From the NCBI GenBank assembly GCA_902596605.1, contig CACJUU010000003.1, forward strand, positions 62,001 to 126,000: a DNA stretch of 64,000 bases, given 5' to 3'. Every line of letters begins with the position of its first letter. The stretch's first letter is position 1. Source of the stretch: an uncultured Alphaproteobacteria bacterium. Lineage in GTDB: Bacteria; Pseudomonadota; Alphaproteobacteria; Rhodobacterales; Rhodobacteraceae. Positions 1 through 64,000 of the stretch are shown piece by piece. The notes under the pieces were generated by a model. That model searched no databases. It had not been told where the DNA came from and saw only the letters and a list, made by a program, of their open reading frames with translations. A program made the translations under genes and the position numbers.

Positions 1-769
1 TAAGTGTCATCGCCGGTGCTATGGTTATGCTATCACCTGTATGGACTCCCATAGGGTCAAAGTTTTCAATAGAGCAAACTATAATGGCATTGTCATTTTT
101 ATCTCTTATTACTTCCATCTCAAATTCTTTCCAACCTAGGAGGCTTTGATCGATAAGAATTTGATTAGCTGGCGATGCGTCTAAACCATTCATACAAATT
201 TCTCTGAAGTCATTTTCGTTATAGGCAACTCCGCCACCTTTGCCTCCCAAAGTAAAACCGGGCCGAATAACTGCGGGCAAGCCAATTATATCTAATGCTT
301 TTACAGCTTCGTCCAATGAATTAGCAATTTCAGATTTTGGGCTCTTTATTCCAATACTTTCCATTGACTGTTTGAAGAGTTTTCGATCTTCCGCTTTCTC
401 TATTGCATCCCTATTAGCTCCGATAAGCGCAACATTATAATCCTTTAGCGTCCCTGCCTTATCCAACTCGATCGCAATATTAAGTGCCGTTTGTCCACCC
501 ATAGTTGGTAAAATAGCATCTGGTTTTTCTATCTTAATAATTTTCTCTATTACTTCTGAATTTATTGGTTCTATGTAGGTAACATCGGCAAGTTCTGGAT
601 CTGTCATAATTGTGGCGGGATTTGAATTAACTAGTATTACTCTAAGACCTTCTTCTTTGAGTGCCTTACATGCTTGAGCACCGCTGTAATCAAACTCGCA
701 AGCCTGTCCTATAACTATGGGTCCTGCACCGATAATTAAAACTGACTTAATATCAATTAGTTTTGGCAT
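1..769 (-). CDS. carB: Carbamoyl-phosphate synthase large subunit, N-terminal part (cut by window edge)
   Basis: The large subunit makes carbamoyl phosphate from bicarbonate, ATP and glutamine-derived ammonia for arginine and pyrimidine synthesis. About 256 residues are visible, reading leftward from an ATG at 769 and running off the window with no stop. The protein begins [20 protein letters not shown] and continues with [17 protein letters not shown], the opening of the first ATP-grasp half in the CarB family. Near the edge it reads [19 protein letters not shown], a conserved CarB segment near residue 245 of a protein usually about 1070 residues long. The gene is therefore intact as far as seen and only truncated by the window. 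It diverges from aspS across 118 bases. carA is not in view. Confidence 0.95.
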
Positions 770-887
770 TTAAATTTTTTCTTTAATTCGTGAAACTATA
801 AGTGTACAAGAATTTATAAACATAACCCTTTTTAAAACTGTCACTAATAAAATCAATAAGTTTTTGGTTAGTGAATAGGTAGAATAG

Positions 888-2669
888 ATGCATTTGTACA
901 GATCACATAACTGTAATGAATTACGAGCAGGAAACGATGGGGAGCTCGTAAAGCTCTCTGGTTGGGTACATAGAGTACGTGATCATGGAGGCGTGCTTTT
1001 CATTGACCTAAGAGATCATTTTGGTCTTACCCAAGTTTTAGCAGATCCTGATAGTCCCGTTTTTAAAAATGTAGAAAATGTGAGAGCAGAGTGGTGCATA
1101 TCAATAGAAGGAACTGTGAGAAAGAGAGATAGTTCTTTAATAAATGAAAAATTGCCCACAGGGGAGATTGAGGTTTTCATAGCAAAAATAAATATTTTAG
1201 GGGCTTCGGAGGAACTTCCTTTACCTGTTTTTGGAGATCTTCCATATCCAGAAGAAACAAGACTAAAGTATCGTTTCCTGGATTTAAGGAGAGACAGAAT
1301 GCACCAGAATATTATATTAAGATCAAAAATAATCGAGTTTATACGAAAAGAGATGTGGGAAAACGGTTTCAACGAATTTCAAACGCCAATAATATCATCA
1401 TCTTCTCCGGAAGGAGCGCGAGATTTTTTAATTCCCTCACGATTACATCCTGGAAAGTTTTATGCGCTACCGCAAGCTCCTCAAATCTACAAGCAGCTGA
1501 TAATGGTTGGTGGCTTTGATAAATATTTCCAGATTGCACCATGCTTTAGAGATGAAGATCCTAGATCGGATAGATCTCCAACTGACTTTTATCAGCTAGA
1601 TATAGAGATGTCTTTTGTCGAGGAACATGATGTATTTAAATTGGTAGAAAAAGTGTTTGTCAAACTCTTTGAAAACTTTTCGGACTCCTATGCAGTTAAT
1701 AATAACTTTCCTATTATTAGCTTTGCCCAATCTATGGAGTGGTACGGTACTGATAAACCAGATTTAAGAAATCCAATAAAAATGATGGATGTTTCCGAGT
1801 TTTTTGTTTCTTCAGGGTTTAAAATCTTTGCTGATATTTTGACGAAAGCTGGAACACAGATCAAAGCAATACCAGCAAAAAGTGGAGGCAGTAGGAAATT
1901 TTGTGACAGAATGAACAAGTTTGCGCAAGAGCAAGGACTACCAGGTATGGGCTATATCTTTTGGCGGTCAGATGATAGTGGTAATTTAGAAGCAGCAGGA
2001 CCAATAGCAAAAAACTTAGGCGAGGAAAAGACAGAAAAATTAAGAAATTTTCTCGGTCTTGATAAAGGAGATGCAGCCTTTTTCTTGGGTGGTGTACCTG
2101 CCCATTTTAATGATATTGCCAGCAAGGCTAGGGACATCGTTGGTATCGAACTAGACATTACAAATTCAAATTCTTTTGAGTTTTGTTGGATCACTGATTT
2201 TCCAATGTATGAAAGAGATACAGAGACAGGAAAAATTGAGTTTTCACATAACCCTTTTTCGATGCCAAAGACCGATTTATTGAGTAAAGATATTGATCCT
2301 TTGAGTGTATTGGGGATGCAGTATGATTTATCGTGTAATGGGTATGAGATTTTGTCTGGCGCAATTAGAAATCATAAACTAGAGAACTTGTTTAAGGCGT
2401 TTGAAATTGCGGGCTATACAAAAGAGGAGGTTGAGAGCCAGTTTTCAGGTTTAGTAAATGCTTTAAAATATGGTGCTCCACCTCATGGAGGATGTGCTGC
2501 TGGTATCGATAGGATAGTAATGCTTTTGGCTAAGGAAGATAATATAAGGGAAGTTATTATGTTTCCTATGAACCAAAAAGCAGAGGACCCTATGCTTGGA
2601 TCCCCCAGGAGTCCAACCGTAGAACAGTTAGATGAACTTAAATTAAAAACAATCGATAACGATCTATAA
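888..2669 (+). CDS. aspS: Aspartate--tRNA ligase
   Basis: Class IIb synthetase that charges tRNA-Asp. The 593 residues match the long bacterial type. There is an N-terminal OB-fold anticodon-binding domain (about 1-105), then catalytic motif 2 ([17 protein letters not shown], about 220-236), the bacterial insertion domain (about 280-410), and motif 3 near the end ([10 protein letters not shown]) followed by the conserved [12 protein letters not shown]. The start has an AGGTAG-like ribosome site just upstream. In many alphaproteobacteria this enzyme also charges tRNA-Asn for GatCAB, but that cannot be decided here because gatCAB and asnS are not visible. The next gene converges, with only six bases between the stops. 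Confidence 0.97.
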
Positions 2670-2675
2670 ATTCAT

Positions 2676-2903
2676 TTAATAGAATAGATTGATTACTAAA
2701 CAAGTCGGTATCCAAAGAATAATAGATACTATCGTGGTAATAGAAAACTTGCGTTTGAGATTAGGATTTATTGGAGATGAAGGTGCGGTCCCTTCAATGA
2801 TATTTCTCTCATCATTTTGGGTGGTAACATTTATAGGTAAAATGATAAATAAAATAATAAACCAGTAAACTGATAATAGTACTATTGCAGATGTTATTGT
2901 CAT
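2676..2903 (-). CDS. DUF1467 family small membrane protein
   Basis: A 75-residue protein with two hydrophobic segments (about 4-24 and 53-73) joined by a polar loop. The loop has the family pattern of a short N/TQ..E stretch, then GTAPSSPINPNLKRK, like the DUF1467 family of alphaproteobacteria. It overlaps the end of the epimerase gene by 4 bases and is the last gene of the leftward operon, so it is probably translated by coupling. The function of the family is not known. Placement beside methylmalonyl-CoA epimerase may be only operon packing. Confidence 0.75.
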   Translation of the reverse strand: MTITSAIVLLSVYWFIILFIILPINVTTQNDERNIIEGTAPSSPINPNLKRKFSITTIVSIILWIPTCLVINLFY

Positions 2904-3316
2904 TGTTTGACTTCCTCTAACTCGATGAGAGTGCCATTAAAATCCTTTGGGTGCAGAAAAATTACTGGATTACCATGCGCACCAATTTTAGCTTCTCCAT
3001 CGCCTAATACAGTTGCTCCATCTTTTTCTAAACTCAAAATAGCACTATTTATGTCCTCTACTTCAAAACAAACATGGTGTATCCCACCTTTTTTATTTTT
3101 CTCCAGAAAGTTTTCTATTGGGCTTTTTTCTCCCAGTGGTTCTAGCAATTCTATCTTGGTATTTGGTAATTCAATAAATACTACCTTAACGCCATGATCT
3201 ATTTGATCGATGGGAGAACTTATTTTTACTCCCAGCATATTTTTATAGGTTTTTACAGCCTCATCTAATTTGGGTGTTGCTATAGCGATGTGGTTTAGTT
3301 TTCCAATCATTTTCAC
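2900..3316 (-). CDS. mce: Methylmalonyl-CoA / ethylmalonyl-CoA epimerase
   Basis: Vicinal-oxygen-chelate (glyoxalase fold) enzyme that interconverts the R and S forms of methylmalonyl-CoA. In the ethylmalonyl-CoA pathway the same protein also handles ethylmalonyl-CoA. The 138 residues hold two fold repeats. Likely metal ligands are His in KLNHIAIATP near the N-terminus, His in GGIHHVCFEV in the middle and Glu in GTLIELEE at the end. The start at 3316 overlaps the dapE stop as ATGA, which favours it over a second ATG two codons later. Its neighbours are unrelated lysine genes, but mcd, mcl1, phaB and a cobalamin adenosyltransferase elsewhere in the window fit the same carbon pathway. Confidence 0.9.
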   Translation of the reverse strand: MKMIGKLNHIAIATPKLDEAVKTYKNMLGVKISSPIDQIDHGVKVVFIELPNTKIELLEPLGEKSPIENFLEKNKKGGIHHVCFEVEDINSAILSLEKDGATVLGDGEAKIGAHGNPVIFLHPKDFNGTLIELEEVKQ

Positions 3317-4473
3317 ACTTTCTTATTATAGTTTTTCAAAAAATTTTTATAGATATCTTTTAGCAAAACAATATCATCGAGCTTAGTGTTTTCATTAATT
3401 TGGTGCATAGTATCGCCAACTAAACCAAACTCTACAACTGGGCAGTATTCCCGCATAAATCGAGCATCTGATGTGCCGCCTCCAGTGGAAATTTTACAAT
3501 CTACACCTGATATTTCTTTTATTGAAGTTGTTAATAGGTCTGAAAGTTGACCTGGCTCAGTCAAAAAGCTTTCACCAGAACATTTATACTCAATTTCCAG
3601 AGTCGCATTAGTTTCTTCATTATGCTTGGTGACAAGCGAGTCTAATTTTTTTGTTAGCGATAAGCATGAATGCTGATCATTAAAACGCACGTTAAAGTTG
3701 GCATAAGAATTCTCTGGTATAATATTCAATGCTTCATTTTTTGTATCTATCGTTGAGATGTTCAAGCTAGAGGGCTCAAAAAAATCGCTGCCTTCATCTA
3801 GCTTAAGGGATTTTAATTCTTTGAGAAAGTGAATTATTGCTTCGACCGGGTTAACTGCTTTGTCAGGATAAGCTATATGACCTTGCTTTCCTTTACAAAC
3901 TATAAATCCGCTTAACGAACCACGTCTACCAATTTTTATAGTATCGCCTACCAACTTGGAGGAGGTAGGCTCACCAACAAGACAGTGGTCAAAAGCTTCG
4001 TTATTTTCAACAGCCCACTTCAAAAGTTCTTTTGTACCGTGTTCAGCGTGACCTTCCTCATCACTCGTGATTAATAGCACGAAAGAGCAACTAAGCTTCT
4101 CTTCCTCAATGATTTCTTTAAGTGCAATAAGGAACGCTGCAACAGAAGATTTCATATCTACTGAGCCTCTACCAAAAATTCTACCGTTCCTAATATCACC
4201 ACTGAATGGATCGCTATCCCATAAACTTACCTCCCCTGGTGGTACTACATCTACGTGACCATTAAAGGCAAGGGTTTTCTTGAAACCCGACTTTGGAGAC
4301 CACCGTGCAAAAAGGTTTTTTACACCTTGAGTGGAGAAAACTTTTGTTTGGAAACCTAATTGCTCAACAAATGAAGAAATAAATTCTAGAGATCCGCCGT
4401 CGTCTGGAGTAATTGACCTAAAACCAATAAGTTTTTTTGTCAATAATATTGGATCGTCTATCAATTTAGTCAT
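3313..4473 (-). CDS. dapE: Succinyl-diaminopimelate desuccinylase
   Basis: Zinc metallopeptidase-family enzyme that removes succinate from N-succinyl-LL-diaminopimelate, a late step toward lysine and peptidoglycan diaminopimelate. The 386 residues have the M20 layout. GHVDVVPPGEVSLWDSDPF carries the first metal-binding His and Asp, GRGSVDMKSS the bridging Asp, TSDEEGHAEHGT the catalytic and metal Glu residues, and STGGGTSDARF the conserved C-terminal region. It lies two bases downstream of dapD in the same direction and overlaps the epimerase start by 4 bases, so the three are one transcript. Length is normal for the family. Confidence 0.95.
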   Translation of the reverse strand: MTKLIDDPILLTKKLIGFRSITPDDGGSLEFISSFVEQLGFQTKVFSTQGVKNLFARWSPKSGFKKTLAFNGHVDVVPPGEVSLWDSDPFSGDIRNGRIFGRGSVDMKSSVAAFLIALKEIIEEEKLSCSFVLLITSDEEGHAEHGTKELLKWAVENNEAFDHCLVGEPTSSKLVGDTIKIGRRGSLSGFIVCKGKQGHIAYPDKAVNPVEAIIHFLKELKSLKLDEGSDFFEPSSLNISTIDTKNEALNIIPENSYANFNVRFNDQHSCLSLTKKLDSLVTKHNEETNATLEIEYKCSGESFLTEPGQLSDLLTTSIKEISGVDCKISTGGGTSDARFMREYCPVVEFGLVGDTMHQINENTKLDDIVLLKDIYKNFLKNYNKKV

Positions 4474-4475
4474 GA

Positions 4476-5303
4476 TTAGTCTCGTAATAAATCATTTATA
4501 GAAGTTTTACTTCTTGTTTTTTCATCGACCTGTTTGACTATTACAGCGCAATAAAGGTTTACCCCTCCTTTGGATGGCATAGAACCTGAGACAACCACGG
4601 AGTAAGGAGGTATTTCTCCATATGTTGTTTCACCAGTTTCTCTATTAAATATTTTTGTAGATTTTCCAATAAACACACCCATGCCTACTACAGCTCCCTC
4701 TCTGACAATGCAGCCTTCTACAATTTCCGACCTTGCTCCAATAAAGCAATTATCTTCGATAATAGTAGGCGATGCTTGCATAGGCTCTAATACACCTCCT
4801 ATTCCTACTCCACCTGAAAGGTGCACATTTTTGCCTATCTGAGCACAAGATCCAACTGTTGCCCAAGTATCGACCATTGTTCCACTATCAACATATGCAC
4901 CAAGATTTACAAATGAGGGCATTAGAACAACGTTTTCGCCAATGAAGGCTGATTCTCTAACTACAGTATTAGGAACGGCTCGGAAGTTTTTATTTTTCCA
5001 CTCAGTTTCACCCCAGTCTTTAAACTTGCTATCCACTTTATCCCACCAAGTTGATTTTTGTGGCCCACCTGTTTGTAATTCCAATTCTCTAAGCCTAAAA
5101 CTTAATAGAACTGCTTTTTTAGTCCATTGATTTACCACCCATTCACCTGAGGCCTTTTTTTCTGCCACTCTTAAAGTACCGTTCCCTAGTAGATTTAAAG
5201 TTTGTTCAACGGCCTCTTTAGTTTTCCCAACTGTTTTTTCATTTATTTCGTCTCTGCTCTCCCATGAGGTCTCGATTACGTTTTCTAGTTCTTTATTCAC
5301 CAT
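4476..5303 (-). CDS. dapD: Tetrahydrodipicolinate N-succinyltransferase
   Basis: Uses succinyl-CoA to succinylate tetrahydrodipicolinate, committing it to the succinylase branch of diaminopimelate synthesis. The 275-residue length is standard. An alpha-helical N-terminal part (about 1-95, with [16 protein letters not shown]) precedes left-handed beta-helix hexapeptide repeats in the middle ([20 protein letters not shown], then [14 protein letters not shown] and the following repeats). The C-terminal end carries the conserved [20 protein letters not shown] segment. It sits directly before dapE, the next enzyme but one in the pathway; the intervening aminotransferase dapC is not in view. Confidence 0.96.
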
Positions 5304-5320
5304 AGTATTCCCTTCAATTA

Positions 5321-6214
5321 TTATTCATATTTTAAAAAAAATTCTCTCATTTCATTTCGCTGCAAAGGATGAAAATTATCATCAGATACCGTTAAAATAC
5401 GCATCTTACCTTTTTTATCTTTCCAAAAAGTCATACCCTCCAAATTATCAAACTGATTAGCCGTTGAGGTAAAAACAATTATTGGCTCTGTATTATCAAA
5501 CTTATCTAAAGAAATTAACCTAAATCTTGTTTTAAAGCCTTGGGTCCATGAGAATTTGCGTTCCAGTATCAATAAAAGACCCATAGGTAAAATCTCTGCA
5601 TCGGTAACCAAAAAGTTGTCCTCTATTTTTACATATTTGATAATTTCCCATTTATTATTTTGTAATCTGAAAATCGGGATATCGGAAATGCCTAAGGGAG
5701 GTTTTTCTGGTATGGCTATCAAGCGATTTTCATCATCAACTGCTAGAGCCTCTATACCCTTATTCACAGATAGTTTTCTAAACATTGGATGCTTAGGAAC
5801 AAAGATACCTTTTCCCTCAACTTCTGTATGCATCATTATTCTGTGATTTGACTCAAAAGAAATATAATAATTATTGTTTGCATCCATAACGATTGACTCG
5901 CTGTCTGTATTACGACCATTTAAATGTTCGCCCTTGCTAGACAATATTCGGCCTTTTTTGATTACTGAATATCCGGTTAAAATGTCATTATCGTCACGAC
6001 GCAATTCCAGAACAAAAAAAAATGACTTATCGGTGACAATTAAAGCCTCGGTCCCTGCATTTCTAATTATGAGGCCAGAAAAACCACCATAATCTTTTTC
6101 GTTTCTATCAATATTCAAAAAACCAACTTGTTCTAACTTCCATTTCTTAACATCAGCTTTAAGTATGGGTATCGACCCAAAAAGAATTATTAGGATAAAA
6201 ACAACGTTTTTCAT
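5321..6214 (-). CDS. Secreted phytase-like (esterase-like activity of phytase) domain protein
   Basis: A 297-residue protein with an N-terminal signal peptide ([20 protein letters not shown], likely cut after residue 20), so it acts outside the cytoplasm. The body is beta-rich and resembles the 'esterase-like activity of phytase' family (PF13449). GGFSGLIIR and [18 protein letters not shown] fit its blades, and the C-terminal [16 protein letters not shown] is the family's closing motif. The enzymatic activity of this family is poorly established, so phosphatase or esterase action is only a guess. Its start shares one base with the stop of the upstream transporter gene (TAATG), so the two are co-translated. 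Confidence 0.72.
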
Positions 6215-7536
6215 TACACTAAATTTTTAACATTTACAAACCGAAGTAAACACCACCCTATAAACAATAAAACAATAATCGGCACTAAACCGATTTGCTG
6301 TGACCCACTAGCTAAAGTGAACCAAGTAATTAGAGCCGGAGCTAAAAATGCTGTTGCTCTCCCTACAAGCGCGTAGAGTCCAAAGGTTTCGGTTATCTGC
6401 TTTTCGTCAACCAAGAAAATTAATAAAGTGCGGGACGCAGATTGGATAGGTCCACTCACAAACCCAAGTAAGCCTCCGGCTACATAAAATATTATATCTG
6501 GTGTATTCGACTTGGGGTCCAAAGGTAATCCGTAGAATTCTGATCTATTTAACCCAAATATCACAAGTGTGACAATTAGAAGTCCTCCAAGCATAATACT
6601 AATACAAAATTTAGAGCCGTACTTGCTGTCCAAAGTACCGCCCCAATACGCTCCAATTGTGCCAGTTGCTGCTGCCAAAATTCCAAAAATACCGAGTTGC
6701 ACAGTATTCATCTCTAATACGCCCGCCGCATAGATTCCACCGAAGAAAAAAATTCCATTCATAGCATCTCTGTAGAACATTGAAGCCACTAAAAACCAAC
6801 CTAAAGAAGGTTGATTTCTTAAGTTAATAATATTGAAAAATAGGTCTTTAATAGCTTTTTTTACATTTAGTTGAGATGGTGTTGTCATCCGTACGTCGGG
6901 TACGAAAACAAAAAATGGAATCATGAATAAAATATACCAAAAGGCCGTTAGTGGCCCCACAATTCTCGTACCCTCTCTGTCAGCAGCGTCTAATCCCAGT
7001 GCTGGATTACTACCTAGTAATGTCAACCCACTTTCTTGTTCAACGAATAGGCCCAACATTATGATAAGAGATACTAATCCACCTAAGTAACCTAGTCCCC
7101 ATCCCGCTCCTGAAAGCTTACCAAGCTTATCCGGTTTCTCAAGACTTGGCATCATAGCATTAGTGAAAACTGTCGAAAAATCGGCCGCAATAAAACCAAC
7201 AGTATATGCAAATAAAACCCAGAATGTATTCTCAAGGTTTGGCTCGGCAAACCACAAAGAAAAAGTGGAAATTACAAAAAAGACAGAAAATAAAAGTATC
7301 CAAGGTTTTCTTTTCTGAGTTTGATCCGCCAGCGCTCCTAAAATCGGCGAAAAGATAGCAACAACTATTCCAGAAACTGTCACGGCCATCCCAATTAATG
7401 CTTGGCCCTCAACAGGGTTTTCTGCCACCGCTTGCACAAAATATGGACCAAATATAAAAGTGGCAATCAAAGTATGTATAGGTTGGCAGGCCCAATCGTA
7501 CAGCATCCATGAGTATACCTTTAGCTTATTTTTCAT
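6214..7536 (-). CDS. MFS transporter, UMF1 (Atg22-like) family
   Basis: A 440-residue inner-membrane protein with about 12 hydrophobic segments. The N-terminus (YSWMLYDWACQPIHTLIATFIFGPYF) is the signature opening of the UMF1 branch of the major facilitator superfamily. A loop with ADQTQKRKPW after the second membrane pair matches the usual MFS loop 2-3 motif. The substrate is unknown for nearly all members. It heads a leftward operon that continues into the phytase-like protein and dapDE. The one-base overlap with the phytase-like gene suggests the two might act on the same periplasmic compound, but this is inference. Confidence 0.85.
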   Translation of the reverse strand: MKNKLKVYSWMLYDWACQPIHTLIATFIFGPYFVQAVAENPVEGQALIGMAVTVSGIVVAIFSPILGALADQTQKRKPWILLFSVFFVISTFSLWFAEPNLENTFWVLFAYTVGFIAADFSTVFTNAMMPSLEKPDKLGKLSGAGWGLGYLGGLVSLIIMLGLFVEQESGLTLLGSNPALGLDAADREGTRIVGPLTAFWYILFMIPFFVFVPDVRMTTPSQLNVKKAIKDLFFNIINLRNQPSLGWFLVASMFYRDAMNGIFFFGGIYAAGVLEMNTVQLGIFGILAAATGTIGAYWGGTLDSKYGSKFCISIMLGGLLIVTLVIFGLNRSEFYGLPLDPKSNTPDIIFYVAGGLLGFVSGPIQSASRTLLIFLVDEKQITETFGLYALVGRATAFLAPALITWFTLASGSQQIGLVPIIVLLFIGWCLLRFVNVKNLV

Positions 7537-7630
7537 TTATGGCCTGCAATTCGTTTATATTTTTGTGCTTTTATTTTATTAATTATTTACTATCTTTACA
7601 ATGTAATACAATTTTTATGGGAGTTTATTT

Positions 7631-7918
7631 TTGGTATCGTTACTTCAAATTGTTCACATGTTACTCGATGTGTTGAAGTACATCATTATAGCTCAAATTG
7701 TTTTAAGTTGGCTTATAAACTTCAATATTCTTAACATTCATCAGCCACTTATTAATCAGATTTGGCGTGGCATAAACCAAGTGTTAGAGCCATTGTATGG
7801 TCCGATAAGACGCCGCATGCCCTACACTGGTGCCATTGACTTTGCTCCTTTGATTGTTTTTATAGCCATTTTGGCACTACAGATAGTTATAAGAAATAAC
7901 ATTGGAAACTTCTATTAG
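7631..7918 (+). CDS. YggT family membrane protein
   Basis: A 95-residue integral membrane protein with two hydrophobic stretches (about 8-30 and 68-88) separated by the conserved pattern [20 protein letters not shown], which identifies the YggT family. Members are linked to membrane or osmotic functions and, in some bacteria, to cell division, but the mechanism is unknown. The start is a TTG at 7631, supported by GGGAG at 7618-7622 eight bases upstream. The stop overlaps the argG stop on the other strand within TTAG. Confidence 0.85.
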
Positions 7919-9135
7919 TCTTTTTTATTCCTTCGCGCCAGTTCGCGCAGGCGAAGGGCTTTAAGCTTTATGAATCCTTCTGCATCACCTTGATTATAGT
8001 AACCTTCGTCGTCCTCAAATGTTACTAATTGTTTGGAGTATAAACTCTTTGATGATGATCTGCTTACAACGTGAGCGGTTCCCTTGTACAATTTCATTTT
8101 TACAGTTCCTTCAACACTATCCTGGCTTTTATCAATAAGGGTCTGTAAGAGATCTCTTTCGGGGGTAAACCAAAGACCATTATAAATTAACTCAGCATAT
8201 CTTGGCATTATGTCGTCTTTCAGATGTGCAGATCCACTATCTAGCGTAAGGCTTTCAATTGCTCTGTGAGCTTGTAAGAGTATAGTTCCTCCTGGTGTTT
8301 CATAAACACCTCGCGATTTCATTCCCACAAATCTATTCTCTACTAAATCGAGCCTTCCTATTCCATGCAGTCTACCAAGATCATTAAGTCTCTTTAGTAA
8401 GTTTGCAGGTGAGTATTCTTTGTCATCAATTGCTATTGGATCTCCATTCTTAAAGCTGATTCTTATGTAATCGGGTTTATCAGGTGCTTTTTCTGGATCA
8501 TTTGTCCTCTGATATACATACTCTGGAGCTTCATCTTCTGGATTTTCCAAAATTAAACCTTCTGAAGATGTATGTAATAAATTAGCATCCACTGAAAAAG
8601 GAGGTTCCCCTACTTTATTTGCTGCAACAGGAATTTGGTGTTTTTCGGCAAAATCTATTAATTTTGTCCTACTACTTAGGTCCCATTGTCTCCAGGGTGC
8701 AATAATTTTTATATCTGGATTAAGAGAGTATGCTCCTAATTCAAATCGTACCTGATCATTTCCTTTTCCTGTAGCACCGTGACTTATTGAGTCTGCACCG
8801 ACAATATTAGCAATCTCTATTAACCTCTTTGAGATCAGCGGCCTCGCTATTGATGTTCCCAGCAAGTATTGACCTTCGTAAACTGTATTGCATCTAAACA
8901 TCGGAAAAACATAGTCCCTAACGAACTCCTCAGTGAGATCGTCAATAAAAATATGCTCTGGTTTAATTCCGAGTAAGAGAGCTTTTTCTCGCGCAGCATC
9001 TAGTTCCTCACCTTGACCAAGATCAGCGGTAAAACAAACCACCTCATAGTCTAACTCAGTTTGTAGCCACTTCAATATAACTGAAGTGTCAAGCCCGCCA
9101 GAGAAAGCAAGAACTACTCTTTTCTTTTGTGCCAT
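7915..9135 (-). CDS. argG: Argininosuccinate synthase
   Basis: ATP-dependent condensation of citrulline and aspartate to argininosuccinate, the penultimate step of arginine synthesis. The 406-residue protein starts [20 protein letters not shown], which contains the SGGLDTS P-loop of N-type ATP pyrophosphatases. [15 protein letters not shown] forms part of the citrulline/aspartate site. Length and motifs are normal. argH, the next enzyme, is encoded 17 kb away rather than adjacent, and carB at the window's left edge supplies carbamoyl phosphate to the same pathway. It diverges from the iron alcohol dehydrogenase gene over 120 bases. Confidence 0.97.
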
Positions 9136-9255
9136 GTATGGAGTCCTTTCCTTACAACAATTTCTGTGATTGACAGTGTTTGTCTATCTATCCAAACTTA
9201 GAACACAGTTTTTAAATTGTGTAAAATATTATAAACAAGATTAGAAAGGTTTACC

Positions 9256-10431
9256 ATGATCGAAGAAATTTCATCATTTAATTTTAATACCACGCCTAGA
9301 ATTGTTTACGGTCCTAACGTGTCAAAAGACGCGGATTCATTTTCTAAATTAATGGGTAATAGAATTCTTCTCGTCACTGATAAAGGGTTAACCAAGTTGG
9401 GACTTTATGAGGATTTGCTTAAAAATCTTGAAAAGTATGATGCAAAAGTAACGGTATTTGATGACGTAGAGGCGGACCCATCATTAAAAACTTTGGAAAA
9501 GGCAATAAATTTTGGAAGAGAAATAGCTTGTACTGGGGTTATCGGATTTGGTGGAGGTTCTTCAATGGATGTTGCCAAGCTAACGGCTTTAGTTCTAGGA
9601 TCAGGAGAAAATTTAGAAAGCGCATGGGGGGTAGGGAACGCTATAGGCCCGAGATTACCTCTATGTTTAATACCGACCACTGCTGGAACTGGGTCCGAGG
9701 TTACTCCTGTTTCAATTATTACCGTAGATGGTGATGAAAAAAGGGGGGTTTCTTCGCCGATCATCCTTCCAGACTTCGCAGTATTAGACCCTGTTCTAAC
9801 CTTAGGCTTGCCGGCTGCAACTACTGCCGCCACCGGAATTGATGCAATGGTGCATGCAATCGAAGCCTATGCATCAAAAAATAAGAATAACAATCCTATG
9901 TCTGGCATCCTTGCAAAGGAGGCATTGGTGCTATTGGGGAGCTCAATTAAAATGGCTGTCTCAGATCCAAAAAACTTAGAAGCGAGAGGAAAAATGTTAC
10001 TTGGAGCAATGTTAGCTGGAATGGCTTTTGCAAATTCTCCTGTAGCCGCAGTTCATGCTCTAGCTTATCCACTTGGGGGGAGTTTTCATATAACCCATGG
10101 ATTATCAAATGCTCTTGTACTTCCAGGAGTGCTACGGTTCAATGCAGTAGACGTATGGGCAGCTAAAAAATATGCAGAGCTTTATCCTTTTCTTTTTCCA
10201 AGCGAAGAGTTAGGGAATAATAACCAAACGAATGCATCGTTGTTTATCGAAAAACTGACTGTATTATCTAAAGAGTTGGGACTACCCCAAAGATTACGAG
10301 ATGTTTCAATTCCTGAAGATGCCTGTGCGTCTATGGCTAAAGACGCTATGAAGCAAACCAGGTTGTTGGTAAATAACCCCAGGGAGGTTACTGAGCAGGA
10401 TGCTTACGATATATATAACTCGATTTGGTAA
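9256..10431 (+). CDS. Iron-containing alcohol dehydrogenase
   Basis: Group III NAD-dependent dehydrogenase of 391 residues. It has the GGGSSMDVAK nucleotide-binding loop (about 97-106), GTGSEVTP (about 138-145), and metal ligands in GIDAMVHAIEAY (Asp and His) and HALAYPLGGSFHITHGLSNA (two His). Members reduce or oxidise a wide range of alcohols and aldehydes, so the substrate cannot be named. It is six bases upstream of a serine hydrolase gene in the same direction and probably shares its message. A good AGAAAGG ribosome site lies before the ATG. Confidence 0.9.
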   Translation: MIEEISSFNFNTTPRIVYGPNVSKDADSFSKLMGNRILLVTDKGLTKLGLYEDLLKNLEKYDAKVTVFDDVEADPSLKTLEKAINFGREIACTGVIGFGGGSSMDVAKLTALVLGSGENLESAWGVGNAIGPRLPLCLIPTTAGTGSEVTPVSIITVDGDEKRGVSSPIILPDFAVLDPVLTLGLPAATTAATGIDAMVHAIEAYASKNKNNNPMSGILAKEALVLLGSSIKMAVSDPKNLEARGKMLLGAMLAGMAFANSPVAAVHALAYPLGGSFHITHGLSNALVLPGVLRFNAVDVWAAKKYAELYPFLFPSEELGNNNQTNASLFIEKLTVLSKELGLPQRLRDVSIPEDACASMAKDAMKQTRLLVNNPREVTEQDAYDIYNSIW

Positions 10432-10437
10432 GATTAC

Positions 10438-11214
10438 ATGCGATTAGCATATAGTCGTTTTGGAGAGGGTAACGCAGGCAACGTTGTTATTTTGCATGGA
10501 CTTTTAGGGTCGAAAAGAAATTGGTTTGGCATTGGAAAATCTCTTTCAGATCTTGGCTTCCACGTCTGGCTTATTGATCTGAGAAACCATGGAGCGTCTG
10601 AATGGAGTGATAAGCATACTTATTTCGATCTGGCAGAGGACGTTAAAAAACTTCTTGAAGAACAGGGAATATTTAACAGCATCCTGATAGGGCATTCAAT
10701 GGGTGGCAAGGCTGCGATGGTTTTAGACAAACTCTATCAGGGTTTTATATCAAAGTTAGTTATAGTAGATATAGCACCAGTAACCTATGCGCCAAATTTT
10801 GAAAATTATTTAAAAGCTTTATCGTCGCTTGATCTTGGCAGGTTCAACACGAGATCTGAAATTGATACAAAGCTTTCTGAATATTTCGGGGAAGTCAGTT
10901 TTAGATCTTTTCTGATGCAAAACTTAAAGATTGACGAAAAAAAAAGTTTCTATTGGCGTATTAATTTAACATCTTTAATTAAGAATTCTGTCGCCATTAG
11001 TGAGTTTCCAGTAATAAATGGTGTCTCTAATACCGAGGCTCTTTTCTTGTATGGTGAATTATCAGAATATGGTGTAAAGGAACATAAAGATACAATAAAA
11101 GAAAGTTTCCCATTTAGTGAATTTGCTCCTGTAGCTAAAGCTGGGCACTGGGTTCATGTTGAAAAACCTATAAAATTTCTAGAAATAGTTACAAAATTTA
11201 TAAAATCGGATTAG
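10438..11214 (+). CDS. Alpha/beta hydrolase, YbfF-like esterase
   Basis: A 258-residue cytoplasmic serine hydrolase with no signal peptide. HGLLGSKRNWFGIGKSL carries the oxyanion region, DLRNHGASEWS follows, and GHSMGGKAAM holds the nucleophile Ser (about residue 85). The C-terminal GHWVHVEKP supplies the catalytic His. This arrangement matches the YbfF group, which hydrolyses short acyl esters including acyl-CoA thioesters. It follows the iron alcohol dehydrogenase gene by six bases, consistent with joint handling of an alcohol or ester, but the substrate is unknown. Confidence 0.8.
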   Translation: MRLAYSRFGEGNAGNVVILHGLLGSKRNWFGIGKSLSDLGFHVWLIDLRNHGASEWSDKHTYFDLAEDVKKLLEEQGIFNSILIGHSMGGKAAMVLDKLYQGFISKLVIVDIAPVTYAPNFENYLKALSSLDLGRFNTRSEIDTKLSEYFGEVSFRSFLMQNLKIDEKKSFYWRINLTSLIKNSVAISEFPVINGVSNTEALFLYGELSEYGVKEHKDTIKESFPFSEFAPVAKAGHWVHVEKPIKFLEIVTKFIKSD

Positions 11215-11239
11215 TATCTATTATTATGGGTCAAAGAAC

Positions 11240-11572
11240 ATGGATGATTATTTAGTAAAATCGATAAACAACTATCCTCTGAAAAAAGGCTTGGTAAGAA
11301 CCAGAGAGCAAGTCCATTTTTTTATCAAATTCGAAGGGAAAAAATACCCTATTTCTTTTTTTGATGAGAATCTTTTAGAAGTCGAAACAAGTATTGTTCC
11401 AAAGTTGCGGGGATTAGTGGATATCTACAAGCTTGATAAATTTTTTGCTCAGGGTTTATTAGTCATGATGGAAAGCAATGAGTATATCACCAAGTATGAA
11501 TATAAAAGATACACTCCTTCAAAGACAACGCAACCCTCCGATTACGTATTGCAAGGTATATGTAAAGGCTGA
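11240..11572 (+). CDS. Hypothetical protein, unrecognised
   Basis: I do not recognise this 110-residue protein. It has no signal peptide, no membrane segment and no cysteine cluster; the only cysteine is three residues from the end. The composition is mixed charged and aromatic (SFFDENLLEVE, LDKFFAQGLLVMMES), suggesting a small folded domain. The C-terminus (KRYTPSKTTQPSDYVL) looks extended. It has an ATG start and sits between the hydrolase and the D-amino acid aminotransferase genes, in the same direction with gaps of about 25 and 18 bases, so it is probably in one transcript. Codon use resembles that of its neighbours, so it is likely a real gene. Confidence 0.6.
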   Translation: MDDYLVKSINNYPLKKGLVRTREQVHFFIKFEGKKYPISFFDENLLEVETSIVPKLRGLVDIYKLDKFFAQGLLVMMESNEYITKYEYKRYTPSKTTQPSDYVLQGICKG

Positions 11573-11590
11573 GAGGATTTAAAGCTCACA

Positions 11591-12457
11591 TTGCTAGAAA
11601 AAAACAATCAAAGGGTATATGTGAATGGGGAATTCTTTTCAAAAAAAGAAGCTAGTATCTCAGTATTTGACAGAGGTTTTTTATTCTCTGACTCTGTTTA
11701 CGAAGTAACTGCTGTTCTTGACGGCAAGTTAGTAGACTGGAAAGAGCATTTTGCCAGACTTATTAGATCACTGGGTCATTTGAAAATTGAAAATAATTTT
11801 CAAGAAGAAGACTTTTATCAAATTCAAAGAAAATTAATAAACGAAAATCAGCTAAAAGAAGGGCTTTGTTATGTTCAAGTCACAAGGGGCGTTGCAGAGA
11901 GAGACTTTAATTTTGCAAAAAAGTCATTATTACCCACCGTAGTAATATTCACACAGGAAAAACAAATTTTAAAGAATGAAGCTAGTAAAGTGGGCGTAAA
12001 AATCATAACAGTGCCTGACGATAGGTGGCGAAGAAGAGATATAAAGACCACTCAACTTCTTGCGCAATCATTAGCAAAAACTCATGCGGTCCAAGAAGGT
12101 GTGGATGATAGCCTACTTATTCAAGGTGGCTTCATAAATGAGGGCTCATCAAGTAATGTATTCATTTTTAAAGACGAAAGAATTATTACGCCAAGTTTGT
12201 CAAATGATATCCTCGGAGGTATTACTAGGTCTTCTGTAATAAAATTTTGTCAGATAAATAATATTGAAATCAAGGAGCAAAAGATCAACATTGACGATTT
12301 GATGAATGCACAAGAGGTTTTTCTTACATCAGCTACTGGTTTCGTGCTCCCCGTTATCGAAGTAAATGGAAGACGCGTGGGAAATGGATTAGTTGGAGAT
12401 ACGGTTAAAAAAATCCAGCACATATATATAGAACAGATTAAAGCAAAACTTTCCTAG
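11591..12457 (+). CDS. dat: D-amino acid aminotransferase (class IV)
   Basis: PLP enzyme that moves amino groups between D-amino acids, giving D-glutamate or D-alanine for peptidoglycan. The 288 residues are typical. VYVNGEFFSKKEASISVFDR opens the fold, the PLP lysine lies in RRDIKTTQLL (about residue 154), and GGFINEGSSSNVFIF carries the PLP-phosphate and substrate-facing Glu region. The start is TTG at 11591, giving the usual short lead before VYVNG; an alternative GTG at 11621 would cut into the fold. A branched-chain aminotransferase is a less likely alternative, given the overall resemblance to D-alanine aminotransferase. Confidence 0.8.
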   Translation: MLEKNNQRVYVNGEFFSKKEASISVFDRGFLFSDSVYEVTAVLDGKLVDWKEHFARLIRSLGHLKIENNFQEEDFYQIQRKLINENQLKEGLCYVQVTRGVAERDFNFAKKSLLPTVVIFTQEKQILKNEASKVGVKIITVPDDRWRRRDIKTTQLLAQSLAKTHAVQEGVDDSLLIQGGFINEGSSSNVFIFKDERIITPSLSNDILGGITRSSVIKFCQINNIEIKEQKINIDDLMNAQEVFLTSATGFVLPVIEVNGRRVGNGLVGDTVKKIQHIYIEQIKAKLS

Positions 12458-12472
12458 ATTTTACAGATCGAG

Positions 12473-12718
12473 TCACTTCTGGAACTTTTTTTTCCAGTCA
12501 TCATAAGGCATACCGTAAACATACTCTTGAGCCTCCTCAACTGATAAGGCCACATCTGACTCTCTAGCTGCCTCATGCATCCATTTGTATAAACAATTTC
12601 TACAAAACCCTGTTAAGTTCATTATGTCTATATTTTGTACTTCAGTTCTACTCTGCAAATGAGAGATTAATCTTCTGAAAGTTTGGCTTTCAATTTTTTC
12701 TAAGTTTTTAATATTCAT
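12473..12718 (-). CDS. DUF1244 family protein
   Basis: An 81-residue protein of the alphaproteobacterial DUF1244 family. The pattern FRRLISHLQSRTEVQNIDIM, then NLTGFCRNCLYKW and VYGMPYDDWK is characteristic. The CxxC pair suggests metal binding or redox chemistry, but no function is established. It diverges from pyk, an arrangement also seen in rhizobia, where DUF1244 sits next to pykA. It converges on the aminotransferase gene with 15 bases between stops. Confidence 0.85.
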   Translation of the reverse strand: MNIKNLEKIESQTFRRLISHLQSRTEVQNIDIMNLTGFCRNCLYKWMHEAARESDVALSVEEAQEYVYGMPYDDWKKKFQK

Positions 12719-12803
12719 TTATCTCGCTCATCAATTAAAAAAAAGTTTTCTATTCTTTATAATTCTTTATTCTACAGAAAAAACGAAAATATCGAGCATA
12801 TAA

Positions 12804-14249
12804 ATGAAAAAGCAACTTCATAGAAACCGTAAAGTAAAAATAGTAGCTACTCTGGGTCCTGCCTCAGACACTAAATTTGAAATTAGAAAAATGTTTTTAG
12901 CAGGGGCAGATATTTTCAGATTAAATATGTCCCATGGTGATCACTCAGCTGTGGAAAAGAGACATAATATCTTAAGAGATTTAGAGAAAGAATTTTCGAG
13001 ACCAATTTGTATTCTGGCCGATCTACAGGGTCCAAAGCTGAGATGTGGTGATTTTAAGGGTGCAAAGTCTAGTTTAGAAGCGGGACAAAAGTTTTGTTTT
13101 GATCTAATAGAAAGGCTGGGAAATAAAGAACGAGTTTGTCTACCACACCCTAAGATATTCCAGTCAGTAAAAAAGGGAGACAAGCTACTGATCGATGATG
13201 GTAAAGTTGCTATGCAAGTAAATAAAGCATCAGAAAAGAAAATAGAGTGCACTGTTTTGAATGATGGAATTATTTCAGACAAAAAAGGGGTTAATTGCCC
13301 AGATAGTATTTTAGACCTCGCTCCTTTAACAGAAAAAGATAAGCAAGACTTGGAGTTTGTTTGTGGTCTTGGAGTAGACTGGATCGGGTTATCTTTTGTA
13401 CAGAGAGCGAAAGACATAGATAATGTAAAAAAGTTTTTAAAGGGAAGGGCAGGCATTATTGCAAAAATCGAGAAACCTGCTGCAGTAAGAGTTTTTGACT
13501 CGATTATTGATTCTGCCGATGGAATTATGGTGGCACGGGGAGACCTTGGTGTTGAATTGCCAATTGAAGCGGTCCCACCTATTCAAAAAAAACTAGTAAT
13601 GAAATCACGTCAAAAGGGAAAGCCTGTAATCGTAGCAACACAAATGATGGAAAGTATGATTCATTCGACTACACCAACCCGAGCTGAAGTTTCGGATGTC
13701 GCGCAGGCAATATATGATGGCGTAGATGCAGTAATGCTGTCCGCCGAAACAGCAATAGGCATTCATCCAGAGAAAGTTATAAAAGCAGTAGATAAAATCG
13801 CCATTGAAACTGAAAAAGACCCTTTGTACTTCCAAAACTTGGAAACCTCGAGATCAGTTTCGAAAGAAGGAGTTTCAAATGCAATAACTGTTGCTGCGAG
13901 AGAGGTAGCTGATAACATAAACGTAAAGGTTATTTGTTGCTTTACTCATGGTGGAACAACAGCTGAGCTTGCATCTAGGGAGAGACCTCGAGCACCAATA
14001 ATCGCACTAACTCCATATACGGAAACAGCAAGGAAACTAACCTTGTTTTGGGGGTTGCATTGTGCGGTTACTACACCCGTTGATCGATTTAAGAGGGCAG
14101 TAATGAATGCTGTTAAAGCAGCTAAGTTATTCGACTTTGCTTCAGGGAAAGATCTAATCATTGTTATTGCAGGTGTGCCATTTAATACACCTGGATCAAC
14201 TAACATATTGAGGGTGGTGTCTTTAGAAGAAAACTTTGATGATTTTTGA
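12804..14249 (+). CDS. pyk: Pyruvate kinase
   Basis: Converts phosphoenolpyruvate and ADP to pyruvate and ATP, ending glycolysis. The 481 residues carry the TIM-barrel motifs RNRKVKIVATLGPAS (N-terminus), RLNMSHGDHSAV, IIAKIEKPAAV with the catalytic Lys, MVARGDLGVELP, and KPVIVATQMMESM. A C-terminal regulatory domain is present (about 350-481). Together with pckA at 48 kb it shows that the cell can run the PEP-pyruvate/oxaloacetate node in both directions. The start codon has no strong ribosome site. Confidence 0.97.
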   Translation: MKKQLHRNRKVKIVATLGPASDTKFEIRKMFLAGADIFRLNMSHGDHSAVEKRHNILRDLEKEFSRPICILADLQGPKLRCGDFKGAKSSLEAGQKFCFDLIERLGNKERVCLPHPKIFQSVKKGDKLLIDDGKVAMQVNKASEKKIECTVLNDGIISDKKGVNCPDSILDLAPLTEKDKQDLEFVCGLGVDWIGLSFVQRAKDIDNVKKFLKGRAGIIAKIEKPAAVRVFDSIIDSADGIMVARGDLGVELPIEAVPPIQKKLVMKSRQKGKPVIVATQMMESMIHSTTPTRAEVSDVAQAIYDGVDAVMLSAETAIGIHPEKVIKAVDKIAIETEKDPLYFQNLETSRSVSKEGVSNAITVAAREVADNINVKVICCFTHGGTTAELASRERPRAPIIALTPYTETARKLTLFWGLHCAVTTPVDRFKRAVMNAVKAAKLFDFASGKDLIIVIAGVPFNTPGSTNILRVVSLEENFDDF

Positions 14250-14327
14250 TAAAAATATAAAGAAATGCTTGTATAGTTATTAGAATATCCCTATAAACAC
14301 GTTGAAGCGGTGTGTTGAGAAAACGAA

Positions 14328-14528
14328 ATGCCTAAGATGAAAACAAAATCAGGTGCTAAAAAGCGGTTTAAGGTGACGGCGTCCGGGCGCGTGAAGTCCG
14401 CGCAGGCAGGGAAAAGGCACGGTATGATAAAAAGATCGAGCAAATTTATACGAAACGCTAGAGGCACAACAACTTTGTGTAAGGCAGATGAAAATATTGT
14501 TAAATCTTATATGCCTTATTCTAGGTAG
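14328..14528 (+). CDS. rpmI: 50S ribosomal protein L35
   Basis: Small basic ribosomal protein of 66 residues, with the family opening [20 protein letters not shown] and the [15 protein letters not shown] core. It is followed 12 bases later by rplT, the standard L35-L20 pair. infC, which often precedes them, is not here; pyk lies upstream after 78 bases. Those bases contain a weak inverted repeat (AACAC ... GTGTT, about 14296-14316). I could not judge whether it has a role in L20 autocontrol. Confidence 0.97.
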
Positions 14529-14540
14529 GAGGATTAATAG

Positions 14541-14903
14541 TTGACCAGAGTTAAATCAGGAGTGGTAACGCACGCTAGGCACCGGAAGGTGGTAAAGGCG
14601 GCTAAAGGCTACTATGGCGCAAGAAGTCGGAACTTTAGAACGGCTAAACAAGCTGTAGACAGAGCTATGCAGTACGCGACAAGAGATCGTAAGGTTCGGA
14701 AGCGTGTTTTTAGAGCTCTCTGGATACAGAGATTGAACGCGGCTGTAAGGCAAATAGACAGCAACCTCAATTATTCGAAGTTTATACATGGGCTGGATAA
14801 AGCTGGCATCAATCTCGATAGAAAAGTTCTAGCAGACATTGCGGTACATGACCCAAAAGCTTTTGGACAGATAGTATCTCGTGCGCAAGGCGCACTAAAC
14901 TAG
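14541..14903 (+). CDS. rplT: 50S ribosomal protein L20
   Basis: Binds 23S rRNA early in large-subunit assembly and represses its own operon in several bacteria. The 120 residues show the family pattern [20 protein letters not shown], then [18 protein letters not shown] and [12 protein letters not shown]. The start is TTG at 14541, set by a full AGGAGG at 14527-14532 with eight bases between. The reading before it gives no other plausible start. It is co-transcribed with rpmI and followed by pheS after 58 bases. Confidence 0.97.
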
Positions 14904-14961
14904 TAACATGACCGATTTTATTCGGTACAAAATGTTCTTATGATAAATCTTAGATCTGTCT

Positions 14962-16050
14962 ATGGAAATTTCATTACAAAATAGCAAGTATATAGGGCTA
15001 GTTAAGAATGCTCAGTCGGTTAATGATCTTGAACAGGTTAGGATCAAGCTTCTTGGTAAAAAGGGGGAGATTTCTAACCTGTTAAGATCATTGGGTCAGA
15101 TGGAAGCTAAAGAGCGACAAATAAAATCTCCAGAGTATAACAATCTCAAGCAATCTCTGGAGGAGGCTATCAAAAAGAGAAGAGAAATCTTACTGAATAA
15201 GGAGATTGAAGGCAGAATGGATGCGGAATGGCTTGATATTTCTCAAGACCCCAGAGAGATGAATTCAGGCCTGATGCATCCGGTAAGCAGAGTTACAGAA
15301 GAAATCATATCAATTTTCTCAGACCTGGGATTTTCTGTAGCAGAAGGACCCCAAATTGAAAGCGACTGGTACAATTTTGATTCACTAAATATTCCTCCTG
15401 ATCATCCAGCTCGTCAGGAGTTTGATACTTTTTATATCGATCCCGGTGACGAGAGCATTAAAGAAAATGGTTCACCTAACGTACTTAGAACGCATACTAG
15501 CCCAGTACAAGTAAGATTCATGGAAAAACACGGAGCACCTTGTAGAATTATTGCTCCTGGACGGGTATATAGATCGGATTACGATCTCACCCATACACCA
15601 ATGTTTCATCAGATTGAAGGTTTAGCCATAGGTGAAGATATCTCTATGTCAAATTTAAAATGGGTTTTGGTTGAGTTTTGTAAGGCTTTTTTTGAGCTAG
15701 ATAGTATAGAACTTAGATTTCGCGCCAGTCATTTCCCCTTCACGGAGCCATCTGCAGAAGTTGATATAAGGTGTTCTTGGGTTGAAAACTCCTTAGTTGT
15801 TGGAAAAGGAGATGACTGGATGGAAATATTAGGAAGCGGAATGGTGCACCCTAACGTCTTAGAGGCAGCTACCGTTGATAGTAAAAAGTTTCAGGGGTTT
15901 GCATTTGGAATGGGTATAGATAGGCTCGCGATGCTAAAGTATGGTATGCCAGATCTAAGATCGTTTTTCGATAATGATATTAGATGGTTAAAACACTATG
16001 GCTTTGCGGCAGAAAAAAGTTCCAATCTCTATGATAAACTTAGTGGATAA
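14962..16050 (+). CDS. pheS: Phenylalanine--tRNA ligase alpha subunit
   Basis: Catalytic half of the alpha2-beta2 class II synthetase. The 362 residues comprise an N-terminal coiled-coil arm (about 1-90, rich in K, E and L) and a class II core. [18 protein letters not shown] and [11 protein letters not shown] lie before motif 2 ([20 protein letters not shown]), and motif 3 is [17 protein letters not shown]. Order and spacing with pheT (22 bases downstream) are standard. Length is normal. Confidence 0.97.
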
Positions 16051-16072
16051 ACATTAGAGTGGAAGTTTTAAT

Positions 16073-18475
16073 ATGAAGTTTTCTTTTTCATGGCTTAAGG
16101 ATTACCTGGAGACAGATTTGTCTGCTGATGAAGTTGGGGACGTTCTTACCGACACAGGGTTAGAAGTTGAGTCCCTTACAGACCCTAGAAAGCGTTTGGG
16201 GCAATTGTCCGTTGGAGAAATACTAAAAGTTGAAAAACACCCAAATGCCGACAAATTGAAAGTATGTGACGTTGATTCAGACACTGGGATATTAAAAATA
16301 GTTTGTGGAGCACCAAATGTTAAGAATGGCATGAAAGTAGTGGTAGCAAAGCCAGGTGATTTTATACCTGGATTAAATATCAAACTTAAAGCCTCAAAGA
16401 TAAGAGATGTAAAAAGTGAAGGAATGATGTGTTCAGAAAAGGAATTAGAAATTTCAGATGAACACGATGGAATTATAGAGCTACCATCTGAAACTAAAGT
16501 AGGGACGCTGTTTTCCGAATTAGTTGGAGATGAAAAAATAATTTTCGAAATCGCAATTACCCCAAATAGACCTGACGCATTAGGTATTTATGGAATTGCC
16601 AGAGATCTCGCAGCTAGTGGTATCGGAAAATTAGATATCAGTAAAATACCCGATGTTGAAGGAATTTTTAAGCCACATTTAAATATTAATTTGGATCAAG
16701 CGGTCTCTTCAAAAGAGTGTCCCTTTTTTGTAGGCCGATATTTACGAAATGTACAAAATAGGGAGTCTCCAAAATGGCTAAAGAATCGTTTGATTAGTAT
16801 TGGGCTAAATCCAATCTCAGCATTAGTTGATATTACAAATTATCTTACATTTGATAGAGCAAGACCTCTACACGTCTTCGATGCTGATAAACTCTCTGGT
16901 AGTTTAACGGTTAGAAGATCTGTTGAGGGAGAGAAATTTCATGCTCTTGATGATAAAATATATGAGTTAAATGAAGGAATGATTGTCATAACAGATGAAA
17001 AGGAAATCGTATCTCTGGGAGGCATCATAGGAGGTATGAAAAGTGCTGTGTCGGACGAAACAAAAAATGTGTTGTTAGAGGCTGCTTATTTCGACCCAAT
17101 ATCAATAGCAGCAACAGGTCGAAAACTTCAGATAAATTCAGACGCTAGATATCGTTTCGAAAGGGGAGTTGATCCGAGCTTTACTTTATCTGGATCACAT
17201 ATTGCTACAAAGATGATTTTAGATTTATGTGGAGGCGAAGCTTCAGATATTATTACGGCGGGGTCAGTGCCATCTTTTGAGAAAAAAATTATTTTCGATC
17301 CTAAAAAAGTAAATCAATTGATAGGGATAAAAGTAAATAGGGCAAGACAATTTGAAATACTGAAGTCCCTCGGTTTTTCAGTAAAGGAAGTGGAAAACAA
17401 AATTGAAATAATAGTTCCCACCTGGAGACCAGATGTACACGGTGAGGTAGATATAATAGAAGAGGTCGCAAGGATAAATTCACTAGCAAACTTGCCCAGC
17501 ATTCCTATGGTCAGGAAAGAGGGAGTATTAAAACCTCTTTTAACAGACAGCCAAAGCAGGCAAAACCTAGCTAGGAGGGTTTGTACTTCTTTAGGTTATA
17601 TGGAGTGCTTGTCATATAGCTTTATCGACAAGAAGTCAGTTGAACGATTTAGTAGCAAATCAACAAAGGAAATTAAACTTATAAATCCAATTAGCAGTGA
17701 AATGACGCACATGCGACAGTCGCTTCTACCAGGCTTACTAAAAATAGTAGAGAAAAATCAGGCAAAAGGTATTAAAAGTCTCGCAATATTCGAACAAGGC
17801 CATTGTTTTGAGAGCAATCAAGTTGGCGATGAAACCTATCAAATTTCTGCAGTCTTGTCGGGCAGTAAAAGTAACTTCAATCTATACAAGGAAATTAGAC
17901 CTTTTGATATTTTCGATATAAAAAAAGATTTATTTAAATTATTAGGATATTTAAACCTAAAAGTGGACAGCCTTAAACTTGAAAGAGATGCACCAGAATT
18001 CCTTCATCCACAAAGGTCAGCCAAGGTTATGCTTGGAAATAAGATTGTAGCAATATTTGGTGAAGTTAGCCCACTCATTGCTAAAAATTACGCTATTAGA
18101 GAACGAATAAATTGCTTCACTATCTATCTAGATAATATACCCTTCCCAAAGAAAAAAAAGATTACGAGAGATGCTCTTATTTTGAGTAATTTGCAGCCTA
18201 TTGAAAGGGACTTTTCCTTCCTGATTGATGAAAAGACAGAATATGGAGCAGTAAAGAAAACTATTATTTCTCTGAAAAATCCTCTGATCGACAAAATATA
18301 TATTGTCGATGTCTTCCAAGGGGAAATGGAAAGAGAAGAGAGAAAGAAGTCTCTCTCAATAAGGGTTAAATTTCAGCCTTTAGAGAAAACTCTTAATGAC
18401 TCTGAGATAGAGAAAATGTGTAAGGATATAATTAGTGAAGTAAGTGAAAAAGTCGGTGGACTTTTAAAATCATAG
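16073..18475 (+). CDS. pheT: Phenylalanine--tRNA ligase beta subunit
   Basis: The 800-residue partner of PheS, responsible for tRNA binding and editing. Domains run in the usual order: a short N-terminal part with the family opening MKFSFSWLKDYLETDLSADE; an EMAP-like tRNA-binding domain (about 40-150, with VEKHPNADKLKVCDVD); the B3/B4 editing region (about 210-380, with VDITNYLTFDRARPLHVFD); B5 (about 400-475); the core (about 490-690); and a C-terminal ferredoxin-like anticodon-binding domain (about 705-800, with LQPIERDFSFLID). Nothing is missing. The stop converges on greA with nine bases between. Confidence 0.97.
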   Translation: MKFSFSWLKDYLETDLSADEVGDVLTDTGLEVESLTDPRKRLGQLSVGEILKVEKHPNADKLKVCDVDSDTGILKIVCGAPNVKNGMKVVVAKPGDFIPGLNIKLKASKIRDVKSEGMMCSEKELEISDEHDGIIELPSETKVGTLFSELVGDEKIIFEIAITPNRPDALGIYGIARDLAASGIGKLDISKIPDVEGIFKPHLNINLDQAVSSKECPFFVGRYLRNVQNRESPKWLKNRLISIGLNPISALVDITNYLTFDRARPLHVFDADKLSGSLTVRRSVEGEKFHALDDKIYELNEGMIVITDEKEIVSLGGIIGGMKSAVSDETKNVLLEAAYFDPISIAATGRKLQINSDARYRFERGVDPSFTLSGSHIATKMILDLCGGEASDIITAGSVPSFEKKIIFDPKKVNQLIGIKVNRARQFEILKSLGFSVKEVENKIEIIVPTWRPDVHGEVDIIEEVARINSLANLPSIPMVRKEGVLKPLLTDSQSRQNLARRVCTSLGYMECLSYSFIDKKSVERFSSKSTKEIKLINPISSEMTHMRQSLLPGLLKIVEKNQAKGIKSLAIFEQGHCFESNQVGDETYQISAVLSGSKSNFNLYKEIRPFDIFDIKKDLFKLLGYLNLKVDSLKLERDAPEFLHPQRSAKVMLGNKIVAIFGEVSPLIAKNYAIRERINCFTIYLDNIPFPKKKKITRDALILSNLQPIERDFSFLIDEKTEYGAVKKTIISLKNPLIDKIYIVDVFQGEMEREERKKSLSIRVKFQPLEKTLNDSEIEKMCKDIISEVSEKVGGLLKS

Positions 18476-18484
18476 TGTACGTAA

Positions 18485-18955
18485 CTAGTTATATTCGACC
18501 TTTATGATTTCATAATGTTTGAGCCCTCCTGGGGTATTTACCTCCACTTCATCTCCCTCTTCTTTCCCAATTAGTGCTCTAGCAAGTGGTGAGTTTATGT
18601 TCAACAGGCCTCTCTCTAAATCTGCTTCAGCCTCTCCCACGATTTGATATGTAATCTCTCGTTCAGTTTCCCCTAGAAATAGGGTTATGTTAGCTCCGAA
18701 TTTTATAGGACCATTAAGCTTTGAAACATCAATGACTTCTGCGAGTGAGATTATAGATTCCAACTCCTTTATTCTACCCTCAATGAACGATTGCTTTTCC
18801 CGTGCCGAATGGTACTCAGCATTCTCAGATAAGTCACCTAATTCCCGGGCCTCAGATATGGCTTTAATAATATTAGGCCTATCATCCGCTTTGAGTTTAC
18901 GTAGTTCTTCTTCAAGCCTATTGTGGCCGTTTTTTGTTAAAGGAATTTTTTCCAT
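18485..18955 (-). CDS. greA: Transcription elongation factor GreA
   Basis: Rescues backtracked RNA polymerase by stimulating cleavage of the transcript end. The 156 residues have the N-terminal coiled coil (about 1-75, with [20 protein letters not shown] holding the two acidic tip residues) and a C-terminal FKBP-like domain (about 80-156, with [20 protein letters not shown]). In many alphaproteobacteria greA lies next to carB, but here they are 18 kb apart. It is transcribed alone, divergent from the ETF dehydrogenase gene. Confidence 0.97.
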
Positions 18956-19080
18956 ATATTATTCACGCTAAAAAAAAATTATAACATTTTTATTTGTTTT
19001 TTTACACCTTTATTAAGAAAAAACTATATGTTATTTAGGTGATAAAATAGAGAAAGTATTCTGAGGTTAAAAGGTAAGAT

Positions 19081-20721
19081 ATGAGAGAGAAAATTGACTA
19101 TGATTTGGTTATTGTTGGGGGGGGACCAGCCGGTTTGTCGGCTGCAATTAAAGCTAAGCAAATTGACCCCGAACTTAATGTTGTTGTTCTAGAAAAGGGA
19201 TCAGAAATAGGATCACATATTTTATCAGGAGCAGTTTTGGACACGTCAGGCATAGATTTGCTTATACCAGACTGGAAAGAAACTGATATTCCCATTCGTA
19301 CAAAAGTTAATGAAGATCACTTTTATCTTTTTGGCCCAGCTGGGCAGGTCAGAATCCCTAATTTTTTACTTCCCCCGCTGATGAATAATCATGGAAATTA
19401 TATTGTATCTATGGGCAATGTTTGTAGATGGTTAGCAGGGCAAGCAGAGAGTCTAGGCGTAGATATATTTCCGGGTATGGCCTGCAGCGATTTAGTTTTT
19501 GGTAGAAGTGGAGAAGTTATTGGAGTTATTGCTGGCGAATTTGGCTTAGATAAAGACGGAAATAAAACAGAGGGATATGAGCCTGGCATGGAAATCTTAG
19601 GTAAGTATGTTCTACTTAGCGAAGGGGTAAGAGGCTCTTTAACTAAAATTCTTATTGACAGATATAAATTAGATGCACAAAGCCAACCACAAAAATATGG
19701 GCTGGGAATGAAAGAGATTTGGGAAATTGACCCTAAATTTCATAAAGAGGGAAAAGTGCTTCATTCCATGGGATGGCCATTAGGCGACAATGCAGGAGGC
19801 GGATCATTCTGCTATCATGCGGAAAACAATCAAATCTATCTTGGTTTTGTCGTTCACTTAAACTACGAGAATCCGCATGTTTTTCCATATATGGAGTTTC
19901 AAAAATTTAAACATCATCCTATGATTAAAGGAATGCTTGATGGAGGGAAAAGAATTTCCTACGGAGCAAGGGCTATAACCGAAGGAGGATATCAGTCGAT
20001 ACCTAAGCTTGCTTTCCCTGGTGGTTTAATACTGGGATGCTCTGCAGGTCTTGTAAATGTTCCACGAATAAAGGGAAACCATAATGCAATGATATCTGGA
20101 ATCACTGCAGCAGAGATAGCGTGCAAAGCTATAAAAGAAGGCTTTAAAAATACTGCTCTAAATGAATATGATAAAGAGATAAAGGACGGAAAAGTTGGTT
20201 CAGATTTAAAGCCTGTAAAGAATGTTAAGCCCATTTGGTCTCGTTTTGGCTTATTAGCGTCATTGATAATTGGCGGAATAGACATGTGGATAGCAAACTT
20301 AAGCGGGATAAATATTTTCGGCACTTTGAAACATGGTAAAAGTGACGCAAAAAGCACCAAGCCAGCAAAAAACTTTAAAGAAATCGAGTATCCAAAGCCT
20401 GACGGAAAGATTAGTTTTGATAGACTAACAAATGTGAGCTTCTCTGGAACAAACCATGAGGAAAACCAGCCCTGTCATTTGGTTTTAAAAAATAAGAATG
20501 TTCCAATCAAAAAAAATCTCCCATTATTTGCTGAGCCGGCTCAAAGATATTGTCCAGCAGGGGTCTATGAAGTACTAGAGAAGCGTAAGAATTCTTTTAC
20601 GTTTCAAATAAACTCACAAAACTGTGTGCATTGTAAAACATGTGATATCAAGGATCCTAGCGAAAATATAACGTGGAAAACACCTCAAGGGGGAGATGGT
20701 CCAAATTATCCAAATATGTAG
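19081..20721 (+). CDS. Electron transfer flavoprotein-ubiquinone oxidoreductase
   Basis: Inner-membrane-associated flavoprotein that passes electrons from reduced ETF to ubiquinone. The 546 residues start with an FAD-binding motif (DLVIVGGGPAGLSAAIKAK). The middle holds the membrane-inserting and quinone region (about 230-350, with SYGARAITEGGYQSIPKLAF). A C-terminal 4Fe-4S ferredoxin domain follows (CPAGVYEV, then NCVHCKTCDIKDP). Its electron donor EtfAB is encoded at 51-52.5 kb, and the acyl-CoA dehydrogenase mcd at 46 kb is a likely source. It is followed closely by a TPR protein and ispE. Confidence 0.96.
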   Translation: MREKIDYDLVIVGGGPAGLSAAIKAKQIDPELNVVVLEKGSEIGSHILSGAVLDTSGIDLLIPDWKETDIPIRTKVNEDHFYLFGPAGQVRIPNFLLPPLMNNHGNYIVSMGNVCRWLAGQAESLGVDIFPGMACSDLVFGRSGEVIGVIAGEFGLDKDGNKTEGYEPGMEILGKYVLLSEGVRGSLTKILIDRYKLDAQSQPQKYGLGMKEIWEIDPKFHKEGKVLHSMGWPLGDNAGGGSFCYHAENNQIYLGFVVHLNYENPHVFPYMEFQKFKHHPMIKGMLDGGKRISYGARAITEGGYQSIPKLAFPGGLILGCSAGLVNVPRIKGNHNAMISGITAAEIACKAIKEGFKNTALNEYDKEIKDGKVGSDLKPVKNVKPIWSRFGLLASLIIGGIDMWIANLSGINIFGTLKHGKSDAKSTKPAKNFKEIEYPKPDGKISFDRLTNVSFSGTNHEENQPCHLVLKNKNVPIKKNLPLFAEPAQRYCPAGVYEVLEKRKNSFTFQINSQNCVHCKTCDIKDPSENITWKTPQGGDGPNYPNM

Positions 20722-20731
20722 GTTAATTGGT

Positions 20732-22393
20732 ATGCCACTGCTAAAACCTTTAATTGTAGCTTTTTTTGTACTTTGGCATTTTTCGGTCACAATTGTTCTA
20801 GCTAACTCAGGCTCATATATTGCTGGGCAATTTGCTGAAAAAGAGGGAGATTTCAAAAATGCCTCCTACTATTATATAGATCTCATTTCTAGAGGAGACT
20901 CTGAAAGAGAAATTATTACAAGAAGTATTATCTATGCAGCTTTAGCCGGAAATTTGGAAATTGCAACAGCAATATCGAGAAAAATTGATGACCTTCAACT
21001 TAATTACCCTGTCGCAAATTTAATTATTTTTGCTGAAGCTGTAAAGAAGAGAGAAAAGTCAGAAATATTAAGAACGTTCGAACGCCACAAGAAAAATTTT
21101 CCTGAGATTTTTAAAATTGTTACGGAATTTTGGATCTTGATTATCGATAGCAAAAAAGACGAAGCTTTTCGTTTGATCAATTCAATAAGTATCAACAACG
21201 AAGCTCAACTTCAGATTATTAACTACAATCAACTATTAGCATATGTGTATTTTAATGAATATGAGCAAGCAAAAACACTCTATGAAAATATGGAATTCAG
21301 TAATTTTCTTTTTGATTCCGAGTCTGCTTTAGCTTTAGTTCAATATTTTCAAAAATATAAAGATAGCAGCTTATCTGAAAGTATAATAGGCAAGGCTCGG
21401 TCTGCTAGTGATAACGCGTATTACATACAAGCCCTCACAAACAAGCTTTCTAATGGTGGGGTAACTGATGCTATTAAAATAACCCCTTACAAGCAGATAG
21501 CTGAGGTATTCTTTAGATGGTCACAATCTATCCAGCGAGGAGATCAAAATATTATTAACAAGTCGTTTTACTTATCCCTTGCTAATTTTGCAGATCCAAC
21601 TAGTTCATTCTTGAAACTTAATCTCGCTACCACGCTTAGCGATACTGGTAACTATGGGCTATCCAAAGAAATTTTGGATAAATTTTCAAACGACGATGTT
21701 TTTTTTATGGATAGCATTGTTGAAAATTCATTTGCTATCGAGCAACTGGATAGTAATAAGTCAGCATTAGAATATATTGAGAAATTTATAATTAATGGAT
21801 ATGCAAATGCTAGGTTGTTGAAAACTTATGGTAGCCTGCAGCGGAGTATGAGCTTGTTTCAGGAAGCTATCACGTCCTATACTAGAGCAATAGAAGTAGC
21901 ACAAAAAGAAACATATACTGAGGCTATTTGGCCGATTTTATTCTTGAGGGGTATTTCATTCGAAAGGTCAAAGAATTGGGCTTCAGCTGAATCTGACTTT
22001 ATAAGTGCTCTAGAACTGAGCCCAGACCAACCACAGATTCTCAATTATATGGGGTATAGCTTACTAGAACGGAAAGAGAAATTAGATCAAGCTTTGAAAA
22101 TGATTATATTGGCAGCCGAGAAGTCCCCAGATAGCTATCATATAATTGACTCCTTAGGGTGGGCATATTACAAAAAAGGAGAGTTTAGAAAAGCCTTGTT
22201 ATATCTAGAAAAGGCGATGGATATTGAATCAACAGATCCAATAGTAAACGATCATCTAGGGGACGTATTTTGGATGTTGGGTAGAAAAAGAGAGGCTAAA
22301 TTTCAATGGAAAAAGTCACTTTCGTTTAATCCTGAATCTGTCGATCAAAAAAATACAGAAGATAAATTAAAGTTCGGACTAAACGTAAGATAA
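20732..22393 (+). CDS. Exported TPR-repeat protein
   Basis: A 553-residue protein with a signal peptide (MPLLKPLIVAFFVLWHFSVTIVLA) followed by tetratricopeptide-like helical repeats through the rest of the chain. The repeats are clearest at the C-terminus: LYLEKAMDIESTDPIVNDHL, WASAESDFISALELSPDQPQ and LNYMGYSLLERK. I chose the ATG at 20732 because it puts the signal peptide first and clears the upstream stop by ten bases; an earlier in-frame ATG at 20696 would overlap the ETF dehydrogenase gene. TPR proteins of this kind before ispE are common in alphaproteobacteria, and their role, probably periplasmic scaffolding, is unknown. Confidence 0.85.
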   Translation: MPLLKPLIVAFFVLWHFSVTIVLANSGSYIAGQFAEKEGDFKNASYYYIDLISRGDSEREIITRSIIYAALAGNLEIATAISRKIDDLQLNYPVANLIIFAEAVKKREKSEILRTFERHKKNFPEIFKIVTEFWILIIDSKKDEAFRLINSISINNEAQLQIINYNQLLAYVYFNEYEQAKTLYENMEFSNFLFDSESALALVQYFQKYKDSSLSESIIGKARSASDNAYYIQALTNKLSNGGVTDAIKITPYKQIAEVFFRWSQSIQRGDQNIINKSFYLSLANFADPTSSFLKLNLATTLSDTGNYGLSKEILDKFSNDDVFFMDSIVENSFAIEQLDSNKSALEYIEKFIINGYANARLLKTYGSLQRSMSLFQEAITSYTRAIEVAQKETYTEAIWPILFLRGISFERSKNWASAESDFISALELSPDQPQILNYMGYSLLERKEKLDQALKMIILAAEKSPDSYHIIDSLGWAYYKKGEFRKALLYLEKAMDIESTDPIVNDHLGDVFWMLGRKREAKFQWKKSLSFNPESVDQKNTEDKLKFGLNVR

Positions 22394-22405
22394 AGAAGAT
22401 TAGGA

Positions 22406-23257
22406 TTGTTGGAAGATATTACTAATGAGGAAAAGGGATATGCCAAGATTAATCTCGCTCTTCATGTTACAGGAATTCAGGCAAATGGATACCATGCTCT
22501 TGATAGTATAGTGGTTTTCACAGATGTATTTGACAGGCTATTTTTTAAACGCTCATTAAAAAATGTGGTAACGTTGTCAGGAGAATTTTCTAAATTAATA
22601 AATGTTCAAGAAAACTCAGTATTACAAGCGTTAAAACTATTTGGTAAAGGACCCACGGATCGTTTTTCTATTAATCTTGAAAAAAATCTGCCAATAGGCG
22701 CTGGTTTGGGTGGTGGCTCAGCAGACGCTGCAGCTGTAATAAGATTCATAACAAATAATAGCGGGCACCCAATGCCCTCTTTTGAGGCTTTATCAGAAAT
22801 TGGAGCAGACATTCCAGCATGTGTATTAAGTGTAGCGTCGAGAGTAGGAGGAATTGGTGAGATTGTTCGACCTTTAGATATTTCAGAAATTAATTTATGG
22901 GTTGTTTTAGTGAACCCAGACATATTCGTATCGACAGGCAGCATATTTGAAGAGGTTACTGAAAAATATAATCAACCATTAGAGTCCTTTATTGATTTAA
23001 GCAGCACGGATCGATTTATAGACTATCTTAAGAGGCAGAGAAATGACCTTCAAACTATCGCTATAAAAAAACATCCAGATATCAACAAGGTACTCGATAC
23101 CATTGAGGAAACGGAGGATGTTTTGCTTTCTAGAATGTCTGGGTCTGGATCTACTTGTTTTGGTCTTTACAGAAACCAAGATATTGCAAAAAAAGCGGCA
23201 AATTATATCAGTTCAAAAAGTGATAAATGGTGGATAAAATTTTCTAAAATAAATTAA
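22406..23257 (+). CDS. ispE: 4-diphosphocytidyl-2-C-methyl-D-erythritol kinase
   Basis: GHMP kinase of the non-mevalonate isoprenoid pathway. The 283 residues include YAKINLALHVTG near the start (the usual PAKINL has Y for P), GYHALDSIVVF, and the ATP loop PIGAGLGGGSADAAAVI. The C-terminal SRMSGSGSTCFGLY is the conserved glycine-rich segment. No ATG is available; the start is one of two adjacent TTG codons (22406 or 22409), giving the normal nine or so residues before AKINL. Its stop shares TTAA with the stop of the convergent prenyl synthase gene. ispH is at 36.4 kb. Confidence 0.94.
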   Translation: MLEDITNEEKGYAKINLALHVTGIQANGYHALDSIVVFTDVFDRLFFKRSLKNVVTLSGEFSKLINVQENSVLQALKLFGKGPTDRFSINLEKNLPIGAGLGGGSADAAAVIRFITNNSGHPMPSFEALSEIGADIPACVLSVASRVGGIGEIVRPLDISEINLWVVLVNPDIFVSTGSIFEEVTEKYNQPLESFIDLSSTDRFIDYLKRQRNDLQTIAIKKHPDINKVLDTIEETEDVLLSRMSGSGSTCFGLYRNQDIAKKAANYISSKSDKWWIKFSKIN

Positions 23258-24237
23258 GATACTCTATCCAAAATTTCTTCAGCAAGCTCTATCATTAAGG
23301 TCTTAATTTCAGAGTTTTCTATTAACTGTAAAGCGTTAATGGATCTTTCAGTCCATTTTAAAGCCTGGTTTTTTGTAAAAAGTAGAGATTTACTGCCTTC
23401 CAAGATTACTAGGAGATCAGTGAGATCACGATGATTTGGTAAAGGCTTTTGGAAAAGCTCTTTTATAAATTTTTTTTCGGCTTCGGAAGAATTTTCATAT
23501 GCATGAATTATTGGGAGAGTTATTTTTTTTTCGAAGAAATCGTTCCCCTTATTTTTTCCCATTTTATTCTCATTGCCCAAGTAATCTAAGAGATCATCTA
23601 TGAGTTGAAAACTAGTTCCAATACACTCCCCATACTCCTTAAGAGCGGCTACGTCGGAGTCGCTTGCGTTAGATATTTCTGCTCCAGCCTGACATGCCGC
23701 TGAAAAAAGGGCTGATGTCTTACCTTTAATTACTTTTAAGTAATCTTCTTTTGATGCATCAAGCTTTTTTTCAATACCAACTTGTAGAATTTCGCCCTGT
23801 GAAATAATAGAAGAGGCGTCAGACAAGGTTTTCATGATTCTCAAAGAGCCAGTTCTAACCATTAGCTGAAACGCCCTTGAGAATAAATAATCTCCTACTA
23901 AAACAGAGTACTTATTTGTCCAGATTATATTTGCAGTCTTTAAACCTCTCCTTTTTTCACTACGATCAATGACGTCATCGTGGAGCAGAGTAGCTGAATG
24001 TATGTACTCAATAGCGGCTGCCAAAAGGGTGTCCTTGTCTCCCTGATAGTCAAAAAGTTTGGCAACAGTCAAAGTTAACAGTGGTCGAATTCTCTTTCCA
24101 CCAGAATTAATTAGGTGAGAGGCAATATCCCCAATAATTGTAGTCTCTTTTGAGCTAAGATTTTCCTCAATCACTTGGTTTGTAATTTTAACTTTTTCAG
24201 ACAGTAAGTCGGATAGTTTTGATATAGAGGTGGTCAA
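23254..24237 (-). CDS. ispB: Polyprenyl diphosphate synthase (octaprenyl type)
   Basis: Trans-prenyl transferase that extends farnesyl diphosphate to the long chain used for ubiquinone. The 327 residues have the first aspartate motif in LLHDDVIDRSEKRRG (DDVID, 87-91) and the second in QLIDDLLDYLG (about 217-222), with GGKRIRPLLTLTV near the start. Chain length cannot be read off reliably; a ubiquinone role fits the ETF-ubiquinone oxidoreductase encoded nearby. It is a single gene, divergent from the methyltransferase gene. Confidence 0.92.
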   Translation of the reverse strand: MTTSISKLSDLLSEKVKITNQVIEENLSSKETTIIGDIASHLINSGGKRIRPLLTLTVAKLFDYQGDKDTLLAAAIEYIHSATLLHDDVIDRSEKRRGLKTANIIWTNKYSVLVGDYLFSRAFQLMVRTGSLRIMKTLSDASSIISQGEILQVGIEKKLDASKEDYLKVIKGKTSALFSAACQAGAEISNASDSDVAALKEYGECIGTSFQLIDDLLDYLGNENKMGKNKGNDFFEKKITLPIIHAYENSSEAEKKFIKELFQKPLPNHRDLTDLLVILEGSKSLLFTKNQALKWTERSINALQLIENSEIKTLMIELAEEILDRVS

Positions 24238-24327
24238 ATTAAATTTTCCGGTTGGTATTATAACTATTAGGATTTGTGTTTATAAAAACTATTGGCAATT
24301 GAAAAGATAAATTATAAATATTTTTTT

Positions 24328-25086
24328 ATGAACTATAGTGATGAAGAATTAACAAAAAATAAGTTTTTGGGCAACAAATTAGAAATACTCCAATTTTCTG
24401 AGGGCTATAGAGGGAATATGGACTCTGTTTTAATAGCAGCATCAGTTGCCGCAGAAAGTGGTCAAAAAGTACTAGAGCTAGGTTGTGGAAATGGAGTAGC
24501 GTTGTGCTGCCTATTGTATAGAGTTAGTGGACTAGAAGTCTTTGGGGTTGAAATGGATAAAAGAGCAGCCGACCTTTGTAAACGAAATATCGATCTAAAT
24601 ATGTTTCAAGCGACGATTTTTAATATTAATATAGCAAGCGCCATTAAAGAGTTGAAATCTGTTTCGTTCGATCATGTTTTCATGAATCCTCCATATTTTA
24701 AAGAAAATTCAGTTAAGAAGGCTAATATATTAAGTTCTCATCAGGCTAAAGTTGAAAGTATGCCGCTATCTGCATGGTTTTCAGTAGCAAAGAATAGGTG
24801 TAAACCAAACGGTAAAATTACGATTATTCAAAGAGTGGAGAGGCTTCCCGATATAATAAAATGCTTAAACGGTTACTTTGGTCAAGTAACCGTTCAGCCG
24901 ATTAGTTCCTTTGATGATACCAGTCCGAAAACGGTAATCGTTCAAGCAACTAAAAATAGTAGTGCTGCCTTCAAACTGTTAGCACCAAAAATAGTACACC
25001 GAAAGCACGGAATATCAGGTAAGGTGGTCTACGAAGAGGAGTTTAATAAAATCCTTCGATATGGATACCCTCTCCCATTAAATTAA
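24328..25086 (+). CDS. tRNA1(Val) adenine-N6 methyltransferase-like protein (TrmN6/YfiC family)
   Basis: A Rossmann-fold SAM-dependent methyltransferase of 252 residues. VLELGCGNGVALCCLLYR is the SAM-binding motif I, GVEMDKRAADLC is motif II, and FDHVFMNPPYFKEN contains the NPPY motif of enzymes that methylate exocyclic amines of adenine or glutamine. The family match is to the TrmN6/YfiC type, whose known substrate is A37 of tRNA-Val. I use the ATG at 24328; a TTG at 24292 would add 12 residues not expected in the family. No clear ribosome site is seen. It overlaps the end of phaB on the other strand by nine bases. Confidence 0.8.
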   Translation: MNYSDEELTKNKFLGNKLEILQFSEGYRGNMDSVLIAASVAAESGQKVLELGCGNGVALCCLLYRVSGLEVFGVEMDKRAADLCKRNIDLNMFQATIFNINIASAIKELKSVSFDHVFMNPPYFKENSVKKANILSSHQAKVESMPLSAWFSVAKNRCKPNGKITIIQRVERLPDIIKCLNGYFGQVTVQPISSFDDTSPKTVIVQATKNSSAAFKLLAPKIVHRKHGISGKVVYEEEFNKILRYGYPLPLN

Positions 25087-25797
25087 ATAGTGTCCACCAT
25101 TAGCTGAAATTGTAGATCCCGTAATAAAACTAGAACCGTCAGCAACAAGAAATTCTACACAACGAGCAATATCGTCAGGTTCTCCTAAGTGTCCAACAGG
25201 GATTTGACTTTCAGTTGCTTCAATAGCTTTCTCACTCATTGCTTTAACCATATCTGTATTTATATATCCTGGACATATCGCATTCACGGTAATTCCTTTC
25301 CTTGCTCCTTCAAGGGCCAGTGATTTTGTGAAACCGAGTTCCCCAGCTTTTGCAGCTGAATAATTTGCTTGTCCTAACTGTCCCTTCTGTCCGTTTATTG
25401 AAGAAATATTTACAATCCTTCCAAATCCTCTAGCTCTCATCCCATCCCAAAGAGGGTGGGTCATGTTAAAGAGACCGTTAAGATTAACATTGATTACATC
25501 GCGCCACTGCTCTTGTGACATTTTATGGAACATACCATCCCTGGTAATACCTGCATTATTAACCAGAATATCTATTGCCCCCAGTTCATCTTCAACATTT
25601 TTTATTCCGGCAACACATTCTTCATAATTAGCGATAGACCATTTGAATATAGCTATCTTATTTTCTTTAGAGAATTTGGTAGCTACCTCATCGTTACCTG
25701 CATAAATTGCTGCAACCTTGTAACCAGATTCTTTAAGTTTGATCGAAATGGCAGCACCTATTCCTCTAGTGCCACCGGTTACGAGCGCGACTCTCAT
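25078..25797 (-). CDS. phaB: Acetoacetyl-CoA reductase
   Basis: NADPH-dependent short-chain dehydrogenase that reduces acetoacetyl-CoA to (R)-3-hydroxybutyryl-CoA. The 239 residues have VTGGTRGIG (7-15) for nucleotide binding, NNAG (80-83), and the catalytic Ser (about 133), Tyr146 and Lys150 in NYSAAKAG. PhaB-specific stretches include ITRDGMFHKMSQEQW and GQLGQANYSAAKAG. No phaC (polymer synthase) or phaA is nearby, so here it may serve the ethylmalonyl-CoA pathway rather than, or as well as, polyhydroxybutyrate storage. FabG is the main alternative, but the sequence reads as PhaB. Confidence 0.88.
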   Translation of the reverse strand: MRVALVTGGTRGIGAAISIKLKESGYKVAAIYAGNDEVATKFSKENKIAIFKWSIANYEECVAGIKNVEDELGAIDILVNNAGITRDGMFHKMSQEQWRDVINVNLNGLFNMTHPLWDGMRARGFGRIVNISSINGQKGQLGQANYSAAKAGELGFTKSLALEGARKGITVNAICPGYINTDMVKAMSEKAIEATESQIPVGHLGEPDDIARCVEFLVADGSSFITGSTISANGGHYLI

Positions 25798-25938
25798 ATT
25801 AAAGCTCCCATTAATGTAAATTTCATAAGTTTATTTCGTTTTAATTTAAATGTTTTATTAGTCAATACAAACACTCGTTATCTAATAAGTTATACGCTAA
25901 ATGAGTAAACTTACTGTTAATAAAATTTATTAAAAGTG

Positions 25939-26514
25939 TCATCTCGTTTTTAACAACTTTTTAAAAAATAAGCGAACATCTGCTGTATCCCAATCAATAT
26001 CTCCTATAATGCGGCCAATTTCTATACCTGAAGGATTAATTACAACTGTTGTTGGAAGGGCAGTAACGCCATATTTTACTGCAATCCTTCCTCTTGGGTC
26101 TCGATATTTTTTCAGGTTAACTAAGTTATTATCATCAAAAAAACCATCAATAGCTTCCTTGGAGTTTCTTCCTGATGCTATTGTTATTATTTTTATATCC
26201 TCGTATTTCATATTTTGGGCAAGACTATTAAGTGACGGCATCTCTTTTTTGCATGGCGCGCACCAAGTAGCCCAGAAGTTTATTATCAAAACATCTTCGT
26301 CGTACCCAATCTCAACCATATTTCCATTCCCATCCAAGATAAGGGGATTTGGTAGCACCTTTGCGTTTTTTGTGAAAATAAATTTTCTTAGCTCGCCCCT
26401 TATAATATCTTTAGTGTTTTCAGCATATTTACTCTCAGCAATAGCTGAAATTGAAAAAAAAAGATTTACGATAAGTATTAAAGGCCCTAGTTTTAGCATT
26501 AACATCGTTTTCAT
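25939..26514 (-). CDS. tlpA: TlpA-type thioredoxin-like protein
   Basis: Periplasmic, probably membrane-anchored, thiol-disulfide protein of 191 residues. An N-terminal hydrophobic segment (about 5-26) is followed by a thioredoxin fold with the active site WATWCAPCKKEMP (Cys85 and Cys88) and the cis-proline segment GVTALPTTVVINPSG. TlpA proteins reduce apocytochrome or copper-binding proteins in cytochrome oxidase assembly. It diverges from argH with 28 bases between starts, the same pairing as in many alphaproteobacteria. Confidence 0.9.
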   Translation of the reverse strand: MKTMLMLKLGPLILIVNLFFSISAIAESKYAENTKDIIRGELRKFIFTKNAKVLPNPLILDGNGNMVEIGYDEDVLIINFWATWCAPCKKEMPSLNSLAQNMKYEDIKIITIASGRNSKEAIDGFFDDNNLVNLKKYRDPRGRIAVKYGVTALPTTVVINPSGIEIGRIIGDIDWDTADVRLFFKKLLKTR

Positions 26515-26542
26515 GAACTATGATGTAGTGGTGGAGTTCAAA

Positions 26543-27940
26543 ATGTCTAACAAGAAAAAATCAAATGAAATGTGGGGAGGGAGATTTTCTGAGAAGTCTA
26601 ATGATCTTCTTACAAAAATAAACTCTTCAATAGATATTGATAAACGACTGGCTTTTGATGATATTTTAGGTTCACAAGCCCATGTTCAAATGCTCGCTAA
26701 AATGAATATCATAAGTAAAAAGACTAAAATAAACATATTGAACGGGTTAAAAAAAATAGAGAAGGAGTTAATTGAAGGCGATTTCGTCTTTGATAATTTG
26801 TTAGAAGACATTCACATGAATATAGAATCTAGGTTAGGAGAAATAATAGGCCCAGAGGCAGGTCATATTCACACTGCAAGGTCTAGAAATGATCAGGTCG
26901 TCACAGACTTTAGACTGTGGATACGAAAAGCTATTGAAGAGATAGAGTTTGAACTATCCAAACTTCAGAGGAGCATCCTCAAAAAGGCAGAGCAAAATAT
27001 AGAAATAATTTTCCCAGGTTACACTCATCTTCAAGTTGCCCAACCTGTAAGATTCAGTCATCACTTACTTGCCTATTTAGAAATGTTCGGGAGGGATTTA
27101 GAAAGATTTAAGCAAACTAAAGAAAGATTGAATGAGTGCCCTCTGGGCGCAGCTGCTTTAGCTGGAACTTCTTTTCCAATTGATAGGTTTTATACAGCAA
27201 AAACGCTTGGGTTCAGTGCCCCAATGAGAAATAGCATGGATGCAGTTTCCGATAGGGACTTTGTTTTAGAATTTTTATCTGACGCTGCTATCACCATGGT
27301 ACACTTTAGCAGATTAGCAGAAGAGCTTATTCTTTGGGGATCTATAGAGTTTGACTTTATTTCGCTACCTGATTCTCTCGTCACGGGCTCTTCAATAATG
27401 CCACAGAAGAAAAATCCCGACGCCGCGGAACTTATTCGTGCTAAGACCGGCCGAGTTAATGCGGCGCTATTATCTCTTCTAACAATAATGAAAGGTCTTC
27501 CTTTGGCTTATGCCAAAGATATGCAAGAAGATAAAGAGACTGTTTTTGATACTTTTGATACCTTAATACTTGTAATAAAAATAACCCGAGAGCTCATAGA
27601 GAATATGGAAGTTAAAAAAACAAACATGTATGACGCAGCATCAAAAGGATTTTCTACTGCAACTGATTTGGCAGATTGGTTTGTGAGAAATTTAGGTATG
27701 CCATTTAGGGAGGCGCATGCCTTGACCGGAAAATTTGTGGAAGTGGCTTCGGAAAAAAATATCAAATTAAGTGAATTAAGCTTGGATGATCTTAAAAAGA
27801 TTGATCCAAAGATAAACAAAAATGTTTTTAAAATTCTCTCTCCAGAGAACTCTATTGAGTCCAGGAATAGTTTTGGTGGAACAGCATCGAGAGAAATAAA
27901 GAGACAAATTAGATTTTGGAAGAGAAGATTAAATGAGTAA
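26543..27940 (+). CDS. argH: Argininosuccinate lyase
   Basis: Splits argininosuccinate into arginine and fumarate. The 465 residues begin MSNKKKSNEMWGGRFSEKSN, the usual opening of the family. They include TARSRNDQVVTDFRLW (111-126) and the superfamily signature GSSIMPQKKNP (about 283-293) on the catalytic loop. The open frame extends upstream to 26009, but that part only reads back through tlpA on the other strand. The ATG at 26543 with GGAG ten bases before it is the right start. It overlaps the small lipoprotein gene by eight bases. Confidence 0.96.
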   Translation: MSNKKKSNEMWGGRFSEKSNDLLTKINSSIDIDKRLAFDDILGSQAHVQMLAKMNIISKKTKINILNGLKKIEKELIEGDFVFDNLLEDIHMNIESRLGEIIGPEAGHIHTARSRNDQVVTDFRLWIRKAIEEIEFELSKLQRSILKKAEQNIEIIFPGYTHLQVAQPVRFSHHLLAYLEMFGRDLERFKQTKERLNECPLGAAALAGTSFPIDRFYTAKTLGFSAPMRNSMDAVSDRDFVLEFLSDAAITMVHFSRLAEELILWGSIEFDFISLPDSLVTGSSIMPQKKNPDAAELIRAKTGRVNAALLSLLTIMKGLPLAYAKDMQEDKETVFDTFDTLILVIKITRELIENMEVKKTNMYDAASKGFSTATDLADWFVRNLGMPFREAHALTGKFVEVASEKNIKLSELSLDDLKKIDPKINKNVFKILSPENSIESRNSFGGTASREIKRQIRFWKRRLNE

Positions 27941-28049
27941 GTGGATATTTTATCTTGTAATAATAGTATTTTGCCTTAACGTTTCGGGCTGTGGTGTCAA
28001 ATCATCACCATTCTTGAATAAAAAAACCAACCTTATTAAAGATGAATAA
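27933..28049 (+). CDS. lptM: Small LptM-like lipoprotein
   Basis: A 38-residue gene overlapping argH by 8 bases at its start and lysA by 8 bases at its end. The product is MSKWIFYLVIIVFCLNVSGC followed by GVKSSPFLNKK and a short tail. It has a hydrophobic lipoprotein signal (about 4-16) and a lipobox VSGC, so the mature protein would be a 19-residue lipidated peptide starting at Cys20. Small lipoproteins in exactly this argH-lysA position recur in alphaproteobacteria and resemble LptM (YifL), which helps mature the LPS transport complex LptDE. The family link rests on length, lipobox, the CG start of the mature chain and position; there is too little sequence for certainty. Confidence 0.7.
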   Translation: MSKWIFYLVIIVFCLNVSGCGVKSSPFLNKKTNLIKDE

Positions 28050-29304
28050 ACATATTTCATACAAACTCAATCAGCTATTTGTAGAAGAGGTAGCTGTAAG
28101 CGAGATAGCGAATAGTTTTAGAACCCCATTCTATGTCTATTCACGTTCAGGTATAAAGGATAACTTTGAACGATTTACCAAATCATTAAAGGGTTTAAAT
28201 AGTATAATTTGTTACTCAGTAAAAGCTAATTCAAACCTTTCGGTTTTAGAAACTATTGCCAAACTCCGTGGTGGCGCTGATGTTGTTTCACTCGGAGAAT
28301 ACCATAGGGCATTAAGAGCCGGTATCGACCAAAAAAGAATTGTATTTTCTGGAGTAGGAAAACAGGATTTTGAAATCGCTGAAGCACTTAAATCTTCTTT
28401 GTTACAGTTTAATATTGAAAGTGTGTCTGAATTGGAGTCGATCAATAAAATAGCGATTAGCCTCAATAAACAGGCACCAATTGCTTTTAGAGTCAATCCA
28501 GACATTGACGCAGGCACACATGAAAATATTTCAACTGGTAAAGCTGATAATAAATTTGGCATTCCAATTGACAAGGCCATAGAGGTTTACCAGTATGCGA
28601 ACAAACTTGAAAAAATAAAGATTGTGGGTATTGACGTACACATAGGAAGTCAGATAAGTAACTTAAGTGCATTTCGTCAAACATTTGAACACTTAGCAAA
28701 GCTCATTAACGAGCTTAAAAATTTAAATATTCATTTAGAAAATATCGATATTGGTGGTGGCTTGGGCATCAAATATACAGATGATGATTTAGAACCTAAC
28801 CTGCAAGAATATAGTGCCTTGGTGAAGAAGATATTAGGACATTTAAACTGTAGAATTATTTTTGAGCCAGGCAGATATATAGTAGGGAATTGTGGTATTC
28901 TAGTAACTAAGGTTCTTTATCAGAAGACATCTCAAAACAAAAATTTCCTTATTACTGACGCTGGTATGAATGACTTTTCTCGAGCTGCGTTATATGGTGC
29001 AGCTCACAAGTTAATACCATTATCAAAAAAAACGAGTGGAAAGGCTGGAGTCTTTGATGTTGTAGGACCTGTCTGTGAGTCAACAGATACTTTTCTAAAA
29101 AATTATTTTGTAAAGGGAGCAGAAGCAGGAGACTTTCTAGCTTTTTTGGATGTCGGCGCATATGGGGCAGTTTTGTCCTCTGAGTACAATACAAGACCAT
29201 TAGTTCCGGAGATTATGATTTATAAAAAACGTTATGAAGTCGTTAGGTCTAGACCAAAGTATGAAGAAATATTTGACAGAGAAGCTATGCCAAATTGGGA
29301 ATGA
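28042..29304 (+). CDS. lysA: Diaminopimelate decarboxylase
   Basis: PLP enzyme converting meso-diaminopimelate to lysine. The 420 residues have the PLP lysine in YSVKANSNLSVL (Lys61), the glycine-rich phosphate loop in NIDIGGGLGIKY, and the C-terminal active-site segment GPVCESTDTFLKNY, which holds the Cys used across the dimer. It follows the lipoprotein gene with an 8-base overlap and is the third gene of the argH operon. With dapD and dapE it completes the visible part of the lysine pathway. Its end overlaps the zinc-ribbon gene on the other strand by 20 bases. Confidence 0.96.
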   Translation: MNKHISYKLNQLFVEEVAVSEIANSFRTPFYVYSRSGIKDNFERFTKSLKGLNSIICYSVKANSNLSVLETIAKLRGGADVVSLGEYHRALRAGIDQKRIVFSGVGKQDFEIAEALKSSLLQFNIESVSELESINKIAISLNKQAPIAFRVNPDIDAGTHENISTGKADNKFGIPIDKAIEVYQYANKLEKIKIVGIDVHIGSQISNLSAFRQTFEHLAKLINELKNLNIHLENIDIGGGLGIKYTDDDLEPNLQEYSALVKKILGHLNCRIIFEPGRYIVGNCGILVTKVLYQKTSQNKNFLITDAGMNDFSRAALYGAAHKLIPLSKKTSGKAGVFDVVGPVCESTDTFLKNYFVKGAEAGDFLAFLDVGAYGAVLSSEYNTRPLVPEIMIYKKRYEVVRSRPKYEEIFDREAMPNWE

Positions 29305-30040
29305 AACCCAATATCTTGTCAATAGTTATTAAAATGATATCGCTTAAAATCGCAGTATAAAAGCTAATTTGTGACAAAATCTCAGGCGCAAATGGTACTT
29401 CTCTAAGTATATCCTCTAGAAACAAAATAATTAGGCTATAGGTAAAAAAACTAATTATTAGTACGATTGATAAGGTTACTATAAATTTTCGCTTCTTTGG
29501 CTTGTTTTCTCTCGAGATCGTCTCTTTATTTTCGGGGTTTGGTTGCTTAGCCTTTTTCAATAGTTCAGATGACTCTTTGAGCCTTCTCTCGATCTCTATT
29601 TCTTTGATATCCCGCACTTCAATTTCCTCATTAACAGGGCTCTCTTGATTGCTTCTGATTTTTGGAAATGTTTTAGAGGGGCCTTTTTCCCCAATCTCGT
29701 TATTTTCCTCATTCGTCTCAAATTGAAAAATATGGTCAGTCTGAGTATTCTTCATTTTTGGGTCTGTGCTAGTTTTAAGGTGACCAAAACTATTTTGAAC
29801 TTCCTCAAGAGCTAACGAATTTAACTCCATTTTTTCCGATTCAGTATTTGTGTTTTCAATTACATTATCACTTTTAGATGCCACTGAGGCAGCTGCTAGT
29901 CTTTTTGTTCTTTCAAGGCTTTCAAACTTGTCGACCCAGGAGTTTCCACATTCAATACAAACAAATTTAACCGTCTTAGTTAGAGACGATCTCTCATTTA
30001 CTTTGTATTCAGCATTACAATCAGGGCAGAAAACGTGCAT
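29285..30040 (-). CDS. Zinc-ribbon (MJ0042-type) protein with C-terminal membrane anchor
   Basis: A 251-residue protein with an N-terminal zinc ribbon of the MJ0042 type (CPDCNAEYKV and FVCIECGNSWVDKF, two CxxC knuckles between residues 5 and 31). A long charged, low-complexity linker (about 45-185, rich in E, N and K) follows, then a hydrophobic segment near 187-208 (FIVTLSIVLIISFFTYSLII). In alphaproteobacteria such proteins are typically encoded next to ftsE-ftsX, but those genes are absent here. Function is unknown. The linker diverges quickly, so only the ends are informative. Confidence 0.72.
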   Translation of the reverse strand: MHVFCPDCNAEYKVNERSSLTKTVKFVCIECGNSWVDKFESLERTKRLAAASVASKSDNVIENTNTESEKMELNSLALEEVQNSFGHLKTSTDPKMKNTQTDHIFQFETNEENNEIGEKGPSKTFPKIRSNQESPVNEEIEVRDIKEIEIERRLKESSELLKKAKQPNPENKETISRENKPKKRKFIVTLSIVLIISFFTYSLIILFLEDILREVPFAPEILSQISFYTAILSDIILITIDKILGFIPNLA

Positions 30041-30138
30041 TAATTAATATATTTTCTCTTGTCAACAGTCTGTGATAATAAAGTGAAAGTATAATTTTTT
30101 AAATAAAATTCTGACTTACAGGTAAGAAAGTTCAATAA

Positions 30139-30864
30139 ATGACGAGTAAATTAAAAGATATTAGTACAGGATTGATTATTTATACTCTTTTGGGCACTAT
30201 GGGAATATTTCTGCTACCTTATGCCAGCACCTCTAAAGAAAACTGTTTGAAAGTAATCAAATTATACTGTCGAGTAGTTTTTTGGATACTAAAAAAAGTT
30301 TATAATATAGAAATATTGGTAAAAGGTGTTGTACCAGATAATAGTCCCTCAATAGTGTGCTCAAAACACCAATCGTTTTTAGATGTTTTGATTTTGTTAA
30401 ACGTCTTACCTGAGCCAAAATTTTTAATGAAGTCAGAACTATCTTGGATTCCAATACTTTCTATATATGCAAGAAAAATTGGGTGTGTAAATGTAAAAAG
30501 AAACGATAAGTTAAAAAGTCGGCGTGCTCTAAAAGAAGCAATTACAAAGGAGGCTCGAAATCAATCGGGTCAATTAATAATTTATCCCGAAGGTACAAGA
30601 ACTATACCTGGACAAAAGGTAGAATATAAGAAGGGTGTTTTGGTCTTATTCTCTAGTCTTAAGCGTCCTCTATATTTAGTTTCAACAAACGCGGGCGTAG
30701 CGTGGTCAAAAAGCGGTGAGTTTAAAGAAAATTCTAACGCAACGATAAACTTTATAGAGAAGATAAATCATACAAAAAAAGGAGAACATAATTTGAACTA
30801 TATCAAAAGCAAGATTGAAGAAGATTCTCAAAAACTCTATAAGGACGTGGTCTTTAGAGGTTAG
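30139..30864 (+). CDS. plsC: 1-acyl-sn-glycerol-3-phosphate acyltransferase
   Basis: Adds the second acyl chain to lysophosphatidic acid, making phosphatidic acid at the inner membrane. The 241 residues start with a hydrophobic segment (about 11-28). They then show the acyltransferase box KHQSFLDVL (HX4D), the substrate-binding block [11 protein letters not shown] and [13 protein letters not shown]. Length is normal for PlsC. The stop overlaps that of accA on the opposite strand by 11 bases, placing two lipid genes end to end. Confidence 0.93.
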
Positions 30865-31813
30865 ATAAAGAACCCATATTTATATACTTATCTGCACGTT
30901 GTTTTTTGATCTTTTGTCTGTCTATTTTCTGGAAAGCGATAATTTCTTCCAAGAGGGTTTTTTTAACCTCTTCTAAAGCTTTATTTTTGTCCCTGTGCGC
31001 ACCACCCAAGGGTTCCTTAATTACTTTGTCTACCACACCTATCTTTTTAAGATGTTGTGCAGTTAACTTTAATGCATCTGCAGCTTCTCTCATTTTATCA
31101 GAATTTTTCCAAAGAATAGAAGCGCACCCTTCTGGAGAAATTACAGAATAAATAGAATGCTCCAACATTATTAGCGTATTTGCGGACGCCATTGCTATTG
31201 CACCACCGGAACCTCCCTCACCAATAATAATTGAAATTATTGGAACAGATACTTCTAAGCATGTTTGAGTGGACCTAGCTATTGCTTCGGCTTGCCCCCT
31301 TTCCTCGGCTCCTTTACCAGGATATGCCCCCGGGGTATCAATAAATGTTATTATTGGGAGACCGAATTTGTCAGCTAATTTCATAAGACGAGCTGCCTTT
31401 CTATATCCTTCAGGTCTTGCCATCCCAAAATTTCTCTGCAATCTACTCTCGGTAGAATTACCTTTCTCATGCCCTATTACCACTACCGGGGTATCTCCTA
31501 ATCGACCTAGACCCCCGACTATAGCAAGGTCCTCAGCAAAATTTCGGTCCCCGCTTAAAGGAGTATATTCATTTATTATGTAGTTGATATAGTCTGTAGT
31601 GTGTGGTCTCTCAGGGTGTCTAGCCACTTGACATTTACGCCAAGGACTCAATTCGGCATAAAGATTGCTGAGTAAATCCACAGCTTTACTATTTAAAAGC
31701 TTTATCTCATTCTTTATATTTTTGCTGCTCGAGCTATCTGGCAAACCCTCAAGGTCTGAAATCTTACTTTGAACTTCTGCAAGATCTTTTTCAAAATCCA
31801 GATAAATTGTCAT
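30854..31813 (-). CDS. accA: Acetyl-CoA carboxylase carboxyltransferase subunit alpha
   Basis: One half of the carboxyltransferase that makes malonyl-CoA for fatty acid synthesis. The 319 residues show [20 protein letters not shown] at the N-terminus, [19 protein letters not shown], and the crotonase-fold core [40 protein letters not shown] is the conserved oxyanion region. It begins one base inside the mcl1 stop (TAATG), so it is translated with that gene. accBC and accD are not in the window. Confidence 0.96.
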
Positions 31814-32778
31814 TAACTTATATTTTTTATTTTATTATGTTGATCGATTAGTACCTTCGCTTGTTTAATTGAAGCTATATCAATTAACTTTCCATTAAAA
31901 ACAGCTGCTCCAGCACCTTTAGCTTCCGCATCTTCCATTGCACTAATAATACCTTTTGCATTCTCTATTGCTTTCTCAGAGGGAGTAAATACTTCATTTG
32001 CAAGTTCAATCTGTGAAGGGTGAATGGCCCATTTCCCAGCCATACCAAGAGTAGCCGACCTTTTAGCTTGAGCGATATAGTTCTCTTTATCAGAAATATC
32101 GCCAAAAGGGCCATCTACTGGCAGAATCCCATTAGCTCTGCAAGCTGCTATCATAGCAACCATAGGATGATGCCAAGGATCCATCAAAAGTTTTTCACCG
32201 TTTTTGGAGTTGGTATAATATCCTTCTTGAGTTCCACCAATATTAGTGGTTTGCATTCCCATTGAGGCCGCATAATCGGCAACGCCAAAACTCATCGCTA
32301 CTAAACGGTCACTGGCCAATGCGATCTCATTAATATTTTCAATTCCAGCTGCTGTTTCAATAATGATTTCGAATTTTAAATTTTTCTTTCGCTTATTTTT
32401 CTTTTCCAAAGCAGTAACAAGCGCATCTACCGTATATATATCGCTAGAATTACCCACCTTTGGTATCATAATGCAGTCTAATCTTTCAGTTGAGTTATCG
32501 ACTAACGACAAAATATCGTCGACCCAATACTCTGTATCCAATCCATTTATGCGAACCGACAGAGTCTTGTCGGCCCAGTCAATATTATTTATAGCCTTTG
32601 TAATCTTTTGTCTCGCTTCAATCTTGCTAGGAGGTGCCACACTATCTTCTAAATCAAGATTAATGACATCAGCCTGAGAGGAGGCCATCTTTTCGAAAAG
32701 TTCTGGTCTCGAGCCTGGGCCAAATAGCTGGCATCTATTTAATCTTTCAGGAATAGGTGGCTGTATTAAAAAACTCAT
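31813..32778 (-). CDS. mcl1: L-malyl-CoA / beta-methylmalyl-CoA lyase
   Basis: CitE-like enzyme that cleaves beta-methylmalyl-CoA to propionyl-CoA and glyoxylate, and interconverts malyl-CoA with acetyl-CoA plus glyoxylate. The 321 residues match the Rhodobacter Mcl1 type along their length: [20 protein letters not shown] near the start, [53 protein letters not shown] with the metal-binding Glu, [26 protein letters not shown] and [20 protein letters not shown]. This is a core step of the ethylmalonyl-CoA pathway. Upstream of the ATG is an unremarkable 76-base gap to the next gene. Confidence 0.92.
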
Positions 32779-32854
32779 GTCAAACCCTTCTTTTTTTATT
32801 TAGCTTTCGAAGATTTCTTCTATAAAAAATATCCTAACAAGTAAACCAAAAAAC

Positions 32855-34021
32855 TTATAAAAAAGTTTTAGATAATCTGTTGATAGCCAAATCCAATATT
32901 TCTGTCCTGCAAGCTATATTAAACCTTGCAAACTTGCCTGAATTTTTGCCAAAACCACTTCCAAAACTGGGGGCAACTCCAGCATCTTTTATAAGCATGT
33001 TTTTTAACTCTAACTCAGTAATGTTTAGTTGACTGAAATCCACCCACGCAAGATAGGTAGACTCCAGATCGAATATTTTCACCTTATTAAGCGATTTCAT
33101 AGCGGTAGTAAAAATATTTTTATTCTTCTCTAAGTAATGCATAAGTTGATTTAGCCACTCCTCTCCCTCGCTGTAGGCTGCCTCTGTCATTATCATCCCA
33201 AACCTATTTGGTGTCTTGCCGAAGGCAGCATGTTCTCTATCATAGATTGAACGAAGTTTATGATTTGGAATTATTGTTGTTCCAGTATGACACCCTGCAA
33301 TGTTGAATGTTTTGGTTGCCGCTGTAAATATTAGGCTTATTTCTTCTGCATCAGGGACTGCTTTCAGAAAAGTGGTATGATGTTTATCTGAGAAGGTTAA
33401 ATCATGATGAATTTCATCCATAAAGATAAGGATTTTATTGTTCCTACAAAACTCTGCTAAAGTGGATAGCGTCTCCTTACTCCAAATTTTGCCTCCAGGA
33501 TTATGTGGGCTACAAAAAATAATAATTTTCTCTTTACCGGATATGTTTTTGTCTAGCTCATTGAAATCTACTTCATATTGACCTCCGACTATTTTCAAAG
33601 GAATTTCTTTTGCTACTCGTCCGTTGTTCCTAATTGTATTAAAAAAAGAGTAATAAATAGGGGAAAAAAGTAATATTTCGTCGCCCGGGTCCGAGAACGC
33701 TCGCAAGCCCATGCCAATTCCGGAGTTGACACCGTGCACAACTGAACACCATTCCTCAGAAATATCCCAATCGTGCCTATTTTTCATCCATTTTTTTATT
33801 GAGTTAATAAAAGACTTGTTGTTGCCATAGTATCCAAAAACGCCGTGCGATACTTCTTTTTCAAGCGCTTTGATGACAGACTTTGGAGGATTAAAATCCA
33901 TGTCAGCAACCCACATGGATATACACGTATCTTGGCTCGTTCCGTATAAACTTTCTAACCCGTCAAACTTTGATAGATTTGCGTGTCTATTATCTATGTA
34001 TTTATCAAAATTAACTATCAT
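32855..34021 (-). CDS. PatB/MalY-type aminotransferase, probable cystathionine beta-lyase
   Basis: Fold-type I PLP enzyme of 388 residues. The opening DTCISMWVADMDFNPPKSV is the hallmark of the PatB/MalY group, which are usually carbon-sulfur beta-lyases rather than transaminases. FCSPHNPGGKIWSKETL and FMDEIHHDLTFSD line the cofactor site. The PLP Lys is in FTAATKTFNIAGCHTG (about residue 234), and FNIACRTEILDLAINRL ends the chain. The likely reaction is cystathionine to homocysteine in methionine synthesis. A different aminotransferase role cannot be excluded. It is a single gene, divergent from def. Confidence 0.85.
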   Translation of the reverse strand: MIVNFDKYIDNRHANLSKFDGLESLYGTSQDTCISMWVADMDFNPPKSVIKALEKEVSHGVFGYYGNNKSFINSIKKWMKNRHDWDISEEWCSVVHGVNSGIGMGLRAFSDPGDEILLFSPIYYSFFNTIRNNGRVAKEIPLKIVGGQYEVDFNELDKNISGKEKIIIFCSPHNPGGKIWSKETLSTLAEFCRNNKILIFMDEIHHDLTFSDKHHTTFLKAVPDAEEISLIFTAATKTFNIAGCHTGTTIIPNHKLRSIYDREHAAFGKTPNRFGMIMTEAAYSEGEEWLNQLMHYLEKNKNIFTTAMKSLNKVKIFDLESTYLAWVDFSQLNITELELKNMLIKDAGVAPSFGSGFGKNSGKFARFNIACRTEILDLAINRLSKTFL

Positions 34022-34088
34022 TTGGCCAGCAGGTCATGTATAAGAATTTATTTAAATATAGTCTAGTAATAATCGTTTAAAAATCAAA

Positions 34089-34607
34089 ATGACAGTTAAA
34101 AAAATATTACTTTACCCAAACCCCCTATTACTTCAAGAAAGTGCTAAAATAGAAAAATTTGATGAAAGCCTAGTAAGACTTTCTAGAGATCTAATCGATA
34201 CTATGTATGATGCGGACGGTGTGGGGTTGGCTGCTCCACAAATAGGTATAAATAAAAGAATATTTGTAATGGATTGCTCTCGAGAAGACGAAGAAAAAGA
34301 TTGTAGAATTGTAATTAACCCCGAGATAAAGTACCGATCTGAGGAGTTTGGCTCATACAAGGAGGGATGCTTGTCCATTCCTGGAATAACGGAGGAAATA
34401 TCAAGGCCAAAGGTAATCAAGGTGGTGTATCAAGGTATTGATGGAGTATTTCAAAGAAATACATATGAAGATCTGTGGTCGACGTGTTTTCAACATGAAT
34501 TTGATCATTTAAATGGGAAGCTCTTTATTGATCATCTTCGTCCCATGAAAAAGATCCTCGTGAAGAATAAAATGAAAAAATCTCTTAAAAAGGAAAAAAG
34601 GGAATAG
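34089..34607 (+). CDS. def: Peptide deformylase
   Basis: Metalloenzyme that removes the formyl group from nascent proteins. The 172 residues carry all three motifs: GVGLAAPQIG (about 45-54), EGCLSIPG with the metal Cys, and QHEFDHLNG with two metal His and the catalytic Glu. It is three bases upstream of fmt, the enzyme that adds the formyl group, a nearly universal pairing. Length is typical. Confidence 0.97.
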   Translation: MTVKKILLYPNPLLLQESAKIEKFDESLVRLSRDLIDTMYDADGVGLAAPQIGINKRIFVMDCSREDEEKDCRIVINPEIKYRSEEFGSYKEGCLSIPGITEEISRPKVIKVVYQGIDGVFQRNTYEDLWSTCFQHEFDHLNGKLFIDHLRPMKKILVKNKMKKSLKKEKRE

Positions 34608-34610
34608 AAA

Positions 34611-35531
34611 ATGAAGATTGTATTTATGGGATCGTCGACATTTGCAATTCCATCACTTCGGACTTTAGAACGAGCGCAATATGATGTGAAAGCGGTATAT
34701 AGCCAACCCCCACGAAAAGCAGGTCGGGGTAAGCGGTATAAGGAGGTTCCACTGGCAGAGTTCGCATTTTCTCTAGGTTTAAAGGTAGAGCAACCGCAGA
34801 CATTTAATGACTCTGATGTTTTAACTGTCCTAAAGAGTTACAAGCCCGATTTTCTAGTGGTGGTAGCGTATGGACTTCTTCTACCAAGAGAAGTATTAGA
34901 AATCCCAAAAGAATTTTCTATAAACGTCCATGGCTCTTTTTTGCCTTTCTGGAGGGGAGCAGCCCCTATAAATCATGCGATTTTTAATAGAGACTCCTAC
35001 ACTGGAGTATCCATAATCAAAATGAGTGAAGAGCTAGATGCCGGGCCTATATTGCGTCAGGAAAAAGTAATGCTTGATCATACGGAAACCTTTGGGTCGT
35101 TGCATCAAGTATTGAGCGAAATTGGGGCAAAAAATCTGTTGGAAACGCTCGTGAATATTGATGCATACGAGCAAGTATTACAAAATGAAAAGTTTGTTAG
35201 TTATGCCCCCAAGATTAAAAAATTGGATGCAAAGTTAGACTTCAATAGCCAGGCCTCTGAATTAGAGGCCAGAATAAGGGGCTTAGCGCCTACACCAGGC
35301 GCTTGGTTTGAATATAAGAAGGAGCGCTTCAAAGTATTTAGCGCTGAAGTAGTTGAAGGTAATGGAAAAGCTGGCTCAATTATAAATGAAAATTTGACCA
35401 TAGCATGTGGGAAGAAAGCATTGAAGATTCTTGAAATTCAAAAGCAAGGCAAAACTGTTATGAGAGTGAGTGACTTGCTTAGAGGTTTTAAGTTCAAAAA
35501 AGGTGATAACGTTAACCAATCAAGTCATTAG
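34611..35531 (+). CDS. fmt: Methionyl-tRNA formyltransferase
   Basis: Formylates initiator Met-tRNA using 10-formyltetrahydrofolate. The 306 residues start MKIVFMGSSTFAIPSLRTLE. They contain the folate-binding and catalytic segment NVHGSFLPFWRGAAPINHAI (with the conserved Asn and His) and ELDAGPIL. A C-terminal OB-like domain (about 205-306) follows. truA, which often comes next in alphaproteobacteria, is missing; instead rnhA converges and overlaps by 20 bases. Confidence 0.96.
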   Translation: MKIVFMGSSTFAIPSLRTLERAQYDVKAVYSQPPRKAGRGKRYKEVPLAEFAFSLGLKVEQPQTFNDSDVLTVLKSYKPDFLVVVAYGLLLPREVLEIPKEFSINVHGSFLPFWRGAAPINHAIFNRDSYTGVSIIKMSEELDAGPILRQEKVMLDHTETFGSLHQVLSEIGAKNLLETLVNIDAYEQVLQNEKFVSYAPKIKKLDAKLDFNSQASELEARIRGLAPTPGAWFEYKKERFKVFSAEVVEGNGKAGSIINENLTIACGKKALKILEIQKQGKTVMRVSDLLRGFKFKKGDNVNQSSH

Positions 35532-35979
35532 ATGCTTCTTCACGTCCTTTAACAGCGAGTGTGTCGGCTTTCTCATTTCCGAGTACTCCCGCATGACCTT
35601 TTATCCATACCCATTCTACATTTTGATTTTTTGTCAAATTAAAAAGTTCTTCCCATAATAAACGATTAGCAACTGGTTTTTTAGAGGCTGTATTCCAATT
35701 ATTTTTAAGCCATCCAAAAATCCATTTTGTTATTCCCTCTACAACATACTTACTGTCGGTAAAAATGGTAATATCAACATTTTTTCTTTTTAAGATTTCT
35801 AAAGCTTTTATAGCGGCTGTTAGTTCCATTATTTGATTAGTTGTTTTTTTGTTTTTTCCATAAAAGACCTCTTCCTTCATGATTTCACCTACATTATTTT
35901 CAGCAACTAAATAAACACCCCATCCCCCGGGACCTGGGTTTCCGCTACATGCCCCATCAGTGTAAGCTTTTACTTTCAT
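35512..35979 (-). CDS. rnhA: Ribonuclease HI
   Basis: Degrades the RNA strand of RNA-DNA hybrids. The 155 residues show all active-site positions: Asp in YTDGACSGNPGPGGWG, Glu in TTNQIMELTAAIKAL, Asp in TIFTDSKYVVEGI, the mobile His in WIKGHAGVLGNEKADTLA and the last Asp in the same segment. It is the third gene after ispH and DUF3429, with three bases between it and DUF3429. An ispH-rnhA linkage is common in alphaproteobacteria. Confidence 0.97.
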   Translation of the reverse strand: MKVKAYTDGACSGNPGPGGWGVYLVAENNVGEIMKEEVFYGKNKKTTNQIMELTAAIKALEILKRKNVDITIFTDSKYVVEGITKWIFGWLKNNWNTASKKPVANRLLWEELFNLTKNQNVEWVWIKGHAGVLGNEKADTLAVKGREEASNDLIG

Positions 35980-35982
35980 CTT

Positions 35983-36414
35983 TTAAATTCGGAAACCCAT
36001 TAAAATTAGCAAAAATACTACTATAGATGTCATTGGAAATCGCAAGTTAAGCCACCATTCGGGTAAAGTTTTAAATCTATACAACTTTCTTTCAATTTCT
36101 AAAACTATGAGAAACCCCAAAGCAATTACAAAGCTTTGCATGAAAGGTACAGCAACTGATAAAAGTGCTAGTAGGACTGGCACAATACTAAACCAAAGTA
36201 AAAGTACTCTTTCTCTATCAAGTGATGAGACGTAGAACACACAACCACTCATAAAAGAAAGAATAAATCCACTATAGATTATTGCAACCCTTACCAACTC
36301 TTCTTTTAAGCTTTCGCGCAGACCGATATTAAAGGTCGACGCCAGCCCCACCAATATCGGAGTGAGCCCGAGCAAACTTGCGACCAATACGCTTTTTGGT
36401 ACTTTATGAAACAT
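35983..36414 (-). CDS. DUF3429 family membrane protein
   Basis: A 143-residue integral membrane protein with about five hydrophobic stretches. The spacing and motifs (VRVAIIYSGFILSFMSGCVF, then LPEWWLNLRFPMTSIVVF) resemble the DUF3429 family. No function is known. It is packed between ispH (one base) and rnhA (three bases), so it is certainly co-transcribed. In many alphaproteobacteria this slot holds thrB (homoserine kinase), which is absent here. Confidence 0.75.
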   Translation of the reverse strand: MFHKVPKSVLVASLLGLTPILVGLASTFNIGLRESLKEELVRVAIIYSGFILSFMSGCVFYVSSLDRERVLLLWFSIVPVLLALLSVAVPFMQSFVIALGFLIVLEIERKLYRFKTLPEWWLNLRFPMTSIVVFLLILMGFRI

Positions 36415-36415
36415 T

Positions 36416-37372
36416 TTACCTCAATGCGAGTGGAACCTTAAACTCAATAGTCTCTTTTTTTGTGGTATCATAAATTAAACTCGTATCAAACTTTTCTTGG
36501 ATGCTGCTTATAACCTCTTTAACTAGATGATCTGGCGCTGAGGCTCCTGAGGTAATCCCTATAGAATTGGCTTCTTTAACCTTTACCCAGTCAATTTTTT
36601 TATAATCCTCAATTAAGTATGACTTTGTACATCCACTATTTTTTGCTACATCAACCAGTCTCTGAGAATTAGATGAGTTCTCTGACCCTACAACCAACAT
36701 TAAGTCTACGTGTTTTACAAGTCTCTTGACTTCCTCTTGTCTATTAGTGGTGGCATAGCAGATATCTTCTTTCTTTGGGTTTTCTATTGATGGGAACTTT
36801 TTGTTTAGAGCTAGAGCTATCTCTTTAGTATCATCTACAGATAGGGTTGTTTGAGTAACGTAAGCTAACTTTGGGTATTCAGATGGATCGATTTTCTCAA
36901 CGTCAGCCGTATTTTCAACCAACAAAACCTCTCCTTCCGGCAGTTGACCCATAGTACCAATTGTTTCAGGATGCCCACGATGCCCAATCATTATTATTTT
37001 ATAACCTTTGTCATAATATCTTTTGATTTCATTGTGAACTTTCGTTACTAACGGACAAGTAGCATCTACAAAAAGCATTTGCCTTTCTTCTGCCTCTTCA
37101 GGAACCGTTTTCGGCACACCATGAGCAGAAAATACTACAGGTCGATCTACGGGGCAATCTTTCAACTCCTCTACGAAGACAGCTCCCTTCTTTTTAAGGT
37201 CATGAACAACATGTTTGTTATGGACAATTTCATGTCTGACATAAATGGGTGGTCCCCATTTATTTAATGCTAGCTCTACCATCTCTATCGCTCTGTCAAC
37301 ACCAGCACAAAAACCCCTTGGATTAGCCAGGTGTATCTTCTTTACAGCTGAAGTTTCTAGCGCATTCGTCAT
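36416..37372 (-). CDS. ispH: 4-hydroxy-3-methylbut-2-enyl diphosphate reductase
   Basis: Iron-sulfur enzyme that makes isopentenyl and dimethylallyl diphosphate, the last step of the non-mevalonate pathway. The 318 residues have the three cluster cysteines in [30 protein letters not shown] and [16 protein letters not shown], and the substrate-binding histidines in [12 protein letters not shown] and [14 protein letters not shown]. It heads a three-gene operon and diverges from folK over 57 bases. Confidence 0.96.
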
Positions 37373-37429
37373 GAGTAAAGCGTATACTTTTTTTTATAAA
37401 AAAACTATCTTTTTAAAAAGCGAGAGAAA

Positions 37430-37996
37430 ATGAATAATTATATTGTTGTGTTGGGGTCTAATTTATCGAGTGAATTTGGCAATAGTGCTGAAACACTAAA
37501 AAAATGTGTGGATGAAATAAGATCTAACCCGGGTATAGAGTCTCTATTAGAGAGCAATTGGTATATTTCTGCGAGCTTTCTGAATAAGAGAGATCCTCGA
37601 TATATCAATGTTGGGATCAGGTTCAGCACAAAACTTAAACCAATAAAGCTATTGAATTTTACTTCTGGCTTAGAGAATAAATATGGAAGAAAGCGCCAAG
37701 AAAGGTGGGGACCTAGGACCTGCGATATCGATATTTTACTATGCGATCAACAAATTTTACCCAGCAAGTTATGTTTTAACAAATGGCTGAATTTGAACTT
37801 ATCAGATCAAATAAGGCTAGTGCCAAATGAATTAATTTTACCTCACCCAAGATTGCAAGAAAGGACATTTTTTTTAAGGCCCTTAGATGATCTTCAACCT
37901 GACTGGATACATCCATTTTTAAAGGTGAAAGCAAAGGAAATGCTTGACAGTCTTCCACCCTATGAACTAGAGAGTATACAACAATTAAAACTCTAA
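37430..37996 (+). CDS. folK: 2-amino-4-hydroxy-6-hydroxymethyldihydropteridine pyrophosphokinase
   Basis: Transfers pyrophosphate from ATP to the pterin in folate synthesis. The 188 residues show IVVLGSNLSSEFGNSAETL at the N-terminus and the ATP/metal motif RQERWGPRTCDIDILLCDQ, followed by LILPHPRLQERTFFLRPL. This order matches family members, with a slightly long C-terminus. It lies 19 bases upstream of rpoZ, as in many alphaproteobacteria, and starts the long rightward operon. Confidence 0.93.
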   Translation: MNNYIVVLGSNLSSEFGNSAETLKKCVDEIRSNPGIESLLESNWYISASFLNKRDPRYINVGIRFSTKLKPIKLLNFTSGLENKYGRKRQERWGPRTCDIDILLCDQQILPSKLCFNKWLNLNLSDQIRLVPNELILPHPRLQERTFFLRPLDDLQPDWIHPFLKVKAKEMLDSLPPYELESIQQLKL

Positions 37997-38015
37997 GAAA
38001 TAAAAAGGAATGCTT

Positions 38016-38381
38016 ATGGCACGCGTTACTGTAGAAGATTGTATAGATAAGGTTTCAAACAGATTTGAATTAGTTTTACTTGCTGCGCATAGAGCAAGAA
38101 TGATATCCGGAGGGATTGAACCCAGCCTGGATCGAGATAATGATAAAAACCCAGTCCTTGCACTTAGAGAAATAGCGGTAGAAACAGTCACTTTCGATGA
38201 GTTAATGGAGTCTACCATTGAGAGTCACCAACGGCAAATAGAGGTTGATGAACCAGATGACGAGGATTTATCTCTTCTTACCCGGGAAGGTCAAAGGGGT
38301 AAAGACGATAGTGCTGATGATACAGCGAATGAAGATTTGCTAAGAGCTCTTATGGATGCTCAAACATCAGAGGACAAATAG
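38016..38381 (+). CDS. rpoZ: RNA polymerase omega subunit
   Basis: Helps fold and assemble the beta-prime subunit and contributes to the ppGpp binding site. The 121 residues begin [20 protein letters not shown], the alphaproteobacterial form, and continue [10 protein letters not shown]. The acidic C-terminal tail (about 85-121) is normal for this group. The second ATG (38016) is preferred because it gives the family start and sits seven bases after AAAAGG; the first ATG would add two residues. It is directly followed by the ppGpp synthetase gene, a functional pairing. Confidence 0.96.
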
Positions 38382-38405
38382 AGTATTTATTTACCTTAAC
38401 AATAG

Positions 38406-40547
38406 GTGAACGACTTGTTATCTGCTGATGATCTTATTAATGCTATAAAGGAATATAATCCAAGCACAAACGTCGATTTAATTGAAAAAGCATATTACTT
38501 TGGGCTAAATGCTCATACGGGGCAAGTGAGAAAGTCTGGCGAGCCCTTTTTTTCACACCCAGTTCAGGTGGCTAAAATACTTTCCGAGCTAAAACTAGAT
38601 GACGCTTCGATTATTACAGCTCTATTGCACGATACTATAGAAGACACAAATAAGTCTTTTAGAGATGTATCTGATTTATTTGGAAGTGAAATTGCTAATC
38701 TTGTCGACGGTGTGACTAAGCTTTCAAACCTCGAAGTTGCTTCATTGGAAAGAAAGCAAGCCGAGAACTTTAGAAAATTGATTGTTGCTATAAGTAAAGA
38801 TCTAAGAGTTCTGTTAGTTAAGCTCGCAGATCGATTACATAATATGAGGACCATACGAGCAGTGACCAATGATAGGCAATTGGTAAAGGCTAACGAGACT
38901 ATGGATATATATGCTCCTTTGGCTGGTAGAATGGGAATTCAGTCAATTAGAGACGAGTTGGAGGATCTAAGTTTTCGAATATTGAATCCAGAGGGAAGGA
39001 ATTCAATAATCAGACGATTTCTTAAGCTTAAAAAAGAAAGTGATGACCTTATTCCAAAAATCATAAATGATATTGAAAATCAACTGGCTTCAGTTGGCGT
39101 CAAAGCGATAGTTTCAGGTCGAGAAAAAAAACCTTATTCCATTTGGCGGAAAATTCAGGATAAGCAACAAGCTTTTTATAAACTGTCCGACATTTTTGGA
39201 TTTAGAATAATTACAATTAATGAAAATGATGTTTATACTGCATTGGGTGCCGTACACAGCCGTTGGTCCGCTGTGCCGGGACGATTTAAAGATTATATCA
39301 GCCAACCCAAATCCAATGGTTACCGATCTATCCATACTACTGTTTCAGGCCGAGATGGGAAAAGGGTTGAGGTCCAAATTAGAACTAAAGAAATGCATGA
39401 TGTAGCTGAAACTGGCGTTGCAGCACACTGGTCTTATAGAAACGGTGAGAGATTTGAGAACCCATTTGCCGTTGATCCTTCAGGCTGGTTTAGAAGAATA
39501 TCTGAAGAATTTATTTGGGTGGAAAATTCTGACGATTTTATAGAGCAAATGAAACTAGAAATGTTTCAAGACAAAGTATTTTGCTTTACCCCGAAAGGAG
39601 AAGTGGTCAAGTTGCCCAGAGGTGCAACCCCTTTAGATTTTGCATACACTATCCACACTTCCATAGGAGATAATTGTGTAGGCTCCGAGGTAGATGGCAT
39701 AAAAGTTCCATTGTGGACTAGGTTGAGGAACGGGCAGTCGGTTAAAATTGTTACGGCAAGTGGTCAAAAGCCCAGTGCAAGTTGGGAAGAAATGGTTGTA
39801 ACCGGCCGTGCTAAAGCTGCAATAAGAAAAAGTATAAGAGAAGAAAGAAGAGGTGAAAATATCAAATTAGGAAAAGAAATTGCAAGAGTATCTTTAGAAA
39901 GAATAGGAAAAAAACTTACAGACAATGCAATTAAAATTGCTGCTGAAAAATTTGGATTAAAGGATGAGGATAGTGTTTTGGCAGCATTGGGTTCAGTTCA
40001 ATTTACGGGTTTCGATTTAGTTAATAGCCTTTACCCAGAATTAATAAATACAAAAAGTGCACCTCTTCCACCTGACCAAGATTCAATTAACTTTATCGGT
40101 TTGTCGCCCGACAGTAATGGAAGTCCAGCGCCCTGTTGTCTTCCTATCCCAGGAGATCCAATAGTGGGAATTGCTCAAAAAAAGAGAGGAGTAGTTGTGC
40201 ATGCTATTGACTGTGCACTGTTAGCTGCCTTTGAGTCCAAACCTAATCTTTGGTTAGAGGTAAGGTGGCCTTCAGGTTCAAATAAGCCCGTTCACTCAAC
40301 TAGTATTGAAGTAACTATGGTTAATAGTGTGGGTGTTTTAGGAAGAATTTGTACTTTGATTGGTGAACAGGGTGCTAATATTTCTGATTTAACCTTTGTA
40401 ATGCGGAAACCTGATTTTTACAAAACAATATTCGAACTAACTGTTAGAGACTTAAAGCATTTACACAACATAATCACATCTATACAGGTAGACATGGATG
40501 TCTCCGAGGCGTCTAGATATAGAACAAACAATATTAACGTTAAATAA
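38406..40547 (+). CDS. rsh: Bifunctional (p)ppGpp synthetase/hydrolase
   Basis: Stringent-response enzyme of 713 residues. The hydrolase HD domain (about 25-180) has HPVQVAKILSELKLDDASII and the intact LLHDTIEDT motif. The synthetase domain (about 230-345) has DIFGFRIITI and SNGYRSIHTTV with EVQIRT. A TGS domain (about 388-450, VFCFTPKGEVVKLPRGATPL) and a C-terminal ACT domain (about 640-713) follow. Both active sites look complete, so it is likely the single RelA/SpoT homologue usual in alphaproteobacteria. The start is GTG at 38406 with a weak ribosome site, 24 bases after rpoZ. Confidence 0.95.
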   Translation: MNDLLSADDLINAIKEYNPSTNVDLIEKAYYFGLNAHTGQVRKSGEPFFSHPVQVAKILSELKLDDASIITALLHDTIEDTNKSFRDVSDLFGSEIANLVDGVTKLSNLEVASLERKQAENFRKLIVAISKDLRVLLVKLADRLHNMRTIRAVTNDRQLVKANETMDIYAPLAGRMGIQSIRDELEDLSFRILNPEGRNSIIRRFLKLKKESDDLIPKIINDIENQLASVGVKAIVSGREKKPYSIWRKIQDKQQAFYKLSDIFGFRIITINENDVYTALGAVHSRWSAVPGRFKDYISQPKSNGYRSIHTTVSGRDGKRVEVQIRTKEMHDVAETGVAAHWSYRNGERFENPFAVDPSGWFRRISEEFIWVENSDDFIEQMKLEMFQDKVFCFTPKGEVVKLPRGATPLDFAYTIHTSIGDNCVGSEVDGIKVPLWTRLRNGQSVKIVTASGQKPSASWEEMVVTGRAKAAIRKSIREERRGENIKLGKEIARVSLERIGKKLTDNAIKIAAEKFGLKDEDSVLAALGSVQFTGFDLVNSLYPELINTKSAPLPPDQDSINFIGLSPDSNGSPAPCCLPIPGDPIVGIAQKKRGVVVHAIDCALLAAFESKPNLWLEVRWPSGSNKPVHSTSIEVTMVNSVGVLGRICTLIGEQGANISDLTFVMRKPDFYKTIFELTVRDLKHLHNIITSIQVDMDVSEASRYRTNNINVK

Positions 40548-40567
40548 ATATATTAAAGAGAGACGAA

Positions 40568-41206
40568 TTGTTTAAAAGAAGAGAAAGAAGATCGATTTTT
40601 AGGTTTTTTTATGAAGTAATTTTTTCTTTAAAAGGGATTTCGAGAGCAATAGAATATGTTGGGATAAGATTAAAAAGAATACCTGACACTCCCCACAAAA
40701 TATCTTTGGGCATGAGTTGTGGAATATTTGCATCGTTTACACCGCTTTTCGGTCTTCATTTTCTTATTGCTGGGTTATTAAGTTATTTGTTGCGAGCGAA
40801 CGTATTGGCATCCTTAATAGGAACTTTCGTTGGAAATCCAATAACCTTCCCAATAATCACAGTATTTAATCTACAGCTTGGAGAGTGGATTTTAGGTAGT
40901 AGTGAATATTCGAGTGATGATGGTGGGAAGATTTTTGAAGGCTTTTTAGACTTTATTTTTATTATATACAAAAGCTTTTTTACTGAGGGATCAATAGGGG
41001 ATAATAATGTACCAAGAATGAATGAATTCTTGAACGGGGTTTTTATACCGTATTCATTAGGTGGATTAATTTTAGGAATTTTTACAGCTGTCGTATCTTA
41101 TTTTTTGCTAAGACCTCTGGTTGCAACATATCAAAAAAAGAGGAGTGCTCTCAAAGCGAAAAAGTTTAAGAAAAAACTGATGAGGAAAAGATATGGGACT
41201 AAATGA
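40568..41206 (+). CDS. DUF2062 domain membrane protein
   Basis: A 212-residue protein with about three hydrophobic segments (about 55-80, 85-100 and 160-180). SPHKISLGM-like spacing appears as TPHKISLGMSCGIFASFTPL, then GNPITFPIITVFNLQLGEWI, both typical of DUF2062. Function is unknown; relatives are thought to be inner-membrane proteins. The start is TTG at 40568 after GAGAG, and the end overlaps pdxJ by 14 bases, so it is translated with its neighbours. Confidence 0.82.
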   Translation: MFKRRERRSIFRFFYEVIFSLKGISRAIEYVGIRLKRIPDTPHKISLGMSCGIFASFTPLFGLHFLIAGLLSYLLRANVLASLIGTFVGNPITFPIITVFNLQLGEWILGSSEYSSDDGGKIFEGFLDFIFIIYKSFFTEGSIGDNNVPRMNEFLNGVFIPYSLGGLILGIFTAVVSYFLLRPLVATYQKKRSALKAKKFKKKLMRKRYGTK

Positions 41207-41951
41207 AATTAGACTAGGTGTAAATATTGACCATGTTGCTACTGTGAGGAATGCTAGGGGTACAAGCTACCCTGACCCACTTATGGCAGCAAAAATTGTA
41301 AAAGAAGCGGGAGGAGATGGGATTACAGCACATTTGAGAGAAGATCGAAGGCATATCGTTGATCAAGACATAAGTCGGCTTAAACAACAAAACGTTCTAC
41401 CCCTGAACCTTGAAATGGCTGCTACTGATGAGATGCAAAAAATTGCTTTGGATGTGTTACCAAATGCTGTTTGTTTAGTTCCCGAAAAAAGAGAAGAACG
41501 AACAACTGAGGGTGGCTTAAATGTTTCTAAGAAAATATCCAGTTTGAGGTCCTTCATAGAGCCTATCAAACAAAAAGATATTAGGGTCTCTTTATTTATC
41601 GAACCAAGTGAGAAACAAATCGATGCTGCAAAAAGTATTGGTGCCGATATTATTGAACTCCACACTGGCTACTTTTGTGACCTTTATGAAAAGAACGATA
41701 AAAATTATATTGAGGTTATCAAAACAATAGAAAAAGCGGCAAAATATGCCTACAAATTAGGATTGGAAGTTCATGCAGGGCATGGACTGACAACTGGGTC
41801 CGTTGGCTATATTAGTAAAATTCGTGAAATAAGAGAGCTCAATATAGGGCATGCAATAATAAGTGATAGTATTTTTATGGGACTTGGGGGTGCTATTGAG
41901 ATAATGAAACAAAAAATAAAAGAGGCTAGATTATATAGGGTGTATGAGTGA
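41193..41951 (+). CDS. pdxJ: Pyridoxine 5'-phosphate synthase
   Basis: Condenses 1-deoxyxylulose 5-phosphate with 3-amino-1-hydroxyacetone phosphate in vitamin B6 synthesis. The 252 residues form a TIM barrel. LGVNIDHVATVRNARGTSYP is the signature start, DGITAHLREDRRHIVDQDI follows, and EVHAGHGLTTGSVG closes the active site. It overlaps DUF2062 by 14 bases and acpS by four (GTGA). Confidence 0.96.
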   Translation: MGLNEIRLGVNIDHVATVRNARGTSYPDPLMAAKIVKEAGGDGITAHLREDRRHIVDQDISRLKQQNVLPLNLEMAATDEMQKIALDVLPNAVCLVPEKREERTTEGGLNVSKKISSLRSFIEPIKQKDIRVSLFIEPSEKQIDAAKSIGADIIELHTGYFCDLYEKNDKNYIEVIKTIEKAAKYAYKLGLEVHAGHGLTTGSVGYISKIREIRELNIGHAIISDSIFMGLGGAIEIMKQKIKEARLYRVYE

Positions 41952-42343
41952 TTTTAGGTATTGGTACTGATATTGTAAATATTGAAAGGGTTAGAAAAGT
42001 ACTCGATCGCTTTGGAGATCGCTTTGAGAAACGGGTTTTTTCTGAGCTAGAAATCCAAAGGTCAAGAAGAAAATATGATCCTTCATCTTCCTATGCAAAA
42101 AGATGGGCCGCTAAAGAAGCCTGTTCTAAGGCCCTAGGGATAGGCTTGAGAATGGGTATTTCATGGAAAGAGATGCATATAGTAAATCTTGGATCTGGGA
42201 AACCAGAACTCATAATTGAAGGAAAAGCAAAAGACTTTCTAAAACATATGACCCCAGTTGGTTATAGCTCAAAAATAAACGTCAGTTTGACGGATGATTA
42301 CCCATGGGCGAAGGCCATCGTGATTATTGAAGGAATTTCTTAG
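41948..42343 (+). CDS. acpS: Holo-[acyl-carrier-protein] synthase
   Basis: Transfers phosphopantetheine from CoA to acyl carrier protein. The 131 residues start MILGIGTDIVNIERVRKV, where the Asp binds magnesium. RWAAKEACSKALGIGL is the second family motif, and YSSKINVSLTDDYPWAKAIV ends the fold. The GTG start lies inside the pdxJ stop as GTGA, indicating translational coupling. Confidence 0.96.
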   Translation: MILGIGTDIVNIERVRKVLDRFGDRFEKRVFSELEIQRSRRKYDPSSSYAKRWAAKEACSKALGIGLRMGISWKEMHIVNLGSGKPELIIEGKAKDFLKHMTPVGYSSKINVSLTDDYPWAKAIVIIEGIS

Positions 42344-42393
42344 ATCAATATTTGTAGAATTGCACTGAGTAACTAAATTGGATATAAAAAGCT

Positions 42394-43188
42394 ATGCAAA
42401 AAAAAATTCCAAGAAATAAAAAAAGTTCAATTTATGAACTAATGAGTACTTTGATAATTGCACTTGTTCTAGCTGGCATCATTCGCACAATATTTTTTCA
42501 GCCATTTTGGATTCCAACTGGTTCGATGAAGCCTAATCTACTTGTCGGCGATTTTTTATTCGTCAACAAGTTTTCATATGGTTTTTCGCGTTATTCTTGC
42601 CCATTTTCGATCTGTCCAATAAGTGATAGAATATTTTTTTCCGAACCCAAGAGAGGGGATGTTGTCGTGTTTAGGCACCCCAAAAGCGGTAAGGATTACA
42701 TAAAAAGAGTTATTGGTCTCCCGGGAGATAAAGTTAGGTTAATAAAAGGCAAATTGTTCATAAATGAGTCTGTGTTAATTAGAGAGGAATTGCCTAATTT
42801 TGTAGAAAAAAAGATAGAGCAAGGGTCAATGAAGACAGTTCCACAATGTGTTAATGAACCCGTTCCATTTGGAAACGAGAATTGCTTTAAATACCAAAGC
42901 CTAGAAAAACTGAATAATGGTAAGACCTATAAAATCCTGGACTTGGGACAAAACATCGGAGATGATACCCAAGATTTTATAATTGGAGATGATGAATACT
43001 TTTTTCTTGGAGATAATAGAGATAACTCCTTGGATAGCAGATTTGATAGACAATTTGGTGGGGTAGGCTTGGTTTCTAAAGAATATCTCATTGGTAAAGC
43101 ATCTCTGATCTTATTCTCTTCTAGAGGTAGCTCTATATTTTACTTTTGGACGTGGAGAAAAGATCGCTTCTTTAAGGTCATTAGGTGA
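42394..43188 (+). CDS. lepB: Signal peptidase I
   Basis: Membrane-bound serine protease that removes signal peptides. The 264 residues have one N-terminal membrane segment (about 17-36). The catalytic Ser44 is in WIPTGSMKPNLLVGDFLFV and the catalytic Lys104 in KDYIKRVIGLPGD. The conserved box YFFLGDNRDNSLDSR lies near residue 210. A longer loop around 125-170 carries two Cys that might pair. It overlaps rnc as GTGA. Confidence 0.96.
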   Translation: MQKKIPRNKKSSIYELMSTLIIALVLAGIIRTIFFQPFWIPTGSMKPNLLVGDFLFVNKFSYGFSRYSCPFSICPISDRIFFSEPKRGDVVVFRHPKSGKDYIKRVIGLPGDKVRLIKGKLFINESVLIREELPNFVEKKIEQGSMKTVPQCVNEPVPFGNENCFKYQSLEKLNNGKTYKILDLGQNIGDDTQDFIIGDDEYFFLGDNRDNSLDSRFDRQFGGVGLVSKEYLIGKASLILFSSRGSSIFYFWTWRKDRFFKVIR

Positions 43189-43874
43189 AAATCAATCATC
43201 ATCAGAAAGAAATTTGTAGGCTATTAAACTATCAGTTTAAGAATAATAGACTATTGGAGGAAGCACTGACCCACTCCTCCGCTAGAAAATCAAGCAAAGC
43301 TAACAACGAAAGGTTGGAATTCTTAGGAGATAGGGTTCTCGGTCTGACTATAGCAGAAGAGTTACTGAGGCTAAACCCTAATTCTACTGAAGGCCAAATT
43401 GCAACTTACTACAACTATCTTGTCAAGAAGGAAACCTGTGCTCTAATTGCAAAAGAAATTGGACTAGAAAATTTATTGACTTTAGGTAAATCAGTAAAGC
43501 GCACTAGCGATCGTCAAAAAAATAAGATATTAGCAAATGCAGTGGAAGCCTTGATAGCCGCTATTTTCTTAGATTCAGGCTTTAAGACCTCTAAAGAGAT
43601 AGTTCTCAAGGTTTGGAGAAAGCAGATTGATATTGTTAGAGATATAGAGGCACATGCGAAAACTGCATTACAGGAATTATTACAATCCGAGGGGCAAGAA
43701 CCACCAATATATAGACAAATATCTAGAACAGGACCAGATCATGACCCTGATTTTTGTGTGGAAGTCCTGTTGGAATCAGGCTTAAAGGCCGTTGGTAATG
43801 GCTCGACCAAAAGAATGGCAGAAACAAAAGCAGCTGAACTAATTTTAAAAAAGATTAGCAATATTAATGAGTGA
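43185..43874 (+). CDS. rnc: Ribonuclease III
   Basis: Cleaves double-stranded RNA in rRNA and mRNA processing. The 229 residues contain the signature ERLEFLGDRVLGLTIAEEL (about 42-60) with the metal-binding Glu and Asp. KILANAVEALIAAIFLDSG carries the second acidic pair. A C-terminal double-stranded RNA-binding domain follows (about 158-226, with AKTALQELLQSEGQEPP). The start is GTG at 43185, overlapping lepB by four bases. It overlaps era by eight bases, the classical lepB-rnc-era order. Confidence 0.96.
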   Translation: MKINHHQKEICRLLNYQFKNNRLLEEALTHSSARKSSKANNERLEFLGDRVLGLTIAEELLRLNPNSTEGQIATYYNYLVKKETCALIAKEIGLENLLTLGKSVKRTSDRQKNKILANAVEALIAAIFLDSGFKTSKEIVLKVWRKQIDIVRDIEAHAKTALQELLQSEGQEPPIYRQISRTGPDHDPDFCVEVLLESGLKAVGNGSTKRMAETKAAELILKKISNINE

Positions 43875-44724
43875 TCTTCAAAAAAAGCTACTGAAAGCAC
43901 TAATTGTTGGAAAACCTAATGTTGGAAAAAGTACTTTGTTGAACTCTCTAGTTGGAGAAAAAATCTCTATTGTGTCACGGAAAGCGCAGACTACCCAGAG
44001 GAACACCACTGGAGTTATCACAAAAGATAATAGCCAGCTGATATTTTTTGATACTCCTGGATTGAATAAGATAGAAAAAAATATTCGAATTTCCGAAACT
44101 TTCAAAACGGTTGCCGAAAATGTGGATGTGCTCATTTACATGGTTGATAACACTAAAAAAAGCCAATCTATAGATGATCAGTTTAGAAACTGGCTGAATA
44201 ACAATGAGAATAAATTTAGAAAAAAGATTCTAATAATCAATAAGATTGACTGCATTGAGAAGGTAAATCTTTTTGAGATTACTAAAAAAATAAATGGATT
44301 TATCAGTTTTGATGAAACGTTCTTTATTTCTCTGAGTAAAAAGTCGGGTATGCAAAGATTTTTGAACTGGGTAGAAAAACAGGCATATTCTAACGAATGG
44401 CTGTTCCAGCCGACCTATAAAAGTAATATAAGTAAAAAAAATTTTCTATCGGAACTAACAAGAGAGAAGGTCTTTGAGTATATTCATGAAGAAATACCAT
44501 ATAATTTGGAAATAAAAACTGATTATATTGAACCTAGCTCTAATAATTCACTGAAAGTATTCCAAACTGTTTGGCTTAATAAAAAAAGCTATAAGCCCAT
44601 AATCTTAGGGAAAGAAGGTAAGTCAATAAAAATGATATCTATGCAAGCAAGACTAGATATGCAGAAATTTTTAAAAAGTAAGGTACACCTTTTTATTCGA
44701 CTGAAGATGAAAAAATCAGGTTAA
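43867..44724 (+). CDS. era: GTPase Era
   Basis: Ribosome-assembly GTPase that binds the 3' end of 16S rRNA. The 285 residues have G1 in GKPNVGKST (15-23), the switch segment AQTTQRNTTGV, G3 in FFDTPGLN and G4 in INKID. A C-terminal KH domain follows, with LGKEGKSIKMISMQARLDM. It is slightly short but complete. It is coupled to rnc by an 8-base overlap. Confidence 0.96.
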   Translation: MSDLQKKLLKALIVGKPNVGKSTLLNSLVGEKISIVSRKAQTTQRNTTGVITKDNSQLIFFDTPGLNKIEKNIRISETFKTVAENVDVLIYMVDNTKKSQSIDDQFRNWLNNNENKFRKKILIINKIDCIEKVNLFEITKKINGFISFDETFFISLSKKSGMQRFLNWVEKQAYSNEWLFQPTYKSNISKKNFLSELTREKVFEYIHEEIPYNLEIKTDYIEPSSNNSLKVFQTVWLNKKSYKPIILGKEGKSIKMISMQARLDMQKFLKSKVHLFIRLKMKKSG

Positions 44725-44731
44725 GAGTTAA

Positions 44732-45058
44732 ATGAATTTAAAAGCCAAGATGATTGTGGACACAATTCGATGGAGTCTGGAACGAAAGGGAATTCCGGTC
44801 TATATTGAACATAAAGGTGATAGTGACGCTGGTGCAATTTTTGTAAAACACGACAAAGGTGAGGGCCTATATGATGTCTATCATAGGGTTAATGACTATA
44901 ACGATGGAAAAAAAATTAAATTTCTTAGCACTCATACCGAACCAAGTATAAAAGAATTTTTCAAGTTACAAATAGATACAGACGCTGACCTTTGGCTTAT
45001 TGAGGTGGTATCAAAAGATTTTGACTTATATGATCTTTTTCTGAAGCAAGGATTGTAA
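44732..45058 (+). CDS. DUF1491 family protein
   Basis: A 108-residue cytoplasmic protein. The pattern of a short helix (MIVDTIRWSLERKGIPVYIE), then GDSDAGAIFVK, and DADLWLIEVVSKDFDLYDLF near the end matches the alphaproteobacterial DUF1491 family. The family's position between era and recO is also characteristic. No function is known. It is seven bases after era and three before recO. Confidence 0.8.
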   Translation: MNLKAKMIVDTIRWSLERKGIPVYIEHKGDSDAGAIFVKHDKGEGLYDVYHRVNDYNDGKKIKFLSTHTEPSIKEFFKLQIDTDADLWLIEVVSKDFDLYDLFLKQGL

Positions 45059-45061
45059 CAA

Positions 45062-45796
45062 ATGCAATGGCAAGGTGAAGGACTTCTTTTAGACGCAAGG
45101 AGGTATGGTGAGACTTCAGCTCTAATAAATGTATTTGCGGTTTCTTTGGGTCGAAGGGTGGGTTTAGTAAGAGGAGCATTTAGCAAAAAGAATAAATCTG
45201 TTATCCAGCCTGGAAATCAACTGTTTTTAACTTGGAACTCAAGAATTGAAGAAAGCCTAGGTACTTTTAAAGTCGAATTGATAAAATCAAGATACCATAC
45301 AATTAGCGAGGAGCGACTTGGTCTGGAACTTTTTAATTTGATTTGTGTTCTTTGCTCTACATTTTTACCAGAAAGACTTGATTTTGATGATCTATATCAT
45401 CAAACAATTATGTGTATTGAGGGCAAACACAGCATCGAAGAAAAGTTAAGAAGGTATGTAGAATGGGAGTTGCAATTATTAACAAGTCTTGGCTTTGGGC
45501 TTGATTTAGCTAAGTGTGTAGTGAGTGGTTCAAAAAAAGACTTAAAGTTCGTATCCCCAAAGAGTGGTTGTGCTGTTTCAAGTAAATCAAGTATTGGATG
45601 GGAAAAAAAATTGCTAGTGCTCCCTGATTTTCTAGGAGACAGAAAGTCAGCAAAAGTTTTATCTATAACTGATTTAGAAAATGGTTTTAAACTAACGGAA
45701 TATTTCATAAAAAAGAACCTAAATCCAGTAAAGGGATTCCATAAAGACCAATTTTTCAGATTAAGAAATAGGGTGTTGTCGCTCAATAAGCTTTAA
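45062..45796 (+). CDS. recO: DNA repair protein RecO
   Basis: RecFOR pathway mediator that loads RecA onto SSB-coated DNA. The 244 residues have an N-terminal OB-fold (about 1-80) with MQWQGEGLLLDARRYGETSA and LGRRVGLVRGAFSKKNKSVI. A helical domain follows. The zinc-finger region near 150-180 is partly kept (CVVSGSKKDLKFVSPKSGCA, two Cys only). It ends the operon begun by folK. Its stop shares TTAA with the stop of mcd on the other strand. Confidence 0.92.
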   Translation: MQWQGEGLLLDARRYGETSALINVFAVSLGRRVGLVRGAFSKKNKSVIQPGNQLFLTWNSRIEESLGTFKVELIKSRYHTISEERLGLELFNLICVLCSTFLPERLDFDDLYHQTIMCIEGKHSIEEKLRRYVEWELQLLTSLGFGLDLAKCVVSGSKKDLKFVSPKSGCAVSSKSSIGWEKKLLVLPDFLGDRKSAKVLSITDLENGFKLTEYFIKKNLNPVKGFHKDQFFRLRNRVLSLNKL

Positions 45797-47472
45797 CTTA
45801 GGATGCGCTTTGCTATAACTTGGGCTTGAATTTCTGCAGCACCCTCAAAAATGTTGAGTATTCGTGCATCGCAAAGCACGCGGCTTATTCTATATTCGAG
45901 GGCAAAGCCATTTCCTCCATGGATTTGCAAGGAATTGTCAGCAGCTGTCCAAGCAACCCTAGCCGCCAACAATTTCGCCATCCCTGCTTCCAAATCACAT
46001 CTTTTCCCATCATCTTTAGCTCTTGCTGAAAAATAAGTAAGTTGCTTAGCGATCATTATTTCGACAACCATATTTACTAACTTATCCCTGACCCGTGGAA
46101 ATTTAATTATCTTTTGTCCAAATTGAGTTCTTTCATCAGCATACTTGAAGCCCAAGTCAAATGCATTTTTAGCGACACCGATTGCTCTCGCTGCCGTTTG
46201 AATACGAGCACTTTCGAATGTTTCCATCAATTGTGTAAATCCTTTCCCTTCTTTCTCTCCAAGTAAATTCTTTTTATCGACCCTAAAATCGTCAAAACTT
46301 ATCTCATACTCCTTCATTCCTCTGTAACCTAGAACTTCGATCTCTCCACCCCTTATACCCTGATCAGGAAAATCATCATTATCTTCGCCGGGTGATTTTG
46401 GTGCCAGAAACATTGACAAGCCTTTATAGCCACCTTTGTTCCTGTCTGAGCGAGCTAATAAAGTCATTAAGTTGGCTCTAGATGCATGCGTTATCCACGT
46501 TTTGTTTCCTGTAATACTATATTCTTCCCCGTCCAAAGAAGCACGTGTCTGTAGATTACCTAGATCTGATCCAGTATTTGGTTCTGTGAAAACTGCTGTT
46601 GGCATAATTTCACCGGAAGATATTTTTGGCAACCAATGCTCTTTCTGTTTTACAGAACCACCGCAAAGGATTAATTCAGATGCGATATCAGTCCTAGTAG
46701 CGAGGCTCCCAACGCCGATGTAACCTCTTGAAAGTTCCTCAGAAACAACACACATTGAAATTTTATCAAGACCAGTACCTCCATACTCTTCTGGAATGGT
46801 TAACCCAAATACACCCAAGTCAGCGAGTTCTTCAATTATACTTAAAGGGATAAGTTCATCGTTAAGGTGCCACTCATGTGCAAATGGTTCTATTTTGTCT
46901 TTTGCAAACTTATAAAATTCCTGTCTGATCATTGTTTGATCTTCATTTAAACCATCGTTACCAATAAATGGAGTGCCTTCATTTCTAATAATAAGTTCAA
47001 TTAATTGTGATCTAAGGTAATCGACATCAATTTCATCTCTAAAGAATAAAACATCTTCACAATCTAATTTCCCAAGCGCCACTTTTTTGTAATCAAGGTC
47101 GACAGGCCTAATAATTTCGTTTTGAGACATCATTATACCACCAAAAAGCTGATTTAAATATTCGTTAAAGCTCAAAATTAATATTGTTCGTTCCGCTTTT
47201 TTAAAGTTTTGGCTCTTATAGAGTTTATCGGCCCATATGGACATTTGTTTTAGAGCTTCAACGTATGTTGCTACCCACGCGAGCCCGTGCAGCTTGCTTT
47301 GATACTTGTTTTCATCTTTTGAGGTACCAAAGCTATTTTTAACTACAACCTTTAATTCGTCTAGGTAAACATCTAATTTTTCAGCGACCATCAGTGATTT
47401 TTTGATAATCTCTCCATCATCAATCACAAAGTCACTATTCATTTTATCGACAACTGGCGTAGATATATTCAC
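45793..47472 (-). CDS. mcd: (2S)-methylsuccinyl-CoA dehydrogenase
   Basis: Flavin enzyme that oxidises (2S)-methylsuccinyl-CoA to mesaconyl-CoA in the ethylmalonyl-CoA pathway. At 559 residues it is much longer than ordinary acyl-CoA dehydrogenases (about 380) because of an N-terminal domain (about 1-150). That domain carries the Mcd-type stretch LHGLAWVATYVEALKQM and MSQNEIIRPVDL. The dehydrogenase core follows: ELSRGYIGVGSLATRTDIAS, PTAVFTEPNTGSDLGNLQTR, and near the C-terminus LQIHGGNGFALEYRISRV with the probable catalytic base in NIFEGAAEIQAQVIA. A general acyl-CoA dehydrogenase annotation would miss this. Electrons would go to the EtfAB encoded at 51-52.5 kb. Confidence 0.9.
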   Translation of the reverse strand: MNISTPVVDKMNSDFVIDDGEIIKKSLMVAEKLDVYLDELKVVVKNSFGTSKDENKYQSKLHGLAWVATYVEALKQMSIWADKLYKSQNFKKAERTILILSFNEYLNQLFGGIMMSQNEIIRPVDLDYKKVALGKLDCEDVLFFRDEIDVDYLRSQLIELIIRNEGTPFIGNDGLNEDQTMIRQEFYKFAKDKIEPFAHEWHLNDELIPLSIIEELADLGVFGLTIPEEYGGTGLDKISMCVVSEELSRGYIGVGSLATRTDIASELILCGGSVKQKEHWLPKISSGEIMPTAVFTEPNTGSDLGNLQTRASLDGEEYSITGNKTWITHASRANLMTLLARSDRNKGGYKGLSMFLAPKSPGEDNDDFPDQGIRGGEIEVLGYRGMKEYEISFDDFRVDKKNLLGEKEGKGFTQLMETFESARIQTAARAIGVAKNAFDLGFKYADERTQFGQKIIKFPRVRDKLVNMVVEIMIAKQLTYFSARAKDDGKRCDLEAGMAKLLAARVAWTAADNSLQIHGGNGFALEYRISRVLCDARILNIFEGAAEIQAQVIAKRILS

Positions 47473-47534
47473 TGTAGTTACTCCTTAGGCACATTATGTT
47501 ATATGTTAGTTTTGGCCATAATTTCAAATTAAAT

Positions 47535-48233
47535 TTATATAAAAATTTTGCCGTTATTATCACTATCTGTAATTTCTATTTTTTCTAGACACAAGTAATT
47601 TCCTTCAACTATCCTTAACGCTGTTACAAATAGAACCATAGAGTCCAAAACATCATCGATCTTTATTGAGGAATTATTTTCTAACTTCAAGTTAACTGAT
47701 AAAGGATCTAAACCTACTCTTTTTAAGAGATCTAATCTTTCAAAAATTCCTGATACTGACTTTTTTTTTGCCTTTAGAGCTTCTTTTTTTAGCATTTTGA
47801 AACTGCACTCAGGATGCCCCTCATAAACTTTATTAGGTAACTTAGATATTTGTTGTACCTCGGTAATTTTACCTTTTAAGTGCCACGATTGCTTTGATAA
47901 ACCCTTTCCCGTTATTTTCTTGCTAAGCTCATTTGCTTCTTGATAAGTATTGCATTTAAGAACTCTCTTTAACGGCGGAATAAATATTGAGGATTGGAAT
48001 GCTTTACCTAGATATTTCTTTGCCAAAACGTCACATGTTCTCAAGTAATTTTTTTTATTTAGTTCAATTGGCATATCTATCACTACTACACTGTCAGGGT
48101 AGTCTGACATAAGTTTATTGAGGTCTTCAGAAAATTTTATGCTAGACAAACGCTTTTCTCTTGAGTTTCCTATTGATGCAATCCAGCCAGAAGAGGTGCC
48201 GTCTACTCCAATTAGGTCCATAGTGTTAGTCAT
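47535..48233 (-). CDS. DUF429 family protein
   Basis: A 232-residue protein with an RNase H-like fold signature: MDLIGVDGTSSGWIA at the start, VVVIDMPIELNKK with an acidic residue at the end of a strand, and YEGHPECSFKML in the middle. These match DUF429, a predicted nuclease family of uncertain function. It overlaps the end of pckA by eight bases and so is translated with it, but no functional link to PEP carboxykinase is known. Confidence 0.78.
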   Translation of the reverse strand: MTNTMDLIGVDGTSSGWIASIGNSREKRLSSIKFSEDLNKLMSDYPDSVVVIDMPIELNKKNYLRTCDVLAKKYLGKAFQSSIFIPPLKRVLKCNTYQEANELSKKITGKGLSKQSWHLKGKITEVQQISKLPNKVYEGHPECSFKMLKKEALKAKKKSVSGIFERLDLLKRVGLDPLSVNLKLENNSSIKIDDVLDSMVLFVTALRIVEGNYLCLEKIEITDSDNNGKIFI

Positions 48234-49764
48234 TTTTTAAGAGATTGTAAACGCTATCGACCTTTTCATTAATTGAAGAAAACTGTTGAAAGTTATTCAC
48301 AAACATTGATTTTAATTCAGTCGCTGACCTATCATAATCACGCGCATTTGCCCAATTCTCCCTAGGGTTTAGTAAGTTTTTAGGAACACCATCTATTTCA
48401 ATTGGAACACAAAAATTAAAAAACTGGTCTTTCCGTGTTTGTACGTTTTTTTTGTTGCTTAAAATAAACTTTAGAATCCTTCGAGTTAAGTCTATTGATA
48501 TTCTTTTGCCTTCTCCATAGCTGCCACCGCTCCATCCCGTATTAAGCAACCAACAAGCCGGTTCGGTGCTATGGATCTTGCTCCATAAAAGTTTTCCGTA
48601 TACTTCCGGTTTTTGAGGCATGAATGGTGCTCCAAAACAAGTTGAGAAAGTGGGAACAGGTTCCTTGATTCCCTCTTCAGTTCCGGCAACCTTTGATGTG
48701 AAGCCAGAGAGGAAATAGAAAACTGCTTCGGCTGCGGTAAGTTTAGCAACAGGTGGTAAGACGCCGAAAGCATCGCATGTTAACAAAATTATATTTTTAG
48801 GAGCTCCACCATATCCAGATTTTGATGAATTCTTAATGTAAGAAATCGGGTAGGCACATCTCATGTTCTCTGTAACAGAAGAGTCTGAAAATTTAAGTGA
48901 TCGATCGCTTGTATCGTAATTCATGTTCTCAATTACTGTAGAAAATTTTTCAGTAGTTGAAAAAATTTGTGGCTCATCCTCATAGCTTAAATTAATTGTT
49001 TTTGCGTAACAACCGCCCTCAATATTGAATACTCCGGTGTCACTCCAACCATGTTCATCATCACCAATTAAAATTCTGTCTGGGTCTGTCGAAAGGGTTG
49101 TCTTCCCTGTTCCCGACAAACCAAAGAACAACGCTACGTCCTTTTCGTTTGAAATAGAGTGGTTTGCAGAGCAATGCATTGGCATTATAGATCTTTCAGG
49201 AAGTAAAAAGTTTAAAAGTGTAAAAACGGACTTTTTGTTTTCGCCCGCGTACCCAGTGCCACAAATCAAAACGAGCTTTTTTTCAAAACTTATAGCAATA
49301 GTTGTCTCTGATACACAACCATGCCGATCAGGATTTGAAAAAAAGGAAGGACAATTTAGAATTTTGAAGTCGGGCTTAAAATTATTCAGCGACTCCTCCG
49401 ATGGAACTTTCAGCAAATGTCTTATAAATAAACTATGCCAAGCTAATTCTGTTGTAACTTCAATATTGAAAAACTCATTGGTATTTATTGAAGCTTGTAA
49501 ATCTTGTGAATAACACCTTTTTCCTTTTTGATGTTCTAACATATCCTCATGAAGTATACTAAAATGGTCCTTTGTCATTGGCCGGTTGTTTTCCCACCAT
49601 ATCTTCTCATCCGTGTCTTTTTCTCTCACCACATGTTTGTCTTTAGGAGATCTCCCGGTCTTTTCACCGGTAAACACGATTAAAGAACCGCCTTTCCCTA
49701 GCTTGCCTTCGCTATTCTTGATGGCCTCTTCGACTAGGTCAATTTCATTTAGATTTTTGTACAC
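48226..49764 (-). CDS. pckA: Phosphoenolpyruvate carboxykinase (ATP)
   Basis: Makes phosphoenolpyruvate from oxaloacetate, the entry to gluconeogenesis. The 512 residues include TGEKTGRSPKDKHVV near the start, the P-loop FFGLSGTGKTTLSTDP (GLSGTGKT at 215-222), and the metal site in LIGDDEHGWSDTGVFNIEGG. The start is a GTG at 49764 with no clear ribosome site. It gives a protein about 25 residues shorter at the N-terminus than usual (about 535), beginning near the family's YNL segment. The frame upstream is open only back to a stop near 49805 and offers no start codon. A short reading frame ending one base before the GTG could deliver ribosomes to it (see findings). Confidence 0.93.
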   Translation of the reverse strand: MYKNLNEIDLVEEAIKNSEGKLGKGGSLIVFTGEKTGRSPKDKHVVREKDTDEKIWWENNRPMTKDHFSILHEDMLEHQKGKRCYSQDLQASINTNEFFNIEVTTELAWHSLFIRHLLKVPSEESLNNFKPDFKILNCPSFFSNPDRHGCVSETTIAISFEKKLVLICGTGYAGENKKSVFTLLNFLLPERSIMPMHCSANHSISNEKDVALFFGLSGTGKTTLSTDPDRILIGDDEHGWSDTGVFNIEGGCYAKTINLSYEDEPQIFSTTEKFSTVIENMNYDTSDRSLKFSDSSVTENMRCAYPISYIKNSSKSGYGGAPKNIILLTCDAFGVLPPVAKLTAAEAVFYFLSGFTSKVAGTEEGIKEPVPTFSTCFGAPFMPQKPEVYGKLLWSKIHSTEPACWLLNTGWSGGSYGEGKRISIDLTRRILKFILSNKKNVQTRKDQFFNFCVPIEIDGVPKNLLNPRENWANARDYDRSATELKSMFVNNFQQFSSINEKVDSVYNLLKND

Positions 49765-49972
49765 TTTACTTATTTGACAATACTCCCGTTCTGTCCGATA
49801 GCATCACAAAGATGCGCTCTCGTTTGACTGTTACCTTTTGTTACATTATTTTGTAAATCACAAATAGAGTAAAAAAACAATTAAAAACACATTCGCGTTC
49901 GGTACCGTTGTCTAATTTTTTCTAAACTTGTTATTTAATGTAAAATAAAAATGAAATGGAAGGTGACTACTG
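49765..49972. promoter_or_regulatory. Divergent pckA-rapZ upstream region
   Basis: The largest gap in the window (208 bases). It must hold promoters for pckA (left) and rapZ (right). On the right-hand side TTGTCT (49908-49913) and TATTTA (49932-49937) are a plausible but weak -35/-10 pair for rapZ. GGAAGG at 49958-49963 is its ribosome site. On the pckA side there is a five-pair inverted repeat GCATC-N5-GATGC (49801-49815), which overlaps the ATG of a 12-codon reading frame (49804 to 49766, minus strand). No operator of a known regulator was recognised. Confidence 0.35.
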
Positions 49973-50827
49973 GTGAACAAGCATGAATTAATTTTAGTTA
50001 TAGGGCAGTCTGGTGCTGGAAGGACCACTGTTATCCATATACTAGACGATCAAGGTTTTGATACGCTCGACAATGTGCCTATTCATTTGATATCTCAGGT
50101 AGCTTCCACAAACTTAGAAGATAAGCCATTAGCCATAGGTTTGGACTTAAGGTCGAAGAGTTTTTCTCTTCAGAAATTAATGGGAGAAATTAATAACTGG
50201 AGGACATTCTCAAAATCTCGGGTAGTTATCTTATTCTTAGAGTGTAGTTTAGAGATTTTAATAAAAAGATTTAGTTTATCTAGGAGACCTCACCCCGTAG
50301 CTGGTGAAAATAATCTTGAACTATCAATTAAGAAAGAGCTCAAATTAATTGCTCCTCTAAGGGAAAAAGCGGACTTTGTTTTAGACACCAGTAATACTAG
50401 CCCCAATGAGCTAAGATTGAAATTGGGGTCTCTTTTTTCGTCAGCAAATAACAGAAATATACAAATTATGGTACAGTCTTTTTCCTATAGTATAGGGTAT
50501 CCAAAAGAAATAGACATGATTTTCGACTGTAGGTTTTTAAAGAATCCAAATTGGGTAGAGGGTCTAAAAGATCTGAACGGAACTGATGAGGCAGTTAAAG
50601 ACTATCTAAATAAAGATAAGAGCTGGACAACCTTTAAAAAAAATTTATGTCAGATGATTTCTGTAGTTATACCCGCCTTCGAAAGGGAGGGTAAATCCTA
50701 CCTTTCGATAGGTCTTGGTTGTACTGGAGGCCAACACAGATCTGTGTTTGTTGCTGAGGAGTTGTATAATTATCTTTTAAACAAAGGTTATGACGTGAAG
50801 ATTTTACACACAATTTTGCAAAAGTGA
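49973..50827 (+). CDS. rapZ: RNase adapter / nucleotide-binding protein RapZ
   Basis: P-loop protein of the YvcJ/RapZ family. In E. coli it binds small RNAs and glucosamine-6-phosphate and guides RNase E; elsewhere its role is unclear. The 284 residues have an N-terminal NTPase domain with GQSGAGRT (11-18), where Arg17 replaces the usual Walker A Lys. GFDTLDNVPIHLI follows, and DTSNTSPNELRLKL is near the middle. The C-terminal RNA-binding half carries VQSFSYSIGYPKEID, CRFLKNPNW and GLGCTGGQHRSVFVAEELYN. The start is GTG at 49973 after GGAAGG. The hprK, EIIA and HPr genes that normally flank it in alphaproteobacteria are missing. Confidence 0.93.
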   Translation: MNKHELILVIGQSGAGRTTVIHILDDQGFDTLDNVPIHLISQVASTNLEDKPLAIGLDLRSKSFSLQKLMGEINNWRTFSKSRVVILFLECSLEILIKRFSLSRRPHPVAGENNLELSIKKELKLIAPLREKADFVLDTSNTSPNELRLKLGSLFSSANNRNIQIMVQSFSYSIGYPKEIDMIFDCRFLKNPNWVEGLKDLNGTDEAVKDYLNKDKSWTTFKKNLCQMISVVIPAFEREGKSYLSIGLGCTGGQHRSVFVAEELYNYLLNKGYDVKILHTILQK

Positions 50828-50867
50828 TTTTGCTTATAATCACTGATCAAACATTATGCCTCTCTAA

Positions 50868-51794
50868 TTAGATTTTCTTTTCTATTTCTGGTACAGCTTT
50901 AAATAGATCATCAACTAGTCCAAAGTCAGCAACCTGAAATATTGGAGCCTCCTCATCTTTGTTTATAGCTACAATTACTTTACTGTCTTTCATTCCTGCC
51001 AAGTGCTGTATCGCACCAGATATCCCAACTGCAACATATAAATCGGGTGCAACTACCTTACCAGTTTGACCAACCTGCCAATCATTAGGAGCAAAACCTG
51101 AGTCCACCGCTGCTCTGCTAGCACCCACGGCTGCTCCTAGTTTGTCGGCAAGACCCTCAATTATTTCAAAATTTTCCTTGCTTCCAACACCTCTTCCTCC
51201 AGACACAACCACTTTTGCTGACGTTAGTTCAGGCCTATCACTTGTTTGCATTTTATTTTCAACGAAAGTAGTAAGCGGATTATTACCTTTACAGTCTATT
51301 TTTTTTATATTCGCACTACCTGTCGAAGGTACAGCGCTATAATTGCTGGTCCTAACTGATATCAATTTTAATTTATCAATTGACTGCACAGTCTGTATTG
51401 CATTACCCGCATAAACTGGACGTTCAAAAGTATCCTCCGAAATAACTTTAGATACATCTGATATTACCATTACATCCAACATTCCACCAATCCTTGGAAG
51501 AACGTTTTTTCCGAAGGAACTCGAGGGTGCAAATACATGTGAATATGATTTTAATGTATCAATCATGGTCTCGCTATAGCTCTCAGCAAGGCTCTGAGCA
51601 AAAAGCTCATTTTCTAATACCAGTACAGTTTCAACGTTCTCCATTTTTGCTATATTTGTTGATGCATCTGAGCACTGGTTAGAGGCACACAAAACATCAA
51701 CCTTACCCAAAGTAGATGCTGCTGATACAGTTTTGCTAGTCTGATCCTCGGCGAGCTCGCCATTATTAATTTCTGCCAACACTAATATTTTCAT
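50868..51794 (-). CDS. etfA: Electron transfer flavoprotein subunit alpha
   Basis: FAD-carrying subunit of ETF, which collects electrons from acyl-CoA dehydrogenases. The 308 residues begin MKILVLAEINNGELAEDQTS. The C-terminal FAD domain shows VVSGGRGVGSKENFEIIEGL, GASRAAVDSGFAPNDWQVGQ and LYVAVGISGAIQHLAGM. I use the ATG at 51794 because a clear GGAGG lies upstream of it and it gives the family start; a longer frame from 51830 would run back into etfB. It is four bases after etfB. Confidence 0.96.
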   Translation of the reverse strand: MKILVLAEINNGELAEDQTSKTVSAASTLGKVDVLCASNQCSDASTNIAKMENVETVLVLENELFAQSLAESYSETMIDTLKSYSHVFAPSSSFGKNVLPRIGGMLDVMVISDVSKVISEDTFERPVYAGNAIQTVQSIDKLKLISVRTSNYSAVPSTGSANIKKIDCKGNNPLTTFVENKMQTSDRPELTSAKVVVSGGRGVGSKENFEIIEGLADKLGAAVGASRAAVDSGFAPNDWQVGQTGKVVAPDLYVAVGISGAIQHLAGMKDSKVIVAINKDEEAPIFQVADFGLVDDLFKAVPEIEKKI

Positions 51795-51798
51795 AAAT

Positions 51799-52557
51799 CT
51801 ATCCTCCAACGTTTTCTTGAATTTTTTCAACTAGCTGATCTATGTTTTCTAAGATCAATCCTGCTTCTCTACTATCTGGCTCTTTTGTTTTAATAACTTT
51901 GAGCCTTTGCGTTATCTCAACTCCTAGATCGGCTGGATTGACTTCTTCCAGCGGTTTTCTTTTTGCCTTCATAATATTTGGCAGACTAGCGTATCTGGGC
52001 TCATTTAATCTAAGATCAACTGATACGACCGCTGGCATTTTCGCATCTATTGTCTGAAGTCCGCCATCGACTTCTCTTGTTACCCTTATAATATCTTCCT
52101 TAACATCAATTTCTGAAGCAAATGTAGCTTGAGACCATTTAAGTTTTGCTGATAGCATTTGGGCGGTAGCATTAAAATCGTTATCTATGGCCTGTTTGCC
52201 ACATAAAATTAGAGACGGACCTTCTTTAAGAGCAATTGAAGCAAGAATATTTGCTACTGTGAGTGGTTCAATATCGTTGTGAACATCATCTGTTGCAACA
52301 ACCAAAATGGCTCGATCAGCACCCATAGCTAATGCGGTTCTTAATGTCTCTTGGTTTTGCTGGACCCCTATTGAAACCGCTATTATTTCCTCTGCATTTC
52401 CCTTTTCTTTTATTCTAATTGCTTCCTCTAGTGCTATCTCATCGAATGGGTTCATTGACATTTTAACATTCGCTAAGTCAATACCACTTCCGTCTGCTTT
52501 AACTCTAGCTTTAACGTTGTAGTCTAGGACTCTTTTTACAGGAACTAAAATTTTCAT
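51799..52557 (-). CDS. etfB: Electron transfer flavoprotein subunit beta
   Basis: AMP-binding subunit of ETF, 252 residues. [20 protein letters not shown] opens the chain. [20 protein letters not shown] and [10 protein letters not shown] line the nucleotide site, and [20 protein letters not shown] is the recognition-loop segment that docks to dehydrogenases. It lies upstream of etfA. Together they feed the ETF-ubiquinone oxidoreductase encoded at 19-20.7 kb. The 68-base gap before the cobalamin adenosyltransferase gene could allow a separate promoter. Confidence 0.96.
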
Positions 52558-52625
52558 CAGTCGTTATCTCTTCTTTCATTTTAAATTCAAAATATGCACT
52601 AGTTAAACACTTCATACAAGACGTT

Positions 52626-53186
52626 TTATTTGTTTTTTCCAGGCGACCAAAGCACCTCAGTTGAATTTTCCTGGTTTTCAACTCTTGAGGCAACAAAAAG
52701 CCAATCTGATAGCCTGTTTAAGTAGATAAGCGTATTGTCATTAATATCTTCTTTCGATCTTAAGCTTACTATACTTCTTTCCGCACGACGACAAATAGTT
52801 CTGGCCAGATGTAAGAAGGTGGCAGACTTACATCCTCCTGGCAAAATAAAGCTATTTAGAGGATTAAGTATATTGTTCATTTCATCTATCTCGACTTCTA
52901 GTGTCTCTATTTGGCTAGAAGATACTCTTAACCTACCATTATTATTTTCGGAAATCGGCACACATAAATCGGCTCCGAGATCAAACAGATCATTTTGGAT
53001 ATTTTTTAGCTTTCTTTTTAAATCTGGCGTCGCATACAATGTAACCACCCCAATACTCGCGTTAAGTTCATCAACGTTCCCGTAAGCATTTACTCTGAGA
53101 CTATCTTTAAGTACCCTCTGCCCGTCACCAAGTGCTGTGTCTCCAGTATCCCCTGTCTTTGTATATATTTTATTTAATTTTATCAA
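52626..53186 (-). CDS. Cob(I)yrinic acid a,c-diamide adenosyltransferase (PduO type)
   Basis: Makes adenosylcobalamin, the cofactor of methylmalonyl- and ethylmalonyl-CoA mutases. About 186 residues: IKLNKIYTKTGDTGDTALGD at the N-terminus is the ATP-binding motif of PduO-type enzymes, VNAYGNVDELNASIGVV follows, and FILPGGCKSATFLHLARTIC with RRAER forms the active-site helices. I prefer the TTG at 53186, which has AAAGG eight bases upstream and gives the usual start just before IKLNKIYT. A GTG at 53195 would add three residues and overlap the HIG1 gene. Confidence 0.92.
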   Translation of the reverse strand: MIKLNKIYTKTGDTGDTALGDGQRVLKDSLRVNAYGNVDELNASIGVVTLYATPDLKRKLKNIQNDLFDLGADLCVPISENNNGRLRVSSSQIETLEVEIDEMNNILNPLNSFILPGGCKSATFLHLARTICRRAERSIVSLRSKEDINDNTLIYLNRLSDWLFVASRVENQENSTEVLWSPGKNK

Positions 53187-53187
53187 A

Positions 53188-53391
53188 CTACCCACCTTTG
53201 GAAAAATAAACGAAAAGAATAATTAATAATATTGCAACAGCTTGGAGAAGTATTCTCAAACGCATGATTTTATTTGCGTATTTTTTATTAAATTCTCCAC
53301 CGAAAGCGAACCCACCTAGGCCAACCATGAGAACTATGACTACTAGGAGACAAACTACTATTACAAGTATATGGGCATTTTCTAATATCAC
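53188..53391 (-). CDS. HIG1-type twin-transmembrane protein
   Basis: A 67-residue protein with two membrane segments flanking GFAFGGEFNKKYANKIMRLR, the conserved turn of the HIG1 domain. Eukaryotic and some bacterial relatives associate with cytochrome oxidase, which would suit a respiratory role, but the function here is unknown. The true start is a GTG at 53391: AGGAGG (53399-53404) lies seven bases upstream. A frame from the ATG at 53430 would place that ribosome site inside the gene. It precedes the adenosyltransferase and ETF genes, a cluster seen in other alphaproteobacteria. Confidence 0.85.
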   Translation of the reverse strand: MILENAHILVIVVCLLVVIVLMVGLGGFAFGGEFNKKYANKIMRLRILLQAVAILLIILFVYFSKGG

Positions 53392-53533
53392 TGAATATCC
53401 TCCTAGCCCCCTGCAGTTTATTAAATACATAGTTTAGTTTTTGTGTATTTCTAATGTTGAGTTTAATTATTATTCCAAGTAATTTAGCTCAAGACCGAAA
53501 TATCACTTATCAAGTTAAATAAATACTCAACAA

Positions 53534-55747
53534 ATGGACCAAAAACAAGATATTACAACGGCGTTGGAGACAAGATATCTTTTATATGCAGTATCTACAA
53601 TAATGGATAGAGCCCTTCCCGACGCAAGAGATGGTCTTAAACCGGTGCATAGAAGAATCATCTACGCTATGAATCAGCTTAGATTATATCCTCAATCAAA
53701 TTTTAGAAAGTGTTCGAAAATAGTAGGGGAGGTTATGGGTAACTACCATCCGCACGGAGATAAGGCTATATACGATGCATTAGCAAGATTTGCTCAAGAA
53801 TTCAGTGTTAGATATCCGCTTATTGAAGGTCAAGGTAATTTTGGAAATATCGATGGAGATAACCCTGCAGCTCAAAGATATACTGAGGCTAGGCTATCAA
53901 AATACTCAATTGAGCTTCTTGAAGGTCTTAATGAGAACTCTGTAGATTTTAAGGAAACGTATGACAGCTCCGGTGATGAACCGAGTGTGCTTCCAGCAAA
54001 CTTTCCTCATCTCCTTGCAAATGGAGCCTCAGGGATCGCTGTTGGAATGGCTACCAGCATACCTCCCCATAATCTACTAGAGTTACTAAAAGCAGGCATA
54101 CTACTAGTTGATAAACCTAATTCGACTATCCAACAATTATCGGAAATTGTAAGAGGGCCTGACTTCCCTACTGGGGGCATTATTTTAGATAATAAAGAAG
54201 ATATTATTAAAGTATACACAGATGGCAAGGGAAGCTTCAGATTACGTGCCAAACATCACATCGAAGATCTTAAGCACGGTAACTGGCAGTTAGTTGTAGA
54301 TGAAATACCCTATCAAGTTCAAAAGGGAAGACTCATCGAAAAGATCGCTGATTTAATTTCTGGAAAAAAATTATCTTTAGTGCAGAACGTGAGAGATGAG
54401 AGTGCAGAAGAGATAAGAATTGTTATAGAGCCAAGATCACGAAATGTGGAAAAAGAAAATCTCTTAACTTCACTTTACCAATTTACTGATTTAGAAACGA
54501 AGGTTGCTGTAAACCTTAACGTTTTGATTGATGGTATTTCCCCAAAAGTTAGTAATCTCAAAGAATTACTGCAGACTTTTTTAGATCATCGCAGAGAAAT
54601 ATTGATACGAAAATCCACTCACCGATTAGAGAACATCGATAAGCGTTTAGAAATTATCGAGGGCTTGTTACAGGCATATATAAATCTCGATCGCTTGATA
54701 AATATAATTAGAGAGGAAGATGATCCCAAAACTGCTATTATTGAAGAATATGGTCTTAGTGAGTTGCAGGTGGAATCCATTTTGAACCTAAGATTAAGAG
54801 CATTAAGAAGGCTAGACGAAGAGCTCCTCTCAAAAGAACAACAGGAATTAATGAAGGAGCGGCAGACTTTAGAGGATTTACTAGAGGATAAAAGGCTTCA
54901 ATGGAAAAATGTTAAAGATCAACTGACGCAACTTATGAAGAAATTTGCCGGTTATGAACTTAGTGAGAGGCAGACATTTTTGGAACCGGAGGAGGAGGGT
55001 TCTCGGGCATTTTTCCAGAATGTTACTGTCGATGACTATCCAGTTACAGTGGTATTATCCGAAAACGGTTGGATAAGGTCTTACAAGGGGCATAGCCTCG
55101 ATAATAATTCATTTAAATTCCGAGACGGTGACGGACTTAAATTTGCTGCTCAACTATCCAGAAGCCAGCAATTACTGTTTATAACTTCAGAAGGTAGGTC
55201 GTTTAGTTTGTCTCTTGATCAACTAAAAAAAGACAAAGGCTACGGAGAGCCCCTGAATTTAATTATTGGAACAGGGAATGTCACCTCTATAGTAAGAATA
55301 ATCCCTTTTAATCATGGAACTAAGGGTCTTATATTCTCAAAAAAGGGTCTTGGGTTCTTGGTTGATTTTTCCTCTCTACAATCTTCTACAAAAACTGGGA
55401 AACAAATATTTGAACTCAGTGAAGGCGATAAAGTGATTGGGTTGAAACAAATTACTGGTGATAACGTTATTGTTTTAAGTTCTTCTTTTAAAATGCTCAT
55501 TTTCTCAGCTAAAGAGTTGCCTTTGTTAAAAAAGGGAAAAGGCGTTCGCTTGCAACGTTATAAGGGAGAAACTCTTTTGGATGCTATGATTTTTTCACAA
55601 AATCAAAAAGATAATGTTATCTTAAAAAAATTATTTACAAAACATGAGGATGTTAGCTGCTGGACGGGTAAGAGAGGCCTAGTTGGGAAAATGCTGCCTA
55701 AAAAATTATTAAGGAAAAAAATGACTAAGTTTGAAGATCTTCTATAA
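53534..55747 (+). CDS. parC: DNA topoisomerase IV subunit A
   Basis: DNA-cleaving subunit of the enzyme that separates linked daughter chromosomes. The 737 residues begin with the winged-helix and catalytic core, [18 protein letters not shown], with the DNA-attacking Tyr116 in [17 protein letters not shown] coiled coil (about 360-470) and a shortened C-terminal beta-propeller (about 505-720) follow. ParC is favoured over GyrA by length, about 740 against 850-900, and by the degenerate C-terminal domain. parE is not in the window. No ribosome site is seen before the ATG. The end overlaps nusB by 23 bases. Confidence 0.94.
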
Positions 55748-56165
55748 TTTTATTAAGTAATCCATTTATAAATTTTTGTTCCTTACCATCTGGATAAAAT
55801 GTTCCCGTTATGTAAACATACTCAGACATAATTACTTTCTTGGGTGTTTTCTTATTCAGAAACTCGGCGGATGCCGCTCTTAGAATCGCTCTTAACGTCG
55901 TGTCAATTGTTTTTATATTCCACAGATTGTTAAAAGCCCTGTTTATTTTAGTATCTATTTTTATTTGATTTTTAGCAGCTTGCTCAATTATCCTTTGAGA
56001 TAACAGATAATTAGGCGATGAAATTTCCATGTCTTGTATTTGTTGGGTATAAAATGTTTCTTTAAGTTCTTTCTTTATGGTGCTATAATCCTTGCCGTTG
56101 GCCTCCATTTGAAATAGGGCTTGAATAGCAAATAATCGTGAGATTGTGTTTTTTTTTTTAATCAT
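55725..56165 (-). CDS. nusB: Transcription antitermination factor NusB
   Basis: Binds boxA RNA with NusE in rRNA antitermination. The 146 residues form the all-helical fold: [16 protein letters not shown] at the N-terminus, [17 protein letters not shown] in the middle, and [20 protein letters not shown] then [13 protein letters not shown] at the end. It is last in the riboflavin operon after ribH, as in many bacteria. The C-terminal coding end lies over parC on the other strand. Confidence 0.94.
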
Positions 56166-56188
56166 AGGATTTGGAAGAGGTCACGGTT

Positions 56189-56650
56189 TTAATGTAGTCT
56201 TTCTTTTATTTTAATAATACTTAACAAAGCACTGCAAGCCTCCCCACCTTTATCAAAAATTTTAGGATCTGCTCTTTGCTCAGCCTGCGTTTTGTTTTCT
56301 ACGGTCAAGATAGCATTACCTATACATATTTTTTCAAGACCAAGATTAACTAACCCTCTGGAGCTTTCAGTGCTCACAATTTCGTAGTGTGTTGTCTCAC
56401 CTCTAATAACACAACCGATTGCAATAAAGCCATCAAACTCATTTTCCATTAACTTTATGGCGGTAGGTATTTCCAGCGCACCTGATACTTCAACTATCTC
56501 AGTATCAGCCTTTATTTTTCTGAGGATATTAAGAGCCCCACTTACTAGATTGTCTGTGATATCTTTATAATAGGGTGCTGAAACAAGACAAATTTTTAGT
56601 TTCTTCTTAAACTCTGCTATATTGTCTCTTCCTAAATTATCTACCCTCAC
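56189..56650 (-). CDS. ribH: 6,7-dimethyl-8-ribityllumazine synthase
   Basis: Condenses the pyrimidine and butanone phosphate precursors to lumazine. The 153 residues show VSGALEIPTAIKLM, IAIGCVIRGETTHYEIVSTE with the catalytic His, and GLEKICIGNAILTVENKTQA. It begins directly after the ribBA stop, with no gap. The enzyme normally forms a pentamer or larger capsid. Confidence 0.96.
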   Translation of the reverse strand: MRVDNLGRDNIAEFKKKLKICLVSAPYYKDITDNLVSGALNILRKIKADTEIVEVSGALEIPTAIKLMENEFDGFIAIGCVIRGETTHYEIVSTESSRGLVNLGLEKICIGNAILTVENKTQAEQRADPKIFDKGGEACSALLSIIKIKERLH

Positions 56651-57724
56651 TTAGAAGCCCTCCGTTGCATCAATTTGCAAGCCATAGCCTTCCAATCCAA
56701 CTACTTTTGGAAGTTTTGAATTGGAAAGCAGTTTTATTCTTTTGACACCTAGCAAAGATAAAATTTGGGCACCAATTCCATACTCTTTGAGTGTATCTGA
56801 GCTAGGTTTTTCGCTACTACTATCACCTGAATTGAGAAGCACCAATATACCATTTTCATTTCCGATTATCTTTTGCATTGCTCTACCTATCTCATTATAT
56901 CTGCTAGGAACCAAACCTAGCAAATCTCTATAAATATTCAATTTATGCATTCTAACCATTGATGGTTTTGCAGTATTAATCTTTCCTAGCTTTAGGACTA
57001 TATGCTCCGAATTTTCTATTTCATCTTTAAACTTAATCACTTTCCACTTGCCGCCTATAGTTGATTTTAAAACTGAGCTTTCAACCTCTTTTATTAGGTT
57101 GTCATGCTTTCTTCTGTAAGCAATAAGATCTGAAATCGTTCCGATTTTTAGGTTATGTACATATGCGAATTTCTTTAAATCTTTGAGCCTTGCCATGCTT
57201 CCATCATCATTCATAATCTCACATATAACTCCGGAAGGGTTTAATCCTGCAAGCCTAGATATATCTACAGCAGCTTCGGTATGACCTGCTCTTATAAGCA
57301 CGCCTCCATTCTTCGCCCTCAAAGGAAAGACATGCCCAGGTGTAGCTATTTCTTCTGTCCTTACTTGTGGATTTATTGCTACTGATATTGTCTTTGCACG
57401 GTCATGGGCTGATATACCTGTTGTAACGCCCTCTCGTGCCTCAATAGACACAGTAAAAGCTGTTTCGTGCCGAGAAGAGTTGGTTGCGGCCATCAAAGGC
57501 AATTTTAACTTATCTATTTGTTCAGAGGGAAGAGCTAGGCAAATTAATCCTCTGCCATATGTTGCCATAAAATTCACTGCATTTGGTGTCGCCATTTGAC
57601 CTGGTATTACAAGATCTCCCTCATTCTCTCTTTCTTCATGATCGACTAGAATAAACATTTTGCCGTTTCTAGCATCATCAATTATTGATTGCGTGGAAGA
57701 TATTTCAACACCTTGTTCTTTCAT
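56651..57724 (-). CDS. ribB: 3,4-dihydroxy-2-butanone 4-phosphate synthase with degenerate GTP cyclohydrolase II domain
   Basis: Makes the four-carbon riboflavin precursor. The N-terminal RibB domain (about 1-215) is intact: LVDHEERENEGDLVIPGQMA, CLALPSEQIDKLKLPLM, FTVSIEAREGVTTGISAHDR and IRAGHTEAAVDISRLAGL. The C-terminal domain (about 225-357) has the GTP cyclohydrolase II shape, ending LKEYGIGAQILSLLGVKRIK and VVGLEGYGLQI. However, the zinc-binding cysteine motif and the adjoining catalytic region expected near its start are absent. This is the RibBX form, so GTP cyclohydrolase activity must come from another gene not in this window. Confidence 0.92.
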   Translation of the reverse strand: MKEQGVEISSTQSIIDDARNGKMFILVDHEERENEGDLVIPGQMATPNAVNFMATYGRGLICLALPSEQIDKLKLPLMAATNSSRHETAFTVSIEAREGVTTGISAHDRAKTISVAINPQVRTEEIATPGHVFPLRAKNGGVLIRAGHTEAAVDISRLAGLNPSGVICEIMNDDGSMARLKDLKKFAYVHNLKIGTISDLIAYRRKHDNLIKEVESSVLKSTIGGKWKVIKFKDEIENSEHIVLKLGKINTAKPSMVRMHKLNIYRDLLGLVPSRYNEIGRAMQKIIGNENGILVLLNSGDSSSEKPSSDTLKEYGIGAQILSLLGVKRIKLLSNSKLPKVVGLEGYGLQIDATEGF

Positions 57725-57729
57725 ACTTT

Positions 57730-58344
57730 TTATTTTCCTGAACCCAATATCCGATCTACATATCTTGCTAGAATATCTATTTCAATATTAACTTTCTCTC
57801 CAATTCGCATTTTTTGCCAAGTCGTATTATCTTTCGTATGGGGGATAAAGTTAATATCAAAAGAAGAAGAATCTACTTGATTTACGGTTAAAGAGGTTCC
57901 GTTCAACGTAATAGATCCCTTTTCCGCAATAAATTTTGCTAAGTTTCTATTAGTTTGAAACGTAACCTGAGTGCTTCCTTCAACATCTAGAATTTTTTCT
58001 ATTGATCCGGTACCATCTATATGGCCAGTTACAATGTGTCCCCCTAATTCATCACCAAGCCTAAGGGATCTTTCAAGATTTACTTTTCTCCCAGGCTTCC
58101 ATCCAAAATCTTGATCACCAATAATTGTTTTCAAGATAGTCTCACTGGATATGTCTACTGAAAACCAATTTTTATTCTCTGAAATACCAGAATCTGTCAC
58201 CGTAAGGCAAACACCATCACAGCATATTGATGCGCCTAAGTCTATTTCAGATACATTGTAAGTGCAGAAAATTTTAGCTCTTGTATCTTTAATCTTTTCA
58301 ATTTTGGCTATTTCGCCCACGTCAGTAACAATTCCCGTAAACAT
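57730..58344 (-). CDS. ribE: Riboflavin synthase alpha subunit
   Basis: Dismutes two lumazine molecules into riboflavin. The 204 residues are two repeated barrels: MFTGIVTDVGEIAKIE and LGASICCDGVCLTVTDSG in the first, then LGDELGGHIVTGHIDGTGSI and SITLNGTSLTVNQVDSSSF in the second. The gene lies between ribD and ribB in the common alphaproteobacterial order nrdR-ribD-ribE-ribB-ribH-nusB. Confidence 0.96.
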   Translation of the reverse strand: MFTGIVTDVGEIAKIEKIKDTRAKIFCTYNVSEIDLGASICCDGVCLTVTDSGISENKNWFSVDISSETILKTIIGDQDFGWKPGRKVNLERSLRLGDELGGHIVTGHIDGTGSIEKILDVEGSTQVTFQTNRNLAKFIAEKGSITLNGTSLTVNQVDSSSFDINFIPHTKDNTTWQKMRIGEKVNIEIDILARYVDRILGSGK

Positions 58345-58356
58345 ATTTGACCCTTT

Positions 58357-59514
58357 CTAAGAATTAGCTTTCCACTTTGCTTCGATATTGTCTTTCCATC
58401 TCAGTAAGGATGTTAAAGTCAAGTTTGGAAAATCTCCCAACCTTGCATCGAGTGGCAAAAAATCATTAAAACAGGAAGTGGCGGAGTCATTTATAACTTT
58501 ATTCCCGGTAAATATCACAATTTCATCAAATAAACCGATTTTAAGAAATGATGTCCATACCCTCGCACCGCCCTCAACCAACAAACGATTTACCCCCATC
58601 CTAGAAACGATTTTTAGAATTTCTTGAATATTTAAAAATCGTTGTTCTTTACTAACTTTCTCTATACTCACTCCTCTAAAGAATTTATGAGCATCTGTGA
58701 CCTTATCCTTTAGGTCCTTACTTGTTATGATGTGCACTTTCTTTTTTCCTACGTTATCAAATATTGAGAGATTCCCTAAGTCAGATATTTCGAAATTTGT
58801 ATCTAAAATAAAAATTGGCTTGTTTTCGATTGTCTCATATTGATCTCTTAAATTTAGACGCGGATTATCAACAACTATGCTGTTTTTACCTATTAATATC
58901 CCATCGTTCTCTGATCTAAGAAGTTGGACCCTCTTTCTACATAATGAGTTGGTTATCCATTTGCTCTCTCCATTTTTTGTGGCAATTTTACCATTAATGG
59001 AAGAGCCTATCTTTAATGTTATATATGGAAGACCAGTTTTCTTCTGTTTCAAATAGCCCTTTAAAACATCTGAATTTTCTTCTTCATAGATTCTAGTTTC
59101 AATACATTCAATACCTGCTTTCTCCATTATTGACTTTCCTTTTCCGTTAGTTCTATTATCGGGATCAGTTGCCAAATAGATAACACGATTAGCTCCAAAA
59201 TTTACAATCGCTTTTGCGCAAGATGGAGAAGTGGTTTCATGTGCGCATGGCTCCAACGTGATGTAGACATTAATATCTTGTATTTTTCTTTTTTCTTGTA
59301 GGAGAGGATGGTCCGAGGCTTGTTTTATGGCCATAATTTCTGCGTGAGGTCTTCCTCCAAGTTGAGTATTCCCTCTACCGACTATTATATCTTTAAAGGT
59401 AATTACACAGCCAACTGAGGGGTTTTTACCAGTGAGCCCCACATTTCGTCTTGCTAAGTTGAGAGCTAATTTAAGAAATTTCTTGTCATCTTTCGAGATA
59501 TTTGTATCGATCAT
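58357..59514 (-). CDS. ribD: Bifunctional pyrimidine deaminase/reductase RibD
   Basis: Carries out the deamination and reduction steps of riboflavin synthesis. The 385 residues have a deaminase domain (about 1-150) with the zinc site in LGGRPHAEIMAIKQA (His and Glu) and TLEPCAHETTSPSCAKAIV (two Cys). The reductase domain follows from about 155 (LPYITLKIGSSINGKIAT, later LLVEGGARVWTSFLKIG). The ATG directly abuts the nrdR stop with no spacing. Confidence 0.95.
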   Translation of the reverse strand: MIDTNISKDDKKFLKLALNLARRNVGLTGKNPSVGCVITFKDIIVGRGNTQLGGRPHAEIMAIKQASDHPLLQEKRKIQDINVYITLEPCAHETTSPSCAKAIVNFGANRVIYLATDPDNRTNGKGKSIMEKAGIECIETRIYEEENSDVLKGYLKQKKTGLPYITLKIGSSINGKIATKNGESKWITNSLCRKRVQLLRSENDGILIGKNSIVVDNPRLNLRDQYETIENKPIFILDTNFEISDLGNLSIFDNVGKKKVHIITSKDLKDKVTDAHKFFRGVSIEKVSKEQRFLNIQEILKIVSRMGVNRLLVEGGARVWTSFLKIGLFDEIVIFTGNKVINDSATSCFNDFLPLDARLGDFPNLTLTSLLRWKDNIEAKWKANS

Positions 59515-59991
59515 CTAAACCGTCTTCTTTGGTTCAAGTTTGTTCGGGTGTAGGTCTGACATAAAATCCTCAAAATCTCCAAGTTCTTGAAAATTTTTGT
59601 AAACGCTAGCAAATCTCACATAGGCTACAGTATCAATCCTTGATAGTGTTTCCATCACTATTTTCCCAATAATCTCAGATTTTATGTCAGTATCACCGAT
59701 ACTTTCCAATCTCCTGACAATACCTGTAATCATTTGCTCAATACGCTCAGATTGAATAGGTCTTTTTTGAAGTGCTATTCTAATAGATCTTTCAAGTTTA
59801 TCTCTATCAAATATCTCTCTTTGATTTTTCTTTTTGAGTACATATAGGTCTCTTAGTTGTACTCTCTCGTACGTAGTAAAGCGACCAGCACAACTAGAAC
59901 AGTGTCTTCTTCTCCTTATAGATATATGATCGTCTGAAGGTCTACTATCCTTTACCTGAGTGTCTAGATCTCCACAAAATGGGCAGCGCAA
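59515..59991 (-). CDS. nrdR: Transcriptional repressor NrdR
   Basis: ATP/dATP-sensing repressor of ribonucleotide reductase genes. The 158 residues begin with a zinc ribbon (MRCPFCG and [14 protein letters not shown]; Cys3, Cys6, Cys31 and Cys34) with an arginine-rich stretch RRRRH between, followed by an ATP-cone (about 45-140). It heads the riboflavin operon, a conserved arrangement. No nrd genes or NrdR boxes were identified in the window. Confidence 0.95.
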
Positions 59992-60074
59992 ATTATACTC
60001 CCTCTAATCTACTTAAACCTGTTATAATAATATCTTTAGTAGATATAATTTCCAACTAGTTATCGGTATATTCT

Positions 60075-62054
60075 TCATTGGTCTAAAAAAGATCTTAGTT
60101 TTCTACTTCTGCTTGGATGTTTCAGTTTTCTAAGTGCCTTAGCTTCAATTTGTCTTATCCTTTCCCTAGTTACGCTGAATTGTTGCCCAACCTCTTCAAG
60201 GGTATGGTCAGTATTTACGCCAATACCGAAGCGCATCCTTAAAACGCGCTCTTCTCTTGGTGTCAAACTCGCTAATACACGTGTGGTTGTTTCTTTTAGA
60301 TTACCTTGAATAGCATTGTCCAATGGCAACAAAGCATTTTTGTCCTCAATAAAGTCACCGAGTTGACTATCTTCCTCATCGCCAATTGGCGTTTCTAGGC
60401 TAATTGGTTCCTTCGCAATTTTCATAACTTTTCGGACTTTGTCTAAAGGCATCTGTAATTTTGACGAAAGTTCTTCTGGGGTTGGTTCCCTTCCAATTTC
60501 ATGGAGCATTTGCCTACCTGTTCTTACAAGCTTATTAATGGTCTCAATCATGTGAACGGGTATTCTAATCGTTCTAGCTTGATCTGCTATAGATCTGGTA
60601 ATAGCCTGTCTTATCCACCAGGTGGCATACGTAGAGAATTTATAACCTCTCCGGTACTCAAATTTATCTACAGCTTTCATCAGACCAATGTTACCCTCCT
60701 GAATAAGGTCAAGAAATTGCAGTCCTCTATTGGTATATTTTTTTGCTATTGAAATAACTAATCGCAAATTTGCTTCCACCATTTCTTTTTTTGCGCCTCT
60801 GGCTTCGTTTTCTCCCTTTTTTACCTTTCGAACTATATTCCTGAATTCGGAGATATCTACGTTAATAATCTTACCAATCTTTGTCATTTCGGCTTTAAGC
60901 TCTTCAACTTCAGCGCTGTGATTTTTTCCTAGCACTTCCCAACCTCTGGACTTAAGCTTAGAAACTCTATCTAACCATGCTTCTTCCAACTCAGAACCCT
61001 TGTATTCTTGAATAAACTCTTTTCGGTTAATTCTAGCTTTATCTGATATTTTTACGAATGCGCTATCTACATTAGTAATAGCCTTATTAATTCCGTAAAG
61101 TTGGTCGATAAGAGCTTCAATACGATTGTTATGAAAATTCAATGAATTTAAAAGTGAGGCTATCGACGTTTTAAAATTTTGGTATTTATTTTCATCTTTG
61201 TTTGAAAACTTCTTACTTGTATTAAAAGTTGCTTTCATCCTTTTCTTTTCAAGTTCTTTTAATTTGATATATTTGTTATCTATATCTGCCAATATATTCA
61301 AAATATGTGGTGTTAATGAATGTTCCATTGCAGCTAAAGAAACGTTTATTGCGTCCTCTTCTTCCTCATCCTCATCATTCTTTGTCTCATTTGAAGCCGA
61401 AATACCTTGATTTTCTTGTTCATTTTTTGTCGATTTTGATGTATCGGCGCTGTCATTTATATCGAGTTTTTTAATCTCTGCATCGAGTTCATTGGAGTCT
61501 CCGATTTCTGTGAAAGTGGTTTCAAGATCTATAACATCCCTCAACATTATTTCTTCATTTAGCAATTCGTTTCTCCATATGCTAATAGCCTGGAAAGTCA
61601 AGGGGCTCTCACACAGGCCATTAATCATGAGGTTTTTTCCAGCCTCTATCCTCTTAGCAATAGCTATTTCGCCCTCACGAGACAGCAGTTCAACCGACCC
61701 CATTTCTCTCAAATACATTCGTACAGGATCGTCTGTTTTATCTAAAGTTTCTGAATCGGTATTAGCTGCTACAATCTCTTTTGAACTTGTTTGTTCATGG
61801 ACTTCTTCAGAGTACTCTGTTTCTTCATTCTCAGTTACATTTATCCCCATGCCAGAAAGATCTGTCATCAGGTCTTCAATCTGCTCCGAAGAAAGCTTCT
61901 CAGTGATCACCAATTCTTCAAGTTGATCTTGAGTTATATAGCCTTTTTGTTTTGCCTCAGAAATTATTTTCTTTAAATTTTTTTTTGAAGGCCCATCAGC
62001 TAAAACTTTCTCATTGTCTTGTTCTTCATTGTGTTGCGTATTTTGTTTATTCAT
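60075..62054 (-). CDS. rpoD: RNA polymerase sigma factor RpoD (sigma-70)
   Basis: Primary sigma factor. The 659 residues include region 1.1 (about 20-80), a variable acidic non-conserved region (about 165-400) and region 2 ([20 protein letters not shown], then [20 protein letters not shown] and [20 protein letters not shown]). Region 3 ([17 protein letters not shown]) and region 4 follow, with the helix-turn-helix ([20 protein letters not shown]). The acidic insert contains a run [10 protein letters not shown] around residue 225. It is six bases downstream of dnaG. Confidence 0.97.
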
Positions 62055-62060
62055 TGGTTT

Positions 62061-63968
62061 CTATCCATTGTTTTTCTGGGAAGCCTTCCTCTTACTTTTT
62101 TTAAAAACATCCAAGCTTTCTGTGTCAAACTTACGTTCTCTCAAAATCGAATCTTCAACTAACTCAGAGCCGCCCATCGCTCGGAGGTACTCACTCTGAA
62201 TCATTTCAAACGATTCGCTTTTATTTTGCGAATCAGACCTCTGAGTTTTTATCTTAATTTTAAGATCTTTCAAGCTTTCAAGCCGATTTTTAGCTAAATT
62301 TAGTGTAGTTATCCTATTCAACAGAAGGTTTCTGGACATTTCTTCTTTATTTTTGTCGTTATATATTAAGTGATTTTTTAATGGGGGGTTTTTCTGAGTG
62401 GCTTTATCAGAAATCAAATTAAAAATATCAGAAGAGCTGGAAAGCTGTTCGTGTCGGATTTGCCAAAACGATTTCCGAAAAAATTCATCACTAAAATCTA
62501 ATCCGGTCAGTTGAGCTTTGAAGACCTTTATAAATATAGGATTTTTTATTAAGCAAAACATAATTTCTGCTTCTAACTTATTTATTTCTTTTTCAGCGGC
62601 CTGAATGCGGGATATCGTCTGAGTTTTAGGTTTAATTTTTTTTTCAGCACTATTTAATCCTTGTCTTTGCTTTATCTTTGTATTGTTTTGAAACTGCAGT
62701 TTTCTTGTTCTGTCATTTATTTCGGCTAAGAACATTTTTTTTAAGTTAATATCTTTAATTTTTTTTAATTTATTCATAAGTTCGATATGCATTTTCCTTA
62801 TGCGCTCGGGACTGTCCAATTTTCGTTGTGATTTCTCATTAATAAAAATGAAGTGGGAAAGACCTAGCGAATTATCTATTATATCCTTGAGAGCATCTTT
62901 GCCTCGTTGTTTTATAAGGTCATCTGGATCATAGTTAGAGGGTAAATTTGCTATTCGTATAGTTTGATTGTAAGAAATTAACGGTAGTGCCAATTCAACC
63001 GCTCGTGTAGCTGCAAGTCTTCCAGCATTATCTCCGTCAAGTAGTAAAATTGGTTCTTCACAAACTCTCCAAATCAATTGCAACTGTTCTTTTGTCAAAG
63101 AAGTTCCTAATGGAGCAACTGCATTATTTATCGAATTATTAGCTAGAGAAATAACATCCATGTAACCTTCAACTATAACTAAAGGATCATTTTTTGAGCT
63201 TTTTTGAGCGCTTCTAAGATTAAAAAGAAGAGAGCCTTTTTTAAATATTTTTGTCTCTGGTGAATTTATATATTTCGCGCCATATGTAGTATTTAGTGAT
63301 CTCCCTCCAAAGGCAATAACCCTATCATTCAAATTGGAAATCGGAAACATTACTCTATTTCTGAATCTATCAACCAATGGCTTGTTTTCAGGTTTATATG
63401 CCAACCCAGCATTTTCTATATCTTGCTCACTATATCCTTCTGATTTTAATGAATTAATAAGATCATCGCTCTTTGAGGGAGACAGCCCGAGTTTAAATTC
63501 TTTTATGGTGTCAATTGATAAACCACGATCTTTTAAATAATTTAAAGCTATCGAACCCTCGGTGCTGAAAAGATACTTTGTGAAAAATTTGCATGCTGCT
63601 TCATTTATATTGATCAGTTTTTGTTCCTCAGAAGAGGTGGTTGAGCTTTTAAAACTATTATCAATTTCCAAAGGTATCCCTGTTTTTTCACTAAGTGTCT
63701 TTACCGCATCAAAAAATGAAATTCCTTCCATTTCCCTTAAGAAGCTGAATACGTTACCCTTCGCTTGACATCCAAAACAATAGTAAAATCCCTTGGTATC
63801 ATCCACATGAAATGAAGCTGTTTTTTCTTTATGAAAGGGACAAGGCGCCCAAAAATCTTGCTTAGATAAATTACTTTTTTTTGGATCCCAATTTACATGT
63901 CGAGAAACAATATCTGAAATTTTTACACTCGTTTTAATTTTATCCAAGAAGGCTGAAGAGAAAGACAT
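62061..63968 (-). CDS. dnaG: DNA primase
   Basis: Makes RNA primers at the replication fork. The 635 residues have the N-terminal CHC2 zinc finger (CPFHKEKTASF then YYCFGCQAKGNVFSFL, about 43-72). A TOPRIM catalytic core follows (VIVEGYMDVISLAN, about 265-280, and ILLDGDNAGRLAATRAVELA with the acidic metal site). The C-terminal part is a helical helicase-binding domain with low-complexity K/E stretches. It precedes rpoD as in the classical macromolecular-synthesis operon; rpsU is not seen, and only 32 bases remain to the window edge. Confidence 0.96.
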   Translation of the reverse strand: MSFSSAFLDKIKTSVKISDIVSRHVNWDPKKSNLSKQDFWAPCPFHKEKTASFHVDDTKGFYYCFGCQAKGNVFSFLREMEGISFFDAVKTLSEKTGIPLEIDNSFKSSTTSSEEQKLININEAACKFFTKYLFSTEGSIALNYLKDRGLSIDTIKEFKLGLSPSKSDDLINSLKSEGYSEQDIENAGLAYKPENKPLVDRFRNRVMFPISNLNDRVIAFGGRSLNTTYGAKYINSPETKIFKKGSLLFNLRSAQKSSKNDPLVIVEGYMDVISLANNSINNAVAPLGTSLTKEQLQLIWRVCEEPILLLDGDNAGRLAATRAVELALPLISYNQTIRIANLPSNYDPDDLIKQRGKDALKDIIDNSLGLSHFIFINEKSQRKLDSPERIRKMHIELMNKLKKIKDINLKKMFLAEINDRTRKLQFQNNTKIKQRQGLNSAEKKIKPKTQTISRIQAAEKEINKLEAEIMFCLIKNPIFIKVFKAQLTGLDFSDEFFRKSFWQIRHEQLSSSSDIFNLISDKATQKNPPLKNHLIYNDKNKEEMSRNLLLNRITTLNLAKNRLESLKDLKIKIKTQRSDSQNKSESFEMIQSEYLRAMGGSELVEDSILRERKFDTESLDVFKKSKRKASQKNNG

Positions 63969-64000
63969 TTGATTTAAATTTGTGAATTACTTTCTCTCAT

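What the first reader, a model, noticed from the sequence alone, without database searches (positions are those of the whole stretch)
49765..50827. RapZ left alone beside pckA, with its usual regulatory partners gone
In many alphaproteobacteria pckA diverges from chvI-chvG-hprK-rapZ-EIIA-HPr. Here pckA diverges directly from rapZ, followed by a convergent etfA, so five genes of that regulatory unit are missing from the locus. RapZ is otherwise full length and its C-terminal RNA-binding motif GLGCTGGQHRS is intact, though its Walker A has Arg17 in place of Lys. Retention of RapZ alone suggests it has a core role independent of the nitrogen-type phosphotransferase system.
Basis: partly seen in the sequence, partly recalled or inferred. 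Interest (0 to 1): 0.5.

Follow-up and report, generated by a model that had tools for sequence, protein, structure and literature searches.

The report
RapZ kept after PTS-Ntr loss
A group of small-genome ocean bacteria has lost nearly all of a carbon/nitrogen signalling relay, with genes deleted on both sides of rapZ, yet kept rapZ itself and one stranded relay protein elsewhere, which suggests that RapZ, probably a sensor of cell-wall sugars, does not need that relay.

Summary
pckA (48226-49764, -) diverges from rapZ (49973-50827, +), which converges on etfA; the same order stands in 18 of 18 rapZ loci of the genus. Other genera of the family have pckA<>chvI-chvG-hprK-rapZ-EIIAman-HPr...><etfA, so genes were deleted on both sides of rapZ in place. 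Genome-wide, HprK is in 0 of 22 genus genomes; HPr, EIIA-man and EI in one each, always G011, in what reads as a dihydroxyacetone-kinase PTS; no ChvI orthologue was found. RapZ is in 18 of 22.

Corrections: RapZ is not the only survivor, as EIIA-Ntr (PtsN) is in 17 of 22 with its His intact; Arg17 is a family trait; GCTGGQHRS is the phosphosugar pocket, and the enterobacterial RNA-binding tail is absent.

RapZ is under purifying selection with no more stem divergence than its neighbours. Best reading: a PTS-independent amino-sugar sensor kept during genome streamlining; its client is unknown. RapZ homologues outside this PTS are already known in other phyla; the orphan EIIA-Ntr is the more unusual part.

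The parts
49973..50827 (+). rapZ, 284 aa, two-domain RapZ
50003..50026 (+). Walker A GQSGAGRT; Arg17 at 50021-50023, as in other family members
50549..50551 (+). Asn193, equal to E. coli pocket His190; Asn in 18 of 18 genus members
50717..50743 (+). GCTGGQHRS, main part of the C-terminal ligand pocket
   Evidence: pocket identity from PMC9841335
48226..49764 (-). pckA, divergent neighbour
49765..49972 (.). pckA-rapZ intergenic, 208 bp, where chvI-chvG-hprK stand beside rapZ in other genera
50828..50867 (.). rapZ-etfA junction, where EIIAman, HPr and further genes stand in other genera
50868..51830 (-). etfA, convergent neighbour
51799..52557 (-). etfB, part of the conserved flank
52626..53195 (-). 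cobalamin adenosyltransferase gene (pduO-like), part of the conserved flank

Best explanation
An ancestor of this ocean Rhodobacteraceae genus lost the ChvG-ChvI system and the HprK / EI-Ntr / HPr / EIIA-man relay during genome streamlining. At this locus chvI-chvG-hprK on one side of rapZ and EIIAman-HPr plus further genes on the other were deleted in place, and rapZ was kept because it works without them. Shown: the changed locus, the genus-wide absence, purifying selection on RapZ, an intact fold and most pocket residues. Inferred: RapZ reads amino-sugar supply (UDP-GlcNAc or a nucleotide at the N-terminal P-loop domain, a phosphosugar such as GlcN6P in the C-terminal pocket) and passes this to a client that sets envelope-precursor output, by RNase E recruitment or by a protein partner. 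It is unlikely to use the enterobacterial RNA-binding tail, which it lacks. EIIA-Ntr was kept too, probably as a mostly or always unphosphorylated regulator.
For: Order pckA<>rapZ><etfA in 18 of 18 genus loci, against chvI-chvG-hprK-rapZ-EIIAman-HPr complete in 13 of 15 other-genus loci of the family. HprK 0 of 22, EI, HPr and EIIA-man 1 of 22 each, RapZ 18 of 22; chance of missing a universal gene in all 22 about 1e-14 if completeness is taken at face value and the genomes as independent. dN/dS median 0.106. Stem divergence relative to the family 1.38 against 1.11-1.55 for five neighbours. 46 of 51 near-invariant columns kept. A second family repeats it: G060 reads chvI-chvG-rapZ-(sahH) with hprK, EIIA and HPr gone. 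The mirror case exists: G035 keeps hprK-EIIA-HPr and has no RapZ match. GlmS and RNase E are in the window's genome. RapZ, YvcJ and Rv1421 bind GlcN6P or UDP-GlcNAc (passages or abstract).
Against: No functional data on an alphaproteobacterial RapZ were found in the searches made. The residue equal to E. coli His190 is Asn in 18 of 18 genus members, and H190A and K170A are inactive in E. coli (PMC9841335); K170 is Ser here. RapZ has the highest dN/dS of the seven genes compared (others 0.033-0.090). The N-terminal domain shows a shift of rate, so the role may have changed. GlmS is clear in only 8 of the 16 genus genomes searched (5 whole, 3 partial), and absent from two about 90% complete (G001, G008). 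Bacillus YvcJ does not regulate GlmS (PMC7525490). G000 is 84% complete. Confidence was lowered from 0.6 to 0.55 when the GlmS counts were rechecked.
Confidence: 0.55

Rival explanations
1. RapZ changed its job after the relay was lost: the N-terminal domain was remodelled on the genus stem and then fixed for a new ligand or partner.
For: N-terminal domain: stem 1.61, crown 0.31; C-terminal: stem 1.12, crown 0.54; resampling P 0.03 and 0.006. Asn for His190 and Thr or Ser for E. coli R277 are confined to the genus in the alignments made.
Against: The domain split was made after seeing the data, stem intervals overlap, and whole-protein rates are like the neighbours'. 46 of 51 near-invariant columns are kept.
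Confidence: 0.2
2. RapZ and the unphosphorylated EIIA-Ntr act together as the surviving amino-sugar (GlmS) control.
For: Both are kept and both act on GlmS in Salmonella (PMC5024086, passages). G060, of another family, also has both with no EI, HPr, EIIA-man or HprK match.
Against: In Salmonella the phosphorylated form binds and inhibits GlmS more strongly; the unphosphorylated form prefers TrkA, KdpD and others. G055 and G056 keep RapZ without PtsN. No interaction data in this lineage.
Confidence: 0.12
3. RapZ is a relic not yet deleted.
For: Genome reduction is under way; 4 of 22 genomes show no RapZ.
Against: dN/dS 0.106; full length in 18 of 18; the four misses are in genomes 65-80% complete.
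Confidence: 0.05
4. The missing genes are only rearranged or lie in assembly gaps.
For: Draft genomes, mean completeness 75%.
Against: The locus is read through on one contig in 18 genomes, and HprK is absent from 22 of 22.
Confidence: 0.03

Closest known systems
E. coli RapZ (PDB 5o5o, 5o5s, 8b0i, 8b0j)
   Same: Same two domains; 35% identity over 275 aligned residues; C-terminal domain Z 20.5, rmsd 1.6 over 123 residues; Cys247, Thr248, Gly249, His252 and Arg253 kept.
   Different: Arg for the Walker A Lys, Asn for His190, Ser for K170, Gln for K251, no RNA-binding tail; not in an rpoN operon.
Bacillus subtilis YvcJ and Mycobacterium tuberculosis Rv1421
   Same: RapZ homologues that bind UDP-GlcNAc; YvcJ also lacks the RNA-binding consensus; Rv1421 N-terminal domain Z 20.1, rmsd 2.1 over 153 residues.
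   Different: yvcJ lies beside glmR; here the neighbour is pckA. The Walker A Lys is K22 in YvcJ.
Alphaproteobacterial pckA<>chvI-chvG-hprK-(rapZ)-EIIA-HPr locus
   Same: Same flanks and same place for rapZ as in other genera of the family.
   Different: All five partner genes are gone. The published Brucella order (bvrR-bvrS-hprK-ptsM-ptsO-sahH) has no rapZ (PMC2937029, passages).
PTS-Ntr (EI-Ntr, NPr, EIIA-Ntr)
   Same: EIIA-Ntr kept, phosphorylation-site His in 15 of 15 full-length sequences.
   Different: No EI and no HPr found outside G011, so no known donor for EIIA-Ntr.

Membership tests
RapZ (RNase adapter / YvcJ family) | RapZ-like N-terminal and RapZ C-terminal domains over cut-off | tested here: met
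   Pfam 108.8 and 138.7 bits; NCBIfam NF003828 284.7 against 244
RapZ (RNase adapter / YvcJ family) | P-loop (Walker A) in the N-terminal domain | tested here: met
   GQSGAGRT, Arg for Lys as in 13 of 13 readable other-genus family sequences
RapZ (RNase adapter / YvcJ family) | C-terminal pocket H190, T248, G249, H252, R253 (E. coli numbering) | tested here: inconclusive
   Four of five kept; His190 is Asn, while 29 of 29 other alphaproteobacterial sequences have His, Tyr or Phe
Enterobacterial GlmZ-binding RapZ | C-terminal RNA-binding consensus RxRxKNxQxRHRTxxKRK and basic residues K170, K251 | tested here: not met
   2 of 12 specified letters identical; K170 Ser, K251 Gln
Enterobacterial GlmZ-binding RapZ | GlmY/GlmZ small RNAs | not tested
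   Rfam found no match in the window; the rest of the genome was not searched for them
Enterobacterial GlmZ-binding RapZ | Binding of RNase E, GlmZ and GlcN6P | not testable with these tools
   RNase E and GlmS genes are in G000
PTS-Ntr | EI-Ntr and HPr/NPr | tested here: not met
   PF05524 and PF00381 match only G011 of 22 genus genomes
PTS-Ntr | EIIA-Ntr with its phosphorylation-site His | tested here: met
   17 of 22 genomes (2 partial); His in 15 of 15 full-length sequences
ChvG-ChvI system | ChvI orthologue | tested here: not met
   Best-scoring genus hit 38% identity; 66-75% in 8 of the 15 other genomes searched

The most novel reading that the evidence does not exclude
The genus runs a relay-free remnant of PTS-Ntr: RapZ and an EIIA-Ntr with no phosphodonor, a state also seen in another alphaproteobacterial family (G060), together set amino-sugar supply. 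Metabolite-bound RapZ and the unphosphorylated form of EIIA-Ntr would then be the selected core, and the phosphorelay an optional input. Probability lowered from 0.18 to 0.15 on rechecking, because in Salmonella the phosphorylated form is the stronger GlmS inhibitor.
Probability: 0.15. Interest if true: 0.6.

Novelty: new variant of a known kind. Interest (0 to 1): 0.4.

Why it matters
Evolution has run the deletion test: genes on both sides of rapZ are gone and rapZ stayed, in two families. This makes the role of alphaproteobacterial RapZ testable without the relay, and offers a natural EIIA-Ntr with no known phosphodonor for asking which of its reported targets need phosphorylation.

Tried and rejected
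Rejected: rearrangement or gap; relic; Arg17 as decay; GCTGGQHRS as the RNA-binding motif. PF13756 is a weak test for ChvG: 0 of 22 in the genus, but only 3 of 15 in the other family genera, so ChvI was used. G011 looked like an exception: its EIIA and HPr domains sit in one 237-aa protein beside ORFs read by eye as DhaK, DhaL and EI, with a second EI-type hit nearby, so its EIIA-Ntr could have a donor. The pckA-rapZ intergenic has a conserved AT-rich block but no site was assigned. Rfam found nothing in the window. In some searches some ORFs were badly chosen: L056:8945-9592 gave no family, because chvI there is 8359-9168. In the family survey only 8 candidates were scored in nearly all genomes, so some of the 14 misses may be false; the match list was cut after the best hits. 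The VIA list mostly covers residues 1-162.

Paper searches, all in an open-licence library: RapZ with alphaproteobacteria, none; RapZ, 78 papers, 40 listed; none. None of the listings seen reports this loss. PMC12661815 (Roseobacter ecogenomics, passages) describes deep streamlined clusters under 2.9 Mb and 40% G+C and has no hit for phosphotransferase. PMC13104625 and PMC2405797 (passages) describe other partial PTS losses; neither was read in full.

Full report
WHERE IT IS. The window is contig 3, bases 62001-126000, of a 1.97 Mb assembly rated 84% complete; window G+C is 36.6%. By RapZ its nearest named relatives are nine records at 76-92% identity: eight titled uncultured Alphaproteobacteria, isolates AG-..., and one titled Rhodobacteraceae. 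That AG- isolates are single-cell genomes from the tropical ocean is recalled. The tool gives 21 other species in the same genus (G001-G021) and many larger genomes in the same family.

OBSERVATION. rapZ is 49973-50827 on +, with both RapZ domains. pckA is divergent and etfA convergent. An AlphaFold2 model from 11 sequences (mean pLDDT 82.6, pTM 0.56) matches the E. coli RapZ C-terminal domain (Z 20.5, rmsd 1.6 over 123 residues) and the Rv1421 N-terminal domain (Z 20.1, rmsd 2.1 over 153). The arrangement of the two domains in the model is not reliable.

ANCESTRAL LOCUS. In L068 the order is pckA<>chvI-chvG-hprK-rapZ-EIIAman-HPr-acyltransferase, hbd, DUF6473, then etfA-etfB-pduO. The six genes chvI to HPr are complete at the locus in 13 of 15 other-genus loci; L081 is cut at a contig end, and L086 has hprK, EIIA and HPr but no rapZ. 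In the genus, 18 of 18 loci carry pckA, rapZ, etfA, etfB and pduO and none of the eight genes between. The flanks are the same, so genes on both sides of rapZ were removed in place; two deletion events or more are the simplest account (inference).

GENOME-WIDE. Among 22 genus genomes: RapZ 18, HprK 0, HPr 1, EIIA-man 1, EI 1. The one is G011 each time, where EIIA and HPr domains sit in one protein beside ORFs that read as DhaK, DhaL and EI, with a second EI-type hit nearby. ChvI: best-scoring genus hit 38% identity, against 66-75% in 8 of the 15 other genomes of that search. Among the 15 other family genera first searched: HprK, HPr, EIIA-man and EI 15 of 15 each, RapZ 14 of 15. A wider family draw has HprK in 380 of 394 genomes, and in 342 of the 346 that are at least 90% complete; the 14 without include G000, G008 and twelve of other genera. 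RNase E is over cut-off in 12 of 16 genus genomes searched, G000 included. GlmS is whole in 5 of 16 (G000 included) and partial in 3; the other 8 show only paralogue hits or, in G011, none, and two of them (G001, G008) are about 90% complete. That weakens any claim that GlmS is the target throughout the genus.

A SECOND SURVIVOR. EIIA-Ntr (PtsN, PF00359) is in 17 of 22 genus genomes, two of them partial. Its phosphorylation-site His is kept in 15 of 15 full-length sequences, and its rates (stem 1.04, crown 0.36) show no release. Between lptB and ptsN, hpf stands in 11 of 11 other-genus loci and 0 of 15 genus loci; rpoN, detected there in 3 of 11, is in 0 of 15. In Brucella, EIIA-Ntr was phosphorylated in vitro only when EI-Ntr and NPr were both present; in cell extracts the phosphorylated form was seen only in the hprK mutant, not in wild type, ptsP or ptsO (PMC2937029, passages). 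The genus protein is therefore expected to be unphosphorylated outside G011 (inference). Among 27 PtsN carriers outside the genus, only G060 also lacks EI and HPr matches.

INDEPENDENCE SEEN ELSEWHERE. Of 24 genomes from 24 other families of the class, 15 have RapZ; 5 of these lack an HprK match (G042, G055, G056, G057, G060), and 3 (G055, G056, G060) lack HprK, HPr, EIIA-man and EI. Five genomes (G038, G039, G040, G045, G054) have HprK and no RapZ match. In G060 one contig reads chvI-chvG-rapZ followed by an ORF whose sequence reads as sahH (by eye): hprK is gone from one side and EIIA-HPr from the other. As Brucella has ptsM-ptsO-sahH, the same kind of excision seems to have happened twice (inference). 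G060 is 86% complete.

SELECTION. Within the genus rapZ dN/dS is 0.106 (16 genomes, 103 pairs): the highest of seven genes (others 0.033-0.090) but strongly purifying. Divergence on the genus stem relative to the family is 1.38 (95% 1.12-1.66), inside the range of five neighbours (1.11-1.55); maximum-likelihood trees agree (1.61 against 1.22-2.16). Loss of the relay did not visibly free RapZ from constraint. A domain difference does appear: N-terminal crown 0.31 and stem 1.61, C-terminal crown 0.54 and stem 1.12, with resampling P 0.006 and 0.03; it was not planned beforehand.

RESIDUES. The Walker A Arg is in 18 of 18 genus sequences, 13 of 13 readable other-genus family sequences and 4 of 15 from other families. 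The pocket Cys247, Thr248, Gly249, His252 and Arg253 is kept; His190 is Asn in 18 of 18 and His, Tyr or Phe in 29 of 29 others. In E. coli H190A and K170A are inactive (PMC9841335, passages). The E. coli authors state that the putative GlcN6P site is widely conserved while the RNA-binding domain is restricted to Enterobacteriaceae (PMC7073468, passages). A GlmZ-type RNA adaptor is therefore doubtful here; metabolite sensing is the safer guess.

MECHANISM. Proposed: RapZ reads UDP-GlcNAc or a nucleotide at the N-terminal domain (as reported for YvcJ, and Rv1421, abstract) and a phosphosugar in the C-terminal pocket, and changes the output of a client in envelope-precursor supply. The E. coli authors suggested control of a two-component system as the primordial role; with ChvI not found here, that partner at least is not needed in this genus. 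Against a simple GlmS role: Bacillus YvcJ does not regulate GlmS. The client is unknown.

VERDICT. RapZ homologues outside this PTS are not new. What stands out is the in-place loss on both sides of rapZ in an ocean lineage, its likely repeat in another family, and the orphan EIIA-Ntr.

Noticed in passing
L055 (G011 contig 2, 5000-14033): ORFs reading as DhaK, EI, a fused EIIA-HPr protein and DhaL beside a sugar ABC transporter, the only EI and HPr matches in the genus; locus G+C 35.3%, like the genus.
   Followed up: partly
L091 (G000 contig 14) 7193-8496 and 14 other genus loci: lptB is followed by ptsN; hpf, and rpoN where it stood, are gone from between them.
   Followed up: yes
window 48226-49764: pckA (GTG start) aligns from about residue 25 of the NCBIfam model; matches in most other genus loci begin at about the same point, and the DNA upstream was not examined there.
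   Followed up: no
window about 49848-49892: AT-rich block in the pckA-rapZ intergenic that is conserved across the genus, possibly shared promoter or operator sequence.
   Followed up: partly
L086 (G035): Mirror case: hprK-EIIA-HPr kept beside hbd and etfA, no rapZ, chvI or chvG at the locus and no RapZ match in the genome.
   Followed up: partly
G030 contig 3, 1857443-1857906: The rapZ match is split in two pieces and the aligned C-terminus is odd: possible frameshift or sequencing error.
   Followed up: no
G099, G181, G411: Family genomes 97-99% complete without an HprK match outside this genus; their rapZ loci were not looked at.
   Followed up: no
G000-G015: A full-length or partial GlmS is seen in only 8 of 16 genus genomes, two of the others being about 90% complete.
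   Followed up: no
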